Both the position numbers and the translations under genes were made by a program. Under the pieces are notes generated by a model that was not told the origin of the DNA, searched no databases, and worked only from the letters and a program-made list of their open reading frames with translations. This document shows, piece by piece, positions 1-64,000 of a stretch of 64,000 nt of DNA (positions are counted from its first letter, which is position 1; every line of letters begins with the position of its first letter). The DNA is taken from positions 62,001-126,000 of the forward strand of contig JAQYVZ010000005.1 in assembly GCA_030145205.1 (NCBI GenBank), given 5' to 3'. Source of the stretch: Desulfuromonadales bacterium (GTDB taxonomy: Bacteria > Desulfobacterota > Desulfuromonadia > Desulfuromonadales > BM103).

Positions 1-325
1 AAATCACGACCAGGATCACGCGCTGTCCAATGATCGAGATATGGATGTTGTCCTTTTCCCCTTCATGAAAGAGGATGGAAAACTCCTTCTCGCCGATCAA
101 CTTGGCCAGCCCCCCGGTGGCCGCGATATTGCCGGCGGTCAAAGACGCCAGACTCGTGGTATCCAGATGCTCTGTTTCGCCGCAACCGGCGATCAACTGC
201 CCGTTTTTGTCGACAAGGAAGATGACTTTGGAATTGGACTCACGCAACAGCTTGTCAATGACTTCGCTGATCCGTTTAAATTCCTCGTCGTACATGACAA
301 AAGATGTCTGATGTGGAGCGAGCAT
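1..325 (-). CDS. Roadblock/LC7-domain protein, MglB-like (3' end cut off by the window)
   Basis: The reading frame starts at an ATG ending at 325, preceded by an AAGGAG ribosome site at 335-340, and runs out of the window at position 1. About 108 residues are visible. They show the roadblock pattern: an early amphipathic helix, a strand reading KVIFLVDKNGQLIA, then HLDTTSLASLTAGNIAAT and a GEKDNIHIS strand. This matches MglB, the GTPase-activating partner of the small GTPase MglA in polarity and motility control of Myxococcus and relatives. A downstream mglA would lie outside the window. The 225 bases between this gene and por hold only its likely promoter and the por terminator. Confidence 0.8.
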   Translation of the reverse strand, partial: MLAPHQTSFVMYDEEFKRISEVIDKLLRESNSKVIFLVDKNGQLIAGCGETEHLDTTSLASLTAGNIAATGGLAKLIGEKEFSILFHEGEKDNIHISIIGQRVILVVI

Positions 326-488
326 GCAGTTGAACTCCTTTAACAGGATTTGTGTACCAACGCATTATATAGCATTCAAAGCGGTTTGTTATCAAGGGAT
401 TTGCGCCAAAAGCAGCACCGAGTTCCGGACAATGCACGTTACGTCATAAAAACCTGATTTTTCTGAGCAAGATCGCCCGCGTTCTTGC

Positions 489-526
489 AAAAAAAAAAAG
501 CTCCCGACCCATCCGGGCCGGGAGCT
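489..526 (-). terminator. Rho-independent terminator after por
   Basis: On the minus strand an AGCTCCCG/CGGGAGCT hairpin is followed by a run of about ten T. It lies 25 bases after the por stop codon. Confidence 0.88.
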
Positions 527-550
527 GATCACATGCTTACATAATTTGAC

Positions 551-4129
<3,579 letters not shown>

Positions 4130-4216
4130 CGTCTTCTCCTTTTGACTGTTTGACTGCAATGGTGTTTCGAACGCTTATTGAAAAATCAAAACGGCCCGGG
4201 GCCGCATCATGTTCCT

Positions 4217-4819
4217 TTAATCAATCTTCCGCCGACCTTCAATCGCCCGGTTAACCGTCGCTTCGTCGACATATTCCAACTCGCTGCCCATCGGGATGCC
4301 GTACGCCAACCGGGTGACCCTGATCCCGCTCTGTTGAATCTGCCTGGCGAGATAAAGCGCCGTGGCATCACCCTCCACAGTGAAGTTGGTGGCCACCAGC
4401 ACTTCGTCAATTTCCCCCGGCTGCAACCGCTGCAGCAGCTCCGGGATCTTCAGGTCGTTCGGCCCGATTCCATCCAACGGTGACAGCGCCCCATGCAGGA
4501 CATGGTAACGGCCCCGGAAGGAGTGGCTGCGTTCCACGGCCAGCAAGTCCTGTGGGGTCTCCACGACACAGAGGAGGCGGTCATCTCTTGCCGAATCCGT
4601 ACAGATCTGGCAAGGGTCCGATTCGGTAATGTGGTAACAGACAGAGCAGAACCGAGTGTGGCGTTTCAAATCCAGGATCGCGCCCGCCAAAGCCTCGGCC
4701 TCAGCCGACGTTTGGCGGAGCAAGAAAAAAGCCAAACGGGTTGCTGTTTTACTGCCAATTCCGGGGAACTTGGTTAGTTCCGTCACCAATCGGGTGAAAG
4801 ACGGGATGGAGTCTAACAT
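4217..4819 (-). CDS. recR: Recombination protein RecR
   Basis: This 200-residue protein has the usual RecR length and layout: an N-terminal helix-hairpin-helix (KFPGIGSKTATRLAF), a four-cysteine zinc finger (CSVCYHITESDPCQIC, residues about 57-72), a TOPRIM domain (VVETPQDLLAVE onward) and the C-terminal GIPMGSELEYVDEATVNRA region. RecR works with RecO and RecF to load RecA at gaps. It follows ybaB and dnaX in the common dnaX-ybaB-recR order, though 190 bases separate it from ybaB, so it may also have its own promoter. I see no other gene in that gap. Confidence 0.97.
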   Translation of the reverse strand: MLDSIPSFTRLVTELTKFPGIGSKTATRLAFFLLRQTSAEAEALAGAILDLKRHTRFCSVCYHITESDPCQICTDSARDDRLLCVVETPQDLLAVERSHSFRGRYHVLHGALSPLDGIGPNDLKIPELLQRLQPGEIDEVLVATNFTVEGDATALYLARQIQQSGIRVTRLAYGIPMGSELEYVDEATVNRAIEGRRKID

Positions 4820-5009
4820 AATTTTTTTCAGTAATTCAACAGTTTATGAGTTTAAAACAATCTTTTAAAGCGGCGAAAAAATTTTCGTCTGGCTGAAAAA
4901 ATAAGGGAATCAGCCGTTTAGTTATGCTAAACTTTTTTCGTTTCAATAAAAAAACAGCCGAATCGGGGGCCTTACTTCTGCGGATCAAGCGTCCGGCCGG
5001 GAGAATCGC

Positions 5010-5324
5010 CTAACTGAGGCCGGGGATGTTGAGCCCCCCGGTGACTTTGCCCATCTCTTCCTGAACCATTTCCTGGCTCTTGCGCACCGCCTCATTGATG
5101 GCGGCAACCACCAGGTCCTGAAGCATTTCTACATCCTCGGGGTCAACCGCTGCCGGATCGATCTGCAGAGAGACGATCTGTTGCTTGCCGGTGACAACAG
5201 CGGTCACCATGCCACCACCGGAGGTCGCCTCAACCTGTTTCTGCTCCAGTTCTTCCTGCACCTGGGCCATTTTCTTCTGCATTTGCTGCGCCTGCTTCAT
5301 AATATTGCCAAGACCTCGTGCCAT
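5010..5324 (-). CDS. ybaB: YbaB/EbfC nucleoid-associated protein
   Basis: This 104-residue protein starts with MARGLGNIMKQAQQMQKKM, followed by a glutamine/glutamate-rich helix, the GMVTAVVTGKQQIVSLQIDP sheet and a C-terminal MQDLVVAAINEAVRKSQ helix. This is the complete YbaB/EbfC fold, a small dimeric DNA-binding protein. A strong GGAGGAG site precedes the ATG. It lies 80 bases after dnaX, its usual neighbour. Confidence 0.95.
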   Translation of the reverse strand: MARGLGNIMKQAQQMQKKMAQVQEELEQKQVEATSGGGMVTAVVTGKQQIVSLQIDPAAVDPEDVEMLQDLVVAAINEAVRKSQEMVQEEMGKVTGGLNIPGLS

Positions 5325-5405
5325 GATTCTCCTCCATTTATCGTGTTAGGTTTGTTTTTTAATAAGGAATCACCAGCTCGCTCGTCTGATCACCGCCAAC
5401 GGGGA

Positions 5406-7067
5406 TCAGACAAAACCTTTGTCCGTCGGAATCACCTTGACGATCTCTCCGTCAAAAATCTCCAGAACGTTTTTGAGCGCCGGGTGCTGCATGGCATCCT
5501 CGCGCAAACGTCGCATCCGGTCTGTTTCCCGGGCCTCCCGGGTTTCAACCAGCGAAGGCGGCGCGTCCTGCTGTTCCTCTTCGATCGCGGAAAACGTCAA
5601 CTTAATTTTCTGTTGGAAGTACGCTTCGGCCAGAGTCGTCAGGTCCTGCAGGTTCTCCGGCTCCAGGAGCTGGACCAGCATGAACGACCCCTTGGGGTAA
5701 CCGATGTCGACTTGGGGCGGGGCCATGGCAAGCGGCCGGCCATGCTCGAGCAGTGAACCGAGCAAAGGGCGCTTCTGCCTGACCTTCTCAACCAGCCCCT
5801 GCCAATCCGTGCTGTCAGGCTTCGTGGCGACGGGGGCTTCAGGCTTTTTTGGCGGCACCCCTCCGGTTGGCGATGATTCGGCCTTGGCGCCCCGGACAGG
5901 CGCTGCCGAGACAGGGGCACCGGCGAGCCGCTTCTCCAGCAGCTCGAGTTGACGGATAAGGGCGCCGATCTCCTGGGTCGGTGCCAAGTTGGCAATCCGG
6001 ACCAGGGCCATCTCCAGGGTCAGTAAAGGGTAGGGGCTGTTGCTGAGCTCCGCCTGCACCTTCATCAGCAGGGTGACAATCCGTTGCAGGTCTTCCAGGC
6101 TGGCCGCTTCCGCCAGCTTTTGCAGTTCCTTGAGTTCCTCGTCAACCAAGTCGAGCAAATCGTCCGGATCCGCCACGACCTTGCAGATGATCAGGCCACG
6201 CAACAACTCGACCAGCTCCTGCACAAATTGGCGCAAGGAGTGTCCCAGCTGATCCACCTGGCGAACCAGGTCGAGCAGGCGCCGGCTGTCATGCTGCAGG
6301 ATTGCCTCAATCGTGTCGAGCAGCAGACGTCGATCCACCATGCCGAGCAGCGCCTGAACGTCATCATCCGCAATCGTTTCGCCACAAAAAGCGATGACCT
6401 GATCAAGGGTAGACAGGGCATCGCGCATGCTGCCCTCGCCGTGGCGAGCCACCAGGCCCAAGCTCCGATCTGAGATCTGCAGCGCCTCGGCGTCAGCGAT
6501 TTCACGCAACCGCTGTGTCACCTTTTGCACCGGAATTTTACGGAAATCAAACCGCTGACAACGTGACAGAATCGTCACCGGGATCTTGTGCGGCTCCGTG
6601 GTGGCAAAAATAAACTTGGCATGTTCGGGAGGCTCTTCGAGTGTTTTCAGCAACGCGTTGAACGCATTGGTCGAGAGCATGTGGACTTCATCGATAATGA
6701 AGATTTTGAAGCGTGCCCGGGACGGCAGATAGCGGATGTTCTCGCGCAACTCACGGATATCATCGACACCGGTATTGGACGCGCCGTCAATTTCCAGGAC
6801 ATCCATCCCCTGGCCGGACGTGATCTCCAGACAGGAAGGGCACTCGTTGCAAGGTTGTTCGGAGAGGCCCTGTTCGCAGTTGAGCGCTTTGGCCAGGATG
6901 CGCGCGGCCGAGGTCTTGCCGACGCCGCGGGCGCCGGTAAACAGGAAGGCGTGGTGAATTCGTCCGGAACGGATGGCGTTCGCCAACGTCTGACCGACAT
7001 GTTCCTGGCCGATCAGATCCGAAAAGTTCTGCGGACGCCATTTGCGAGCCAACACCAGATAGGCCAT
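5406..7067 (-). CDS. dnaX: DNA polymerase III subunits gamma/tau
   Basis: This is the 553-residue clamp-loader ATPase. It shows Walker A (GARGVGKTSAARILA, residues 45-59), a zinc-binding cysteine cluster (C64, C73, C76, C79), Walker B DEVH, sensor 1 (FATTEPHKIPVTILSRCQRF), and domain III to about residue 370. A proline/alanine-rich linker leads to the tau-specific tail. At codons 407-408 the gene carries A AAA AAG with an upstream GGAGG and a downstream hairpin; a -1 shift there would end translation one codon later, giving a 409-residue gamma form (see findings). The gene starts only 33 bases after the SRP RNA, with no terminator between. Confidence 0.96.
   Translation of the reverse strand: MAYLVLARKWRPQNFSDLIGQEHVGQTLANAIRSGRIHHAFLFTGARGVGKTSAARILAKALNCEQGLSEQPCNECPSCLEITSGQGMDVLEIDGASNTGVDDIRELRENIRYLPSRARFKIFIIDEVHMLSTNAFNALLKTLEEPPEHAKFIFATTEPHKIPVTILSRCQRFDFRKIPVQKVTQRLREIADAEALQISDRSLGLVARHGEGSMRDALSTLDQVIAFCGETIADDDVQALLGMVDRRLLLDTIEAILQHDSRRLLDLVRQVDQLGHSLRQFVQELVELLRGLIICKVVADPDDLLDLVDEELKELQKLAEAASLEDLQRIVTLLMKVQAELSNSPYPLLTLEMALVRIANLAPTQEIGALIRQLELLEKRLAGAPVSAAPVRGAKAESSPTGGVPPKKPEAPVATKPDSTDWQGLVEKVRQKRPLLGSLLEHGRPLAMAPPQVDIGYPKGSFMLVQLLEPENLQDLTTLAEAYFQQKIKLTFSAIEEEQQDAPPSLVETREARETDRMRRLREDAMQHPALKNVLEIFDGEIVKVIPTDKGFV
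5794..5864 (-). other. Predicted programmed -1 ribosomal frameshift signal in dnaX
   Basis: Read on the minus strand, GGAGG (5864-5860) is followed after 9 bases by the heptamer A AAA AAG (5850-5844) in the correct reading phase. Five bases later AGCCCC (5838-5833) can pair with GGGGCT (5799-5794). In the -1 frame the codons after the heptamer are GCC TGA (stop at 5841-5839). The three elements and their spacing match the E. coli dnaX signal that makes gamma. That the signal works here is inferred. Confidence 0.7.
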
Positions 7068-7100
7068 AGAATCAGCTTGCCTCCGGGTTTGGTGATCTTA

Positions 7101-7224
7101 CCGTTACAAGTGACAGCCAGGCACCCCCGCGGCACACGGCTGAGGCCATTGCCGCTGCTCCCTTCCGGGCCTGACGGGGTTCACGGCCGTCCGTTGCGCG
7201 GGACCCGGCTGTCACTTCTAACGG
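7101..7224 (-). ncRNA. ffs: 4.5S / signal recognition particle RNA (bacterial small type)
   Basis: The minus strand carries the conserved SRP RNA apical core CCGTCAGGCCCGGAAGGGAG followed by CAGCGGCAA, which binds Ffh. Around it is a long rod closed by GTGACAGCC (7216-7208) pairing with GGCTGTCAC (7119-7111). Pairing may continue to 7224/7101. The mature ends are likely near 7109 and 7216. It lies between tRNA-Ser and dnaX in the same orientation. Confidence 0.9.
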
Positions 7225-7262
7225 CAAGCATTGGATGCAGCATGAAGCGATGCGGGAAATGA

Positions 7263-7352
<90 letters not shown>

Positions 7353-7363
7353 GCGAATAAAGC

Positions 7364-7392
7364 AAGATACACGAACTCCCCGCCGCTGTAAA
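7364..7392 (-). promoter_or_regulatory. Sigma70-type promoter for tRNA-Ser and the SRP RNA
   Basis: On the minus strand TTTACA (7392-7387) is followed after 17 bases by TATCTT (7369-7364), about a dozen bases before the tRNA 5' end. Confidence 0.55.
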
Positions 7393-7538
7393 GAGGCTTG
7401 TTACTGTACTGTTTTCTGCCGAAGCCGCAAAGAAAAGGCTTTTTGTTCCGGCGCTTTCCTGAAATAATGACATAGTTCGCATCGGTTCAAGCGAACGCTC
7501 GTTCCTGCGAAGACCCTAACTCTGTGATGGAGGAGAGA

Positions 7539-8117
7539 ATGACACGTCGTTCCGTAAAAATAGTACTCGGAAGCCTCTGCCTGCTCCTGTTACTGACCGG
7601 TTGCCTCGGACCGACGCGCGGCTCGATAGCCGAAAAGCGCGCGGCCATTGACACCATGAAGAGCCAGGCCTTGCGCGATCTGTATGCGCAAAACCTGTCA
7701 GCCGAAGAAAGCGTCCGGCGCTCTGCCGGCTACGCCGTGTTCAGCAATGTCAACGCCCAGGCATTCTTTCTCGGCGGCGGCGGCGGTTATGGCGTCGCGA
7801 CCTACAGCGATACCGGCAACAAGGTTTACATGAAAATGGCCCAGGTCGGTCTGGGTCTGGGTCTGGGCGTGCAGGACATCCGTGTTATTTTTGTGTTTCA
7901 CACCACTGCGGCGCTCGACCATTTCATTTACCAGGGCTGGGATTTCAGCGCGCAGGCGGATGCGGCCGCCAAGTCGGATTCGAAGGGGGGGTCGGCGAGC
8001 GGCGAGATGTCAGTCACCTCGAACATGGACGCCTACACCCTGACCAAATCGGGCCTGCTGGCCAAGATCAACCTGGCCGGGACCAAGTACTGGCAGGACA
8101 AAGAGCTCAACAACTAG
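7539..8117 (+). CDS. SYLF (YSC84-type) lipoprotein
   Basis: This 192-residue protein has a lipoprotein signal (LLLLLTGC lipobox, Cys about residue 21). The body carries the SYLF/YSC84 pattern: RRSAGYAVFSNV, FFLGGGGGYGVATYS, GLGLGLGVQDIRVIFVF and GWDFSAQADAAAKSD. The fold is known as a lipid-binding domain in eukaryotes; bacterial secreted versions have no settled role. The start is the ATG after GGAGGAG; an in-frame ATG just upstream lies inside that site. It stands alone between tRNA-Ser and a bidirectional terminator. It probably sits in a membrane facing the periplasm. Confidence 0.85.
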   Translation: MTRRSVKIVLGSLCLLLLLTGCLGPTRGSIAEKRAAIDTMKSQALRDLYAQNLSAEESVRRSAGYAVFSNVNAQAFFLGGGGGYGVATYSDTGNKVYMKMAQVGLGLGLGVQDIRVIFVFHTTAALDHFIYQGWDFSAQADAAAKSDSKGGSASGEMSVTSNMDAYTLTKSGLLAKINLAGTKYWQDKELNN

Positions 8118-8160
8118 GCGGAGTCTACGACAAAGCCGCTTGGCTAAGTGGCTCTGGCAA

Positions 8161-8197
8161 AAAAACAAAGGCCCGAATGGCAACATTCGGGCCTTTT
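8161..8197. terminator. Bidirectional Rho-independent terminator
   Basis: The AAGGCCCGAATG / CATTCGGGCCTT hairpin has T-rich flanks on both strands. It serves the SYLF gene (plus) and the SEC-C gene (minus), which converge here. Confidence 0.85.
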
Positions 8198-8246
8198 GAA
8201 ATGACGAAAAGAAGAGCTCCCGCACGGGGAGCTAACGCCGCGGCGC

Positions 8247-8453
8247 TCAGCCTAAAACCGGGCTGCAGGCTGCCGCCTGTTCCTTCTCCCGAATCCGGGA
8301 CAGGGTGTGCTGATCCTCTTCAAGGTGGCACTTCTTATATTTTGTCCCGCTGCCGCACCAGCAAAGGTCATTCCGTTGTGGCAGAGGCATGGGCGGTGCC
8401 TGTAACTCTTCAACAGCGACATTTTTTTTGAACAGTTTGCGTAACAATGACAT
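8247..8453 (-). CDS. SEC-C motif mini-protein
   Basis: This 68-residue protein has a basic N-terminal helix (MSLLRKLFKKN), a short linker, then NDLCWCGSGTKYKKCH at about residues 29-44. That is the SEC-C zinc motif (CxCx8CH) found at the SecA C-terminus, where it binds zinc and SecB or ribosomes. Stand-alone SEC-C proteins are common and mostly unassigned. I chose the ATG ending at 8453 because a longer in-frame extension has poor composition and would run up against the divergent gene at 8529. Confidence 0.8.
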   Translation of the reverse strand: MSLLRKLFKKNVAVEELQAPPMPLPQRNDLCWCGSGTKYKKCHLEEDQHTLSRIREKEQAAACSPVLG

Positions 8454-8528
8454 GAGGCTCTCCCGGCTGAAAATGAACAATTCGAATATACAGAAAGCTG
8501 CTTTTTTTCGCAAGCGGAGCACTCAACC

Positions 8529-9653
8529 ATGAAGATCTGTTTGCTCGAACCTTTTATGGCAGGCTCCCACGCAGCCTGGGCACACGAATTTGCGCGCTTC
8601 AGCCGACACCAGGTCAATATCCTGTCACTCGACGGCCGCCATTGGAAATGGCGCATGCATGGCGGCGCCGTTCAGCTGGCAGAACAGTTCCAGGCGCAGC
8701 AGCTGGCTCCCGACTTGCTGCTCGCCTCGGACATGCTCGACCTGACCACCTTCCTGGCCCTGACCCGCGCACAAACTGCGGCACTGCCGACGGCGGTCTA
8801 TTTCCATGAAAACCAGTTGACCTACCCTTGGTCGCCACGGGACGCAGACCCGGGCCATCAACGGGACGCCCACTACGGCTTTATCAATTACACCAGCGCC
8901 CTGGCAGCGGACGCGGTGCTGTTCAATTCCGACTATCACAGACACGCATTTCTTGACGCGCTACCTGCTTTTCTCAACAGCTTCCCGGACTACCGGGGGC
9001 TGGACTCTATCGCCGCCATCACTGCCAAGAGCCGTACCCTGCCACTCGGACTCGACCTGCAACGCCTCGACCGGGCGAAGCCGCCCACAGGCTCCGCTCA
9101 AGAGAGCCTGCCATTAATTCTCTGGAATCACCGCTGGGAATATGACAAACAACCGGAGGCCTTTTTCCAGGCCCTGTTCCAGTTGAATCAGGAGGGATAT
9201 GCCTTCGAAGTGGCGGTTCTCGGCGAAGCCTACCGCGACCGGCCCGCCATCTTTGCTGAGGCGCAGCAACGGCTGGGGGCGAAGCTTGTGCACAGTGGTT
9301 TCGTCAAGGATTTTGACCAGTATGCCGCCTGGCTGTGGCGAGCCGACATCTTGCCAGTCACGGCGATCCACGATTTTTTCGGTGCCAGCGTGGTCCAGGC
9401 GATCTACTGCAACACCATCCCACTGTTGCCAAATAGGCTGGCCTACCCGGAACATTTGCCCACGACGGCGCACGCCGCCTGCCTGTATCACGAGGCCTGC
9501 GAGCTGCCGGACCGTTTGCGGACACTTCTGCAGGAAAAAGCCTGGTTGCAACCATTGCCCGACCTGCGAGCAACAGTAGCAGGTTACGACTGGCAACAGC
9601 TGACGCCGCAGTATGATGACCTGCTGGAAGCACTGGTCGCGCGACAGACCTAG
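8529..9653 (+). CDS. DUF3524 glycosyltransferase, bacterial relative of tRNA-queuosine mannosyltransferase (GTDC1/QTMAN)
   Basis: This 374-residue GT-B enzyme has an N-terminal domain opening LLEPFMAGSHAAWAHEF with RHWKWRMHGGAVQLA near residue 37, the signature of DUF3524. The C-terminal half looks like a GT4 donor site (LILWNHRWEYDKQPEAFF near 197, HSGFVKDFDQYAAWL near 257, DFFGASVVQAIYCNTIPLLPN near 282). The animal homologue GTDC1 puts mannose on queuosine in tRNA-Asp. That this protein does the same is inference, supported only by queC and folE2 elsewhere in the window. It is a single gene, convergent with the cytochrome at 9717. Confidence 0.82.
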   Translation: MKICLLEPFMAGSHAAWAHEFARFSRHQVNILSLDGRHWKWRMHGGAVQLAEQFQAQQLAPDLLLASDMLDLTTFLALTRAQTAALPTAVYFHENQLTYPWSPRDADPGHQRDAHYGFINYTSALAADAVLFNSDYHRHAFLDALPAFLNSFPDYRGLDSIAAITAKSRTLPLGLDLQRLDRAKPPTGSAQESLPLILWNHRWEYDKQPEAFFQALFQLNQEGYAFEVAVLGEAYRDRPAIFAEAQQRLGAKLVHSGFVKDFDQYAAWLWRADILPVTAIHDFFGASVVQAIYCNTIPLLPNRLAYPEHLPTTAHAACLYHEACELPDRLRTLLQEKAWLQPLPDLRATVAGYDWQQLTPQYDDLLEALVARQT

Positions 9654-9716
9654 ACCGCTCTCGGCGCTTTCAGGGCGATCAGGCTGCCAGAAGGCATGAA
9701 CCTGACGCGGCGGCGC

Positions 9717-10052
9717 CTATTGGCCGCAAGTCATTGGCTGATCAGAATCGGCCGCGTGATCGTGCATGAACTGGAAAACATCTTGGAGGTCCTGCTCAGA
9801 GAAAGAGGCCCAGCTGCCGGGAGCAATCTTCTCATGCCGATGCTTGTTGTAAAAACGCTCCCACTGCCGCTGGGTTCTGGACAGAGGCGTCACCGTGCCG
9901 GCCGTCGCTCCCTGCACATGGCAGGGCTTACAGTTATCGATAGCCAATTGCCTACCGCGGTTCGCATTGCCCCCTTCGAGAGCGGCAAAAACGAACGAGC
10001 AGAGAATAATCGTCAGCAAGGCAGTTAAAAACAGAACTTTCTGTGTCTTCAT
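9717..10052 (-). CDS. Small periplasmic monohaem c-type cytochrome (copy 1)
   Basis: This 111-residue protein has a signal peptide (cleavage near AFA-ALEGG) and one haem-attachment motif CKPCH at about residues 41-45. A conserved block TPLSRTQRQWERFYNKHRH follows, and the C-terminus is TCGQ. No methionine clearly offers the sixth iron ligand; a histidine in the RHEKIAPG or MHDHAAD segments is possible. It closely resembles the product at 10669-11016, including the exact C-terminus, so the two arose by duplication. A GGAGGG site precedes the ATG. The electron partner is unknown. Confidence 0.88.
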   Translation of the reverse strand: MKTQKVLFLTALLTIILCSFVFAALEGGNANRGRQLAIDNCKPCHVQGATAGTVTPLSRTQRQWERFYNKHRHEKIAPGSWASFSEQDLQDVFQFMHDHAADSDQPMTCGQ

Positions 10053-10237
10053 GGGGCCCTCCGGCCTTTTTTATTCTCTCCAGAAGAAGACGCATTCATT
10101 ACAGAGACATGGTCAAATAAACCCGACAAACATGCTTGGTTAAGTATAAGGGAGTTTGCCGATAAAAATCAAGGGACAGGCAGGCAGGGCCAGGATTGAG
10201 ATGGGGAGACCAGTGGGGAGGGAGGTACGCAACAGGC

Positions 10238-10651
10238 CTAAAGCGGTTCCGGCTCTTTCAGGACAATCAATGTCGCCGTCCCATGGGCGACACAGGCATC
10301 ATCATCGGCAACAATCCTGACGCTCAGACTGACCGTGCGCCGGCCAAGATGTTCAATTTGGGAATGGGCAGTCAGGCGGCTGCCGAGGGCAGGTGCCTTC
10401 AGGTAATTGAGGTTGAGGTTGGCCGTGGTGACCAGACGCCCGGCCGGCAGCAGCGTCTCCGGAAAGAAGCAGGCGGTGTCGGCCAGAGTCGCGAGCAGGC
10501 CACCATGCACCCCACCGAAATAATTGGCGTGGCGCTCATCGACCACGACTTCCATCACGGCAAAATCGGGCCCGGACTCGCACAGTCGGATGCCGAGGGT
10601 CTTTAACATCGGAATGGCATTAATGGTTTCCGGGGTGGCCGGGCGCATCAT
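10238..10651 (-). CDS. PaaI-type hotdog thioesterase
   Basis: This 137-residue single hotdog domain has the PaaI/YdiI hallmark NYFGGVHGGLLATLADTA at about residues 43-60, followed by TTANLNLNYLKAP and GRRTVSLSVRIV strands. Such enzymes hydrolyse acyl-CoA thioesters; the substrate cannot be read from the sequence. Its stop lies in the gap between two cytochrome copies and it runs in the same direction, 17 bases after copy 2, so co-transcription with that gene is likely. The ATG (of two in tandem) lacks a strong ribosome site. Confidence 0.87.
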   Translation of the reverse strand: MMRPATPETINAIPMLKTLGIRLCESGPDFAVMEVVVDERHANYFGGVHGGLLATLADTACFFPETLLPAGRLVTTANLNLNYLKAPALGSRLTAHSQIEHLGRRTVSLSVRIVADDDACVAHGTATLIVLKEPEPL

Positions 10652-10668
10652 ATCGCCGCAGAGACGCG

Positions 10669-11016
10669 CTATTGGCCGCAGGTCGCCGGCTGATCGGAAT
10701 CCGCCGCGTGGTCATACATGAACTGCAGGATATCCTGCAGATCCTGATCAGCAATCTCGTCCCAGGCACCGGGCGCGATCTTGTCATGGCGGCGTTTCTT
10801 GTAGAAGCGGTCCCACTGCCGCTGGGTTCTGGACAGCGGGGTCATGGTGCCGGCTTCAGCACCCTGGACGTGGCAAGGCTTGCAATTCGTTTTGGCCAGG
10901 TCCTTGCCGCGGCGGGCATCGCCGCCCTCAATGGCAGCAAACGCTGAGGCCGCGAGCAACAGGGCACAAAAGGTCAACAGGCCGGTAGTTAAAATCAATT
11001 TTATGTGTATCATCAT
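10669..11016 (-). CDS. Small periplasmic monohaem c-type cytochrome (copy 2)
   Basis: This 115-residue protein has a signal peptide ending near SAFA-AIEGG, haem motif CKPCH at about residues 45-49, the block TPLSRTQRQWDRFYKKRRH, and the same terminal DSDQPATCGQ as copy 1 at 9717. The start is the first of two tandem ATGs; GAAGGG lies close upstream, so the second ATG (ending 11013) may be the one used. The 180 bases upstream, before the malic enzyme stop, are AT-rich and probably hold its promoter, but I could not pick a convincing one. Confidence 0.88.
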   Translation of the reverse strand: MMIHIKLILTTGLLTFCALLLAASAFAAIEGGDARRGKDLAKTNCKPCHVQGAEAGTMTPLSRTQRQWDRFYKKRRHDKIAPGAWDEIADQDLQDILQFMYDHAADSDQPATCGQ

Positions 11017-11198
11017 CAACCCTTCATTTTACGTTTGTTCAACACCGTTGCCCAAATCACATCATCACACGGCTTAAAGCCACAAGCAAAAAATACGATC
11101 AAACAATAACAGGCTAATCTATAGCCGTTTTTTTAAAAAGAATCAACGCTTGGACACAGCCCCCTGGATATCTTTTTCTCAACGGACAGCATTTATTT

Positions 11199-12539
11199 TT
11201 ATTCCCACGGCTTGATGACGCCGGATTCGAGAGCGGCCCGCTCGACCGCCTCGGCCACCTCCTGATGGAGGCCGGGATGGAGCAGCGATGGGACCAGTTC
11301 GCCCTCTTCCGCCTTGGCCGCAATCACCTTGGCGGCGGCTATTTTCATCTTGTTATTGATGTACTTGGCTCGCACGTTGAGCGCGCCGCGGAAAATTCCG
11401 GGAAAACCAAGGGCGTTGTTGACGCTCTTGCCGTCAGCGGCAAAGGCTGCACCGGCAGCCATGGCATCCTCCGGGGCAATTTCCGGATTGGGGTTGGACA
11501 ACGCGAGAATGACCTGCCCTTTGTTGACCATGGATGGCTTGATCAACCCGGGGCAACCGGTCGTGGCGATGACGATGTTGGACTTCGCCATCACATCATC
11601 CAGGCTCCCGGCAATGCCGCCGCAGGCCGCCAGCCGATCCCCTGCCTCTGGCAGCAGATCGGTGCCAATCACTTGCTTGACCCCGTAGGAGAGCAGCAAT
11701 TTGGAAATCCCCATGCCGGCGGCGCCGAGGCCGATCACACCGATCGCCGATTTGCTGAGCATCACCCCCGAGAACCGGGTTGCGTTCAGTAGCGCGGCCA
11801 ACACCACCACAGCCGTACCATGCTGGTCGTCATGCATCACTGGAATGTCGAGCATGCAGTCCAGCACATCCTCGATCTCGAAGCATTCTGGTGCGGCGAT
11901 GTCTTCAAGCTTGATGGCACCAAAGGTCGGCGCAATATTCCGAACCGTTTCAATGATCACCTTGGGGTCTTTGCTCGGGATCAGAATGGGAATGCCGCTG
12001 ACACCCACCAGGCAGTCGAACAGAGCCGCCTTGCCTTCCATCACCGGCATGCCGGCAACCTCGCCGATATCCCCCAAACCGAGAATCGCCGTACCGTTGG
12101 TAACGATCGCCACCTGGTTGGGGATCGCGGTGTACTTGTAGGCCAGGTCCGGCTGTTTCTGGATGTCGCGGCAAATGCTGGCCACGCCAGGCGTGTAGAT
12201 CTTACGAACCACGCCGATACTGTCAAGCGGCAAGGTACTCTTCATGGCGATCTTACCGCCTTCATGGAGCTGATGCACCAGGTCGATGACATCTTCAACA
12301 ATCACACCGTCCAGTTTGGCCAGGTTGTCGAGGATGCCCTCCATCTGTTCATCGGTATCGACGTAAATGGTCATTTCCCGCACGTTGTGATTCATGCCCA
12401 TGCGGACCAGGCGGATGTCGCCGATATTGCTGCCCGACATCCCGATGGCCGAAGTCAGTTTGCCGAGGTAGCCCGGCTTGTCGAGAAGCATCACCCGCAG
12501 GGTCTTGGCAATCTTGCCGGCGCCTTTTTCAATTTCCAT
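11199..12539 (-). CDS. NAD(P)-dependent malic enzyme with N-terminal ACT domain
   Basis: This 446-residue enzyme decarboxylates malate to pyruvate. Residues 1-85 form an ACT domain (TLRVMLLDKPGYLGKLTSAIG onward), a small-molecule sensing module found in a subset of bacterial malic enzymes. The catalytic part follows: IYTPGVASIC, MEGKAALFD, the metal-site stretch PECFEIEDVLDCMLDIPVMHDDQHGTA, then the nucleotide fold GVIGLGAAGMG and ALSNPNPE. The start is the ATG after GGAGAG; an in-frame extension to 12623 lacks family similarity. It supplies pyruvate that por could convert to acetyl-CoA, or runs in reverse. Confidence 0.93.
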   Translation of the reverse strand: MEIEKGAGKIAKTLRVMLLDKPGYLGKLTSAIGMSGSNIGDIRLVRMGMNHNVREMTIYVDTDEQMEGILDNLAKLDGVIVEDVIDLVHQLHEGGKIAMKSTLPLDSIGVVRKIYTPGVASICRDIQKQPDLAYKYTAIPNQVAIVTNGTAILGLGDIGEVAGMPVMEGKAALFDCLVGVSGIPILIPSKDPKVIIETVRNIAPTFGAIKLEDIAAPECFEIEDVLDCMLDIPVMHDDQHGTAVVVLAALLNATRFSGVMLSKSAIGVIGLGAAGMGISKLLLSYGVKQVIGTDLLPEAGDRLAACGGIAGSLDDVMAKSNIVIATTGCPGLIKPSMVNKGQVILALSNPNPEIAPEDAMAAGAAFAADGKSVNNALGFPGIFRGALNVRAKYINNKMKIAAAKVIAAKAEEGELVPSLLHPGLHQEVAEAVERAALESGVIKPWE

Positions 12540-12582
12540 GAATATTCTCTCCTCAAAACAAAAGAGGGCCAGGCGGCACGTG

Positions 12583-12789
12583 TTAGCCGACCAGCCAATC
12601 GTAGACAAACTTGCCAACGACACCCAGCAGAAGTAGCTCTGCCACGGTCACAATGACGATAACTTTCCAGCCACGCTTTCCCTGGCCCAATTTGTCGGTC
12701 AAAGAATCGGGCAAAAGACCGGAGACGTCGTCGCGCATATTGTCCCAGGCTTCTTTGAAAACGCTGTCCTGCGGCTTTTTCCTGGTCAT
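12583..12789 (-). CDS. Small single-pass membrane protein, unknown
   Basis: This 68-residue protein has a charged N-terminal half (about residues 1-40, mentioning DSVFKEAWDNMRDD) and one hydrophobic helix near the C-terminus (VIVIVTVAELLLLGVVGKFVYDW). The ATG ending at 12789 follows GGAGAG. It is 43 bases upstream of the malic enzyme start in the same direction, so they may be co-transcribed. I do not recognise a family. The pattern suggests a cytoplasmic segment anchored to the inner membrane. Confidence 0.62.
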   Translation of the reverse strand: MTRKKPQDSVFKEAWDNMRDDVSGLLPDSLTDKLGQGKRGWKVIVIVTVAELLLLGVVGKFVYDWLVG

Positions 12790-12979
12790 GGCATTCTCTC
12801 CGGCAGACATTGCCGCAACGAAACCCTGTGCCGGCTGGCTCCGCAAACAAAAAAAGAGCGAAACACGCCTGACGTGTGCACCCTCCGGTTGATTTGACAA
12901 GGAATGATCAAAAACGACAACATCTCGAAATTACGCGCTTGCGGCCGCTCCGTCAAGCAGAAGTCGCAGGGACCAGCGA

Positions 12980-13435
12980 TCACCTGTCGCGGGTACCGGT
13001 CACGCTGAGGAAATTTTCCGTCAGAATCCCGCGCGGCAGAACTTTCTCACCATAGATCACGGTTTCGCCCTCCTTGATGTAAATCTCCACGTCCGGGTTG
13101 CCGCCGGTCTGGGGGAGCTTGACCGCCAGGACCTTGCAATTCTCCGGCAGCCGGTCGAGTGGGGCCTCGGCGTTCATTTGCCGATAGGCGTTCACCAGGC
13201 CGAGCGCGGTCTCCGTTTTGGCTTCGGAAATGCCCTGCACGCCCGCCTTCAAACAGGCCATAAGGTAGTTCTTGGTGTAGTTCTTGGTATTTTTGGCCCG
13301 GCTCAGATGTCCGGCCGTCAACTCCTCATTATCGAATGCCGTATCAATGTCACCGCTTTCGACTGCAGCAATGACATCCACCAGCAGGGCGTCCAGTTCG
13401 GCAGGCTTCCAGTTGTCAGGCGAATGCTGTGTCAT
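12980..13435 (-). CDS. Hypothetical protein, 151 residues
   Basis: I do not recognise this family. The sequence is soluble, acidic in its first third and without signal peptide, membrane helix or cysteine motif. It looks like two parts: a helical N-terminal half with SRAKNTKNYTKNYLMACLKA, and a beta-rich C-terminal half (CKVLAVKLPQ, DVEIYIKEGETVIYGEKVLP). Codon use resembles the neighbours and there is no long competing frame. It is 60 bases upstream of ybaK's stop region, same strand order. Confidence 0.6.
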   Translation of the reverse strand: MTQHSPDNWKPAELDALLVDVIAAVESGDIDTAFDNEELTAGHLSRAKNTKNYTKNYLMACLKAGVQGISEAKTETALGLVNAYRQMNAEAPLDRLPENCKVLAVKLPQTGGNPDVEIYIKEGETVIYGEKVLPRGILTENFLSVTGTRDR

Positions 13436-13496
13436 GGGTGAATTGTATCAAGAAGAGTGTAAACCGCAAAGCTTCTCCGTCCGATCAGGTCACAGG

Positions 13497-13991
13497 TCAT
13501 GGGACAATGCCGGGGCCGGCCGGCTCTTCGGCCTGCATCACATCGACAACCCGCGCTTGCGTAATGGCCTGCAGCTGCGCGAAAGTGATCGGCACGCCGG
13601 AAGCATCATTGCCGGCGGCCGGATAGATGGTCTCGTACTGCGACAGGCCCTGGTCGATCAGCACCTCGACATCGTCAAGACCGAAGGGACAAACACCGCC
13701 CGGCTTGAAGCCGGTGATCTGCGCGGTTTCTTCGCCCTGCGCCATCCGCACCCTGCTGCCGATCGCCTGGCGGGCCTTCTTGCTGCAAATCCGCTTGTCG
13801 CCGGGGCAAAGCACTAGATAAAACTGGCCGGTCTTGGCCTTGAGCAACATTGATTTGGCAATCTGACCAACCGCAACGCCGATCCGCCGAGCGGCATCGA
13901 CCGATGTCGGCGTACTGCCCGGTTCGAACTCAAGCGCGGTCAAATGGTAGGTGTCGAGAACCTTGCGGACTTTTTCGGGAACCATCATCAT
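13497..13991 (-). CDS. ybaK: YbaK/EbsC-type aminoacyl-tRNA deacylase
   Basis: This 164-residue protein has the YbaK/ProX fold. Motifs are TPTSVDAARRIGVAVGQIAKSM, FYLVLCPGDKRICSKKARQAIG and the substrate-loop GGVCPFGL near residue 98. Family members hydrolyse mischarged tRNAs such as Cys-tRNA-Pro. Three ATG codons stand in tandem at the start, so the exact first residue is uncertain. It is likely monocistronic; the 195 bases upstream are shared with the divergent sucC promoter. Confidence 0.9.
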   Translation of the reverse strand: MMMVPEKVRKVLDTYHLTALEFEPGSTPTSVDAARRIGVAVGQIAKSMLLKAKTGQFYLVLCPGDKRICSKKARQAIGSRVRMAQGEETAQITGFKPGGVCPFGLDDVEVLIDQGLSQYETIYPAAGNDASGVPITFAQLQAITQARVVDVMQAEEPAGPGIVP

Positions 13992-14111
13992 CTCGTTTCA
14001 TCAAAGGGGCCGCGGACACTGTAGCGGATGACTAATCAGGAATCAAGCCGCGTCCAGACCCGTGTTTTTTAGTCTCTGTAAAAAAATACAGCCGCACTGA
14101 ACGACTTAGGG

Positions 14112-14140
14112 TTGCTTAATACATTTGAGGGGCGTATAAA
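14112..14140 (+). promoter_or_regulatory. Sigma70-type promoter for sucCD
   Basis: TTGCTT (14112-14117) is followed after 17 bases by TATAAA (14135-14140), about 46 bases before the sucC ATG. A clear AAGGAG ribosome site follows at about 14170. Confidence 0.6.
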
Positions 14141-14186
14141 TAATCAAACAACGTTCCAGAAAACATGAACAAGGAGAAAACAACCC

Positions 14187-15422
14187 ATGTATCTGCATGA
14201 ATTCCAAGCCAAAGGACTGCTCCGGCAGTACGGTGTTCCGGTGCCGGACGGTGGTGTCGCCTCCGTGGCCAGCGATGCACTCCGAGTCGCAAAGGAACTG
14301 AAAGGTGACGCCTGGGTGCTCAAGGTCCAGGTCCATGCGGGCGGCCGTGGCAAAGCGGGCGGCGTCAAGGTGGTCAACGCTTTCAGCGAGGTGTATGACG
14401 AAGCCACCCGAATGATCGGCATGAAGATTGTCACCAAGCAGACCGGCCCGGAGGGCAAGATCGCCCGCCGGATCTTGGTGGAGAAGGCGACCGATATCCA
14501 GAAAGAGATCTATCTCAGTTTCCTGGTCGATCGCGACTCCGAACAGTGCATGATCATAGCCAGCGCAGAGGGCGGCGTCGAGATCGAGGAGGTTGCCAAG
14601 GAGAACCCGGCTGCGGTGGTCAAGGAGAACATCAACCCGGTGACCGGCATGGGCCTTTTCCTCGGCCGGAAGATCGCCAAACGGATCGGACTCGACTCCA
14701 GCCTGCTGAACAAATTCGCCGAGGTGGCCAACAAACTCTACCAGTGCTTTGTCGACCATGACGGCATGATGCTGGAAATCAACCCACTGGTCGTGACCGG
14801 CGACGGCGAGATCCTCTGCCTCGACGCCAAGATGACCGTCGACGAGAACGCTCTCTACCGTCACCCGAAAATCGCGGAGATGAAAGACTACGGCGAGCTC
14901 GAACCGCAAGAAGTACGCGCCTCGATCTTCGACCTGTCTTATGTGAGCATGGAGGGCAACATCGGCTGTATGGTCAACGGTGCCGGCCTGGCTATGGCGA
15001 CCATGGACATCATTAAATCGTTCGGCGGCGAACCGGCTAACTTCCTTGATGTCGGTGGCGGTGCGGATGTCAACAAGGTGCGCGAAGCCTTCAAGATCAT
15101 CCTGACCGATCCAAAAGTTAAGGTCATCTTCGTCAATATCTTCGGCGGCATCGTTCGTTGCGACCTAATCGCCCAAGGGGTCCTGACCGCGTCGGAGGAG
15201 GTGCCGAGCGACCGTCATATCGTGGTGCGCCTCGACGGCACCAACGTGGAAGAGGGCCGGCGCATCCTGGAAGAGGGCGCCGCCAAATCGGGCCTGAACA
15301 TCGTGACCGGAGAGACCATGGCGGATGCGGCCAAAAAAGCGGTCCAACTGGCGGCCGGTAATATTGAACAGAAGGAGGAGAAGCCCTCCACCAAGGCAGC
15401 AGACAAGGGGGGTGCAAAATGA
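14187..15422 (+). CDS. sucC: Succinyl-CoA synthetase beta subunit
   Basis: This 411-residue ATP-grasp subunit forms succinyl-CoA with SucD in the citric acid cycle. It starts [20 protein letters not shown], has the nucleotide-binding [16 protein letters not shown], the metal and grasp residues around LEINPLVV, and the C-terminal [14 protein letters not shown] and [16 protein letters not shown] lysine-rich tail of about 20 residues extends past the usual end. Its TGA overlaps the sucD ATG by four bases (ATGA), so the two are translationally coupled. Confidence 0.96.
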
Positions 15423-16297
15423 GCATACTTGTCAATAATAGGACGAAAGTCGTCGTCCAGGGCCTGACCGGTTCCCAGGGAAAATTTCACGCCCAGAAAA
15501 TGAAAGATTACGGCACCAACATCGTCGCCGGTGTCGTGCCGGGCCGCGGCAACACCGAGGTCGACGGCACCCCGGTATTTGACACCGTTGAAGAAGCGAT
15601 CCGTAACACCGGCGCCAACGCTTCCATCGTGTATGTGCCACCGGCCTATGCTGCAGACGCCATTATGGAGTCGGTTGACGCCAACCTTGACCTGTGTGTC
15701 TGCATCACCGAAGGCATTCCGGTCAAGGATATGATCCAGGTGAAGCGGCTGATGAAAACCAGCTCATCGCGCACCATGCTGATCGGGCCGAACTGTCCAG
15801 GTGTGATCACCCCGGGCGAATGCAAGATGGGCATCATGCCGGGCGAGATCCACTCCCCCGGCACCGTCGGCATCATCTCCAAGTCGGGAACGCTCACCTA
15901 CGAGGCGGTCAAGCAGGTCGGCGCTTTCGGTTTTGGCCAGTCTACCTGCATCGGCATCGGCGGCGACCCGATCATCGGCCTGAAATATATCGACCTGCTG
16001 GAAATGTTCCAGTTCGATGCCCAGACGGAGTGCGTCGTGCTGATCGGCGAAATCGGCGGCCAGGCGGAAGTCAAGGCGGGTGAGTGGATCAAGCAGAACT
16101 TCAACAAGCCGGTGGTCAGCTTCATTGCCGGCCAGACCGCCCCCAAGGGGAAGCGGATGGGGCATGCCGGCGCCATCGTCTCCGGTGGCGACGATACCGC
16201 GGCAGCCAAAATGAAGGCACTGGAAGAATGCGGCGTGTACGTGGTGCAGTCTCCCGACGACATCGGCAAAAAGGTCGCTGAGGTGCTGGGGAAATAA
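15419..16297 (+). CDS. sucD: Succinyl-CoA synthetase alpha subunit
   Basis: This 292-residue subunit binds CoA and carries the phosphohistidine. The CoA-binding opening [14 protein letters not shown], the [20 protein letters not shown] loop, [13 protein letters not shown], and the active-site histidine in [10 protein letters not shown] (about residue 248) are all present. The start overlaps the sucC stop. A terminator follows at 16319-16353, closing the two-gene operon. Confidence 0.97.
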
Positions 16298-16318
16298 GTC
16301 CTCTTCTTGAACATTTTT

Positions 16319-16353
16319 TGGGCCGGTGGAGCAGACTCCGCCGGCCCGTTTTT
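16319..16353 (+). terminator. Rho-independent terminator after sucCD
   Basis: GGGCCGG-TGGAG pairs with CTCCGCCGGCCC around a four-base loop, followed by GTTTTTA. Confidence 0.88.
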
Positions 16354-16498
16354 ATTGCCCTGGAAACGCCTTGCGACCGGTCCATTGCAAAGGCCCTCTT
16401 TGCTCTGACCTGACAGCATACGGTCGCGTTTGCGGTTCAAACCCGATTGCCCCTATGTTATTCTGTGGTTGCAGCTCTTTCAAGCTCCGGGGAGGACG

Positions 16499-18232
16499 AT
16501 GAGTTTCGGTTATCTGCTTCAGGCAATTGCAGTCATCGGTTTCGGCGCACTGTTCGGTGGACGTCTGGCCGCGCGTTTTCATATTCCGCGCGTGACTGGC
16601 TATCTACTGGTCGGCCTGCTGACCGGGCCCTCTTTTGCCAAACTGATCGGCATCGCCCCCTTGCTGCCGCTGCCGGCCCTGCATGATCTGCGCTACCTCA
16701 GCGATCTTGCCCTCGGCCTGATCCTGATGAACATCGGCGGCCTGATCCAACTCAACCACCTGCGCCGCTGGCGCAACCGGATTCTGATTTTCTCCGCCAG
16801 CGAAATCGGTTTGACCTTTCTGCTGGTCCTACTGGCGACTTCCCTGGTCAACTTTCTGATCCTGCACCAGGTCATCGGTGAATTCAACGTGGCCTCCACC
16901 TCCCTGCGCTTCGGACTGTTCCTCGGCATGATCGCTGTAGCAACAGCCCCCGCCGCCACCCTGATGGTCATCCGTGAATGTGAGGCAGATGGCCCGGTGA
17001 CCGAGCTCGTGCTCACCCTGGTCGGCTTCAACAACCTGGTTTCGGTTCTCGGCTTCACGCTGCTGGCGCACTTCACCATCTTGCCCGATCCGAGCGCCAG
17101 CATCCTGCTGCTGCGTATGTGCGGCCCGGTCCTGCTGGGCGGGCTCCTCGGTTTTGCCCTGTCCCTCTGGGCGCAACGCCTTGAGCTGACCAGCGAACAC
17201 AAGGTCCTGTTGATTGGCGGAGTCGCTGCCCTGATCGCTGTTTGTCGCGCCCTGTCGATCGATTTTTTGCTGGCCAGCCTTATTTTTGGACTGGTCTTCG
17301 CCAACAGCACCCCAACCTGGCACCGTCTGAGCACGAGCCTGCGCCAGGTCGATTACCTACTCTACATCGCTTTTTTCGTGATTGCCGGAGCCAATCTGCA
17401 CCTTGAAACCCTGGCCCATATCGGCCTGCTCGGTGTCGCTTACGTGCTGGCACGGACCCTCGGTAAATGGCTCGGCGCGACCCTCGGCGCATGCTGGGGA
17501 GGATTTGGTGAGCGAGAAAGGGCGTTTGTCGGTCTGACCCTGCTGGCCCAAGCGGGCGTGGCCATCGGCCTTGCGGCCTCGCTGGCCCAGGCGTGGCCGG
17601 TTGGCGGCAAGATGTTGGAAACGGTGGTGCTCGGTTCGGTGGTCATCTTCGAGCTGATCGGTCCGCTGGCCGTCCGCCAGGGGTTGGTACGTGCCGGGGA
17701 AGTGCCGATTCTGTCGCTGCTGCAAAAACGCGCCCCGGTTGGCACCATCGAGGGTCTGCACAGTGTCGTGCATCATTTTCGACAGTCTCTCGGTCTGCCG
17801 GCAGGCCACAACATGCGTGATCCGGGCGACATCCTGGTGCAGCACATCATGCGCCAGAACGTGGAAACCGTTCAGGCCAGCATGCCCTTCAACGAACTGC
17901 TCAAGTTCATCGCCCACAGCCGCTATGATCGTTTTCCCGTCGTCGATGACCAGGGTCACTTCCTCGGCATGATTGATTACACCGAGATCCGGAATCTGCT
18001 GTTCGAGCCGACGCTGGCTCCACTGGTGGTTGCCGGCGACCTGGTAACCAGTGTCCAAAAAGCCTTGACCCCCGATCAACCGCTGCGGGCTGCCCTGAAA
18101 ACCTTGCAGTTACATCGCAACATCAGCTACTTTCCGGTCGTGGATGAAGAGGACTCAACCATTCTGCGTGGTATCCTCAGCCAGAATGACGTGTTTGCCG
18201 CCTTCCGGAATCTGTCAGAGCAGGTCGACTAA
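16499..18232 (+). CDS. CPA2-family cation/proton antiporter with C-terminal CBS pair
   Basis: This 577-residue inner-membrane transporter has about 12 hydrophobic helices. It opens like KefB/GerN-type exchangers (GFGALFGGRLAARFHIPRVTGYLLVGLLTGP) and has the LASLIFGLVFAN and LLAQAGVAIGLAASLAQ segments. Two CBS domains follow at about residues 440-500 and 505-570 (DILVQHIMRQNVETVQ, RFPVVDDQGHFLGMIDYTE, YFPVVDEEDSTILRGILSQ), which usually bind adenine nucleotides and gate transport. The ATG follows GGGGAGGA; a longer in-frame extension is not supported. The ion (K+ or Na+) cannot be told. Confidence 0.88.
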   Translation: MSFGYLLQAIAVIGFGALFGGRLAARFHIPRVTGYLLVGLLTGPSFAKLIGIAPLLPLPALHDLRYLSDLALGLILMNIGGLIQLNHLRRWRNRILIFSASEIGLTFLLVLLATSLVNFLILHQVIGEFNVASTSLRFGLFLGMIAVATAPAATLMVIRECEADGPVTELVLTLVGFNNLVSVLGFTLLAHFTILPDPSASILLLRMCGPVLLGGLLGFALSLWAQRLELTSEHKVLLIGGVAALIAVCRALSIDFLLASLIFGLVFANSTPTWHRLSTSLRQVDYLLYIAFFVIAGANLHLETLAHIGLLGVAYVLARTLGKWLGATLGACWGGFGERERAFVGLTLLAQAGVAIGLAASLAQAWPVGGKMLETVVLGSVVIFELIGPLAVRQGLVRAGEVPILSLLQKRAPVGTIEGLHSVVHHFRQSLGLPAGHNMRDPGDILVQHIMRQNVETVQASMPFNELLKFIAHSRYDRFPVVDDQGHFLGMIDYTEIRNLLFEPTLAPLVVAGDLVTSVQKALTPDQPLRAALKTLQLHRNISYFPVVDEEDSTILRGILSQNDVFAAFRNLSEQVD

Positions 18233-18260
18233 CGGAGCGGCGCCCCCTGTCGCAGAATCA

Positions 18261-18288
18261 AAAAGGGCGACCCTGTGGTCGCCCTTTT
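18261..18288. terminator. Bidirectional Rho-independent terminator
   Basis: AAAAGGGCGAC and GTCGCCCTTTT form an 11-base-pair hairpin with T runs on both strands, between the convergent antiporter and cpoB genes. Confidence 0.87.
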
Positions 18289-18309
18289 CCGTTCAACTCG
18301 TCGGCAAGT

Positions 18310-19179
18310 TCAATTGCCCCACTCCTTGAGAATTCCAGCCGCTTTTTTCGCCTCTTGAGAAGCGGGAAACCGTTCCACGGTGCGTTGCAGCAGCAAGCGG
18401 GCACTGGCCCGATCGCCAAGGGTGTCAAAGGCGAGGCCCTGTTTGAGCAGGGCCGCGGCCACCTTGGGATGGTCACCGTATTTCTGGATCACGTCTTCAA
18501 ACTGCAGGATCGCTTTTTCGTAGTTTTTCTCGGCGTAGTAAGCTTCGCCGACCCAGTAGGCCGCGTTGATTGCCAGCGGATCTTCCGGGTAGCGCTTCAG
18601 AAAAGAAATCATCAGCTCACGCCCTTCGGCAAATCGCTGATCTTCCCGCAGCACCTTGAGCGCGCGCTCATACAAACCAGCCGGTGTTTCCGCAACCGGT
18701 GTGGGCGTCACTGCCGGGGCAGAGTTTGCCGACGTGACCGGAACCGCGGTCACCGCCGGAGCGGGCACGCCGCCTCCCGGAGAGACCGCTATCGGTGCTT
18801 CTCCCCGCTCCAGACGTGCCAACCGCTGGTCAAGGTCGGCAAGCTGCAGCATCAGGTCATCGCGCAGCAGGAGCATTTCCTGGCGGACTTCGTCCCGTCC
18901 GCGCACCAGGTCATCACTGTTACCCTGCAAACTCTGAACATCCACCCGCAGACCGTCAAGCCCAGCCTGGAAATCAGCCTGATTGCGGGCTAGGGTTTCC
19001 AGCCGTTCGCGTGCGCTGCCGGCCTGGTCACTCGTCAGTTCCTGCAAGGCCCGGTCAGAGGTATCGACGCGCCGCTGCAGCTCCATCACTTTGCGCTGGA
19101 TCGCCAGGTCCTGCTCGGTCACCACACAGCCACTCACCAGCAGGGCGAGCAAAACGGCCAGGATAGGTCGCACAGCCAT
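18310..19179 (-). CDS. cpoB: Tol-Pal-associated TPR protein CpoB (YbgF), lipoprotein form
   Basis: This 289-residue protein has a signal with lipobox LLVSGC (Cys about residue 18), a coiled coil at about 25-125 with heptads (RRVDTSDRALQELTS, LLLRDDLMLQLADLDQRLARLE), a proline/alanine linker, then three TPR units at about 168-285 (GLYERALKVLREDQRFAEG, AAYWVGEAYYAEKNYEKAI, VAAALLKQGLAFDTLGDRASA). CpoB coordinates the Tol machine with peptidoglycan synthesis at division. The E. coli protein is soluble, so the lipobox is a difference. It follows pal, but a terminator lies between (19191-19225). Confidence 0.9.
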   Translation of the reverse strand: MAVRPILAVLLALLVSGCVVTEQDLAIQRKVMELQRRVDTSDRALQELTSDQAGSARERLETLARNQADFQAGLDGLRVDVQSLQGNSDDLVRGRDEVRQEMLLLRDDLMLQLADLDQRLARLERGEAPIAVSPGGGVPAPAVTAVPVTSANSAPAVTPTPVAETPAGLYERALKVLREDQRFAEGRELMISFLKRYPEDPLAINAAYWVGEAYYAEKNYEKAILQFEDVIQKYGDHPKVAAALLKQGLAFDTLGDRASARLLLQRTVERFPASQEAKKAAGILKEWGN

Positions 19180-19190
19180 CTCCTTACTTC

Positions 19191-19225
19191 AAAAAAAGGG
19201 ACCGCACCCACACGGGAGCGGTCCC
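19191..19225 (-). terminator. Terminator or attenuator between pal and cpoB
   Basis: Minus-strand AGGGACCGC and GCGGTCCCT form a nine-base-pair stem followed by seven T. It sits after the pal stop and overlaps the run-up to the cpoB ribosome site, so it would limit read-through into cpoB. Confidence 0.8.
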
Positions 19226-19242
19226 TGAGTCTCAACGAATGA

Positions 19243-19785
19243 TTAACGGATCGCCTTGAATTCCGCCCGACGATTCTGGGCCCAGCCTTGTTCGTCCGAC
19301 TGAGCGACCAGCGGCTTTTCTTCACCGTAGGAGATCAATGACAGGCGGCTGGCGCTCACGCCCAGCGAAACCAGGTATTGCTGCGCGGCGGCGGCACGAC
19401 GCTCACCGAGTGCCAGGTTGTATTCATCAGAGCCACGATCATCACAATGGCCTTCGATCACAACTTTGACACCGCTGTTTTCCTGCAGGTAAGCCGCGTT
19501 CTGCTTCAGGACAACCCGGGCTGCGTTGGTCAGGGTAAACTGGTCAAAATCAAAATTGATCCGCTGGAGACCTTTCACTGCGACATGGTCCGAGACGCCA
19601 CTGCTACTCATCGAGCTACCATCCACACCCTTGACATCCGGCTGCTGGCTGACGTCAGTAGCGGCAACCTGACCCTGGCCGTCAGCGGTTGATGCTGAAG
19701 GAGGAGGCGTGGTCGCACAGGCCGCGAGCAGGCTGGTCAAGGCCAGAACCATCAGGGAATACTGCAAGGTACGCCAGATCTTCAT
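19243..19785 (-). CDS. pal: Peptidoglycan-associated lipoprotein Pal
   Basis: This 180-residue outer-membrane lipoprotein has lipobox LLAAC (Cys about residue 23), a flexible linker to about residue 65, and an OmpA-type domain that binds diaminopimelate in peptidoglycan (INFDFDQFTLTNAARVVL, VVIEGHCDDRGSDEYNLALGERRA, QNRRAEFKA). It is the outer-membrane end of the Tol-Pal complex. It has its own promoter at 19865-19893, as expected where Pal is needed in excess of the other Tol proteins. Confidence 0.97.
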   Translation of the reverse strand: MKIWRTLQYSLMVLALTSLLAACATTPPPSASTADGQGQVAATDVSQQPDVKGVDGSSMSSSGVSDHVAVKGLQRINFDFDQFTLTNAARVVLKQNAAYLQENSGVKVVIEGHCDDRGSDEYNLALGERRAAAAQQYLVSLGVSASRLSLISYGEEKPLVAQSDEQGWAQNRRAEFKAIR

Positions 19786-19864
19786 GTCATTTACTCCTTA
19801 ATGAAATCACATTTGAGTTCGTCTTACCTGCGGCCGGGACCTTCTCCCGTCCGCAGAAGCACGT

Positions 19865-19893
19865 ATTGTAGCGGTTTCTCATACAAAAAACAA
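19865..19893 (-). promoter_or_regulatory. Sigma70-type promoter for pal
   Basis: On the minus strand TTGTTT (19893-19888) and TACAAT (19870-19865) are separated by 17 bases, in the 160-base gap between tolB and pal. Confidence 0.58.
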
Positions 19894-19946
19894 CGTTGCC
19901 CCGTGCTTTTCGAGATATTGCCCGATTCGCCTCTGCTGGAGGCTGC

Positions 19947-21242
19947 CTACCAACGTCCCGACCAGGCCGGGTGGCTGCTGTCATCACCTGCCTCGGTCAA
20001 GCGCCGCGCACCTGTGCCATCGGCCCGCATGACGTAAATCGCTTTTTTGCCATCGGCGTCAGAGGAATAGACCAGGAAGCGCCCATCCGGACTCCAGCGT
20101 GGATGCTCCTGATTGCCCGGCCCGAAGGTCAGGCGGCGTTCGTCACTGCCGTCCGTCTTGATACTGTAGAGATCAAAACGGCCACCGGACTGCCGCGCAA
20201 AGGCAATACGGTCGCCCTTCGGACTCCAGGCGGGCGTGACGTTGTATTTGCCGTGGGTTGTCAGCCGGCGGGTCTCACCGGTATAGACGTTCACCGTAAA
20301 CAGGTGCGGGTTGCCCAGCCGGTTGGAGACAAACACCAAGTGGCCACTGTCCGGGCTCCAACTCGGGTCAATGTCGATAGCCCAGTTGTTGGTCAGCCGT
20401 TTATGAATCGCTCCGCTGTAGCTGATCAGATAGATTTCGGGGTTGCCATCCTTGGTCAGGGTCACGGCGATTTCCCGCCCGATCGGCGCAAACCGGCCAG
20501 CCACGTTCAACCCCTGTCGCGAGGAGACCTTGGCCTCCTGGCCAGTATAGATCTCCTTGCGGTAGAGATCCGGATTATTGGCCACATAAGAGGTGAACGT
20601 CAGCTCCTTGCCAAGCGGTGAAAAATCAGGGTTGAGGACAATCGAGCGGTGATCGGTCAAGCGGACCGGCGCATGCCCGTCAACGTCCATCAGCCAGAGC
20701 TCCTTATTGCCAGTCTGCTTGGAGACATAGGCGATGCGTTGACTGAAGGGCCCGATTTCGCCGGTCAAATCTTTCAGAATCTGGTCGGCAAACGAATGGG
20801 CCATCCGCCGCACATCCGTGCTGCGTCCCAAGTAACGCCGTCCGCTCTTCAGACGCCGGTTGACCACATCGAACAGGCGCGCTTCGATCACCAGCTGATC
20901 CCCCTGCAGGGAGTAGGTCCCCTTGACCAGCAGATCAGCGCCGAGCAGGCGCCACTGGGCAAAATCGACTTGGGTGCTGTACAGCCCGATACGTTCGGCG
21001 TCACTCAGGAAGGACGCAGGATCGGCAAACCGGAACAGGCCGGTCAGATCAAGATCGGCGTTGAGGACCTCATTGATTTCGGCAGCGATCTCATCAACGG
21101 CAGCACCATCCGTGGGCAGGAATGTGGTGAGCGCCAGTGGCATTCGCTGCTCGCCGGGAGCGGAAATCTCGATCTCCGTTGCCGCCGTGGCCGTCAAGGG
21201 CAGCAGCAAGGCAAGGAGCAGGAAGTATTTGATCATGCGCAT
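19947..21242 (-). CDS. tolB: Tol-Pal system periplasmic protein TolB
   Basis: This 431-residue secreted protein has a signal peptide (LLLALLLPLTATA-ATEI), an N-terminal alpha/beta domain to about residue 165, and a six-bladed beta-propeller made of repeats such as LTDHRSIVLNPDFSPLGKELTFTS, WSPDSGHLVFVSNRLGNPHLF and WSPDGRFLVYSSDADGKKAIY. TolB connects TolA with Pal. The ATG ending at 21242 follows AAAGGA; a second ATG two codons later is possible. It lies 10 bases after tolA. Confidence 0.95.
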   Translation of the reverse strand: MRMIKYFLLLALLLPLTATAATEIEISAPGEQRMPLALTTFLPTDGAAVDEIAAEINEVLNADLDLTGLFRFADPASFLSDAERIGLYSTQVDFAQWRLLGADLLVKGTYSLQGDQLVIEARLFDVVNRRLKSGRRYLGRSTDVRRMAHSFADQILKDLTGEIGPFSQRIAYVSKQTGNKELWLMDVDGHAPVRLTDHRSIVLNPDFSPLGKELTFTSYVANNPDLYRKEIYTGQEAKVSSRQGLNVAGRFAPIGREIAVTLTKDGNPEIYLISYSGAIHKRLTNNWAIDIDPSWSPDSGHLVFVSNRLGNPHLFTVNVYTGETRRLTTHGKYNVTPAWSPKGDRIAFARQSGGRFDLYSIKTDGSDERRLTFGPGNQEHPRWSPDGRFLVYSSDADGKKAIYVMRADGTGARRLTEAGDDSSHPAWSGRW

Positions 21243-21252
21243 TTGTTTTCCT

Positions 21253-22074
21253 TTAGCGTTTCGCCGCGGCCATCTCTTTCAGGTTGAAAATCACCGTGAA
21301 ATCTTCGTTACGAGGCAGTTTCTGCGCCAATTGTTTCGATTTGAGGATTGCTGTCTTGATCGAATCATCAAACTGGCTGCTGCCGGACCCCTCGAGAATG
21401 CGGTAACGCACCAAGGTGCCTGCGGCGGAATACTCCAGTTCAACGCGGGCCTCAATCGCAGCCAGGCGTGACTGATCAAGCAGGTAGGGCGACAGGGCCC
21501 AATTCTGCTGAATGGTCGCCTGAATGTAGTCGATGATGCTCACGCCAACTTCGCTGCCGGTCCCGGTCGGCATGCCGACCGGGACGGCGGCGGGAATCGT
21601 TGCCGGCGAAGCGTCCTGCAGGCTGGCCAGCCTATCTTTGAGGGCGTCGATCTCCGACTGGCGTTGTTCTTTTTCACGCATGGCCGACAGCCTTTGCTGC
21701 AAATCCAGTTCCTTCTTCTTGTCCGGCTTCGGCTTGACCGCCGGCGCGGTCGATTTGGCGGGAATTTTCACTTTCGGCTTGGCGGGCGCAACCGGTTTCG
21801 GCGGCACGGAAACCGCCTGTCGCTTGACCGGCGCCGGCTTCGACTTCACCTTCGGCCGCGGATCGGGACGACCGGCCTGCGGGTTGAGCACCGGCTTGTG
21901 CACCAGGTCGACATAGTAGACCGGTTTCGATTCACGGCGGGTCGACCCGAACCAGCCTCCGGCGAGAATCAAAACCATCACTAGGTGCAAGACCAGCGAA
22001 GCCAGTAGCCAACGACCAAACCTGGTGTCGGCGTGATAATGCTCTGTCATATTCTGCAATCGGTCAGCGTGCAT
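21253..22074 (-). CDS. tolA: TolA/TonB-family energy transducer of the Tol system
   Basis: This protein of about 273 residues has a cytoplasmic N-terminus, one membrane helix (WLLASLVLHLVMVLILAGGWF), a long proline/lysine region (PKPVAPAKPKVKIPAKS), a short coiled coil (LQQRLSAMREKEQRQSEIDALKDRL) and a C-terminal TonB/TolA domain (YIQATIQQNWALSPYLL, ARVELEYSAAGTLVRYRI, FDDSIKTAILKSK). Position between tolR and tolB makes TolA the best name. The start is uncertain: ATG at 22074 or 22050, neither with a strong ribosome site. Confidence 0.88.
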   Translation of the reverse strand: MHADRLQNMTEHYHADTRFGRWLLASLVLHLVMVLILAGGWFGSTRRESKPVYYVDLVHKPVLNPQAGRPDPRPKVKSKPAPVKRQAVSVPPKPVAPAKPKVKIPAKSTAPAVKPKPDKKKELDLQQRLSAMREKEQRQSEIDALKDRLASLQDASPATIPAAVPVGMPTGTGSEVGVSIIDYIQATIQQNWALSPYLLDQSRLAAIEARVELEYSAAGTLVRYRILEGSGSSQFDDSIKTAILKSKQLAQKLPRNEDFTVIFNLKEMAAAKR

Positions 22075-22093
22075 GCGTCTCTGTCCGGACCTG

Positions 22094-22516
<423 letters not shown>

Positions 22517-22517
22517 G

Positions 22518-23189
22518 TTAATGACTCCGGGTCATGCGCTGTACGATATTGAGCATTTCCTGGCTGAAGTTATCCATGTCGCCGATCAGGACGTTGATTT
22601 TATTCAGAAAATGGTTATAGCCGATAACCGCCGGGATCGCAGCCACCAGGCCGATTGCCGTCGCAACCAGAGCTTCGGAAATTCCCGGGGCGACTACTGC
22701 CAGTGAAGCGCTGCCGGTCTGGCCAATGCCGTGGAAAGCATCCATGATGCCCCAGACGGTGCCGAACAGGCCGATAAAGGGCGCCGCTGAGCCGGTGGTT
22801 GCCAGAAAGGTCAGGTACTTCTCCAGGCGATGCGTTTCCGAAGTCATGGCGCGGCGTAACACCCGGGCGACCCGTTCCTGTTCGCCGAGATCGGCACTCA
22901 GGTGCTCTTCTTCCGGGCCATCCCCAGCGCGGCGGCTCTGCATCAGCTCCTGGTAGACATCGCGAAACAGAACGGCCAGAGGAGAATAACGGAACTCTTT
23001 CAACCCCTGGCTGATGGCATCAAACCGTTTCTTTGACCAGAAAAACTCGAGAAACGCCTCCGACTGGCGCATCGCCCGCTGCACCACCAGAAACTTGTGA
23101 AGGATGATGGCCCAGGAGACCACCGAGAAATACACCAGAATCAGCAGGACCAGTTTGACCACCAGCCCGGCATTCAGCACTAGTTCCAA
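22518..23189 (-). CDS. tolQ: Tol motor subunit TolQ (ExbB family)
   Basis: This 223-residue protein has three membrane helices, near residues 9-32, 118-145 and 155-185. The conserved TolQ/MotA stretch reads LTFLATTGSAAPFIGLFGTVWGIMDAFHGI and ISEALVATAIGLVAAIPAVIGYN. The start is a TTG with AAGGAG seven bases upstream, a good case for a rare start codon; the next ATG is far inside the protein. It is the first gene of tolQRAB. Confidence 0.95.
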   Translation of the reverse strand: MELVLNAGLVVKLVLLILVYFSVVSWAIILHKFLVVQRAMRQSEAFLEFFWSKKRFDAISQGLKEFRYSPLAVLFRDVYQELMQSRRAGDGPEEEHLSADLGEQERVARVLRRAMTSETHRLEKYLTFLATTGSAAPFIGLFGTVWGIMDAFHGIGQTGSASLAVVAPGISEALVATAIGLVAAIPAVIGYNHFLNKINVLIGDMDNFSQEMLNIVQRMTRSH

Positions 23190-23326
23190 AATTTGTCTCC
23201 TTGCATCGCTATTTGGTCGAAGCGGGAAGCCCGCAACACGCTTAAATTAGCCGCCTCCCGGCAGGGAAGTCAACCGGGAAGGGGGTTTCCGGGGAACAGC
23301 TCTCTTCCGAAGAAGGTCCCGCCGCT

Positions 23327-24055
23327 TTATGTTTTCAAATAGTGCGCCAACTGCCCCTGAACATAACGTGCCGTGCCGCTCTCCGGGGAACGTTCAACCA
23401 GACGCCGCAAAGCGGCGATGTCATCCAGGTCGTCCCAGGGCGTCAGTTCACGGTAAACCCGCCCAGCCCGGCTGGCTCGTTCGCGGGTCGCAACAAGCAC
23501 CTGGTTGCTGCTCCAGGGGATGTCGACAAACAGTTCCGGCACGGGCTGTTTCAAACCGAGCAGGGCGTAGCCGCCGTCCAGGCAAGGAACGGTTACCACG
23601 TCGACCTCTTCGAGGGCCGCCAGCGCTTCGTCAATCAGGGCTTCCGGCAAATCGGGGCTATCGGAGCCGATCAACAACACCGGGCCGCCTCCCGCCGCAA
23701 ACAACTGCGCCACCGCAGTCTGCAAGCGCAGACCCAGGTCACCACCACTCTGCGGCACCCGCAGCATCTCCGGAAAAGCTCGCTTGAACCAGTCGGCATC
23801 ACCGGCATAAAACAGCACCATGCGAACCGGACACTCCCACAACCCCTGCACGGTCTCCGCCAGGGCCACCTGGCAGAGGCGGGCCGCCTCCACGTCAGTG
23901 AGAGGGGGACAGAGACGGGTCTTGACTGCGCCGGGTACCGGCTGTTTGGCAAACAGGGCCAAGATAGGCCCTGGGCTTTTAAACGGTTGTAAAGAAACTG
24001 GTTTATCCACGTTGTCCACAGACTTATCCACTTTGGTTGCGTTCGACGGAAGCAT
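23327..24055 (-). CDS. TIGR04282-type (DUF2064) GT-A fold transferase
   Basis: This protein of about 242 residues has a nucleotidyl/glycosyltransferase fold. The opening LALFAKQPVPGAVKTRLCPPL is typical of TIGR04282, a group linked to arsenosugar synthesis and to radical-SAM/selenodomain clusters. Further motifs are VLLIGSDSPDLPEALIDEAL, DGGYALLGLKQP and PWDDLDDIAALRRL. The true substrate here is unknown, as no radical-SAM partner is nearby. The start is unclear: ATG at 24055 overlaps folE2, GTG codons at 24091 or about 24010 are alternatives, and the conserved part only begins near 23970. Confidence 0.82.
   Translation of the reverse strand: MLPSNATKVDKSVDNVDKPVSLQPFKSPGPILALFAKQPVPGAVKTRLCPPLTDVEAARLCQVALAETVQGLWECPVRMVLFYAGDADWFKRAFPEMLRVPQSGGDLGLRLQTAVAQLFAAGGGPVLLIGSDSPDLPEALIDEALAALEEVDVVTVPCLDGGYALLGLKQPVPELFVDIPWSSNQVLVATRERASRAGRVYRELTPWDDLDDIAALRRLVERSPESGTARYVQGQLAHYLKT
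24003..24032 (+). other. Cluster of three DnaA-box-like 9-mers
   Basis: TTATCCACG (24003), TTGTCCACA (24012) and TTATCCACT (24024) are direct repeats, each one base from the TTATCCACA consensus. They lie across the folE2 stop codon. See findings. Confidence 0.5.
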
Positions 24056-24797
24056 ACGCCGAATGGTTGTGTATCGATTCGAAATTTTCACACTGCACCC
24101 GGAACCAGGTCACATTCGGCTCACGCAACAGCCGCTCGGTCACGGCGCGCACCACATCTTCAACAAACATCGGATTGTCATAGGCCTGCTCTGTCAGCGC
24201 CTTCTCATCCTCACGCTTCAGCAGAGCAAACACGGGCGCGCTACCGCAGCCCTCGACCCATTCGATCAACTCCTCGATCCAGACATGGTCGCGATACCTG
24301 ATCTCGACATTCACGGCGCTACGCTGGTTGTGGGCACCGCGCGCGCTGATCTCCTTGGAGCAGGGGCAAAGCGAGGTCATCGGCACCGTCACGCCGAGGA
24401 CAAAATCGTATATCTCTCCTAGACTGCCGGCCATGCGGCACTGATACTCCATCAGACTGGCTGCGCCCGATACCGGCGCCCGCTTCTCGATGAAGTAAGG
24501 GAACTCCAGTTCCAGGTGCGCCCGACTGGCATCAAGCCGCTGTTTCATCTCGCGCAGCACCGCGCCCATGCGATCGATGCCGACTTCGCCGTGATACTGG
24601 TTGAGAATCTCCACGAAGCGGCTCATGTGGGTGCCCTTGAAATGATGGGGCAGGTCCACATACATGTTGATGCGCGCCACTGTCTGCTGGCGCTCCTTGC
24701 TCCGGTCCATGACCACGATCGGGTAATGGATATCCTTGACGCCCACCTTATCAATGGCAATGTTGCGGGAATCGGGAGCATTCTGCAGGTCCGGCAT
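24024..24797 (-). CDS. folE2: GTP cyclohydrolase FolE2 (type IB)
   Basis: This protein of about 257 residues makes dihydroneopterin triphosphate from GTP, the entry to folate and to queuosine. It has the FolE2 start pattern (IAIDKVGVKDIHYPIVVMD), the active-site cysteine in SLCPCSKEIS, and the C-terminal YDNPMFVEDVVRAVTERL and NFESIHNHSAYA. I preferred the ATG ending at 24797 because family members begin near this MPD; an in-frame ATG at 24857 would add a hydrophilic 20-residue extension. It follows queC in the same direction, consistent with a shared role in 7-deazaguanine synthesis. Confidence 0.93.
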   Translation of the reverse strand: MPDLQNAPDSRNIAIDKVGVKDIHYPIVVMDRSKERQQTVARINMYVDLPHHFKGTHMSRFVEILNQYHGEVGIDRMGAVLREMKQRLDASRAHLELEFPYFIEKRAPVSGAASLMEYQCRMAGSLGEIYDFVLGVTVPMTSLCPCSKEISARGAHNQRSAVNVEIRYRDHVWIEELIEWVEGCGSAPVFALLKREDEKALTEQAYDNPMFVEDVVRAVTERLLREPNVTWFRVQCENFESIHNHSAYASVERNQSG

Positions 24798-24909
24798 GGC
24801 CGCTTCGCCACCCTGTCTGCGTTGCGTTAATTCTTTGTCTTCAGGCTGTTTGGTCATTGTGTCGTGTCCAGACTGTCTTGCGTTGCTTTTGCCTTGTACG
24901 AGACTCCGG

Positions 24910-25599
24910 TTATGCGTCCCGCTGCTCATAGGCCACCGGGTCCGCGCAGCCCGCCTCGGCGAAACCTTTCAGCCGCAGCACGCAGGAATCGCAGTGGCCA
25001 CAGGCGAGCCCCGCCGGCGAGGGGTCGTAGCAGGAATGGGTCAGGGCGTAGTTGACACCGAGTTCTTGTCCGGTCCGGATAATGTCCGCCTTGCTGAGAT
25101 GCAGCAGCGGCGCGTGCACCCGGAACCGGCCGGTCTGCTCAACCCCGGCGCGCGTCGCCAAATTAGCCAGGGTTTCAAAGGCCGCAATATATTCAGGCCG
25201 ACAATCAGGGTAGCCGGAATAATCGAGGGCGTTCACACCGATGTAGATATCGAAGGCGCCGAGCACTTCGGCCCAGCTGAGCGCGAAGCTAAGGAAAATG
25301 GTGTTGCGAGCCGGCACGTAAGTCGTGGGAATTTCCTCGTCCATCGGCCGGTCCTTCGGTACAGCCAACTCGGAGGTCAGGGAACTGCCGCCGATCTGAC
25401 GCAGATCGATCTGCACCAGCTGATGCTCCACCGCTCCGACCTGCGGAGCGTACTCGCGCGCCTTGTCCAGCTCAATCGAATGCCGCTGGCCATACGCAAA
25501 GCTCATGGCGTAGGGATCAAACCCGTCGGCTCGGGCGATTGCCATGCAGGTGGTGGAATCGAGCCCGCCACTGTAAAGAACTACCGCTTTTTTTGCCAT
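24910..25599 (-). CDS. queC: 7-cyano-7-deazaguanine synthase
   Basis: This 229-residue PP-loop ATPase turns carboxy-deazaguanine into preQ0, a precursor of queuosine in tRNA. The P-loop SGGLDS is at residues 10-15, with [12 protein letters not shown] and [19 protein letters not shown] following, and a C-terminal zinc site with cysteines spaced x8, x2 and x2 (CGHCDSC). The ATG ending at 25599 matches the family start; an in-frame ATG seven codons upstream is less likely. No preQ1-type aptamer is evident upstream. It is divergent from the penicillin-binding protein. Confidence 0.96.
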
Positions 25600-25740
25600 A
25601 CACGCACGTCGTCCTGTCATGAAAGTTGTCGATCGATCATTCTAGCATAGCCGGACACCCGGGAAAACCGGCAAAACGGTTGCTCGGGGCCAATTGACTG
25701 TGTTATTAGTGGCAATTCTCTTGCTTCAAAGGTGCCCATC

Positions 25741-28152
25741 GTGTTTGCGAAACTGCCGAAATATGTTCGCGTGCTGATTTACCTCGGGTTGGCCTGCCTG
25801 GTGCTGGCGATGCTCAGCCCGGTTGCTGCCTACCTCTACGTGGCCAAATCCTTGCCGCGGGTGGATACGCTCTCTGACTATCAACCGCCGGTCATCACAC
25901 GGATCTACAGCGATAACGGCACCGTCATTGCCGAACTCTACGAAGAGCGCCGGATTGTCGTCCCCGTATCACGCATGCCGAAGCAGCTGATCCAGGCTTT
26001 TGTCGCTGCGGAAGACTCCAACTTCTTCAAACATCAGGGAATCGACCTGGTTTCAATCACCCGGGCAGCGCTCAAAAACATCAAGGCGGGCGGCATCGTC
26101 CAGGGCGGCAGCACTATTACCCAGCAGGTTGCCAAGAGTCTTTTGCTGACGCCCGAGAAAAAATTCGAGCGTAAATTCAAGGAAGCGATTCTCGCTTACC
26201 GCATGGAAAAGCGGCTGTCCAAGGAGGAGATTCTTTATCTCTACCTGAACCAGATTTTCCTGGGGCATGGCGCTTACGGTGTTCAGGCCGCAGCTGAAAA
26301 CTTTTTTGACAAGAACGTCGAGGAACTCAGCCTGGCGGAATGCAGCCTGATGGCCGGCCTGCCGCAGGCACCGAGCCGCTACTCACCCTACCGTCATTAT
26401 GAACGCGCCCGGGAACGGCAGAAGTATGTCCTCAGGCGCATGATCAAGGAAGGCTTCATCACTGCCGTGGAAGCGGAAGAGGCCCTGGCGGTCGAGATGG
26501 AAATCCGCCCGCGCGTCAACCAGCACATCGCAGATGCCGCGTACTTTACTGAGCAGGTGCGCCGCGATCTCCAGAAGCGCTACGGCCACGAGCGGCTCCA
26601 TACCGGGGGACTGCAGGTTCACACCAGCATCAACCTTGACATGCAGCTGGCCGCTCAACGAGCAGTTCGCGCCAACCTGCGTGACCATGACAAACGCCAG
26701 AAATACCGTGGGCCGATTGCGGTTTTGACTCCAGAAGAAGAAACCACCCTCCTCGAGGAACAAACCGCACAGCTGGAGGAGACCCCTCTTGCAACCGGGG
26801 CTCTCTATGATGCAGTCGTCACCGGGAGTAAAAAAGGCCAGATCCTTGTTCGGTTGGCTGATCGCACCGGCCAGATTGCCCTTGCGGACACAGCCTGGGC
26901 GGCCCCTCTGCAGGTCGTCGCCCGAACTGTCGCCCCTGCGGGCAACGCCGACACGGGCCGGACCCTGCTGCCGGCAGGTTCAAAAATCCGGGTGAGGCTT
27001 CTGGAGCTTCCGGAGCAAGGGCTGTTGCCACTCGCTCTCGAGCAGGACCCGGTCGCTCAGGGCGCCCTGCTGGCCATGGACCCACGCAACGGTCTGATCA
27101 GGGCGATGGTCGGCGGCTACGATTTCCGCACCAGCCAGTTCAACCGTGTGATCCAGGCACGCCGCTTGCCCGGCTCCGCCATAAAGCCGCTCATCTATGC
27201 CGCCGCTCTCGATAAAGGCTACACCCCTGCCACAGTCATCCTCGATACGCCGCTGATTTACAAGGAACGCCTGGAAGATGGTGATATCAAGGAGTGGAAA
27301 CCGAAAAATTATTCCAAAAAGTTTTACGGGCCAGTGCCGGTCCGCACCGCCCTGGCCAAATCACATAACGTGATTACCATCAAGATCCTCGAAGACATCG
27401 GCGTGCACTATGCGGCCAACTATGCCCGCAAGCTCGGCATCACCTCGCCTCTAGCTGAAGATCTGACCCTCGCCTTGGGGTCGTCTGCCGTCACCCCCAT
27501 GGAACTAGCTGGCGCCTATACCGTTTTGGCGAATGGCGGCGTACGGGTCGCACCAACCTATATCACCCAGGTTCTCGACCGCGACGGCAAGATCCTTGAA
27601 TCGATTGACCCGGCGGATTTCCCCGGCGGTCCGCAGCCCGGCCAAAGCCTGGTTCAGCAACCGCGTGTCCGTGTGATCAGCCCGGAAACAGCTTACCTGA
27701 CCACCAATCTGCTGGAGAGCGTTGTTCAGAAAGGCACCGGTTGGCGCGCCAAGGTGCTGAAGCGGCCGACAGCCGGCAAGACCGGCACGACCAATGATCT
27801 CAAAGATGCCTGGTTTGTCGGCTACATCCCGCAGATGTTGACTGTCGCCTGGGTCGGCTACGACCAGGAGAGGCCGCTTGGCAAAAAAGAAACCGGCTCG
27901 CGAGCAGCGGCGCCGGCTTGGGTGGAGTTTATGAAAGAAGCCGTTGCAGACCTGCCGGTGGAGGAGTTCCCGGTGCCAGACGCCATCGAGTTCCGCCCCA
28001 TCGATCCGGGCACCGGCCTGCTGGCCCCCGAAGACTCTCCCGAAGTGGTCATTGAGGCCTTTGCGCCGGGCACCGCCCCAGTCCGCTACGCCTTGGAGGA
28101 GAAGACGCCCCAAGCGCGCGACTTCTTCCGCCTCGACCTGGAAGAGAACTAA
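25741..28152 (+). CDS. Penicillin-binding protein 1A, bifunctional class A
   Basis: This 803-residue protein polymerises and cross-links peptidoglycan. It has a membrane anchor at about 11-33, a GT51 glycosyltransferase at about 60-235 (AAEDSNFFKHQGID near 87, QGGSTITQQVAKSL, KEAILAYRMEKRLSKEEIL), an OB-like insert, and a transpeptidase domain with SAIK near 478, SHN near 540 and KTGTTND near 679. The start is a GTG with AAAGG upstream; another GTG three codons earlier is possible. Its stop is five bases from the convergent nth stop. Confidence 0.94.
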   Translation: MFAKLPKYVRVLIYLGLACLVLAMLSPVAAYLYVAKSLPRVDTLSDYQPPVITRIYSDNGTVIAELYEERRIVVPVSRMPKQLIQAFVAAEDSNFFKHQGIDLVSITRAALKNIKAGGIVQGGSTITQQVAKSLLLTPEKKFERKFKEAILAYRMEKRLSKEEILYLYLNQIFLGHGAYGVQAAAENFFDKNVEELSLAECSLMAGLPQAPSRYSPYRHYERARERQKYVLRRMIKEGFITAVEAEEALAVEMEIRPRVNQHIADAAYFTEQVRRDLQKRYGHERLHTGGLQVHTSINLDMQLAAQRAVRANLRDHDKRQKYRGPIAVLTPEEETTLLEEQTAQLEETPLATGALYDAVVTGSKKGQILVRLADRTGQIALADTAWAAPLQVVARTVAPAGNADTGRTLLPAGSKIRVRLLELPEQGLLPLALEQDPVAQGALLAMDPRNGLIRAMVGGYDFRTSQFNRVIQARRLPGSAIKPLIYAAALDKGYTPATVILDTPLIYKERLEDGDIKEWKPKNYSKKFYGPVPVRTALAKSHNVITIKILEDIGVHYAANYARKLGITSPLAEDLTLALGSSAVTPMELAGAYTVLANGGVRVAPTYITQVLDRDGKILESIDPADFPGGPQPGQSLVQQPRVRVISPETAYLTTNLLESVVQKGTGWRAKVLKRPTAGKTGTTNDLKDAWFVGYIPQMLTVAWVGYDQERPLGKKETGSRAAAPAWVEFMKEAVADLPVEEFPVPDAIEFRPIDPGTGLLAPEDSPEVVIEAFAPGTAPVRYALEEKTPQARDFFRLDLEEN

Positions 28153-28157
28153 CCTCC

Positions 28158-28811
28158 CTACTTGCTGCGATCAACCCCGATTTGCGGACAACACCCCAGC
28201 ACCGGACAGCGGGAGCACCAGGCGGTTTGCGCCCGGCAACACTGCCGCCCATGAAAAATCAGGACATGGGCCGTCTGGGTCCAATGCTGCGCCGGCAGCA
28301 GAGCGCACAACTCCCGCTCCACCTGTTCCGGCTGACGGCTCTGCGCCCAGCCGAGCCGTCTCGCCACCCGCCCGACATGGGTATCGACCACCATTCCCGG
28401 CACGTCAAAGGCATTCCCGAGCAGGACATTGGCTGTTTTTCGGCCGACACCCGGCAGCAGAACCAGGGCTTCCATCGTCGCAGGCACAATACCGCCATGC
28501 TGACCAGTTACCTGTTGGGCGCAGAGAATCAGGTTGCGCGCCTTGTTGCGGAAAAATCCGGTCGAGCGAATCAGCTCTTCCAGCTCAACCGGCTCGGCCA
28601 CAGCCAGCTCCGCCGGGCCGGGATAACGGGCGAACAGACCTGGTGTGACCTGATTCACTCTCACATCCGTGCATTGCGCTGAGAGGATGGTGGCAACCAA
28701 CAGCTGCCAGGGCGATGTGTGCACGAGAGCACAATGGGCGTCCGGGTAGGTTTGTTCCAGTTGACGTAGTGTTTGCAGCGCCTGTTTCTGTTGGCTGTTA
28801 TCTGGAGTCAT
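28158..28811 (-). CDS. nth: Endonuclease III
   Basis: This 217-residue base-excision repair glycosylase/AP lyase removes oxidised pyrimidines. The helix-hairpin-helix LPGVGRKTANVLL carries the catalytic lysine, and the catalytic aspartate is in MVVDTHVGRVARRL. The 4Fe-4S ligands are four cysteines spaced x6, x2 and x5 near residues 189-205. I chose the ATG ending at 28811; the family part begins soon after. A cluster of DnaA-like boxes lies in the short gap upstream. Confidence 0.95.
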   Translation of the reverse strand: MTPDNSQQKQALQTLRQLEQTYPDAHCALVHTSPWQLLVATILSAQCTDVRVNQVTPGLFARYPGPAELAVAEPVELEELIRSTGFFRNKARNLILCAQQVTGQHGGIVPATMEALVLLPGVGRKTANVLLGNAFDVPGMVVDTHVGRVARRLGWAQSRQPEQVERELCALLPAQHWTQTAHVLIFHGRQCCRAQTAWCSRCPVLGCCPQIGVDRSK

Positions 28812-28831
28812 AATGGTGTGATCTAGGTGGC

Positions 28832-28861
28832 TTATCAACGATATCCACAAAGTTTTCCACA
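28832..28861 (+). other. Intergenic cluster of DnaA-box-like 9-mers
   Basis: TTATCAACG (28832), ATATCCACA (28841) and TTTTCCACA (28853) are direct repeats in the 53-base gap between nth and the EEP-fold gene. The last two are one base from consensus. Confidence 0.45.
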
Positions 28862-28864
28862 GAG

Positions 28865-29599
28865 CTAGCCGGGAGCCGCCTCCATGCGACGGCCGGTCAG
28901 ACAGGGCAGGGGGATGGATCGCTGCGTGTCACAGACCTGCACCGTCAGGGTCAACGGCAGATGCTTGGAGGCCTGGCGAGCCAGGATGCTGCGGTTGATC
29001 GATGCATCGAGCACCCGGACTCCGCCCCGTAGGTAGGCGCGGTCCCGATCGAACAGGGGATACAAAGAGGGGTAGGTCGCTCGCCAGAACGGCTTGTGGA
29101 CGCGGCGCAGGATCGACCCCAGCTCCAGGTTGCCGGGCCCCCAGATAAAATCGGCAAAATCGCCAAGCAGCAGGACCGGGCAAACCAGGGAAGGGTTGCC
29201 GAGCAGCTCTGGACCGAGCAAGGTTTCGATCTGCTGCCGGCGAAACCGGGGAAAGGTATCCAGGCAGACGTTCAGCAGGTGCAGCCGCCGGCCGCCAAGG
29301 TCGACATCCGCCCGCAGAACCCCACCACCATAACCCAGGTCAAACCTCTGTACCCCGCGCATCGGCAGATGTGACAAGAAGACCAGGTCTCCGCAGGTCA
29401 CGTCCCGGTAGACCTTTGACCCGAGACGCTCCGCCAAGTAGGGCAGCACATCCGCATGATTCGCCTGGCTGAGACCCTGAATGGCGACAATATCTGCTGC
29501 GGCGTCCGCAATGGTATGCAGGATTCGGTCGAGGTTCGGCTGGCCGTCCGTACCACGGCAACGCTGAACATTATAGGTCATGATGCGGGTTGTGATCAT
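28865..29599 (-). CDS. Endonuclease/exonuclease/phosphatase-fold protein with degenerate active site
   Basis: This 244-residue protein has the EEP fold, shown by the opening RIMTYNVQRCRGTDGQPNL, DIVAIQGL, LNVCLDTFPRFRRQQIETLL and VLLLGDFADFIWG. Several catalytic positions differ from the usual family: the metal-binding glutamate in the (L/I)QE motif is glycine, the GDFN asparagine is alanine, and the SDH motif reads SKH. It may be inactive or act on an unusual substrate. No signal peptide is visible. It lies between the cyclophilin and nth in a minus-strand run. Confidence 0.75.
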   Translation of the reverse strand: MITTRIMTYNVQRCRGTDGQPNLDRILHTIADAAADIVAIQGLSQANHADVLPYLAERLGSKVYRDVTCGDLVFLSHLPMRGVQRFDLGYGGGVLRADVDLGGRRLHLLNVCLDTFPRFRRQQIETLLGPELLGNPSLVCPVLLLGDFADFIWGPGNLELGSILRRVHKPFWRATYPSLYPLFDRDRAYLRGGVRVLDASINRSILARQASKHLPLTLTVQVCDTQRSIPLPCLTGRRMEAAPG

Positions 29600-29634
29600 T
29601 CCAGCCTCATCAGCGAAATGTTCGCGGAACCCCC

Positions 29635-30210
29635 TTACTGCTCGTTTGTAACCCGCCGCACGCTCTGAATGACCACCGTTTCAACCGGCAGATCAGCAAA
29701 CATTGGGCTCTTCCGGGAGGTTTTGCTGTTGGCAATGCGATCGACCACATCCATCCCGGCAACGACTTTGCCGAACACAGCGTAGCCATACCCCTGTCGG
29801 GTTTTATTGCGCTGGTTGAGGAAGGCATTGTCCTTCAGGTTGATGAAGAACTGGCTAGTGGCACTGTCGACCACCTGGGTGCGCGCCAGAGCAATGGTGC
29901 CGCGGCTGTTGCGCAAACCGTTGGCAGCCTCGTTGAGAATCGCCGGGCGCGTCGGTTTTTTGTGCAGGTCGGCACTGAAACCACCACCCTGAATCATGAA
30001 ATCATCAATCACCCGGTGAAAAATGGTGCCGTTGTAAAATCCGGCATCCACATACGCCAGGAAGTTGGCGACCGAAAGTGGCGCCTTCTGGTCATCCAGC
30101 TCCAGGGTGATATCGCCGGAACTGGTTTCCATCAGCACGGTTTCCACCGCCAGGGCCGGCCCGGCACAAAGCAGAAACATCAACATAGTCATCCAAAGCA
30201 GTCGCTGCAT
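29635..30210 (-). CDS. Periplasmic peptidyl-prolyl cis-trans isomerase, cyclophilin type
   Basis: This 191-residue protein has a signal peptide ([14 protein letters not shown]) and a full cyclophilin domain: [16 protein letters not shown] with the catalytic arginine, [22 protein letters not shown], and [17 protein letters not shown]. It should help fold exported proteins. AAAGGA precedes the ATG at the expected distance. It follows gpsA in the same direction. Confidence 0.93.
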
Positions 30211-30238
30211 ATCGCTTATCCTTTCGCGGTCGATGCCA

Positions 30239-31276
30239 TCAAGCGTCAGAGCCGGTGTCATTATCGGGTCGACCGGTCTGGTGCTCCGGCTTGAGATCGC
30301 GCATCATCAAATCCGTCACGGCCTGCCGCGGATCCTTGCCAGCATAGAGAATCAGGTACATCTGGGTCGTTAACGGCAAGTCGACGCCGAGCTTCTGCGC
30401 CAGCTGGTAGGTTGACAGGGTGGTTTTGACGCCTTCAGCGACCATCCGCATGGTGCCGAGGATTTCGTCCAGGCTGCGACCCTTCCCAAGCTCTATGCCG
30501 ACAGAGCGGTTGCGTGACAGATCGCCGGTGCAGGTCAACACCAGGTCACCCATCCCCGCCAAGCCAGCAAAGGTTTCCGCCTGCGCACCTTTCGCCTTGC
30601 CGAGCCGCGCCATTTCCGCCAGACCCCGGGTAATCAGGGCCGCCCTGGTGTTGTAACCGAAGCCGAGGCCGTCACTCACCCCGGCAGCCAGGGCGATAAC
30701 GTTCTTCAGGGCACCGCACAATTCGACCCCGACGACATCCGCATTGGTGTAGACCCGGAAATAGTCGGTGCTGAACAGGTCCTGCACCTGATCCGCCACG
30801 GTACTGTCAGTGGCCGCCACGGCAACCGCGGTCGGCTGTTCGGCGGCGACCTCCTTGGCAAACGACGGGCCCGACAAGTAGGCACACCGGTCGGCAATGT
30901 CGCCGCCGAGGACCACGGTCAACACCTCTGACATCGTCAACAAGGTGTCGTTTTCGATCCCTTTGGCAGCGGAAATCAGCAGGCAGTCGTCCGGAATATC
31001 CGTCACCATCTGACTGACAACCGTTCTCATCACCTGTGACGGCGGCACCAGCAGCAGCACCTGCCGGTCAGCAACCGCGTCACGGAGCTGGTTCGTGTAC
31101 CGCAACCGCGGATCGAGCTCAAAATCAGGCAGGTACAGATCATTGACGCAGGTTTCTGACATCCGGGCGGCCAAGTCTTCCTCGTAAACCCAGAGGATGA
31201 CATCCAGCCCCTTCTTGGCAAGCAGGTTGGCCAGGGCGGTTCCCCAGCTCCCGGCACCGATGACACCGATACGCAT
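30239..31276 (-). CDS. gpsA: NAD(P)-dependent glycerol-3-phosphate dehydrogenase
   Basis: This 345-residue cytoplasmic enzyme makes sn-glycerol 3-phosphate for phospholipids. It shows the nucleotide fold [20 protein letters not shown] at residues 3-22, [18 protein letters not shown], the substrate lysine region [34 protein letters not shown] and [13 protein letters not shown]. The C-terminus is slightly extended and charged. It lies 31 bases after the TPR gene in what looks like a gyrA-TPR-gpsA run. Confidence 0.96.
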
Positions 31277-32115
31277 CTTCTGTCCTCTCGCTCAACTGAC
31301 GATGATCTCAGATCGCTTTTTTCTTCTTGGCGATTCTGGCGCGCACTTTCTCAATTTTCTGCTGCAAGACGTCCGGGTTTTCATAGCCTTCAAGCTGTTC
31401 GAGAACCTGCAACGCCTTCTGCAGTTCCTCCTGTTCCTCCAAAACAGCCGCGAGCCCGAACTGTGCCTCTGGCACGTAGGCGCTGTCAGGCCAACGCTCG
31501 GCAATCAGCCGGTAAGCACCGGCAGCCTCCGGCAGTTGCCCCTCCAGGGCATAGGTCACCGCAACCCGAAACTGAACTTCCGGTGCCAGCGCACTGTCAG
31601 GGAAGTTCTTCAAGTGGCTGGCGAATTCGATCCGGGCCTGCTCGAAATTATTCAACCGAAAATAGCTGTCGGCAATTTCGTACTGGACCCAGTCGGCACT
31701 GTCTGCCTCCCGCTCCTGCACCTTCTGATACGCCTCAATCGCCCGGCTGAAATCCTCCAGACGATATTTGTAAATGCCAGCCACCTGCCGGTAGGCTTCG
31801 GTCAGGCGGGAGTCCTCCGGGTAGTCGCGCTCCAGAAGAAGATAACACATCAGCGCTTCCTGGTAATCTCCCAGGTAACGATTCAGGATATCCGCTCTCT
31901 GAAACAGCGCATCGGGAGACCGCGTAAACTCTGGATATTGCGTATAGAGACGATGAAACTGTTCCGCCGCATCGGCAAAGTGCTCTGCCTGTAGCAACTG
32001 TTGTGCCTTGACAAAGCGGGCCTCAAGGAGTTCTTCCTGATTGGCGCGATACCAGACAAATCCTGCAATCAGACAAAGCACCAGCAGGACAGCACCGAGG
32101 ATCAGGGTCGTTTGT

Positions 32116-34620
<2,505 letters not shown>

Positions 34621-34649
34621 AGAGGATTTTCCTCCGGAAAATCAGGGTG

Positions 34650-38142
<3,493 letters not shown>

Positions 38143-38185
38143 GAATCACAACCATCTGGAAGAGAACACACTTTCCTGTTTTTCT

Positions 38186-39298
38186 CTAAAGACGCATCGG
38201 CATGACAACGGCCAGGAAACCATCTTCTTCTTCAGAGAGAAACAGTCCAGGAGAAAGATTATCCTTGAGGACCAGTCGAATCTGCTCATGATCCTGAACC
38301 TGTAAAATATCCAGCAGGTAACGGGCATTGAAACCGATCGAGAATTCTGGTCCTTGGTAATCCATATCCAATTCTTCACGAGCATCACCGAGCTCCGGAT
38401 TGGAGGAAGAAACTTCCAGCAATCCTGGCTTCAGCATCATTTTTACGCCTCGTGATTTCTCACTCGATAAAATAATCATTCGTCGCAGCGCATGTAGCAA
38501 CGGATCAACAGCGATGCGTGCTTCCTGTTCATTATTTTTGGGAATGACCCGATTATAATCGGGAAACTCACCATCAACCAGACGCATGATGATCACACTC
38601 TGGTCTTTCTTGATCACTGCCGTATTGTCCATAAAACCGAGAGAAATATCAGCTTCCCCTTCTTCTGCCAGTTTTTTGAGTTCCAGCAAACCCTTTCGCG
38701 GCAGAATAACCCCTTTACGTAATTCCTCACCAACGGACGATTCGATCGGTTTTTCGATCATCGACAACCGATGGCCATCGGTTGCGACCATCTTCAAACG
38801 ATTATCTTCAGCGAGAACTTGCATGAAAATACCGTTCAGGTTGTATTTCCCTTCATCGTGGGAGACGGCAAAGAAGGTCTTTTCAATCATCTCTTTACAG
38901 ACCTGGCTCGACAACTGAATGAAATTGGCCTCTTCCGGTTGGGGAAAGTGCGGAAACTCTTCTGCTGCCAGACCAACAACATTGAACTGAGCCTTGCCAC
39001 ACGTGACTTCGATCCAGCAGTTTTCCTTAGATGCGAAGTTGATTTCCCGATCAGGTAATTCCTTGATGATCTCATACAGCTTCTTTGCAGAAACTGTAAT
39101 TTGTCCCGGTTTGCGGATGTTCGCCTGGTAGCTAGACCGCATACCGACTTCCAGATCGGTCGCTGTCAAATGGAGTTCGCCATCTCCGCCTTCCAGAAGA
39201 ACATTGGACAGAACGGGAATGGTATTTCTTTTTTCAACGATTCCCTGAACCCGGCCGAGTGCTTTGAGGAACACTTCTTTTTCGATGGTGAAATTCAT
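38186..39298 (-). CDS. dnaN: DNA polymerase III beta subunit (sliding clamp)
   Basis: This 370-residue protein has the three-domain clamp layout: MNFTIEKEVFLKALGRVQGIVEKRNTIPVLS-type start, middle SHDEGKYNLNGIF and MVATDGHRLSMIEK, and the C-terminal end ARYLLDILQ with the last residues VVMPMRL, the usual clamp ending. The 236 bases upstream, to dnaA, hold DnaA-box-like sites and a trio element (see oriC entry). Confidence 0.98.
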   Translation of the reverse strand: MNFTIEKEVFLKALGRVQGIVEKRNTIPVLSNVLLEGGDGELHLTATDLEVGMRSSYQANIRKPGQITVSAKKLYEIIKELPDREINFASKENCWIEVTCGKAQFNVVGLAAEEFPHFPQPEEANFIQLSSQVCKEMIEKTFFAVSHDEGKYNLNGIFMQVLAEDNRLKMVATDGHRLSMIEKPIESSVGEELRKGVILPRKGLLELKKLAEEGEADISLGFMDNTAVIKKDQSVIIMRLVDGEFPDYNRVIPKNNEQEARIAVDPLLHALRRMIILSSEKSRGVKMMLKPGLLEVSSSNPELGDAREELDMDYQGPEFSIGFNARYLLDILQVQDHEQIRLVLKDNLSPGLFLSEEEDGFLAVVMPMRL

Positions 39299-39534
39299 GG
39301 TCGACTCCTATCCACAGTGTCTATTATTGATTCTTTTATTAAATCTAAAAATTAGTAGTAATAGTAGTTGCCTGTGAATTTGTTGAAAAGCAGGCTATTT
39401 ATATTGATTTCAATAACTTGGGTTGTTTACTTTTCATTTGGTGTTGCTGTGGATACTTTGGGAAAAACAGTGCCTCTAAAAAATAGTGTTGTTTTTCCCC
39501 AGAGCTGTCCACGGGTTATCAATAATTACAGATT
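39299..39534. other. oriC: Origin element, dnaA-dnaN intergenic part of oriC
   Basis: No gene lies here. DnaA-box-like 9-mers are CTATCCACA (39308-39316, plus) and TGTGGATAC (39448-39456, minus box), each one base from consensus. TAGTAGTAATAGTAG (39353-39367) reads as five DnaA-trios on the 3'-to-5' strand; a GC-containing spacer (TTGCC) and a weak box TGTGAATTT (39373-39381) adjoin it on one side and an AT-rich tract (39319-39352) on the other. This order is that of the unwinding element described in Bacillus. Function is inferred. Confidence 0.65.
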
Positions 39535-40896
39535 CTAAGAGGATTCAAGCATTTTCCTTAATACTTCCAGATTATTACGAAGATTATAATCTTCTTCAGC
39601 AAGTTTCTCTATTTTATTGATGGCATGAATAATGGTCGAGTGATCCTTGCCGCCAAATTTATCGCCAATCTCCGGATAAGAGGCAGAGGTCAGCTGTCGT
39701 GCCAGGTACATAGCGACCTGTCTTGGCAGAACGATTGCTTTATGCCGTCTGGAAGATTTTATATCAGAGACCTTGACATTAAAGTGGGCACTGACTTTCT
39801 TGAGAATTTCTTCAACAGACATTTCCCGGTTTTTTTCAATCAGAATATCTTTAAGAACTTCTTTCGCCATATTCAGGTTGATAGGTGTGGATGTCAAACT
39901 GGCGTAAGCTCCTATACGGATTAGGTAACCTTCCAGTTCTCTGACATTACTACAGACAGAATTCGCGAGGAAAAGCGCGACATCCTCGGGAAGATTAATC
40001 TGGTTTTGCTCGGCCTTCATTTTCAAAATAGCCTGTTTTGTTTCAATATCAGGCGGTTGAATATCGGCGATCAAACCCCACTCAAACCGTGACCGCAGAC
40101 GATCTTCCAGTCCGGGGATTTCTTTTGGAAACTTGTCGGATGTCACCACAATCTGTTTGTGTGATTCGTACAGGGCGTTAAATGTATGGAAAAACTCTTC
40201 CTGGGTCCGTTCCTTGCCAGCGATAAACTGAATATCATCAATCAGCAGAAGATCCATGGATCTAAACTTGTTACGAAATTCATCCATGCGATTGTATCTG
40301 AGCGAATTAATCAGCTCGTTCATGAATTTTTCTGACGTATAGTAGCAGACTCGGGTACCAGGGGATTTCTTGAGAACGAAATTTCCTATGGCATTAATCA
40401 GGTGAGTTTTTCCGAGACCGACGCCGCCGTAAATAAAGAGTGGGTTGTAGGTTGTCGCCGGATTACTGGCCACAGCCAAGGCCGCTGCACAGGCAAACTG
40501 GTTCGACGAACCGGATACAAATTCATCGAAAATATATTTCCGATTCAGGTTGATGCCGTTTGAATGAACACTTTCGGAGTGGTTGAACGTGGTGTCCTGA
40601 AGAACAGGTTTCTCTTGTTCTAGCAGCGGCAGATCCGTCGTCTCCAGCTGTTCTGGCGTTCCGGAAACATTGAGCTGCAGTTTGTAGGAAACGGCTGATA
40701 GGTCTGTCAGAATCTTCTTGATCAGATTTGAGTAGTTATCCTTGATCCAGTCAAGGATGAATCGATTTGGAACCTCAAGGACAATCAGATCTTTTTCGAG
40801 CTTGATCAGCTTGAGCGGTTTGATCCAGGTGTTGAAATGCTGAGGATTGAGATTCGATTCAAGCTGGGAGAGGGTATCATTCCAGAGTTTGTTCAC
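39535..40896 (-). CDS. dnaA: Chromosomal replication initiator DnaA
   Basis: This protein of about 453 residues has the helicase-contact domain I (VNKLWNDTLSQLESNLNPQH), a short linker, the AAA+ domain (FIYGGVGLGKTHLINAIG, LLIDDIQFIAGKERTQEEFFHTFN, arginine-rich LEDRLRSRFEWGL) and domain IV with the DNA-binding signature GGKDHSTIIHAINKIEKL. I prefer the GTG ending at 40896, because the LW pair then falls at residues 4-5 as in the family; a TTG at 40920 is the longer alternative. Perfect DnaA boxes in its leader suggest autoregulation. Confidence 0.97.
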   Translation of the reverse strand: MNKLWNDTLSQLESNLNPQHFNTWIKPLKLIKLEKDLIVLEVPNRFILDWIKDNYSNLIKKILTDLSAVSYKLQLNVSGTPEQLETTDLPLLEQEKPVLQDTTFNHSESVHSNGINLNRKYIFDEFVSGSSNQFACAAALAVASNPATTYNPLFIYGGVGLGKTHLINAIGNFVLKKSPGTRVCYYTSEKFMNELINSLRYNRMDEFRNKFRSMDLLLIDDIQFIAGKERTQEEFFHTFNALYESHKQIVVTSDKFPKEIPGLEDRLRSRFEWGLIADIQPPDIETKQAILKMKAEQNQINLPEDVALFLANSVCSNVRELEGYLIRIGAYASLTSTPINLNMAKEVLKDILIEKNREMSVEEILKKVSAHFNVKVSDIKSSRRHKAIVLPRQVAMYLARQLTSASYPEIGDKFGGKDHSTIIHAINKIEKLAEEDYNLRNNLEVLRKMLESS

Positions 40897-41016
40897 GTTT
40901 GAATCCAATCTATCCAGCAACCTAGTGAAACATCATCATCATAAAAATTATCCACATAGTTTTTAACAGGTGTGGATAACTAAAAAAGATTTTAAATTTC
41001 AAGGGTTTATGAAAAA

Positions 41017-41045
41017 TATATAGGAGAATATTACTGCCGTATCAA
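41017..41045 (-). promoter_or_regulatory. Sigma70-type promoter for dnaA
   Basis: Minus-strand TTGATA (41045-41040) and TATATA (41022-41017) are spaced by 17 bases. The two perfect DnaA boxes lie just downstream in the leader, a typical place for autorepression. Confidence 0.6.
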
Positions 41046-41122
41046 GGTAACAAAGGCCGTCTTTTTTTGCAAGCGAAAACTGATAAGCGCGAAACGTTCA
41101 GAATGACAGGAGTTTTTGATTC

Positions 41123-41150
41123 TTGACATTGTCCAGAAAATGTGTTTAAT
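41123..41150 (+). promoter_or_regulatory. Sigma70-type promoter for rpmH
   Basis: TTGACA (41123-41128) and TTTAAT (41145-41150) are spaced by 16 bases. The rpmH ATG follows 63 bases later, after a GAAGGAG ribosome site. Confidence 0.62.
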
Positions 41151-41213
41151 ACTGCTTCTTTGCAGAGACGAAACATCTAAAGAATCGGATAAAAGAAGGA
41201 GTTTAACAGAATC

Positions 41214-41363
41214 ATGAAAAGGACATACCAACCGAGTCGTATCCGTCGCAAGCGCACCCATGGTTTTCGTAAGAGAATGCGTAGCGCTGCTGGTGCCAAT
41301 GTTATCAAGCGGCGGCGTGCCAAAGGTCGTAAGCAGTTATCGGCCACTATTCCTTCCAAGTAA
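41214..41363 (+). CDS. rpmH: Large ribosomal subunit protein bL34
   Basis: This 49-residue basic protein starts [18 protein letters not shown], continues [24 protein letters not shown] and ends TIPSK, which is bL34 from end to end. GAAGGAG lies about ten bases before the ATG. It begins the rightward rpmH-rnpA-yidD-yidC-mnmE run next to the origin. Confidence 0.97.
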
Positions 41364-41370
41364 GTGAGCT

Positions 41371-41396
41371 CGTGTCCGGGTTGACCTCCGGACACA
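41371..41396 (+). other. RNA hairpin between rpmH and rnpA
   Basis: GTGTCCGG (41372-41379) pairs perfectly with CCGGACAC (41388-41395) around an eight-base loop. No T run follows, so it is not an intrinsic terminator. It ends 15 bases before the rnpA start. Confidence 0.5.
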
Positions 41397-41410
41397 CGTG
41401 CCGTTAAAGG

Positions 41411-41761
41411 GTGTCTTTCTTTCCCCCGGATAAACGTTTGCACACGTCACGCGAGTACGCCGCAATCTGGCGTGACGGCCGCAAGTATCACACGGCACAC
41501 CTGATTGTGATCGTCGCTCCCGGGGCTGCAGCAGTGACGCGACTGGGCATGACGGTCAGTCGCAAGGTCGGCAACGCTGTTTGCAGAAATCGAATCAAAC
41601 GTTGGACCAGGGAATTTTTCCGTAGAACAACCTTCGATTCGCTGCCGCCGGTTGATATCAACGTTGTTGCCAAGCGGCAAGCCGGCCAGATATCACACAA
41701 TGAACTTGATCAGGAACTCAGCAGCGCCTTATCCCGTCTGGTGGGCGACAGCCGCGCTTGA
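41411..41761 (+). CDS. rnpA: Ribonuclease P protein component
   Basis: This 116-residue protein assists the RNase P RNA in cutting tRNA 5' leaders. It shows [21 protein letters not shown] and the RNR signature [18 protein letters not shown]. The start must be the GTG at 41411 or later, because a TAA lies in frame two codons upstream; no ribosome site stands at the usual distance (AAAGG abuts the GTG). The 3' end overlaps yidD. Confidence 0.93.
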
Positions 41762-42005
41762 ACGGTTGTTGCTGTTTGCCATCAGATTCTACCAGAAGTT
41801 CCTTTCTCCGCTCAAGCCCCCAACCTGTCGTTTTTATCCAACGTGTTCCTGCTACACGCATGAAGCCGTTGTCCGCTTCGGACCGGCTCGGGGGTTTTGG
41901 CTCGGCTTGAAACGTATCTTTCGTTGTCATCCATGGCATCCGGGTGGTTATGACCCGGTGGCGTCGGTACCCACCAGAGGTGACAGGAGTGAGCTCAATC
42001 AATGA
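41700..42005 (+). CDS. yidD: YidD membrane-insertion efficiency factor
   Basis: This protein of about 101 residues has the YidD core: [34 protein letters not shown], then [22 protein letters not shown], with the family cysteines present. It overlaps rnpA by 62 bases as usual for the pair, and its TGA overlaps the yidC ATG (ATGA). The start is uncertain; TTG codons at 41766-41769 would give a length closer to typical YidD. Confidence 0.9.
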
Positions 42006-43642
42006 ATGAAAATAAGAATGTCATCGTCGCCCTGGTCCTTATGTTGGCCGTGTGGGTCGGTTTTACGTTTCTGTTTCCCCCAAAGCCGTCACCAGAGGCA
42101 ACCCAGGACGCCAACATGGCCAAGGAGGTCTCTTCGGCCGAGCCGGTCCAGGTTCCGGAACAGGTTCAGACTCCAGCGCTTTCGGCCGGTACGGCTGAAG
42201 CGGAGACTCCCGCTACAGGCAACCTGCCGGCGGCAACAGTTGCGTCGATTCGCAATATTACCGTTGAAACCGCGCGCTACACGGCGGTGTTCTCCTCTTC
42301 CGGAGCCCGGCTGATTTCGTTCACGTTGAACGACTATCGCAAGACCGCTGCGGATGATGCGCCGCCGGTGCAGTTAATCAACACGGATTCGCTGCGTTAT
42401 GCGACCCTGCAGACGACGGGTACGGAAGGTTTCACGCTGGCGATAGATGCGCCCTACGAAGTTGATTCTTCTAATGATCTTATCAAGTTACAGCCCGGTG
42501 AGGGTCACACACTGCAGTTCAGAAGCGTCACGTCCTCTGGCCTTGAAGTGGTCAAAACGTATGCGTTCAAGGATGGTCACTATTCCATTGACCTGCAAAC
42601 GACGGTGCGTAATCTTGCCGCCGGCCCTTTGACGGGTGCGCTCGAACTGGCTCTGATCAAGTATTGGGATGATGATGAAGAACGCGACGCCTATTCTTTC
42701 GCCGGCCCGGCCACCCTGGTTGGTGATGATCTGGAGAAGGTCAAGGTTAAAAAGCTCAAGAAAGAATCACCGACCTACGGTAGCGATGCGGCCTGGACGT
42801 CGATTCAGTCGAAATATTTCATCGATGTCGTTGTCCCGCAAGAGAACGCCGCCGAACAGACTCGGGTGTCACGCGATAGTGACCGTTTGTTCAACACCCT
42901 CAAGACGGCCTTTTTTACATTGCAGCCCGGTTCGGCCAAGCAGTTTGATTACTTTCTGTTCTTCGGCCCCAAGGACCTGGAACTGTTGAAGGCGGAAGGC
43001 CACCAGCTCGACAAAACCATCGATTTCGGCTTTTTTGAGGTGCTCGCCAAGCCGTTGCTGTACTTCTTGACTTTCTTCTACGGGTATCTGAAGAATTACG
43101 GTCTGGCGATCATTTCTCTGACGATCATTATCAAGATCCTGTTCTGGCCCTTGACCCACAAGAGCTACGCTTCGATGAAGTCGATGCAGAAGCTTCAGCC
43201 GGAAATGCAGAAGCTCCGGGAGCGTTTCAAGTCTGACAAGGAGCGTCTTAATAAAGAACTGATGGGTCTTTACAAGACACATCGCGTCAACCCGATGGGC
43301 GGCTGTCTGCCGATGCTGGTTCAGATCCCGGTGTTCTTCGCTCTTTACAAGGTTCTGCTCGATTCTATCGCATTGCGGCACGCCCCTTTTGCCTTCTGGT
43401 TGACCGACTTGTCGGCCAAGGACCCCTATTACATCACGCCGGTTCTGATGGGTCTGAGCATGTTTGTTCAGCAGAAGTTGACGCCCACGGCGGGTGATCC
43501 GATGCAGGCCAAGATCATGACCTTCCTGCCGGTCATCTTTACCTTCATGTTCCTGAATTTCCCTTCGGGACTGGTTATTTACTGGCTGGTCAATAACTTG
43601 CTGACGATTGTTCAGCAGTACTACATTCATCGCAAAAACTGA
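42002..43642 (+). CDS. yidC: Membrane protein insertase YidC
   Basis: This 546-residue protein has an N-terminal membrane helix ([17 protein letters not shown]), a large periplasmic beta domain (about 60-330) as in Gram-negative YidC, and the conserved insertase core of five helices from about 350 ([77 protein letters not shown]). It inserts membrane proteins with or without SecYEG. No jag/khpB gene follows, although relatives often have one here. Confidence 0.97.
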
Positions 43643-43695
43643 TTGGCTTGTGCGGACCGACCCTGCGCTCTGCAGGGTCCGACCGGGTGATACAG

Positions 43696-45066
43696 ATGCG
43701 ACCTAAGGATACGATTGTTGCCCCGGCGACGCCGCCCGGCGAGGGTGGTGTGGCCATCGTCCGATTGTCAGGTCCTGACGCCGAAACCCTGCTTGCGGCT
43801 ACCTTTGCTGGCGGAACGCTGCCGGCCGCAATGGATTCCCACCACCTCTATCACGGTAGAATTTGTCGCCCTGACGGTCAGTTGGTTGATGACGTTCTGG
43901 CCGTCATCATGCGTGCTCCGCATTCCTACACCGGAGAAGATGTCGTCGAGGTCCATTGTCACGGCGGCCAGCAAATCCTGCGCAACATTCTGGATCTCTT
44001 CCTGGGCCTGCAGGCCCGTATGGCGCGGCCGGGCGAGTTTACCGAGCGGGCTTTCCTCAATGGGCGGCTCGACCTGGCCCAGGCCGAAGCGGTTGCCGGA
44101 CTGATCGAAGCGCGCTCTTCACAGGCCTGCCGGGTTGCCCTGGAGCAACTGGATGGGCGTCTGTCCAGGGAGGTCAATCGCTTTGCCGACCAGATGAAGT
44201 CTCTGCTGGCCTTGGTTGAGGCACATGTGGATTTTCCTGACGACGAAGTCGGTAGTTTGGCGGTCGAAGAGGTGACCCGACAGTTGCAGGCGGTTTCTGC
44301 TGAAATGCGCGAACTTGCAGGTAGTTTTGATACCGGTCGGGCGCTTCGAGAGGGCGTCAGTGTTCTGATTATCGGTCGTCCGAATGTGGGCAAGAGCTCC
44401 CTGATGAATGCCCTGTTGGGCCAGGCGCGCGCCATCGTGACTGATGTTCCAGGAACGACACGCGACACCGTCGAGGAGCAGATGATTGTTGGCGGCTTCC
44501 CGATCCGGTTGATTGATACGGCCGGGGTGCGCTCCACGGATGATCCGATCGAGCGGGAAGGGGTGCGCCGAGCGAGCGACAAGGCGTGTTCTGCCGATCT
44601 AGTGCTGCTGGTTGTTGATAGCTCTGTGGGCGTGACCGACGAGGATCGCATGGCCATGGATCTTTGTGAGCCGTCTCGAACCTTGGCCGTGATGAACAAG
44701 GCCGATCTGGGGCGGCGGTGCGATCGCACGCTGTTGAAGGGTTTGGGCGGGGGAATTGCCGTTTCGGCACGGCAGGGAACGGGCCTGGAGGTGTTGCAAC
44801 AGGCCATGGTTGACCGTCTCGGCGGCGACACTGGTGGTGATGCCGCCGAACATGTGGTCCTCCTGGAACGGCGCCACCGGGATGCTTTGCTGCAGGCGTT
44901 GCGCGCCACCAAGACGGCACAGCAGGCTGTGGAATCGCAGGCCCCACTGGAGTGCTTAGCGTTCGAACTACGTGAAATCCTTGATGATTTAGGGCAAATC
45001 ACCGGAGAAACAACGCCGGATGAAATTCTGGATCAGATATTTGGCCGGTTCTGTATTGGCAAGTAG
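43696..45066 (+). CDS. mnmE: tRNA modification GTPase MnmE
   Basis: This 456-residue protein works with MnmG to make 5-carboxymethylaminomethyl-uridine at the tRNA wobble base. It has the folate-binding N-terminal domain (TIVAPATPPGEGGVAIVRLSG), helical domain, and G domain with GRPNVGKSSL (about 225), DTAGVRST and NKAD, and it ends with the essential FGRFCIGK. I chose the ATG after GGGTGA; 16 extra in-frame codons upstream look non-coding. A small hairpin (43659-43679) lies in the gap after yidC. Confidence 0.95.
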   Translation: MRPKDTIVAPATPPGEGGVAIVRLSGPDAETLLAATFAGGTLPAAMDSHHLYHGRICRPDGQLVDDVLAVIMRAPHSYTGEDVVEVHCHGGQQILRNILDLFLGLQARMARPGEFTERAFLNGRLDLAQAEAVAGLIEARSSQACRVALEQLDGRLSREVNRFADQMKSLLALVEAHVDFPDDEVGSLAVEEVTRQLQAVSAEMRELAGSFDTGRALREGVSVLIIGRPNVGKSSLMNALLGQARAIVTDVPGTTRDTVEEQMIVGGFPIRLIDTAGVRSTDDPIEREGVRRASDKACSADLVLLVVDSSVGVTDEDRMAMDLCEPSRTLAVMNKADLGRRCDRTLLKGLGGGIAVSARQGTGLEVLQQAMVDRLGGDTGGDAAEHVVLLERRHRDALLQALRATKTAQQAVESQAPLECLAFELREILDDLGQITGETTPDEILDQIFGRFCIGK

Positions 45067-45067
45067 A

Positions 45068-45083
45068 TGTTTCACGTGAAACA
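45068..45083. other. parS: parS centromere site
   Basis: TGTTTCACGTGAAACA is a perfect 16-base palindrome that matches the chromosomal parS consensus exactly. It begins one base after the mnmE stop codon and lies 30 bases before the mnmG start. ParB, encoded at 48553, is the expected binder. Confidence 0.93.
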
Positions 45084-45112
45084 TACTGCAATCGGTTTGG
45101 TTGGAGGCTGTC

Positions 45113-46975
45113 GTGAGTGAGTTGATAGATAAAGACAGTACGTATGATGTGATTGTTGTTGGCGCCGGGCATGCGGGCTGTGAGGCTGCTCTGGCAGCAG
45201 CACGCATGGGGTGTCGCACCCTGTTGCTGACCATTCATTTGGATGCCGTTGCGCAGATGTCGTGTAATCCGGCCATTGGTGGGCTTGCCAAGGGGCATCT
45301 CGTGAAGGAGATTGACGCGCTGGGTGGCGAGATGGCGCGCAATATCGACGCCACCGGAATCCAGTTCCGGATTCTGAATACCAAAAAAGGCCCAGCGGTC
45401 CGTGCCTCGAGGGCACAAGCAGACCGGCACCTGTACAGCCAGCGCATGAAGCAGGTGATAGAGGCGCAGGAAAATCTAGACTTGAAGCAGGGCCAGGTAA
45501 TGTCCCTCCTGACTGAGAACGAGCAGGTGAGGGGGGTTGAGACACGCGAAGCGCGTTTCGGTGCGCAGACGGTGGTGCTGACAACGGGGACCTTCATGCG
45601 TGGATTGATCCATGTCGGTCTGGTCAATTACCCGGGCGGTCGCGCTGGTGAGCCGCCATCTGAGTCTTTGTCCGATTGTCTGCGCGAGCTTGGTTTTTCG
45701 GTCGGCCGCCTGAAAACGGGCACGCCACCACGACTGGATGCGTCCTCCATCGACTTCAGTCAGCTGGAAGCGCAGCCGGGAGACCCCTCCCCGCGGCCTT
45801 TCTCGGCTGACACGGCGGCGATCACCCAGCGCCAGTTGCCCTGCTATATCACCTATACCAATCAACGCACCCATGACATGATTCGGGGGGGGCTTGATCG
45901 CTCGCCGCTCTATTCCGGGGTGATTGAGGGGGTTGGCCCCCGTTATTGTCCTTCAATCGAAGATAAGATCGTCCGCTTTCCTGAGAAAGACCAACATCAG
46001 ATCTTTCTGGAACCTGAGGGCCTGACCAGTAATGAAATCTACCCGAACGGGTTACCAACATCGCTGCCGCTAGACGTCCAGATCGATTTTTTGCGAACAA
46101 TACCGGGGCTTGAGAACGCCCGGGTGATGCGGCCTGGCTATGCAATCGAGTATGATTATGTCGACCCGATCCAGTTGCAGCCGTCTCTGGAAACCCTGCG
46201 GATTGCCGGCCTTTACCATGCTGGCCAAATCAACGGAACCTCTGGTTATGAGGAAGCAGGAGCGCAGGGGTTGGTCGCGGGGGTCAACGCTGCCCGCCAG
46301 GTCAGGGGCGAAGAAGCGATCACGATTGGTCGAGACCAGGGATATGTCGGAGTGCTCATCGATGACCTGGTGACGCTCGGGGCTCCTGAGCCATACCGGA
46401 TGTTTACGTCGCGGGCAGAATATCGTTTATTACTTCGAGAAGGGAATGCCGATCTGCGCCTGAGTGCGCTCGGTTACGAGATCGGCCTGTTGCCGGAAGC
46501 ACGCTGGCAGCGGGTCCGCGCCAAACAGGCCGCGATTGAGGCGGGTTGGGAGCGATTGAAAGAATTGCGGGTCGGACCCTCTGATCGGCAAATTCTAGAG
46601 CGCTTGCAGGTGGGGCCATTGAAGAACGGTGCCTCGCTGGAAGATTTGTTGCGTCGACCCGAAGTGCAATTGGCAGATTTACTGTTTCTCGATAACGCTT
46701 TGGCCGGTTTGTCTTTAGATGTCCAGGAAGAGTTGGAAACGGCCGTTAAATACGCGGGCTACATCAAACGGCAAAAGGAGCAGGTCGCACGTTTTCGCAA
46801 GCTCGAAGATCAGAAAATTCCGGATACATTCGATTATGACGCAGTGACGGGTCTGTCTGCCGAAGTACGCGAAAAGCTCAAACGCAGCCGCCCGCAAACG
46901 TTAGGACAGGCTGGCCGGATCCCTGGAGTGACCCCTGCCGCGATTGCCATCCTGGCGATTATGCTGAAGCGGTGA
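45113..46975 (+). CDS. mnmG: tRNA modification enzyme MnmG (GidA)
   Basis: This 620-residue FAD enzyme partners MnmE. The FAD site [19 protein letters not shown] lies at about 14-32, followed by [22 protein letters not shown] and [11 protein letters not shown] with the rest of the family length and a helical MnmE-binding C-terminus ([23 protein letters not shown]). The start is a GTG with GGAGG five bases upstream; a TTG four codons earlier overlaps that site. Confidence 0.96.
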
Positions 46976-46977
46976 TT

Positions 46978-47637
46978 ATGGCTGAAGTCGCCGAAAGTCT
47001 AAAAAAACTTCTTAAAAAACAAGGCATTGGCCTTTCCTGTCAGCAGGTGGAGCAGCTTCTCTGGTTGATTGATGAGTTGTTGCGTTGGAACCGCAGCCGC
47101 AATTTGACAGCGATTACCAGGCCCGTAGAGGTTGTTGAAAAGCACCTGATCGATTCCCTGAGTCTGTTGCCGTACCTGCCGGAGCGCGGGCGCTTGCTGG
47201 ATATCGGCTCTGGCGCCGGCTTTCCGGCGCTGCCGCTGAAAATCGTCCGTCCTGAACTCACCGTTGTCTCGGTGGATGCTGTTGCCAAGAAGATCCAGTT
47301 CCAACGCCATATCGCCCGCAAGCTCGGTTTGACCGGCTTTACCGCCGTGCATGGCCGTGTTGAAGAGTGTCAGCAGCATGATGCCTTCCGCGAGGGCTTT
47401 GACCTAGTGACCGCCCGTGCTGTCGCGCACCTGTCTCAGCTTGCCGCCCTGGCGGCCGATTATGTGCTGCCGGGTGGTGCCCTGATTGCCATGAAAGGTC
47501 CGGAAGGGGAAGAGGAGTGGCTCGCGTGTCAGGAACAGCTACAATCAGCAGGCTGGTCGCTGCAGCTGGAGGGCCTGACGCTGCCTTTATCGGGAGCGAT
47601 ACGCAGCCTCCTGATTTTATCGCGAAACTCGCCGTAA
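46978..47637 (+). CDS. rsmG: 16S rRNA (guanine-527-N7) methyltransferase RsmG
   Basis: This 219-residue enzyme uses S-adenosylmethionine. Motifs are LLRWNRSRNLTAI, HLIDSLSLLPYL, the SAM site LLDIGSGAGFPALPLKIVRP and VTARAVAHLSQLA. The ATG at 46978 lies right after the mnmG stop; a GTG at 46972 overlapping that stop is an alternative. Confidence 0.95.
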   Translation: MAEVAESLKKLLKKQGIGLSCQQVEQLLWLIDELLRWNRSRNLTAITRPVEVVEKHLIDSLSLLPYLPERGRLLDIGSGAGFPALPLKIVRPELTVVSVDAVAKKIQFQRHIARKLGLTGFTAVHGRVEECQQHDAFREGFDLVTARAVAHLSQLAALAADYVLPGGALIAMKGPEGEEEWLACQEQLQSAGWSLQLEGLTLPLSGAIRSLLILSRNSP

Positions 47638-47642
47638 AGACG

Positions 47643-47683
47643 CAACATCTTGTGGGTTGATGAGCAAGCACCTCAAGATGTTG
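47643..47683. repeat. Inverted repeat upstream of parA
   Basis: CAACATCTTG (47643-47652) and CAAGATGTTG (47674-47683) are perfect ten-base inverted arms around a 21-base loop. No T run follows. It stands at the end of rsmG, about 100 bases before parA. Confidence 0.55.
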
Positions 47684-47786
47684 AGGGTTGCCGAGGGTAG
47701 GTAAAATTTCTTTTCAGAGCCGGGTGCTTATGATAGGCTGAGCGACTTCTGGATGGGACCGATTAATAACCGAGGAGGCAGGGGGC

Positions 47787-48551
47787 ATGGCCCAGATTAT
47801 CGCCATCGCCAATCAGAAAGGCGGCGTCGGAAAAACGACGACAGCTGTGAATCTTGCAGCTTCTCTGGCTGCTGCTGAAAAACGCACCCTGCTGGTTGAC
47901 CTGGACCCTCAGGCGAATGCGACCAGTGGGGTTGGGGTGGATGCTCACGGTTTGCAGCATACGGTCTACCACGCGCTGCTTGGTACTGAATCTGCGGAAA
48001 GCGTTCGACAGGAGACGGCGTTGGACCAGTTGCACCTGTTGCCCGCCAACCCGGACCTGATCGGTGCCGAGGTGGAGCTGATTTCAGCGCTGGCCCGCGA
48101 GAGTAAGCTGAAAAGCGCCTTGAAAGAGGTGGTAGAGGATTACGATTATATTCTGATTGACTGTCCCCCGTCGTTGGGGCTGTTGACCATTAACGCCCTG
48201 ACCGCCTCTGATGCGGTGTTGATTCCTCTGCAGTGCGAATACTACGCCATGGAGGGCCTGAGTCAGTTGGTCAATACGATTCGTCTGATACAGCAGGAGC
48301 TGAACCCCGACCTGGCAATTCGCGGTATTTTGCTGACAATGTTCGATTCTCGCAACAACCTGTCGCATCAGGTCAGCGAGGAGATCCGCCAGCATTTTGC
48401 AGCGCAGGTTTTTCAAACAATTATTCCGCGCAACGTGCGCCTCTCCGAGGCGCCGAGTCATGGTCTGCCGGCCCTGCTCTACGATATTTCGTCGAGCGGT
48501 GCAGCCGCCTACCTGGCCCTGGCGCGCGAACTCATTCGTACGGAACACTGA
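47787..48551 (+). CDS. parA: Chromosome-partitioning ATPase ParA (Soj)
   Basis: This 254-residue protein has the deviant Walker A KGGVGKTTTAVNLA at residues 10-23, LLVDLDPQANATSGVG, LIDCPPSLGLLTINAL and the ParA C-terminal half. It forms the nucleoid-bound gradient that moves ParB-parS complexes. A GGAGGCAGGGGG ribosome region precedes the ATG. parB follows with one base between stop and start. Confidence 0.97.
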   Translation: MAQIIAIANQKGGVGKTTTAVNLAASLAAAEKRTLLVDLDPQANATSGVGVDAHGLQHTVYHALLGTESAESVRQETALDQLHLLPANPDLIGAEVELISALARESKLKSALKEVVEDYDYILIDCPPSLGLLTINALTASDAVLIPLQCEYYAMEGLSQLVNTIRLIQQELNPDLAIRGILLTMFDSRNNLSHQVSEEIRQHFAAQVFQTIIPRNVRLSEAPSHGLPALLYDISSSGAAAYLALARELIRTEH

Positions 48552-48552
48552 T

Positions 48553-49404
48553 ATGGCAAAACGTCCCGCGCTCGGCAAAGGCATCGGCGCCCTGCTCTCT
48601 TCAGCGACCCAGGAGGGGCGCCACAAGTATTTCCTCTGTCCAATTGAGGAGTTACGCCCGCATAAAGAGCAGCCGCGGAAGACCTTCAACGATGATAAAA
48701 TGGCCGAACTGGTTGCATCGGTTCGGGAGAAAGGGGTGATCCAGCCGCTGGTTGTACGGCAGGTCGCCGACCACTATCAGATCATTGCCGGTGAACGCCG
48801 CTGGCGGGCCGCACAGAAGGCGGGTCTGAAGGACGTTCCGGTTGTCATCCAGGATGTTTCGGAAGACTGGGCTCTTGAGATGGCGCTGATCGAAAACATC
48901 CAGCGTGAGGACCTCAACCCGATCGAAGAGGCGGACGCCTACCGCAACCTGATGAAGCGTTTTGACTTGTCACAGGACGAAGTGGCACAACGGGTCGGCA
49001 AAGACCGCTCCACGGTGACAAACGCTTTGCGTCTGCTGCGGTTGCCCGACACCATTCAGCAAGACGTCATTGAGGGTCGGTTGAGCATGGGGCATGCCCG
49101 TGCGCTGCTCTCCCTGGAGGGGGCTGGTCTGCAGGATGCTCGCGGACAGGTGATCAAAAAGCAGCTGTCAGTGCGCCAGACGGAAGCGCTGGTCAAGAAA
49201 CTTAAAGAGGGCCCAGGTCAGAAAAAGACCAAGCCGGAGATCGACCCCGGTCTGGCTGACCTGACTGCAAGGCTACAGCGCAAACTGGGCACCAAGGTGA
49301 ATCTGCAGGTGAAGGGTCGCGGCGACCGCGGCGGTAAAATCGAGATAGTCTTCCATACGGCCGAAGAACTGGAGCGGCTGCTGGAGTGGTTTGAAGGGCG
49401 TTAA
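48553..49404 (+). CDS. parB: Chromosome-partitioning protein ParB (Spo0J)
   Basis: This 283-residue CTP-dependent clamp starts with the ParA-stimulating MAKRPALGKGIGALL, has the CTP-binding motifs QPLVVR, GERRWRAAQKAG and ENIQREDLNPIEEADAY, a helix-turn-helix (LSQDEVAQRVGKDRSTVTNALRLL) for parS, and a C-terminal dimer domain. The parS site at 45068 is 3.5 kb upstream. Confidence 0.97.
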   Translation: MAKRPALGKGIGALLSSATQEGRHKYFLCPIEELRPHKEQPRKTFNDDKMAELVASVREKGVIQPLVVRQVADHYQIIAGERRWRAAQKAGLKDVPVVIQDVSEDWALEMALIENIQREDLNPIEEADAYRNLMKRFDLSQDEVAQRVGKDRSTVTNALRLLRLPDTIQQDVIEGRLSMGHARALLSLEGAGLQDARGQVIKKQLSVRQTEALVKKLKEGPGQKKTKPEIDPGLADLTARLQRKLGTKVNLQVKGRGDRGGKIEIVFHTAEELERLLEWFEGR

Positions 49405-49435
49405 CCCGTCGGTTGACCACGGAGAGACCGGAACC

Positions 49436-49846
49436 ATGTTTGGAAAAAAGGAAAAAGAGACGATGCGTAAGGAAACACCGATAGAAAAAAGTGAGATCAA
49501 GGCGTTTCTCGGCCCCGGCAGCCAATTCGAGGGGAAGCTGGTTTTCAACGAAATCGTGCGGCTTGACGGTGCTTTTCGCGGCGAGGTAACCTCGCGCGAT
49601 ACTCTGATTGTCGGAGAATCGGCGGACATTCAGGCTGATATCGAGGTGGGCACTCTAATTTTAAGCGGGAAATTCCGGGGCAACATCAAGGCGAGCGGCA
49701 GGGTTGAGCTGCGTGCGCCGGCTGATGTGGATGGTTGTATTGAGACCCCGGCCTTGTCCGTGGAAGAAGGTGTGACCTTGAATGGAACCATCACCATGAA
49801 ACGGTCCGGACAGTCTGCTGATGTTGAGCCCGGCAAGCCTGCCTGA
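49436..49846 (+). CDS. Bactofilin
   Basis: This 136-residue cytoskeletal protein has a short basic N-terminus and the bactofilin beta-helix: SQFEGKLVFNEIVRLDGAFRGEV, LIVGESADIQADIEVGTLILSG, RGNIKASGRVELRAPADVDG. Bactofilins self-assemble without nucleotides. It is 31 bases after parB in the same direction. In Myxococcus, bactofilins position ParAB and parS near the poles, so the linkage here is meaningful. Confidence 0.92.
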   Translation: MFGKKEKETMRKETPIEKSEIKAFLGPGSQFEGKLVFNEIVRLDGAFRGEVTSRDTLIVGESADIQADIEVGTLILSGKFRGNIKASGRVELRAPADVDGCIETPALSVEEGVTLNGTITMKRSGQSADVEPGKPA

Positions 49847-49905
49847 CGTCGACTTTCTGCATAGTTGGAACAAGGAAAGTCCCGGTAGAAAAACCTGAAA
49901 AATTC

Positions 49906-49934
49906 TTGACACGGGTCTGGGGGTATGTTAACAC
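49906..49934 (+). promoter_or_regulatory. Possible promoter of the atp operon
   Basis: TTGACA (49906-49911) with an extended minus-10 TGTTAACAC (49926-49934) at 17-base spacing. The minus-10 hexamer itself is weak. The 190-base gap holds no gene. Confidence 0.42.
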
Positions 49935-50036
49935 TCCCCTGCTTTGCACCCCTTGGTGTGTCGTTTGTAGGAACCCACTAATATTTTGAATACTGTATAC
50001 CGTTGCTAAAACGGTGTCAGCTCACGAGGTGAGACG

Positions 50037-50462
50037 GTGATCGAGATAAACTGGACACTGTTTCTGCAGTTCGCCAACTTCATGATTTTGATGGCAGTTC
50101 TGAATGCGCTGCTGTTCAAGCCGCTGCGCGCGGCGTTGAAGCAACGTCAGGAAACCATCGACGCGTCGCAAGCCAAGGTTGAGGACCTGGAAGAGCAGGT
50201 TCAAGCCCAGGTGGCGCGCTACGAAGCGCAACTGCAGGAAGCCAAGCAGGAGAGTGGTCAAGAGCGTGCAACGCTGCGCCAGGCCGCACAGCAGGAAGAG
50301 TCCCGCATGCTGGGTGAGGCACGTGGCGAAGCGACCGAGCGACTGCAAGGTATCAAGGACAAGATTGCCCAGGAGGCTGACGCAGCACGCCAGGCTCTGC
50401 GCGGTGAAACAGAAGCCATTGCTCGGCAGATTGCAGGCAAGGTTCTGGGTAGGGAGATCTGA
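50037..50462 (+). CDS. atpF': ATP synthase F0 subunit b'
   Basis: This 141-residue stalk protein has a short N-terminal membrane helix (FLQFANFMILMAVLNALLFKP) and a long charged coiled coil (RQETIDASQAKVEDLEEQ). It starts at a GTG after GAGGTGA. A second b-type subunit follows immediately, the b'/b arrangement seen in delta-proteobacteria and cyanobacteria. Confidence 0.9.
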   Translation: MIEINWTLFLQFANFMILMAVLNALLFKPLRAALKQRQETIDASQAKVEDLEEQVQAQVARYEAQLQEAKQESGQERATLRQAAQQEESRMLGEARGEATERLQGIKDKIAQEADAARQALRGETEAIARQIAGKVLGREI

Positions 50463-50467
50463 CAAGC

Positions 50468-51066
50468 ATGTTTGACACGACTTCACGTATTAAGACCCTG
50501 ACCCGGATCGCAGCGCTGCTCGCCCTGCTTCTGGTTCCGGTCGTGGCGATAGCTTCCGGTGGCGGCGGCGAATCTCACGTCGACAGCGGAGTCCTGATCA
50601 AGGACTTTGCTTATCGCTGTTTCAACTTTGCCCTGATGATTGGTTTACTGGTGTATTTTGTCAGAAAGCCACTTCGCAATGGTCTGCGTAGTCGCCGTGA
50701 GGAGATCGAAAAGACGCTCGCCGACGCTCAGGAGGCCAAAGAGGCCGCGGAAGCCAAGTATCGCGAATACAGCGAAAAACTGGAAAAAGCGACGGAAGAA
50801 ATTGCGGAAATCAGTGCCTCCATTCGTCGTGAAGGTGAATTGGAACGTAACAAGATCCTGGCGCATGCCAAGGAGATGGCGGCAAAGGTTGTTGAAGAGG
50901 CAGACGCTAAGGCAGCCAATGCCGTTGCCAAGGCCAAAGCGGACCTGCGCCAGGAAGCAGCGCATCTGGCTGTTGAGCTGGCGGAAGAACTGGTCAAAAA
51001 AGAATTCGCAGCAGATGACCAGCAGCGTCTGGTCAGTGAATATATGCAGAAAGTGGGAGAACTCCA

Positions 51067-51070
<4 letters not shown>
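50468..51070 (+). CDS. atpF: ATP synthase F0 subunit b
   Basis: This 200-residue stalk protein begins with a signal-like hydrophobic stretch (AALLALLLVPVVAIAS, about 13-30), then a membrane helix (CFNFALMIGLLVYFVRKPLRNGL, about 52-74) and a long coiled coil rich in alanine, glutamate and lysine. The extra N-terminal hydrophobic segment occurs in related species. Its TGA overlaps the atpH TTG start. Confidence 0.92.
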
Positions 51071-53131
<2,061 letters not shown>

Positions 53132-53158
53132 TAACGGATCACGATCAGGTAGGGACAG

Positions 53159-54031
53159 ATGGCCAGTCTGAAAGACATAAAGAAGCGGATCGGCACGGTT
53201 AAGAACACACGCCAGATCACTGCCGCCATGAAGATGGTTTCTGCCGCCAAACTGCGCAGAGCCCAGGAGGCAGTGGTGGCCGCCCGGCCGTACGCCGATA
53301 AATTGCAGGAAGTCTTGTCCAATCTGGCTCAGCGTGACAGTAGTGATGAACACGCGCTGCTGGCGGAGCGTGGCAAGGGCAAGGCGCTAGTTGTGTTGGT
53401 TACTGCTGACCGCGGTCTTTGCGGCGGCTTCAATACCAACATTTCGAAAACTGCCGAGAAATTCATTCGTGAGAATCCGGAAGGTTTCGAGAACTTCGAC
53501 CTGCTGCTGGTAGGCCGGAAGGGCAACGAGTATCTCAAGCGTCGCGCCGGCATGAACATTGTTAAGGTTCATGAGCACCTGGTCGGATCGACTCAGGTGA
53601 CCTACCCGACCGCGGCTCTACTCGGCCAGGAAGTCATCGAACTCTACCGGGGCGGCGAATATGATGCCGTGTTCCTGATTTACAACGCCTTTATCAGTGT
53701 CATGGCTCAGGACCTGACCGTGCGGCAGCTGTTGCCGATCCAGCCTGGTGAAGTCAACGAAGATGAGCAGGTTGTCGATTATATCTATGAGCCGAATGCC
53801 GGCGAGGTGCTGGAGCAGATTTTGCCGAAGAATGTGGAAGTGCAGATCTTCCGCGCTCTGCTTGAATCGGTCGCTTCGGAACATGGTGCGCGCATGACCG
53901 CCATGGACAGTGCCAGCAAGAACGCATCCGAGATGATCGACAAACTGACGCTGAAGTACAACCGTGCCCGTCAGGCTGCGATTACTACAGAACTCATGGA
54001 AATCATTTCCGGAGCTGAATCAATCAAGTAA
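53159..54031 (+). CDS. atpG: ATP synthase F1 subunit gamma
   Basis: This 290-residue rotor shaft starts with the coiled-coil segment [27 protein letters not shown], has [14 protein letters not shown], and ends [15 protein letters not shown]-type helix followed by [11 protein letters not shown]. Full family length. Confidence 0.97.
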
Positions 54032-54045
54032 GTACGTTCAAATAG

Positions 54046-55497
<1,452 letters not shown>

Positions 55498-55529
55498 TCG
55501 GCGTGTCAGACGGTATAGAGGATTAAGGC

Positions 55530-55940
55530 ATGGCAGAAAAGATCAAACTGGAACTGGTTACGCCGTACAAGCAGGTGCTGTCCGAAGAGGTTGATGAGGT
55601 GACGGCTCCTGGTACGATCGGTGAGTTCGGGGTTCTCCCCGGACATACCTCACTGCTGACCACACTGAAAATCGGTGAACTGGTTTATAAGCAGGGCAAT
55701 CAGACGTTTCACGTTGCCGTGAACTGGGGCTATGTTGAGGTGGAAGATGACACCATGACGGTTCTGGTTGAAACTGCAGAACCGGCTGATGAGATTGATC
55801 TCGAGCGCGCCAAGGCCGCCCTCGGGCGTGCTGAAGAAGCTCTTAAGCAGCTTGACTCTGAGGACAAGCAGTTCAAGGTGATGGAGTGCGCTCTGGAGCG
55901 CGCCCTGATCCGTGTGCAGGTGGCAGGGCGTAAACACTGA
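55530..55940 (+). CDS. atpC: ATP synthase F1 subunit epsilon
   Basis: This 136-residue subunit has the N-terminal beta sandwich (KLELVTPYKQVLSEEVDEVTAPGTIGEFGVLPGHTSL) and a C-terminal helical hairpin (DLERAKAALGRAEEAL) that can inhibit the rotor. It closes the operon b'-b-delta-alpha-gamma-beta-epsilon. Subunits a and c are not in this window. Confidence 0.97.
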   Translation: MAEKIKLELVTPYKQVLSEEVDEVTAPGTIGEFGVLPGHTSLLTTLKIGELVYKQGNQTFHVAVNWGYVEVEDDTMTVLVETAEPADEIDLERAKAALGRAEEALKQLDSEDKQFKVMECALERALIRVQVAGRKH

Positions 55941-55963
55941 TCAACTGCTGCATAACAAGCTAA

Positions 55964-56001
55964 ATAAAAGGGCGGTCCGTTTACTCGGACCGCCCTTTTT
56001 G
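55964..56001. terminator. Bidirectional terminator between atpC and the cyd operon
   Basis: AAAAGGGCGGTCCG and CGGACCGCCCTTTT form a 14-base-pair hairpin around a short loop, with T runs on both strands. Confidence 0.93.
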
Positions 56002-56029
56002 TGTTTCAGGGAAATGGGAAAACTACGCC

Positions 56030-56125
56030 TTACAATAGTCCTGACTTACGTAATGCGAACTCGGCCGCCCGGCAGGAAACCAGCAGCACAGCAACCCAGC
56101 TGCCTAACAGGAGAAATGTCATCAT
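56030..56125 (-). CDS. 31-residue membrane peptide following cydB, CydX-like in position
   Basis: The frame opens 13 bases after the cydB stop, with AAAGGA seven bases before the first of two ATGs. The peptide has one hydrophobic helix (MTFLLLGSWVAVLLVSC) and a short positively charged end (RAAEFALRKSG). Small single-helix subunits (CydX, CydH, CydS) follow cydAB in other bacteria and stabilise the haems. I see no clear sequence match to CydX, so identity as an oxidase subunit is inferred from position, size and ribosome site. Confidence 0.6.
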   Translation of the reverse strand: MMTFLLLGSWVAVLLVSCRAAEFALRKSGLL

Positions 56126-56138
56126 TGCACAATCCTTT

Positions 56139-57278
56139 CTAGTAAAAATCGTGTCCCTTGTCGGCACTGATGTCGGAGGAAGACAACTTGCCCATATCCA
56201 TGGCGCGCCAAACGTAGGCGACATACGCCAGAACAAAGGGAACTGCTAAAGCGATGTAAGACATGGCAGTCAAAGTAAAGTGGCTGCTTGAAGCATTGTG
56301 AATCGTCAGGCTGCTCTGCAGGTCGAACTTTGACGGATAAAATGCGGTGTTATTGTAGCCAGCGGTAAAGAGCAGCGCCAATACAACCAGCACCGTGCCG
56401 GGGCCGGCGACCCAGATGCCACTGCGTTTCGTGGTAAAGGTGGTCAGAATAACGCCGAGCACGACCAGCACCAGTCCCACCAACAGGAAGCCGAGACCTT
56501 GTAGCGGCATGGCGAGCAGGTTATGCAGGTACTTGTAGCTCTCCATGGCGACCTGGCCGGTTGCCGGATCAACGGCGAAACCATCCATGGTCAGCAGCGA
56601 GCCGAGCACGTACAGCAGGAAAGGTAGGGAACAAATCAGGTTAACGACCGCAGCCCTCCGCAGAGAGCCTTCCAGATCCTCATGAATCAGGTTGTTGACC
56701 AGGTACATGGATCCGAGGGTGCGGGCGTGAAAAACAAGGAAGAGACCGAGCGACAGGTTGAACAGGCTGAAGGCCGCCTCGAGACCCCGTAGCGGATGTT
56801 GCCAGCTGACCAGGTTATAGTCGTTAAGCTGAAAATTGGAGCCGGTGAAGAAGGTTCCGATCGCCGCGCCGATCAGCAGCAGACCGACGCTGCCGTTGAT
56901 GAACAGAAAGACTTCATGGGTGCGTGGGCCGAGAGGGTTATTCGGCTTCTTGCGGAATTCGTAACTGACCGCTTGCAGCACAAAGGTCAGAAGGATCAGG
57001 ATCCAGACCCAGTAAGCACCGCCGAAACTGCTGGCATAAAAAAGAGGGAAAGCGGCAAACAGGGCACCACCGAACAGCACCAGAGTGGTGAACCCGAGCT
57101 CCCATTTTCGGCCCAGGGAGTTGACCATCAGCGATTTAGCCTTTTCATCCTTGGTCGTGGTGAGCAGCAGGGTTTGTCCGCCCTGCACAAAGGTCATAAA
57201 AATGAACAGCGCGCCGACCAGTGAGCAGATCAGCCACCAGAGAACCTGTAAGACGGAGTGGTCGAGTTGTCCAATCAT
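56139..57278 (-). CDS. cydB: Cytochrome bd oxidase subunit II
   Basis: This 379-residue inner-membrane protein has about nine hydrophobic helices and the CydB opening VLQVLWWLICSLVGALFIFMTF. It lacks haem ligands but supports CydA. The ATG is one base away from the cydA stop, so the two are coupled. In an anaerobe the oxidase mainly removes oxygen. Confidence 0.95.
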   Translation of the reverse strand: MIGQLDHSVLQVLWWLICSLVGALFIFMTFVQGGQTLLLTTTKDEKAKSLMVNSLGRKWELGFTTLVLFGGALFAAFPLFYASSFGGAYWVWILILLTFVLQAVSYEFRKKPNNPLGPRTHEVFLFINGSVGLLLIGAAIGTFFTGSNFQLNDYNLVSWQHPLRGLEAAFSLFNLSLGLFLVFHARTLGSMYLVNNLIHEDLEGSLRRAAVVNLICSLPFLLYVLGSLLTMDGFAVDPATGQVAMESYKYLHNLLAMPLQGLGFLLVGLVLVVLGVILTTFTTKRSGIWVAGPGTVLVVLALLFTAGYNNTAFYPSKFDLQSSLTIHNASSSHFTLTAMSYIALAVPFVLAYVAYVWRAMDMGKLSSSDISADKGHDFY

Positions 57279-57279
57279 G

Positions 57280-58815
57280 TTAATTCTCCTCCGGACCGAT
57301 GGAAATCTGCTTAAGCATAATGCGGAGTTCAGCGATCAGCAGCACGGTGAACAGCACCAGAAAAATGAAAAAGGTGGTCTGCACGGTGGCCGTGGTCAAA
57401 TTTGACCGGGCCACGGAGACCGGCAACAGCCCCTGGATCGCCCAGGGTTGGCGGCCAACTTCGGCAACGACCCAACCCGCCTGTGTTGCAATATAGCCGA
57501 GGAAAAGCGAAAGGACGCCGAGGCGCTGCAGCCAGACCTGAGATTCAATTTTGTTACGCATGGTAAAGAACAGGAGCGCGATAAACAGGATCGGGAAGAA
57601 GGTGCCCAGCGCAACCATCACGCGGAAGCTGTAGAAGGAGAGGGCAACCGGCGGAACCGCCTCTTCCGGCTTTTGCAGGAAGCCGTATCCGAGATCGTCC
57701 TCGTGCTGACGGAACAGGGCGAGAGCCGCCTCGGCGGTCTGGTCGTCACCCACCTTGCGAGCGATTTTGTAGCGGGCCAGCTCATCAAGCGCAATCTTGC
57801 CGGAATCCATGCGATCTGTGACACCGACGATCCCCTGGCCAGGGTTGCCGTAAACCAGGTCGTTAATGCCGGGGACAAAGCTGTTGGGGTCGCGGTTTGC
57901 AAGAATCGACAGCACATAGGGCAGCTTGACAGCAAAGATATAGGGGTCGTCGTCATCCCCTGGTTGCATATTCGGGTTCAGAACGCCCATGGCACATAGG
58001 GCACAGCCTTCCTCACCCGCGTAAATCCCTTCAATTGCAGCCAGTTTCATCGGCTGCTTCTGGGCGACGGTGTATGCGCCTTCGTCGCCGGTGAATGCGA
58101 CGACACCAGAGGCGAGCAGACCGAAAACAGAGGCAACCACGATGCTGCGTTTCGCAACGGCAAGGTGGCGCTTTTTAAGCAGGAACCAGCAAGAAATGCC
58201 GATCACGAATAGGGCGGCAACCTGGAAGCTCGAGCTGGTCGTATGAGTGAACTTGCTGATAGCGACCGGCGAGAAGAGGATCTCCCAGAAGTTCTCCATC
58301 TCGAAGCGGGCCGTATCCGGGTTGAAAGCCATGCCGACCGGATTTTGCATCCAGCCATTGGCAACCAGGATCCACAAGGCGGAGAGGTTCGAGCCGATAG
58401 CAACCATCCAGGTCGAAATCAGATGGAAACGTTTCGATACCCGGTCCCAGCCAAAAAACATCACAGCAAAGAAGGTCGCCTCGAGGAAGAAGGCAAAAAT
58501 ACCTTCCGCCGCCAGTGGTGCACCGAAAATGTCACCGACCATCCATGAATAGTTCGACCAGTTTGTGCCGAACTCAAACTCAAGAATGATGCCGGTGGCC
58601 ACACCGATCGCAAAATTGACGGCGAACAGGCGCATCCAGAACTTGGTGATGGTCTTCCAGTGCTCCAGGCCAGTCCGCACATAAATTGTTTCGAAAAAAG
58701 CGAGGAGGAAGGCGAGCCCAAGGGTAAGTGGGACGAAAATCCAGTGGTACATGGCCGTCAAGGCAAACTGAGCTCTGGCCCAGTTGACCTGGGTTAAGTC
58801 AAAGGATTCAATCAC
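57280..58815 (-). CDS. cydA: Cytochrome bd oxidase subunit I
   Basis: This 511-residue quinol oxidase subunit has about nine helices. The haem b595 histidine is in MYHWIFVPLTLG near residue 22; GVATGIILEFEFGTNWSNYS, the quinol-loop region after about 240, and the EVGRQPWAIQGLLP motif near 440 are present. The start is a GTG with AGGAGG upstream; an in-frame ORF extends 56 codons farther but overlaps the DUF4492 gene and has no family match. Confidence 0.96.
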   Translation of the reverse strand: MIESFDLTQVNWARAQFALTAMYHWIFVPLTLGLAFLLAFFETIYVRTGLEHWKTITKFWMRLFAVNFAIGVATGIILEFEFGTNWSNYSWMVGDIFGAPLAAEGIFAFFLEATFFAVMFFGWDRVSKRFHLISTWMVAIGSNLSALWILVANGWMQNPVGMAFNPDTARFEMENFWEILFSPVAISKFTHTTSSSFQVAALFVIGISCWFLLKKRHLAVAKRSIVVASVFGLLASGVVAFTGDEGAYTVAQKQPMKLAAIEGIYAGEEGCALCAMGVLNPNMQPGDDDDPYIFAVKLPYVLSILANRDPNSFVPGINDLVYGNPGQGIVGVTDRMDSGKIALDELARYKIARKVGDDQTAEAALALFRQHEDDLGYGFLQKPEEAVPPVALSFYSFRVMVALGTFFPILFIALLFFTMRNKIESQVWLQRLGVLSLFLGYIATQAGWVVAEVGRQPWAIQGLLPVSVARSNLTTATVQTTFFIFLVLFTVLLIAELRIMLKQISIGPEEN

Positions 58816-58829
58816 AACGTCCTCCTGAA

Positions 58830-59057
58830 TCAGTTGGTGGATGGCGGGTGCGTCGTCGTCAGGTTGCTGATGACGTGGTCGGCGCGTTGCGCATCCGTGG
58901 AAAAGTGGTTTTGCAGGTAGTCCTGAAAAAACAGTTGGCTCAACAAATAGAGCACAGCCAGCTTGATCAGAATAATCGTCCACAAGGTGCGTCCCAGCAC
59001 CATGGAACGGAAGCCGTCGCGATAAAACAGAGCCGTATTTTTGATGAGGTGAAACAT
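58830..59057 (-). CDS. DUF4492 small membrane protein
   Basis: This 75-residue protein has an N-terminal amphipathic stretch (FYRDGFRSMVLGRTLWTIILIKLAVLYLL) with one membrane helix at about 26-44 and a charged C-terminal part. The pattern FY-DGFR-M-LG-LW is that of DUF4492, which is known to sit beside cydAB in epsilon- and delta-proteobacteria. It ends 14 bases before cydA, under the same promoter. Its role is unknown; an assembly or regulatory partner of the oxidase is plausible. Confidence 0.8.
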   Translation of the reverse strand: MFHLIKNTALFYRDGFRSMVLGRTLWTIILIKLAVLYLLSQLFFQDYLQNHFSTDAQRADHVISNLTTTHPPSTN

Positions 59058-59082
59058 AGGAGCTCCCTAATAAACAGGCTCA

Positions 59083-59110
59083 ATTATAACCATATCGGTT
59101 TTCATTACAA
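59083..59110 (-). promoter_or_regulatory. Sigma70-type promoter for the cyd operon
   Basis: On the minus strand TTGTAA (59110-59105) and a perfect TATAAT (59088-59083) are spaced by 16 bases, 26 bases before the DUF4492 ATG. Confidence 0.65.
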
Positions 59111-59203
59111 GAGAAAAGTGAAGTGCAGACCCCTTTAAGAATAGAAGTTCATACTGGAAAATCAAGTGATTATGAGGTGTTTTTACGCGCGCCGGGCCCT
59201 GCA

Positions 59204-59974
59204 TCAGAACCAGGCGTTGAACTGGCGGCACGATTGAACCAGGTCCGCAGGGGAATGCGCCTCAAGAGTGATGCTGGGCTGCGTGGAATGGACGGAGAGC
59301 TGAGCGAACAGAGCGGTGAAATCGATATTGCCATTGCCGACTGGCAGGTGGGCATCGCTGTCGCCATGATTGTCATGCAGATGTAGATGAAACAGGCGGG
59401 TGGAAATGCGGTCCAGCCAGCTTGTCAGCGATGCCTGGCCGAACATGTTCCAGTGGCCTATGTCAAAACAGTGGCCAAGGCGGGGAGAATCGAGGGTTTC
59501 CACCAGAGAGACCAGGGTGTCAGGAACGGGCTCATAAATATTCTCGATGGCCAAGCGGCACTGGCCGGGTGATTTGACGGCCAACAGCTCATGGAAAAAT
59601 GACAGGGCGTTCTCAACCCAGAGATGCTCCATGTCCGGATAGCGCCAGGGATCGAAGCCGGGATGGATCACCATCAGGTGAGCTCCAAGGTGATCTGCGG
59701 CCGCAAGGGCCTGCGTCAGGCGCTGCAGGGATGCTTGGCGTACTAATGGGTCCAGGGCCCCGGGGTTGAGGTCGAAGAAAGGCGCATGGACAGTCGGTTG
59801 ATGGCCGGAGTTGCGGAGCTGTTTAGCGAGGCAGTCCAAGTCAGCCGGATTCAGGTCGTCAAAATCATGCGCCTTGAAGGCGATTTCAGGAACTAGGCCG
59901 AGATTCAGAATCAGATCAAGATACTGCTCGCGATGAGACCAGGGCAGATGTGCGCCGAGTGGGTCACATTTCAT
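59204..59974 (-). CDS. Sugar phosphate isomerase/epimerase-like TIM-barrel protein
   Basis: This 256-residue protein belongs to the xylose-isomerase-like / AP endonuclease 2 barrel group. The metal-site motifs are HAPFFDLNPGA, HLMVIHPGFDPW, LAIENIYEP, GHCFDIGHWNMFG, HLHLHDNHGDSDAHLPVGNGNIDF and LEAHS. The substrate is unknown. The start codon overlaps the stop of the K+ channel gene by 11 bases, so they are co-translated. Confidence 0.85.
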   Translation of the reverse strand: MKCDPLGAHLPWSHREQYLDLILNLGLVPEIAFKAHDFDDLNPADLDCLAKQLRNSGHQPTVHAPFFDLNPGALDPLVRQASLQRLTQALAAADHLGAHLMVIHPGFDPWRYPDMEHLWVENALSFFHELLAVKSPGQCRLAIENIYEPVPDTLVSLVETLDSPRLGHCFDIGHWNMFGQASLTSWLDRISTRLFHLHLHDNHGDSDAHLPVGNGNIDFTALFAQLSVHSTQPSITLEAHSPADLVQSCRQFNAWF

Positions 59975-60977
59975 GGACCTGACCACGGGCCACGGCTTCC
60001 AATTGAAGAATGGCCGGGGGCTCTCCAAGGGTGATCAAGATCACGCCGGCGCCGATGCGGGTCGCTGGGGCCGGATTGAAAATCATATGACCGTCGGGGC
60101 GCTTGATGCCGACAATGATAATACCGGTGCTCTGGCGAATGCCAGAAGCGATCAGAGTTTTATCGACCAGACTGGAGTGCTCAGAAACTTCGATCTCTTC
60201 CAGTTGCAGTTCGAGGTTTTCGCTGGCTGTTGCTAATTCGATAAAATCGACAACCGATGGTCTCAGGATCGCCTGGGCCATGCGGCTCGCCCCTATGGTG
60301 TAAGGAGAAATCACCTTGGACGCACCGGCGCGCATCAATTTCTTTTCTGAACCCTCTTCGCCGGCCCGAGCCAGAATAAAAAGGTTGGGGTTGAGACCGC
60401 GGGCTGTGAGGGTGATGTAAACATTGTCTGTATCGGAGGTCACCGCTGTAATCAAGCCGTGGGCTTTGGCGATGCCTGCGGCCTGCAAGGTGTCATCATC
60501 GGTTGCATCGCCCTCGACAAACAGAAAACCTTCTCGGCTGAGGCGCTCACAATTTTGCGGGTCCTTTTCTACAACAACAAATGGCAGGGGTCTTGCCAGA
60601 AATTCCCGGCAAATCAAGGTCCCGATTCTTCCAAAACCGCAAATGATGTAATGCTTCTCGAGCTTGCTGATACGGCTTTCCAATTTTTTCCTCCCGAGGA
60701 GACGGCGTAGCTGGCCCTCCATCATAAGCTGGATCATGCTGCCTACGGAGTAAGCAATGATGCCGCAGCCGGAAACGATGAGAAACAGGGTAAACACCTG
60801 GCCCAGCGGTGTGAGGGTGTGGACTTCTTTGTAGCCGACCGTAGACAGCGTGATGACGGTCATGTAGAGGGCGTCAAACAGGGGCCACTCTTCAATCGCC
60901 ATATAACCGCAGGCGCCGATGGCGATCACTGTCATAAGGATAATCAAAGAAAATTTAAAGTGTCTGACCGGATCCAT
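59964..60977 (-). CDS. Two-helix potassium channel with cytoplasmic RCK (TrkA) domains
   Basis: This 337-residue protein has two membrane helices around a pore loop with the selectivity filter TLSTVGYKE (near residue 47), then RCK-N with the nucleotide site CGFGRIGTLICREFLARPL near 115 and an acidic VEGDATDDDTL, and RCK-C from about 250. This is the MthK layout: K+ flow gated by a ligand bound in the cytoplasm. The start is an ATG with a weak ribosome site. It is divergent from the GntR gene. Confidence 0.93.
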   Translation of the reverse strand: MDPVRHFKFSLIILMTVIAIGACGYMAIEEWPLFDALYMTVITLSTVGYKEVHTLTPLGQVFTLFLIVSGCGIIAYSVGSMIQLMMEGQLRRLLGRKKLESRISKLEKHYIICGFGRIGTLICREFLARPLPFVVVEKDPQNCERLSREGFLFVEGDATDDDTLQAAGIAKAHGLITAVTSDTDNVYITLTARGLNPNLFILARAGEEGSEKKLMRAGASKVISPYTIGASRMAQAILRPSVVDFIELATASENLELQLEEIEVSEHSSLVDKTLIASGIRQSTGIIIVGIKRPDGHMIFNPAPATRIGAGVILITLGEPPAILQLEAVARGQVHEM

Positions 60978-61073
60978 AAACCGTCCTTGTTATAATCTCC
61001 CATGATGATAGTCAGCAGAACCTTAAAAGGCAAGCAGTTACATGAGTTAGATCAATCAAGGATATCTTTTTAC

Positions 61074-61101
61074 TTGACAATTAGTGTATACTGTATACAA
61101 T
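61074..61101 (+). promoter_or_regulatory. Promoter and palindromic operator of the GntR-family gene
   Basis: TTGACA (61074-61079) and TACAAT (61096-61101) are spaced by 16 bases. TGTATAC-T-GTATACA (61085-61099), a perfect seven-base inverted repeat, lies between and across the minus-10, so a bound protein would block transcription. Confidence 0.7.
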
Positions 61102-61128
61102 TTGCTTGAAACTAAACGGAGTTTTACT

Positions 61129-61830
61129 GTGCGAAAAAAGCCTATAGAACGACACCAGACACTACGCGAAAAAATCTTGGAAACCATTCGTGATGCCATT
61201 TTAAAGGGCAGCCTCAAGCCGGGCGAGCGGGTCTCTGAACCGGAACTGGCCGAGCGCTTTGGCATCAGCCGGACACCGATCCGTGAGGCCTTTCGACAGC
61301 TGGAATCGGAAGGGTACCTGCAGGTGATCCCGCGCAAAGGGGCTGTCGTCGCTTCTTTGACAGAACGAGACGTTGAGGAGTTCTACGCCATCAAGATCAT
61401 CCTGGAAGGCTTTGCGGCCCGGATGGCGGCTGAAAAGCTGTCGGACAAGGATATTGACCGGCTGGAAACAATCAACGCAAAACTGCAGAGGCTGGCTGAC
61501 GAAGGTGATGTCAAGAACTTCTTCAAGGTTCATGATGAGTTTCACGAGGTGTTTATCAAGGCGGCTGGCAACGAGAAGCTGTTGACGTTGATCAACCAGC
61601 TGGTCATGAAGTTCAAGCGGCTGCGTCTGGCGTCCTTGTCCCGGCCAGGGCGGATGGACGTGTCGGTCAAGGAGCACCAGCAGCTGATCGATGCCTTTAA
61701 ACGGCATGATGGTCACAGTGCAGATAGCTTGGTGCGCCACACCGCCACCATCGGAGCAGAGGCCCTGATCGCCACCATGCCTGAAGAGCTGGGCTTAAAT
61801 CAGGATATCGAATCGCTCCTCGGAGAATAA
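61129..61830 (+). CDS. FCD-type (FadR-like) GntR transcription regulator
   Basis: This 233-residue protein has an N-terminal winged helix (LREKILETIRDAILKGSLKPGERVSEPELAERFGISRTPIREAFRQLESEGYLQV) described here only by its key turn SRTPIREAF, and an FCD ligand domain with the metal-binding pattern HDEFHEVFIKAAGN and later histidines. The start is a GTG with CGGAG upstream. The operator in its own promoter suggests autorepression. The ligand and other targets are unknown; a carboxylate is usual for the family. Confidence 0.92.
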   Translation: MRKKPIERHQTLREKILETIRDAILKGSLKPGERVSEPELAERFGISRTPIREAFRQLESEGYLQVIPRKGAVVASLTERDVEEFYAIKIILEGFAARMAAEKLSDKDIDRLETINAKLQRLADEGDVKNFFKVHDEFHEVFIKAAGNEKLLTLINQLVMKFKRLRLASLSRPGRMDVSVKEHQQLIDAFKRHDGHSADSLVRHTATIGAEALIATMPEELGLNQDIESLLGE

Positions 61831-61865
61831 CGCGAACAAAAGTTAATCTGTACTGAGATGGTTTG

Positions 61866-61900
61866 AAGCCGTTGCGATTTACGTCGCAGCGGCTTTTTTT
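61866..61900 (+). terminator. Rho-independent terminator after the GntR gene
   Basis: AAGCCGTTGCGA pairs with TCGCAGCGGCTT (one wobble), followed by seven T. Confidence 0.85.
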
Positions 61901-61936
61901 GACTGCGGAGCATTCCCAAAGATCCGGCTGTTATGC

Positions 61937-62239
61937 TCAGGCCGGCCCTTCCGATGCCCACCGCTGGCGCCGCGGTGTCCAAAAAATCAGCTGCTGCCAC
62001 CGGGCCTTGTTCTGGTAAACAGGTGCCATGTGGGTGATTTCAAGGCGGCAGGGCGCGATCGCGTTTACCAGCAGATGACCGCAATCTTGGCTGACAAAGC
62101 GCTGGCCGGGGCGCAAGATGTGGTCGCGCTGGTCACCGGACATGGTCAGCCAGACGCGGCCGGCCCGACATGTCAGCTCTGTGCCGGCCGGGATGGTCCC
62201 AAAATCAAGCAGTTCTTGCGCTTCAAGCGCCAGTTCCAT
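61937..62239 (-). CDS. DUF2917 domain protein
   Basis: This 100-residue protein carries the DUF2917 pattern: AGRVWLTMSGDQRDHILRPGQRFV near residues 26-49, in a short beta-rich domain, then a basic tail rich in tryptophan and arginine. It has no signal peptide. GGGAGAG precedes the ATG. It is divergent from the MocR gene with 180 bases between, which contain an inverted repeat. The function of the family is not known to me. Confidence 0.8.
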   Translation of the reverse strand: MELALEAQELLDFGTIPAGTELTCRAGRVWLTMSGDQRDHILRPGQRFVSQDCGHLLVNAIAPCRLEITHMAPVYQNKARWQQLIFWTPRRQRWASEGPA

Positions 62240-62319
62240 GATGTCTCTCCCAGTCTAAAAAAGAAGTGGTCTGATTAAACCGCGGACCTGATCCTTGCAC
62301 AAGACCCAGGGCTATACTA

Positions 62320-62350
62320 TTGTGACCGTTACACATGGGCATAGTCACAA
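62320..62350. promoter_or_regulatory. Possible operator: inverted repeat TTGTGAC-n17-GTCACAA
   Basis: TTGTGAC (62320-62326) and GTCACAA (62344-62350) are perfect inverted arms in the divergent gap between DUF2917 and the MocR gene. Position fits control of one or both genes. Confidence 0.45.
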
Positions 62351-62418
62351 CTGTGTCTGTCGACTAAGGGGTCGATTGTGGCTGTTAGCCGACCAGCGTT
62401 TGGTCTAGTCTCTGGAGA

Positions 62419-63891
62419 ATGCAACGTCCAATGTCACAAACAGATCGCACAGAACTGCTGTATGAACAGGTTGCCGCTCGGGTCAGTTACCTGGTTGAGC
62501 AGGGAACGCTGCGCCCGGGCGATCGGGTCCCGTCGATTCGCAGTTTGAGCAAGCAGATGCAGGTCAGCATCAATACGGTCAAGGAGGCGTACCGGCAGCT
62601 GGAAGATCAGCGTCTGATCGAGGCGCGGCCGCAATCGGGCTACTACGTGCGGGCGCGTCTGCCGGAACTGCCGGCCGAGCCGGTTGTCAATCGGCCCGGG
62701 CTGAACCCCTGCGAGGTCAGCCTGGACAATATCTACCAGCTGGTCATGCGTGACCTGCTCGATCCCGGGCTGCTGCAACTGGGGATCGCCATCCCCAGCC
62801 CGGAGCAGCTGCCGGTCGAAAAGCTGAATCGGATGCTGGCGCGGGAAACGCGTCGTTATGCCACTCAGTCGGTGTCGTACGCTCTGCCGCCGGGCAACCT
62901 GCGTCTGCGTCAACAGATTGCCAGGCGGATGCTGCTGTCTGGCTGTACGGTCAGTCCGGAGCAGATTGCCATCACCTCGGGTTGTGTTGAGGCTGTGATG
63001 CTGGCGCTGCGCGTCTTGTGTCGACCCGGTGACGCGGTAGCCATTGAAACACCAGTCTATTTCAATTTTCTTGAACTGATCGCGGAGCTTGGGCTCAAGG
63101 CCCTTGAAATTCCGGCGTCACCACTTGGCGGCATTAGCCTGGAAGCGCTGGAATATGCGCTGGGAAGTCATCGCGGCCAGGTCAAGGCGTGTATCGTGAT
63201 CTCGAACTTTAACAACCCGCTCGGCGGGTTGATGTCGGATGCGGATAAACAGCGCCTAGTCACCTTGCTGGAGGACTTCCAGGTTCCCTTGATTGAGGAC
63301 GATATCTACGGCGATCTGTCTTACTATGATGAACGGCCGTCGGTGGCCAAGGCGTATGACCGCACCGGCAATGTTCTGCTCTGTTCTTCATTCAGCAAGA
63401 CGCTGGCGCCCGGCTACCGGGTTGGCTGGATTGCCGCGGGGCGCTACCAGGAGCAGATTGAACGGGTCAAGATGATCACCAGTGTTGCCACGTCAAGTCC
63501 GACGCAGCTTGCGATCGCCGAATTCCTGGCCAACGGCGGCTATGACCATCATCTACGCTCGATCCGGCGGGTCTATGCACGCCAGACGGTCCTGATGGCC
63601 GACGCCATTGGCCGGTTTTTCCCGGCCGGGACCAGGGTGTCGCGGCCCCAGGGCGGCTACGTTCTTTGGGTTGAAATGCCGCCGGAAGTTGATGCCCTAC
63701 GGCTCTACGAAAGGGCCCGCGCCTTCGGTATTTCGATTGCACCAGGAATGCTTTTCTCTCTGGCAAGGCGATTCCGGAACTGTATCCGACTGAATGCCGG
63801 GCACTGGGATTCCTGTATTGAGGCGGCGATTGAAACCCTGGGGCGACTGGCATGTGAACAGTGTGAACAGCCGCACGAACGAAACGTTTGA
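62419..63891 (+). CDS. MocR-type PLP-dependent GntR regulator
   Basis: This 490-residue fusion has an N-terminal winged helix (residues about 10-80; SKQMQVSINTVKEAYRQLED) and an aminotransferase-like domain with the PLP lysine in SSFSKTLAPGYRVGW and VISNFNNPLGGL. MocR proteins usually regulate a neighbouring gene in response to an amino compound. The stop overlaps the EamA start, so that transporter is the likely target. ATG at 62431 is an equally good start. Confidence 0.92.
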   Translation: MQRPMSQTDRTELLYEQVAARVSYLVEQGTLRPGDRVPSIRSLSKQMQVSINTVKEAYRQLEDQRLIEARPQSGYYVRARLPELPAEPVVNRPGLNPCEVSLDNIYQLVMRDLLDPGLLQLGIAIPSPEQLPVEKLNRMLARETRRYATQSVSYALPPGNLRLRQQIARRMLLSGCTVSPEQIAITSGCVEAVMLALRVLCRPGDAVAIETPVYFNFLELIAELGLKALEIPASPLGGISLEALEYALGSHRGQVKACIVISNFNNPLGGLMSDADKQRLVTLLEDFQVPLIEDDIYGDLSYYDERPSVAKAYDRTGNVLLCSSFSKTLAPGYRVGWIAAGRYQEQIERVKMITSVATSSPTQLAIAEFLANGGYDHHLRSIRRVYARQTVLMADAIGRFFPAGTRVSRPQGGYVLWVEMPPEVDALRLYERARAFGISIAPGMLFSLARRFRNCIRLNAGHWDSCIEAAIETLGRLACEQCEQPHERNV

Positions 63892-64000
63892 TGGCGAATT
63901 TCCTTTTTTATAGCATGACGGTTCTCATCTGGGGTTCGACCTGGCTGGGGATCAAGTATCAACTGGGGGTGGTTGACCCGGCGGTGTCGATCGCCTATCG
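63891..64000 (+). CDS. EamA/DMT-family transporter (5' part only)
   Basis: The frame opens at an ATG that shares one base with the MocR stop and runs out of the window after 36 codons. The visible part (SMTVLIWGSTWLGIKYQLG, then VDPAVSIAYR) is the first helix and loop of EamA drug/metabolite exporters. MocR-EamA pairs are common. Confidence 0.8.
   Translation, partial: MANFLFYSMTVLIWGSTWLGIKYQLGVVDPAVSIAY

Follow-up and report, generated by a model that had tools for sequence, protein, structure and literature searches.

A candidate E. coli-type programmed frameshift signal in dnaX of a Desulfuromonadales bacterium and its relatives

Known dnaX recoding systems and the locus under study

According to PMC5009743, about half of the ribosomes (~50%) translating E. 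coli dnaX shift frame, and a signal of this type is listed in PMC3711429 for nine genera, from Escherichia to Neisseria and Vibrio. In Thermus dnaX, a run of nine As is described seven-eighths of the way through the gene (PMC1088944). The transcriptional slippage sites known from these accounts are runs of about eight or more (PMC3711429, PMC1088944). As summarized in a 2012 review, beyond the enterobacteria and Thermus most bacteria keep no dnaX frameshift signatures and may make no gamma (PMC3290774). No report of dnaX frameshifting in Desulfuromonas- or Geobacter-like bacteria was found in the open-licence literature.

Here, we analyze the dnaX gene carried by a stretch of 64,000 nucleotides (the window) from the genome of a Desulfuromonadales bacterium, a lineage distant from the enterobacteria. 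The window gene and E. coli dnaX have in common an in-frame A AAA AAG, an upstream Shine-Dalgarno (SD)-like sequence, a stem about five bases downstream, a TGA reached in the -1 frame after one codon, a cut after domain III and a single tRNA-Lys(UUU). Moreover, E. coli K-12, used as a control, showed the same signal layout as the window. The window stem, unlike that of E. coli, has a long and variable loop and a 3' arm fixed in conserved W-x-G-L codons, and the predicted C-terminus of gamma is KKA where E. coli has KKE. With Thermus thermophilus dnaX, the window gene would share two DnaX products made from one gene and a cut near a poly-A site, but it has only six As, accompanied by elements that stimulate ribosomes. 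A further point of comparison is provided by two-ORF dnaX genes, also recoded at A-rich sites (as described in Antonov 2013; PMC3711429). These genes need recoding to make tau, whereas in the window the tau frame is open and recoding would give the short product. We regard the window signal as a new lineage of the known E. coli-type frameshift. We consider it very probable that it directs an E. coli-type programmed -1 ribosomal frameshift producing the gamma form of DnaX.

Anatomy of the window signal

The features of the locus are collected in Table 1. The tau frame is a single ORF, uninterrupted across the slip site, and residues 1-367 of its product match solved E. coli gamma/tau chains. 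Immediately upstream of dnaX, a tRNA-Ser (GGA) is found at 7265-7352 on the minus strand.

Table 1. Positions of the dnaX features and neighbouring genes in the window
Feature	Position	Strand	Basis
dnaX, tau frame, 553 codons + stop	5406..7067	minus	ORF; NCBIfam and Pfam DnaX matches
Putative gamma coding path: tau frame up to heptamer, -1-frame Ala, TGA; 409 aa	5839..7067	minus	translation
Internal SD-like GGAGG, 9 bases 5' of heptamer	5860..5864	minus	sequence; peak of SD pairing over 61 sites
Slippery heptamer A AAA AAG	5844..5850	minus	sequence; kept in 16/16 full-length genes of the family
-1-frame TGA, one codon past heptamer	5839..5841	minus	translation; TGA in 58/58 signal-bearing genes
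Stimulatory stem, 5' arm	5828..5838	minus	fold; covariation in relatives
Stem, 3' arm, within the W-Q-G-L codons opening the tau C-terminal part	5794..5804	minus	fold; covariation; Gly = GGG in 53/58
Gene downstream of dnaX, taken to be YbaB/EbfC-like	5010..5324	minus	ORF; likeness to the E. coli dnaX-ybaB gene order
Presumed recR-like gene	4217..4819	minus	ORF; named from its sequence

The first-pass annotation of this DNA had described an internal GGAGG, an in-phase A AAA AAG nine bases later and a hairpin five bases further on, all placed in the linker after domain III, and had deduced a 409-residue gamma made beside a 553-residue tau. This description proved exact down to the coordinates. 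The heptamer, which is the sole AAAAAAG of dnaX, corresponds to codons 407-408 of the tau frame; in the -1 frame it is followed by GCC (Ala) and then by TGA (5841-5839), and translation gives the two product lengths that had been deduced. The match to DnaX domain III stops at residue 373, and the putative gamma cut lies after it. The stem is made of six base pairs (AGCCCC/GGGGCU), a C.A mismatch and four further pairs. For the 45-nt hairpin, the predicted folding energy is -17 kcal/mol, with the core helix also present in the centroid structure; the minimum-energy fold retains the six outer pairs, and its inner bases are paired slightly otherwise.

As regards the decoding machinery, the tRNA-Lys(UUU) found by pattern search in the window genome is expected to read both AAA and AAG. 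No tRNA-Lys CUU was detected in this genome within one mismatch of the pattern, a search that a divergent CUU would escape. The 3' tail of 16S rRNA, carrying the anti-SD sequence, was not found in the window assembly; among nine relatives searched, it was found in two (G006 and G105).

Taken by itself, the sequence of the window makes a signal that exceeds chance only moderately. GGAGG followed at 6-12 nucleotides by AAAAAAG occurs once in the 64 kb, where 0.12 occurrences are expected; at least one was present in 12 of 100 shuffles. Among the 113 stop-to-stop ORFs of at least 150 codons, four have an in-frame A AAA AAG, and only that of dnaX is followed by a -1 stop within two codons. A composite pattern combining heptamer, TGA and stem has a single occurrence in the 3.7-Mb genome. 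The fold energy of the window hairpin is ordinary (z -1.11 for 45 nt and +0.40 for 61 nt), and its use as proof of the hairpin was dropped. Since single-sequence fold energy is ordinary, the case rests on comparison rather than on energetics.

The following mechanism can be proposed. A ribosome would reach A AAA AAG with lysyl-tRNAs in its P and A sites, while GGAGG, lying behind the ribosome, would be available for base pairing with 16S rRNA and the downstream hairpin would resist movement. In some of the ribosomes, the tandem lysyl-tRNAs would slip back by one base; these ribosomes would read Ala, stop at TGA and release a gamma of 409 residues comprising domains I-III. The ribosomes that do not slip would continue to the 553-residue tau. 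Gamma would then be used in clamp loaders holding fewer polymerases. By analogy with E. coli, we infer the slippage itself, its rate and this role of gamma.

Conservation of the linker signal in the family and the order

Among 136 genomes of the window's order searched for dnaX, 135 gave some DnaX-family match, and the counts rest on 109 full-length genes. They exclude loci that are partial or misread (L202, L207, L211, L217, L218, L221-L227). Of these, L223 and L225 have the signal, L207 has an A11 near its C-terminal end, in L226 the -1 stop comes nine codons after A AAA AAG, and L202 has one match outside the linker; the remaining excluded loci have none.

In the window's family (22 genomes), the site can be read in 16 full genes and two fragments. 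As for the unreadable genomes, no match to dnaX was obtained in G005 or G012, and in G015 the gene is limited to its first 178 codons; in G019, neither contig piece (L221 and L224) includes the site. The signal is present in all 18 readable sites, and in the 16 full-length genes as well as in the two fragments the -1 stop comes one codon later. In the order as a whole, 58 of the 109 full-length genes, spanning 15 of 20 families and 35 of 49 genera, have the heptamer and a near -1 TGA. No other -1 stop is used in these 58 genes; the heptamer is A AAA AAG in 54 of them and A AAA AAA in four. The predicted gamma, of 406-440 aa, is always cut after domain III. The other 51 full-length genes of the order are without linker signal, which is therefore dispensable in evolution. 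Two families, f17 (13 genes) and f7 (five genes), show neither a complete linker signal nor a C-terminal A run of at least nine in any of their 18 genes.

Codon choices at the site were compared with those made elsewhere. In the linker, 64 of 78 Lys-Lys pairs are spelled A AAA AAR; in other parts of these genes the proportion is 17 of 99. Immediately 3' of the heptamer, the codon has a final T in 54 of the 58 signal-bearing genes (11.4 expected from codon use), and this T, with the GA that follows, forms the -1 TGA. In the W-x-G-L motif, the Gly codon is GGG in 53 of the 58 genes, compared with 23% over the remainder of their sequence; it is also GGG in 13 of 24 scorable genes without signal. 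Three loci with longer or displaced runs (L169, L185, L196) do not enter the Gly-codon, consensus-alignment and core-pair tallies but are among the 61 sites of the stem-pairing and SD counts. These biases indicate that the linker signal is conserved beyond what the protein sequence demands and is under selection in the relatives.

A strict composite pattern, which misses divergent sites, matched 44 of the 277 genomes of the class, one of them (G213) seemingly unlike the others. In a draw of 395 genomes across the phylum, it matched four, all within the window's order; the 378 genomes from other classes gave no match. In a FastTree phylogeny of DnaX residues 1-368, both branches of the order's deepest fork include genes with the signal, and at least 20 changes are required in the linker signal; this tree is a quick one, with many open forks, rooted on four outgroup rows. 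An old origin followed by repeated loss is likely, though not proven.

The stem was followed over the 61 sites, L148 being dropped from the pairing count for lack of a W-x-G-L motif in range. The 3' arm starts 39 nt past the heptamer in 48 of the 61 sites. The outer six pairs are formed in 91% of cells, and the nine-pair stem in 87% of cells in register, against 32-54% when shifted. In a set of 34 genus representatives, 82.4% of stem cells are paired, against 31-56% when slid. Compensatory changes were found in this set at columns 45/82 (C-G in 28, U-A in three) and 47/80 (G-C in 19, C-G in nine). RNAalifold, run unguided, picked five pairs of the stem helix. It should be noted that two of five covariation measures were no higher than in shuffles of the 34 representatives, and that one slid register is slightly richer in double-change cells (16, against 14 in the true register). 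As a whole, these comparisons support a stem that is maintained via compensatory changes in the relatives. Some f1 sequences hinted at a pseudoknot pairing loop bases 22-27 with the segment 3' of the stem; as only 51% of its cells pair in the 34 genus representatives, it was rejected.

Across the 61 sites, SD pairing energy peaks just 5' of the heptamer. It reaches -5 kcal/mol or lower in 42 of the 61 sites, against a mean of 14.7 in whole-gene controls; compared with synonymous shuffles (mean 32, maximum 40), the excess is modest only. We take this internal SD as real, though looser and the least constant element of the signal. The first-pass annotation had pointed to related dnaX genes as the place where heptamer, GGAGG and stem should be found to covary. 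The relatives bear this out for the heptamer, kept in the family and in 58 of the 109 genes of the order beyond amino-acid demand, and for the stem with its compensatory changes; SD pairing is retained at most sites, less constantly than the other elements.

Two other readings of the locus have to be weighed against ribosomal frameshifting. The heptamer could be real and shifty and gamma a tolerated, functionless by-product, conservation then coming from ancestry and from the coding of a Lys-Lys-x-Glu-Ala-Pro linker. We judge this improbable. The 51 genes of the order that do without the signal, and the many changes required by the tree, would fit such a by-product. However, it is at silent positions (the AAA AAG choice, the T before GA, the GGG for Gly) that conservation is seen; moreover, stem pairing is kept through two-sided changes, and the cut never falls elsewhere than past domain III.

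That gamma would arise from transcriptional slippage on the window A run, as in Thermus dnaX, is hardly credible. It is true that the site is A-rich and lies in the same gene, and that two relatives (L169 and L196) have A9-A10 at the same place of the linker without stem or SD. The run of the window is, however, only A6, shorter than known slippage sites, and an SD and a stem target ribosomes, not RNA polymerase; transcriptional slippage at the window site was rejected on account of the A6 run. Programmed ribosomal frameshifting, the reading that we prefer, would make this an E. coli-type signal, covarying at the RNA level, that is kept in many families of an order only distantly related to E. 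coli. As for lengthened linker runs in the order, they reach A10 in L169 (codon 417), A9 in L196 (codon 409) and A8 in L179 (codon 418). In L169 and L196, which have lost stem and SD, transcriptional slippage seems to have replaced ribosomal slippage.

A C-terminal A run in sister orders

Outside the window's order, 30 of the 141 genomes of the class were sampled, giving 29 loci, of which 26 are complete dnaX genes (L260-L277, L280-L287) and three are incomplete (L278, L279, L288). The linker signal is found in none of the 26 complete genes. In 25 of them, a run of A9-A10 lies about 45 codons (~40-54) from the C-terminus, within GAA AAA AAA A.., against 1.4 of 25 expected given the amino acids. 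A -1 TGA is found two codons on in 24 of the 25 genes (4.3 expected). An SD-like match accompanies the run in only one of the 25, and no downstream fold is seen (mean z 0.01 for the 25, against -1.43 at the 58 linker sites). With at least nine As, these runs resemble the Thermus kind. When the 135 complete genes are considered together, the linker signal occurs in 58 and a C-terminal A run of at least nine in 31, with no gene combining the two; any p-value for this count is inflated by common descent. Of the 277 class genomes, 135 were matched by the pattern GAAAAAAAAANNNNTGA, some of the matches lying outside dnaX.

The C-terminal A9-A10 of the sister orders is probably a slip site, apparently relocated in these groups to the distal end of dnaX. 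We lean towards the view that the class has two mutually exclusive dnaX slip sites. One would be a mid-gene ribosomal site in the window's order, with A AAA AAG, a stem and often an SD. The other would be an unstimulated C-terminal A9-A10 in Geobacter-like sister orders, where RNA polymerase probably slips, and its product would be a minimal gamma without the alpha-binding tail.

What such a slip would remove was considered using the last 140 residues of one sister-order protein, L277. Their predicted fold (mean pLDDT 91) consists of a compact domain (2-79) connected through a short segment to two terminal helices (90-111 and 113-122), with the A run falling at the start of the first terminal helix. 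In a fold search, the second-ranked match was chain E of 5fkv, an E. coli Pol III complex (probability 0.99; E 0.014, a weak value). We read this chain as the tau C-terminal domain because the paper on the complex fitted a tau500 fragment (PMC4703070). The alpha contact is located at the end of domain V in the description given in PMC11869525. In an alignment, the sister-order tail corresponds to the final 45 residues of E. coli tau. The tau C-terminus is reportedly the alpha-binding site, to go by the title of the 2007 work of Jergic et al. Since the tail matches the alpha-binding end of E. coli tau, our hypothesis is that the product of a C-terminal slip would keep the whole C-terminal domain fold and lose the terminal helices together with polymerase binding. 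If the C-terminal site works, the two layouts would test the purpose of gamma, namely loss of polymerase binding alone versus loss of the helicase-binding part too. A minimal gamma would in that case be defined by lost polymerase binding, not by lost domains.

Several other A runs were observed in dnaX genes. Within the window's order, members of family f6 (L205, L206, L207, L208, L161, L213 and the truncated L203) have A9-A11 about 45 codons from the dnaX end; the linker signal is absent from these genes, and the distance to the -1 stop is variable. Near a linker C9 run, dnaX of the incomplete sister-order locus L278 (G136) falls into two overlapping frames, and an A10 persists near the C-terminal end; this split may be an assembly error. 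Among dnaX genes from named records of many phyla (L053-L120), 14 of 68 have A9-A10 in the linker region, for instance in Fibrobacter, Blastocatellia and Neomarinimicrobiota, and in one Lachnospiraceae gene (L104) A AAA AAG is followed one codon later by a -1 stop.
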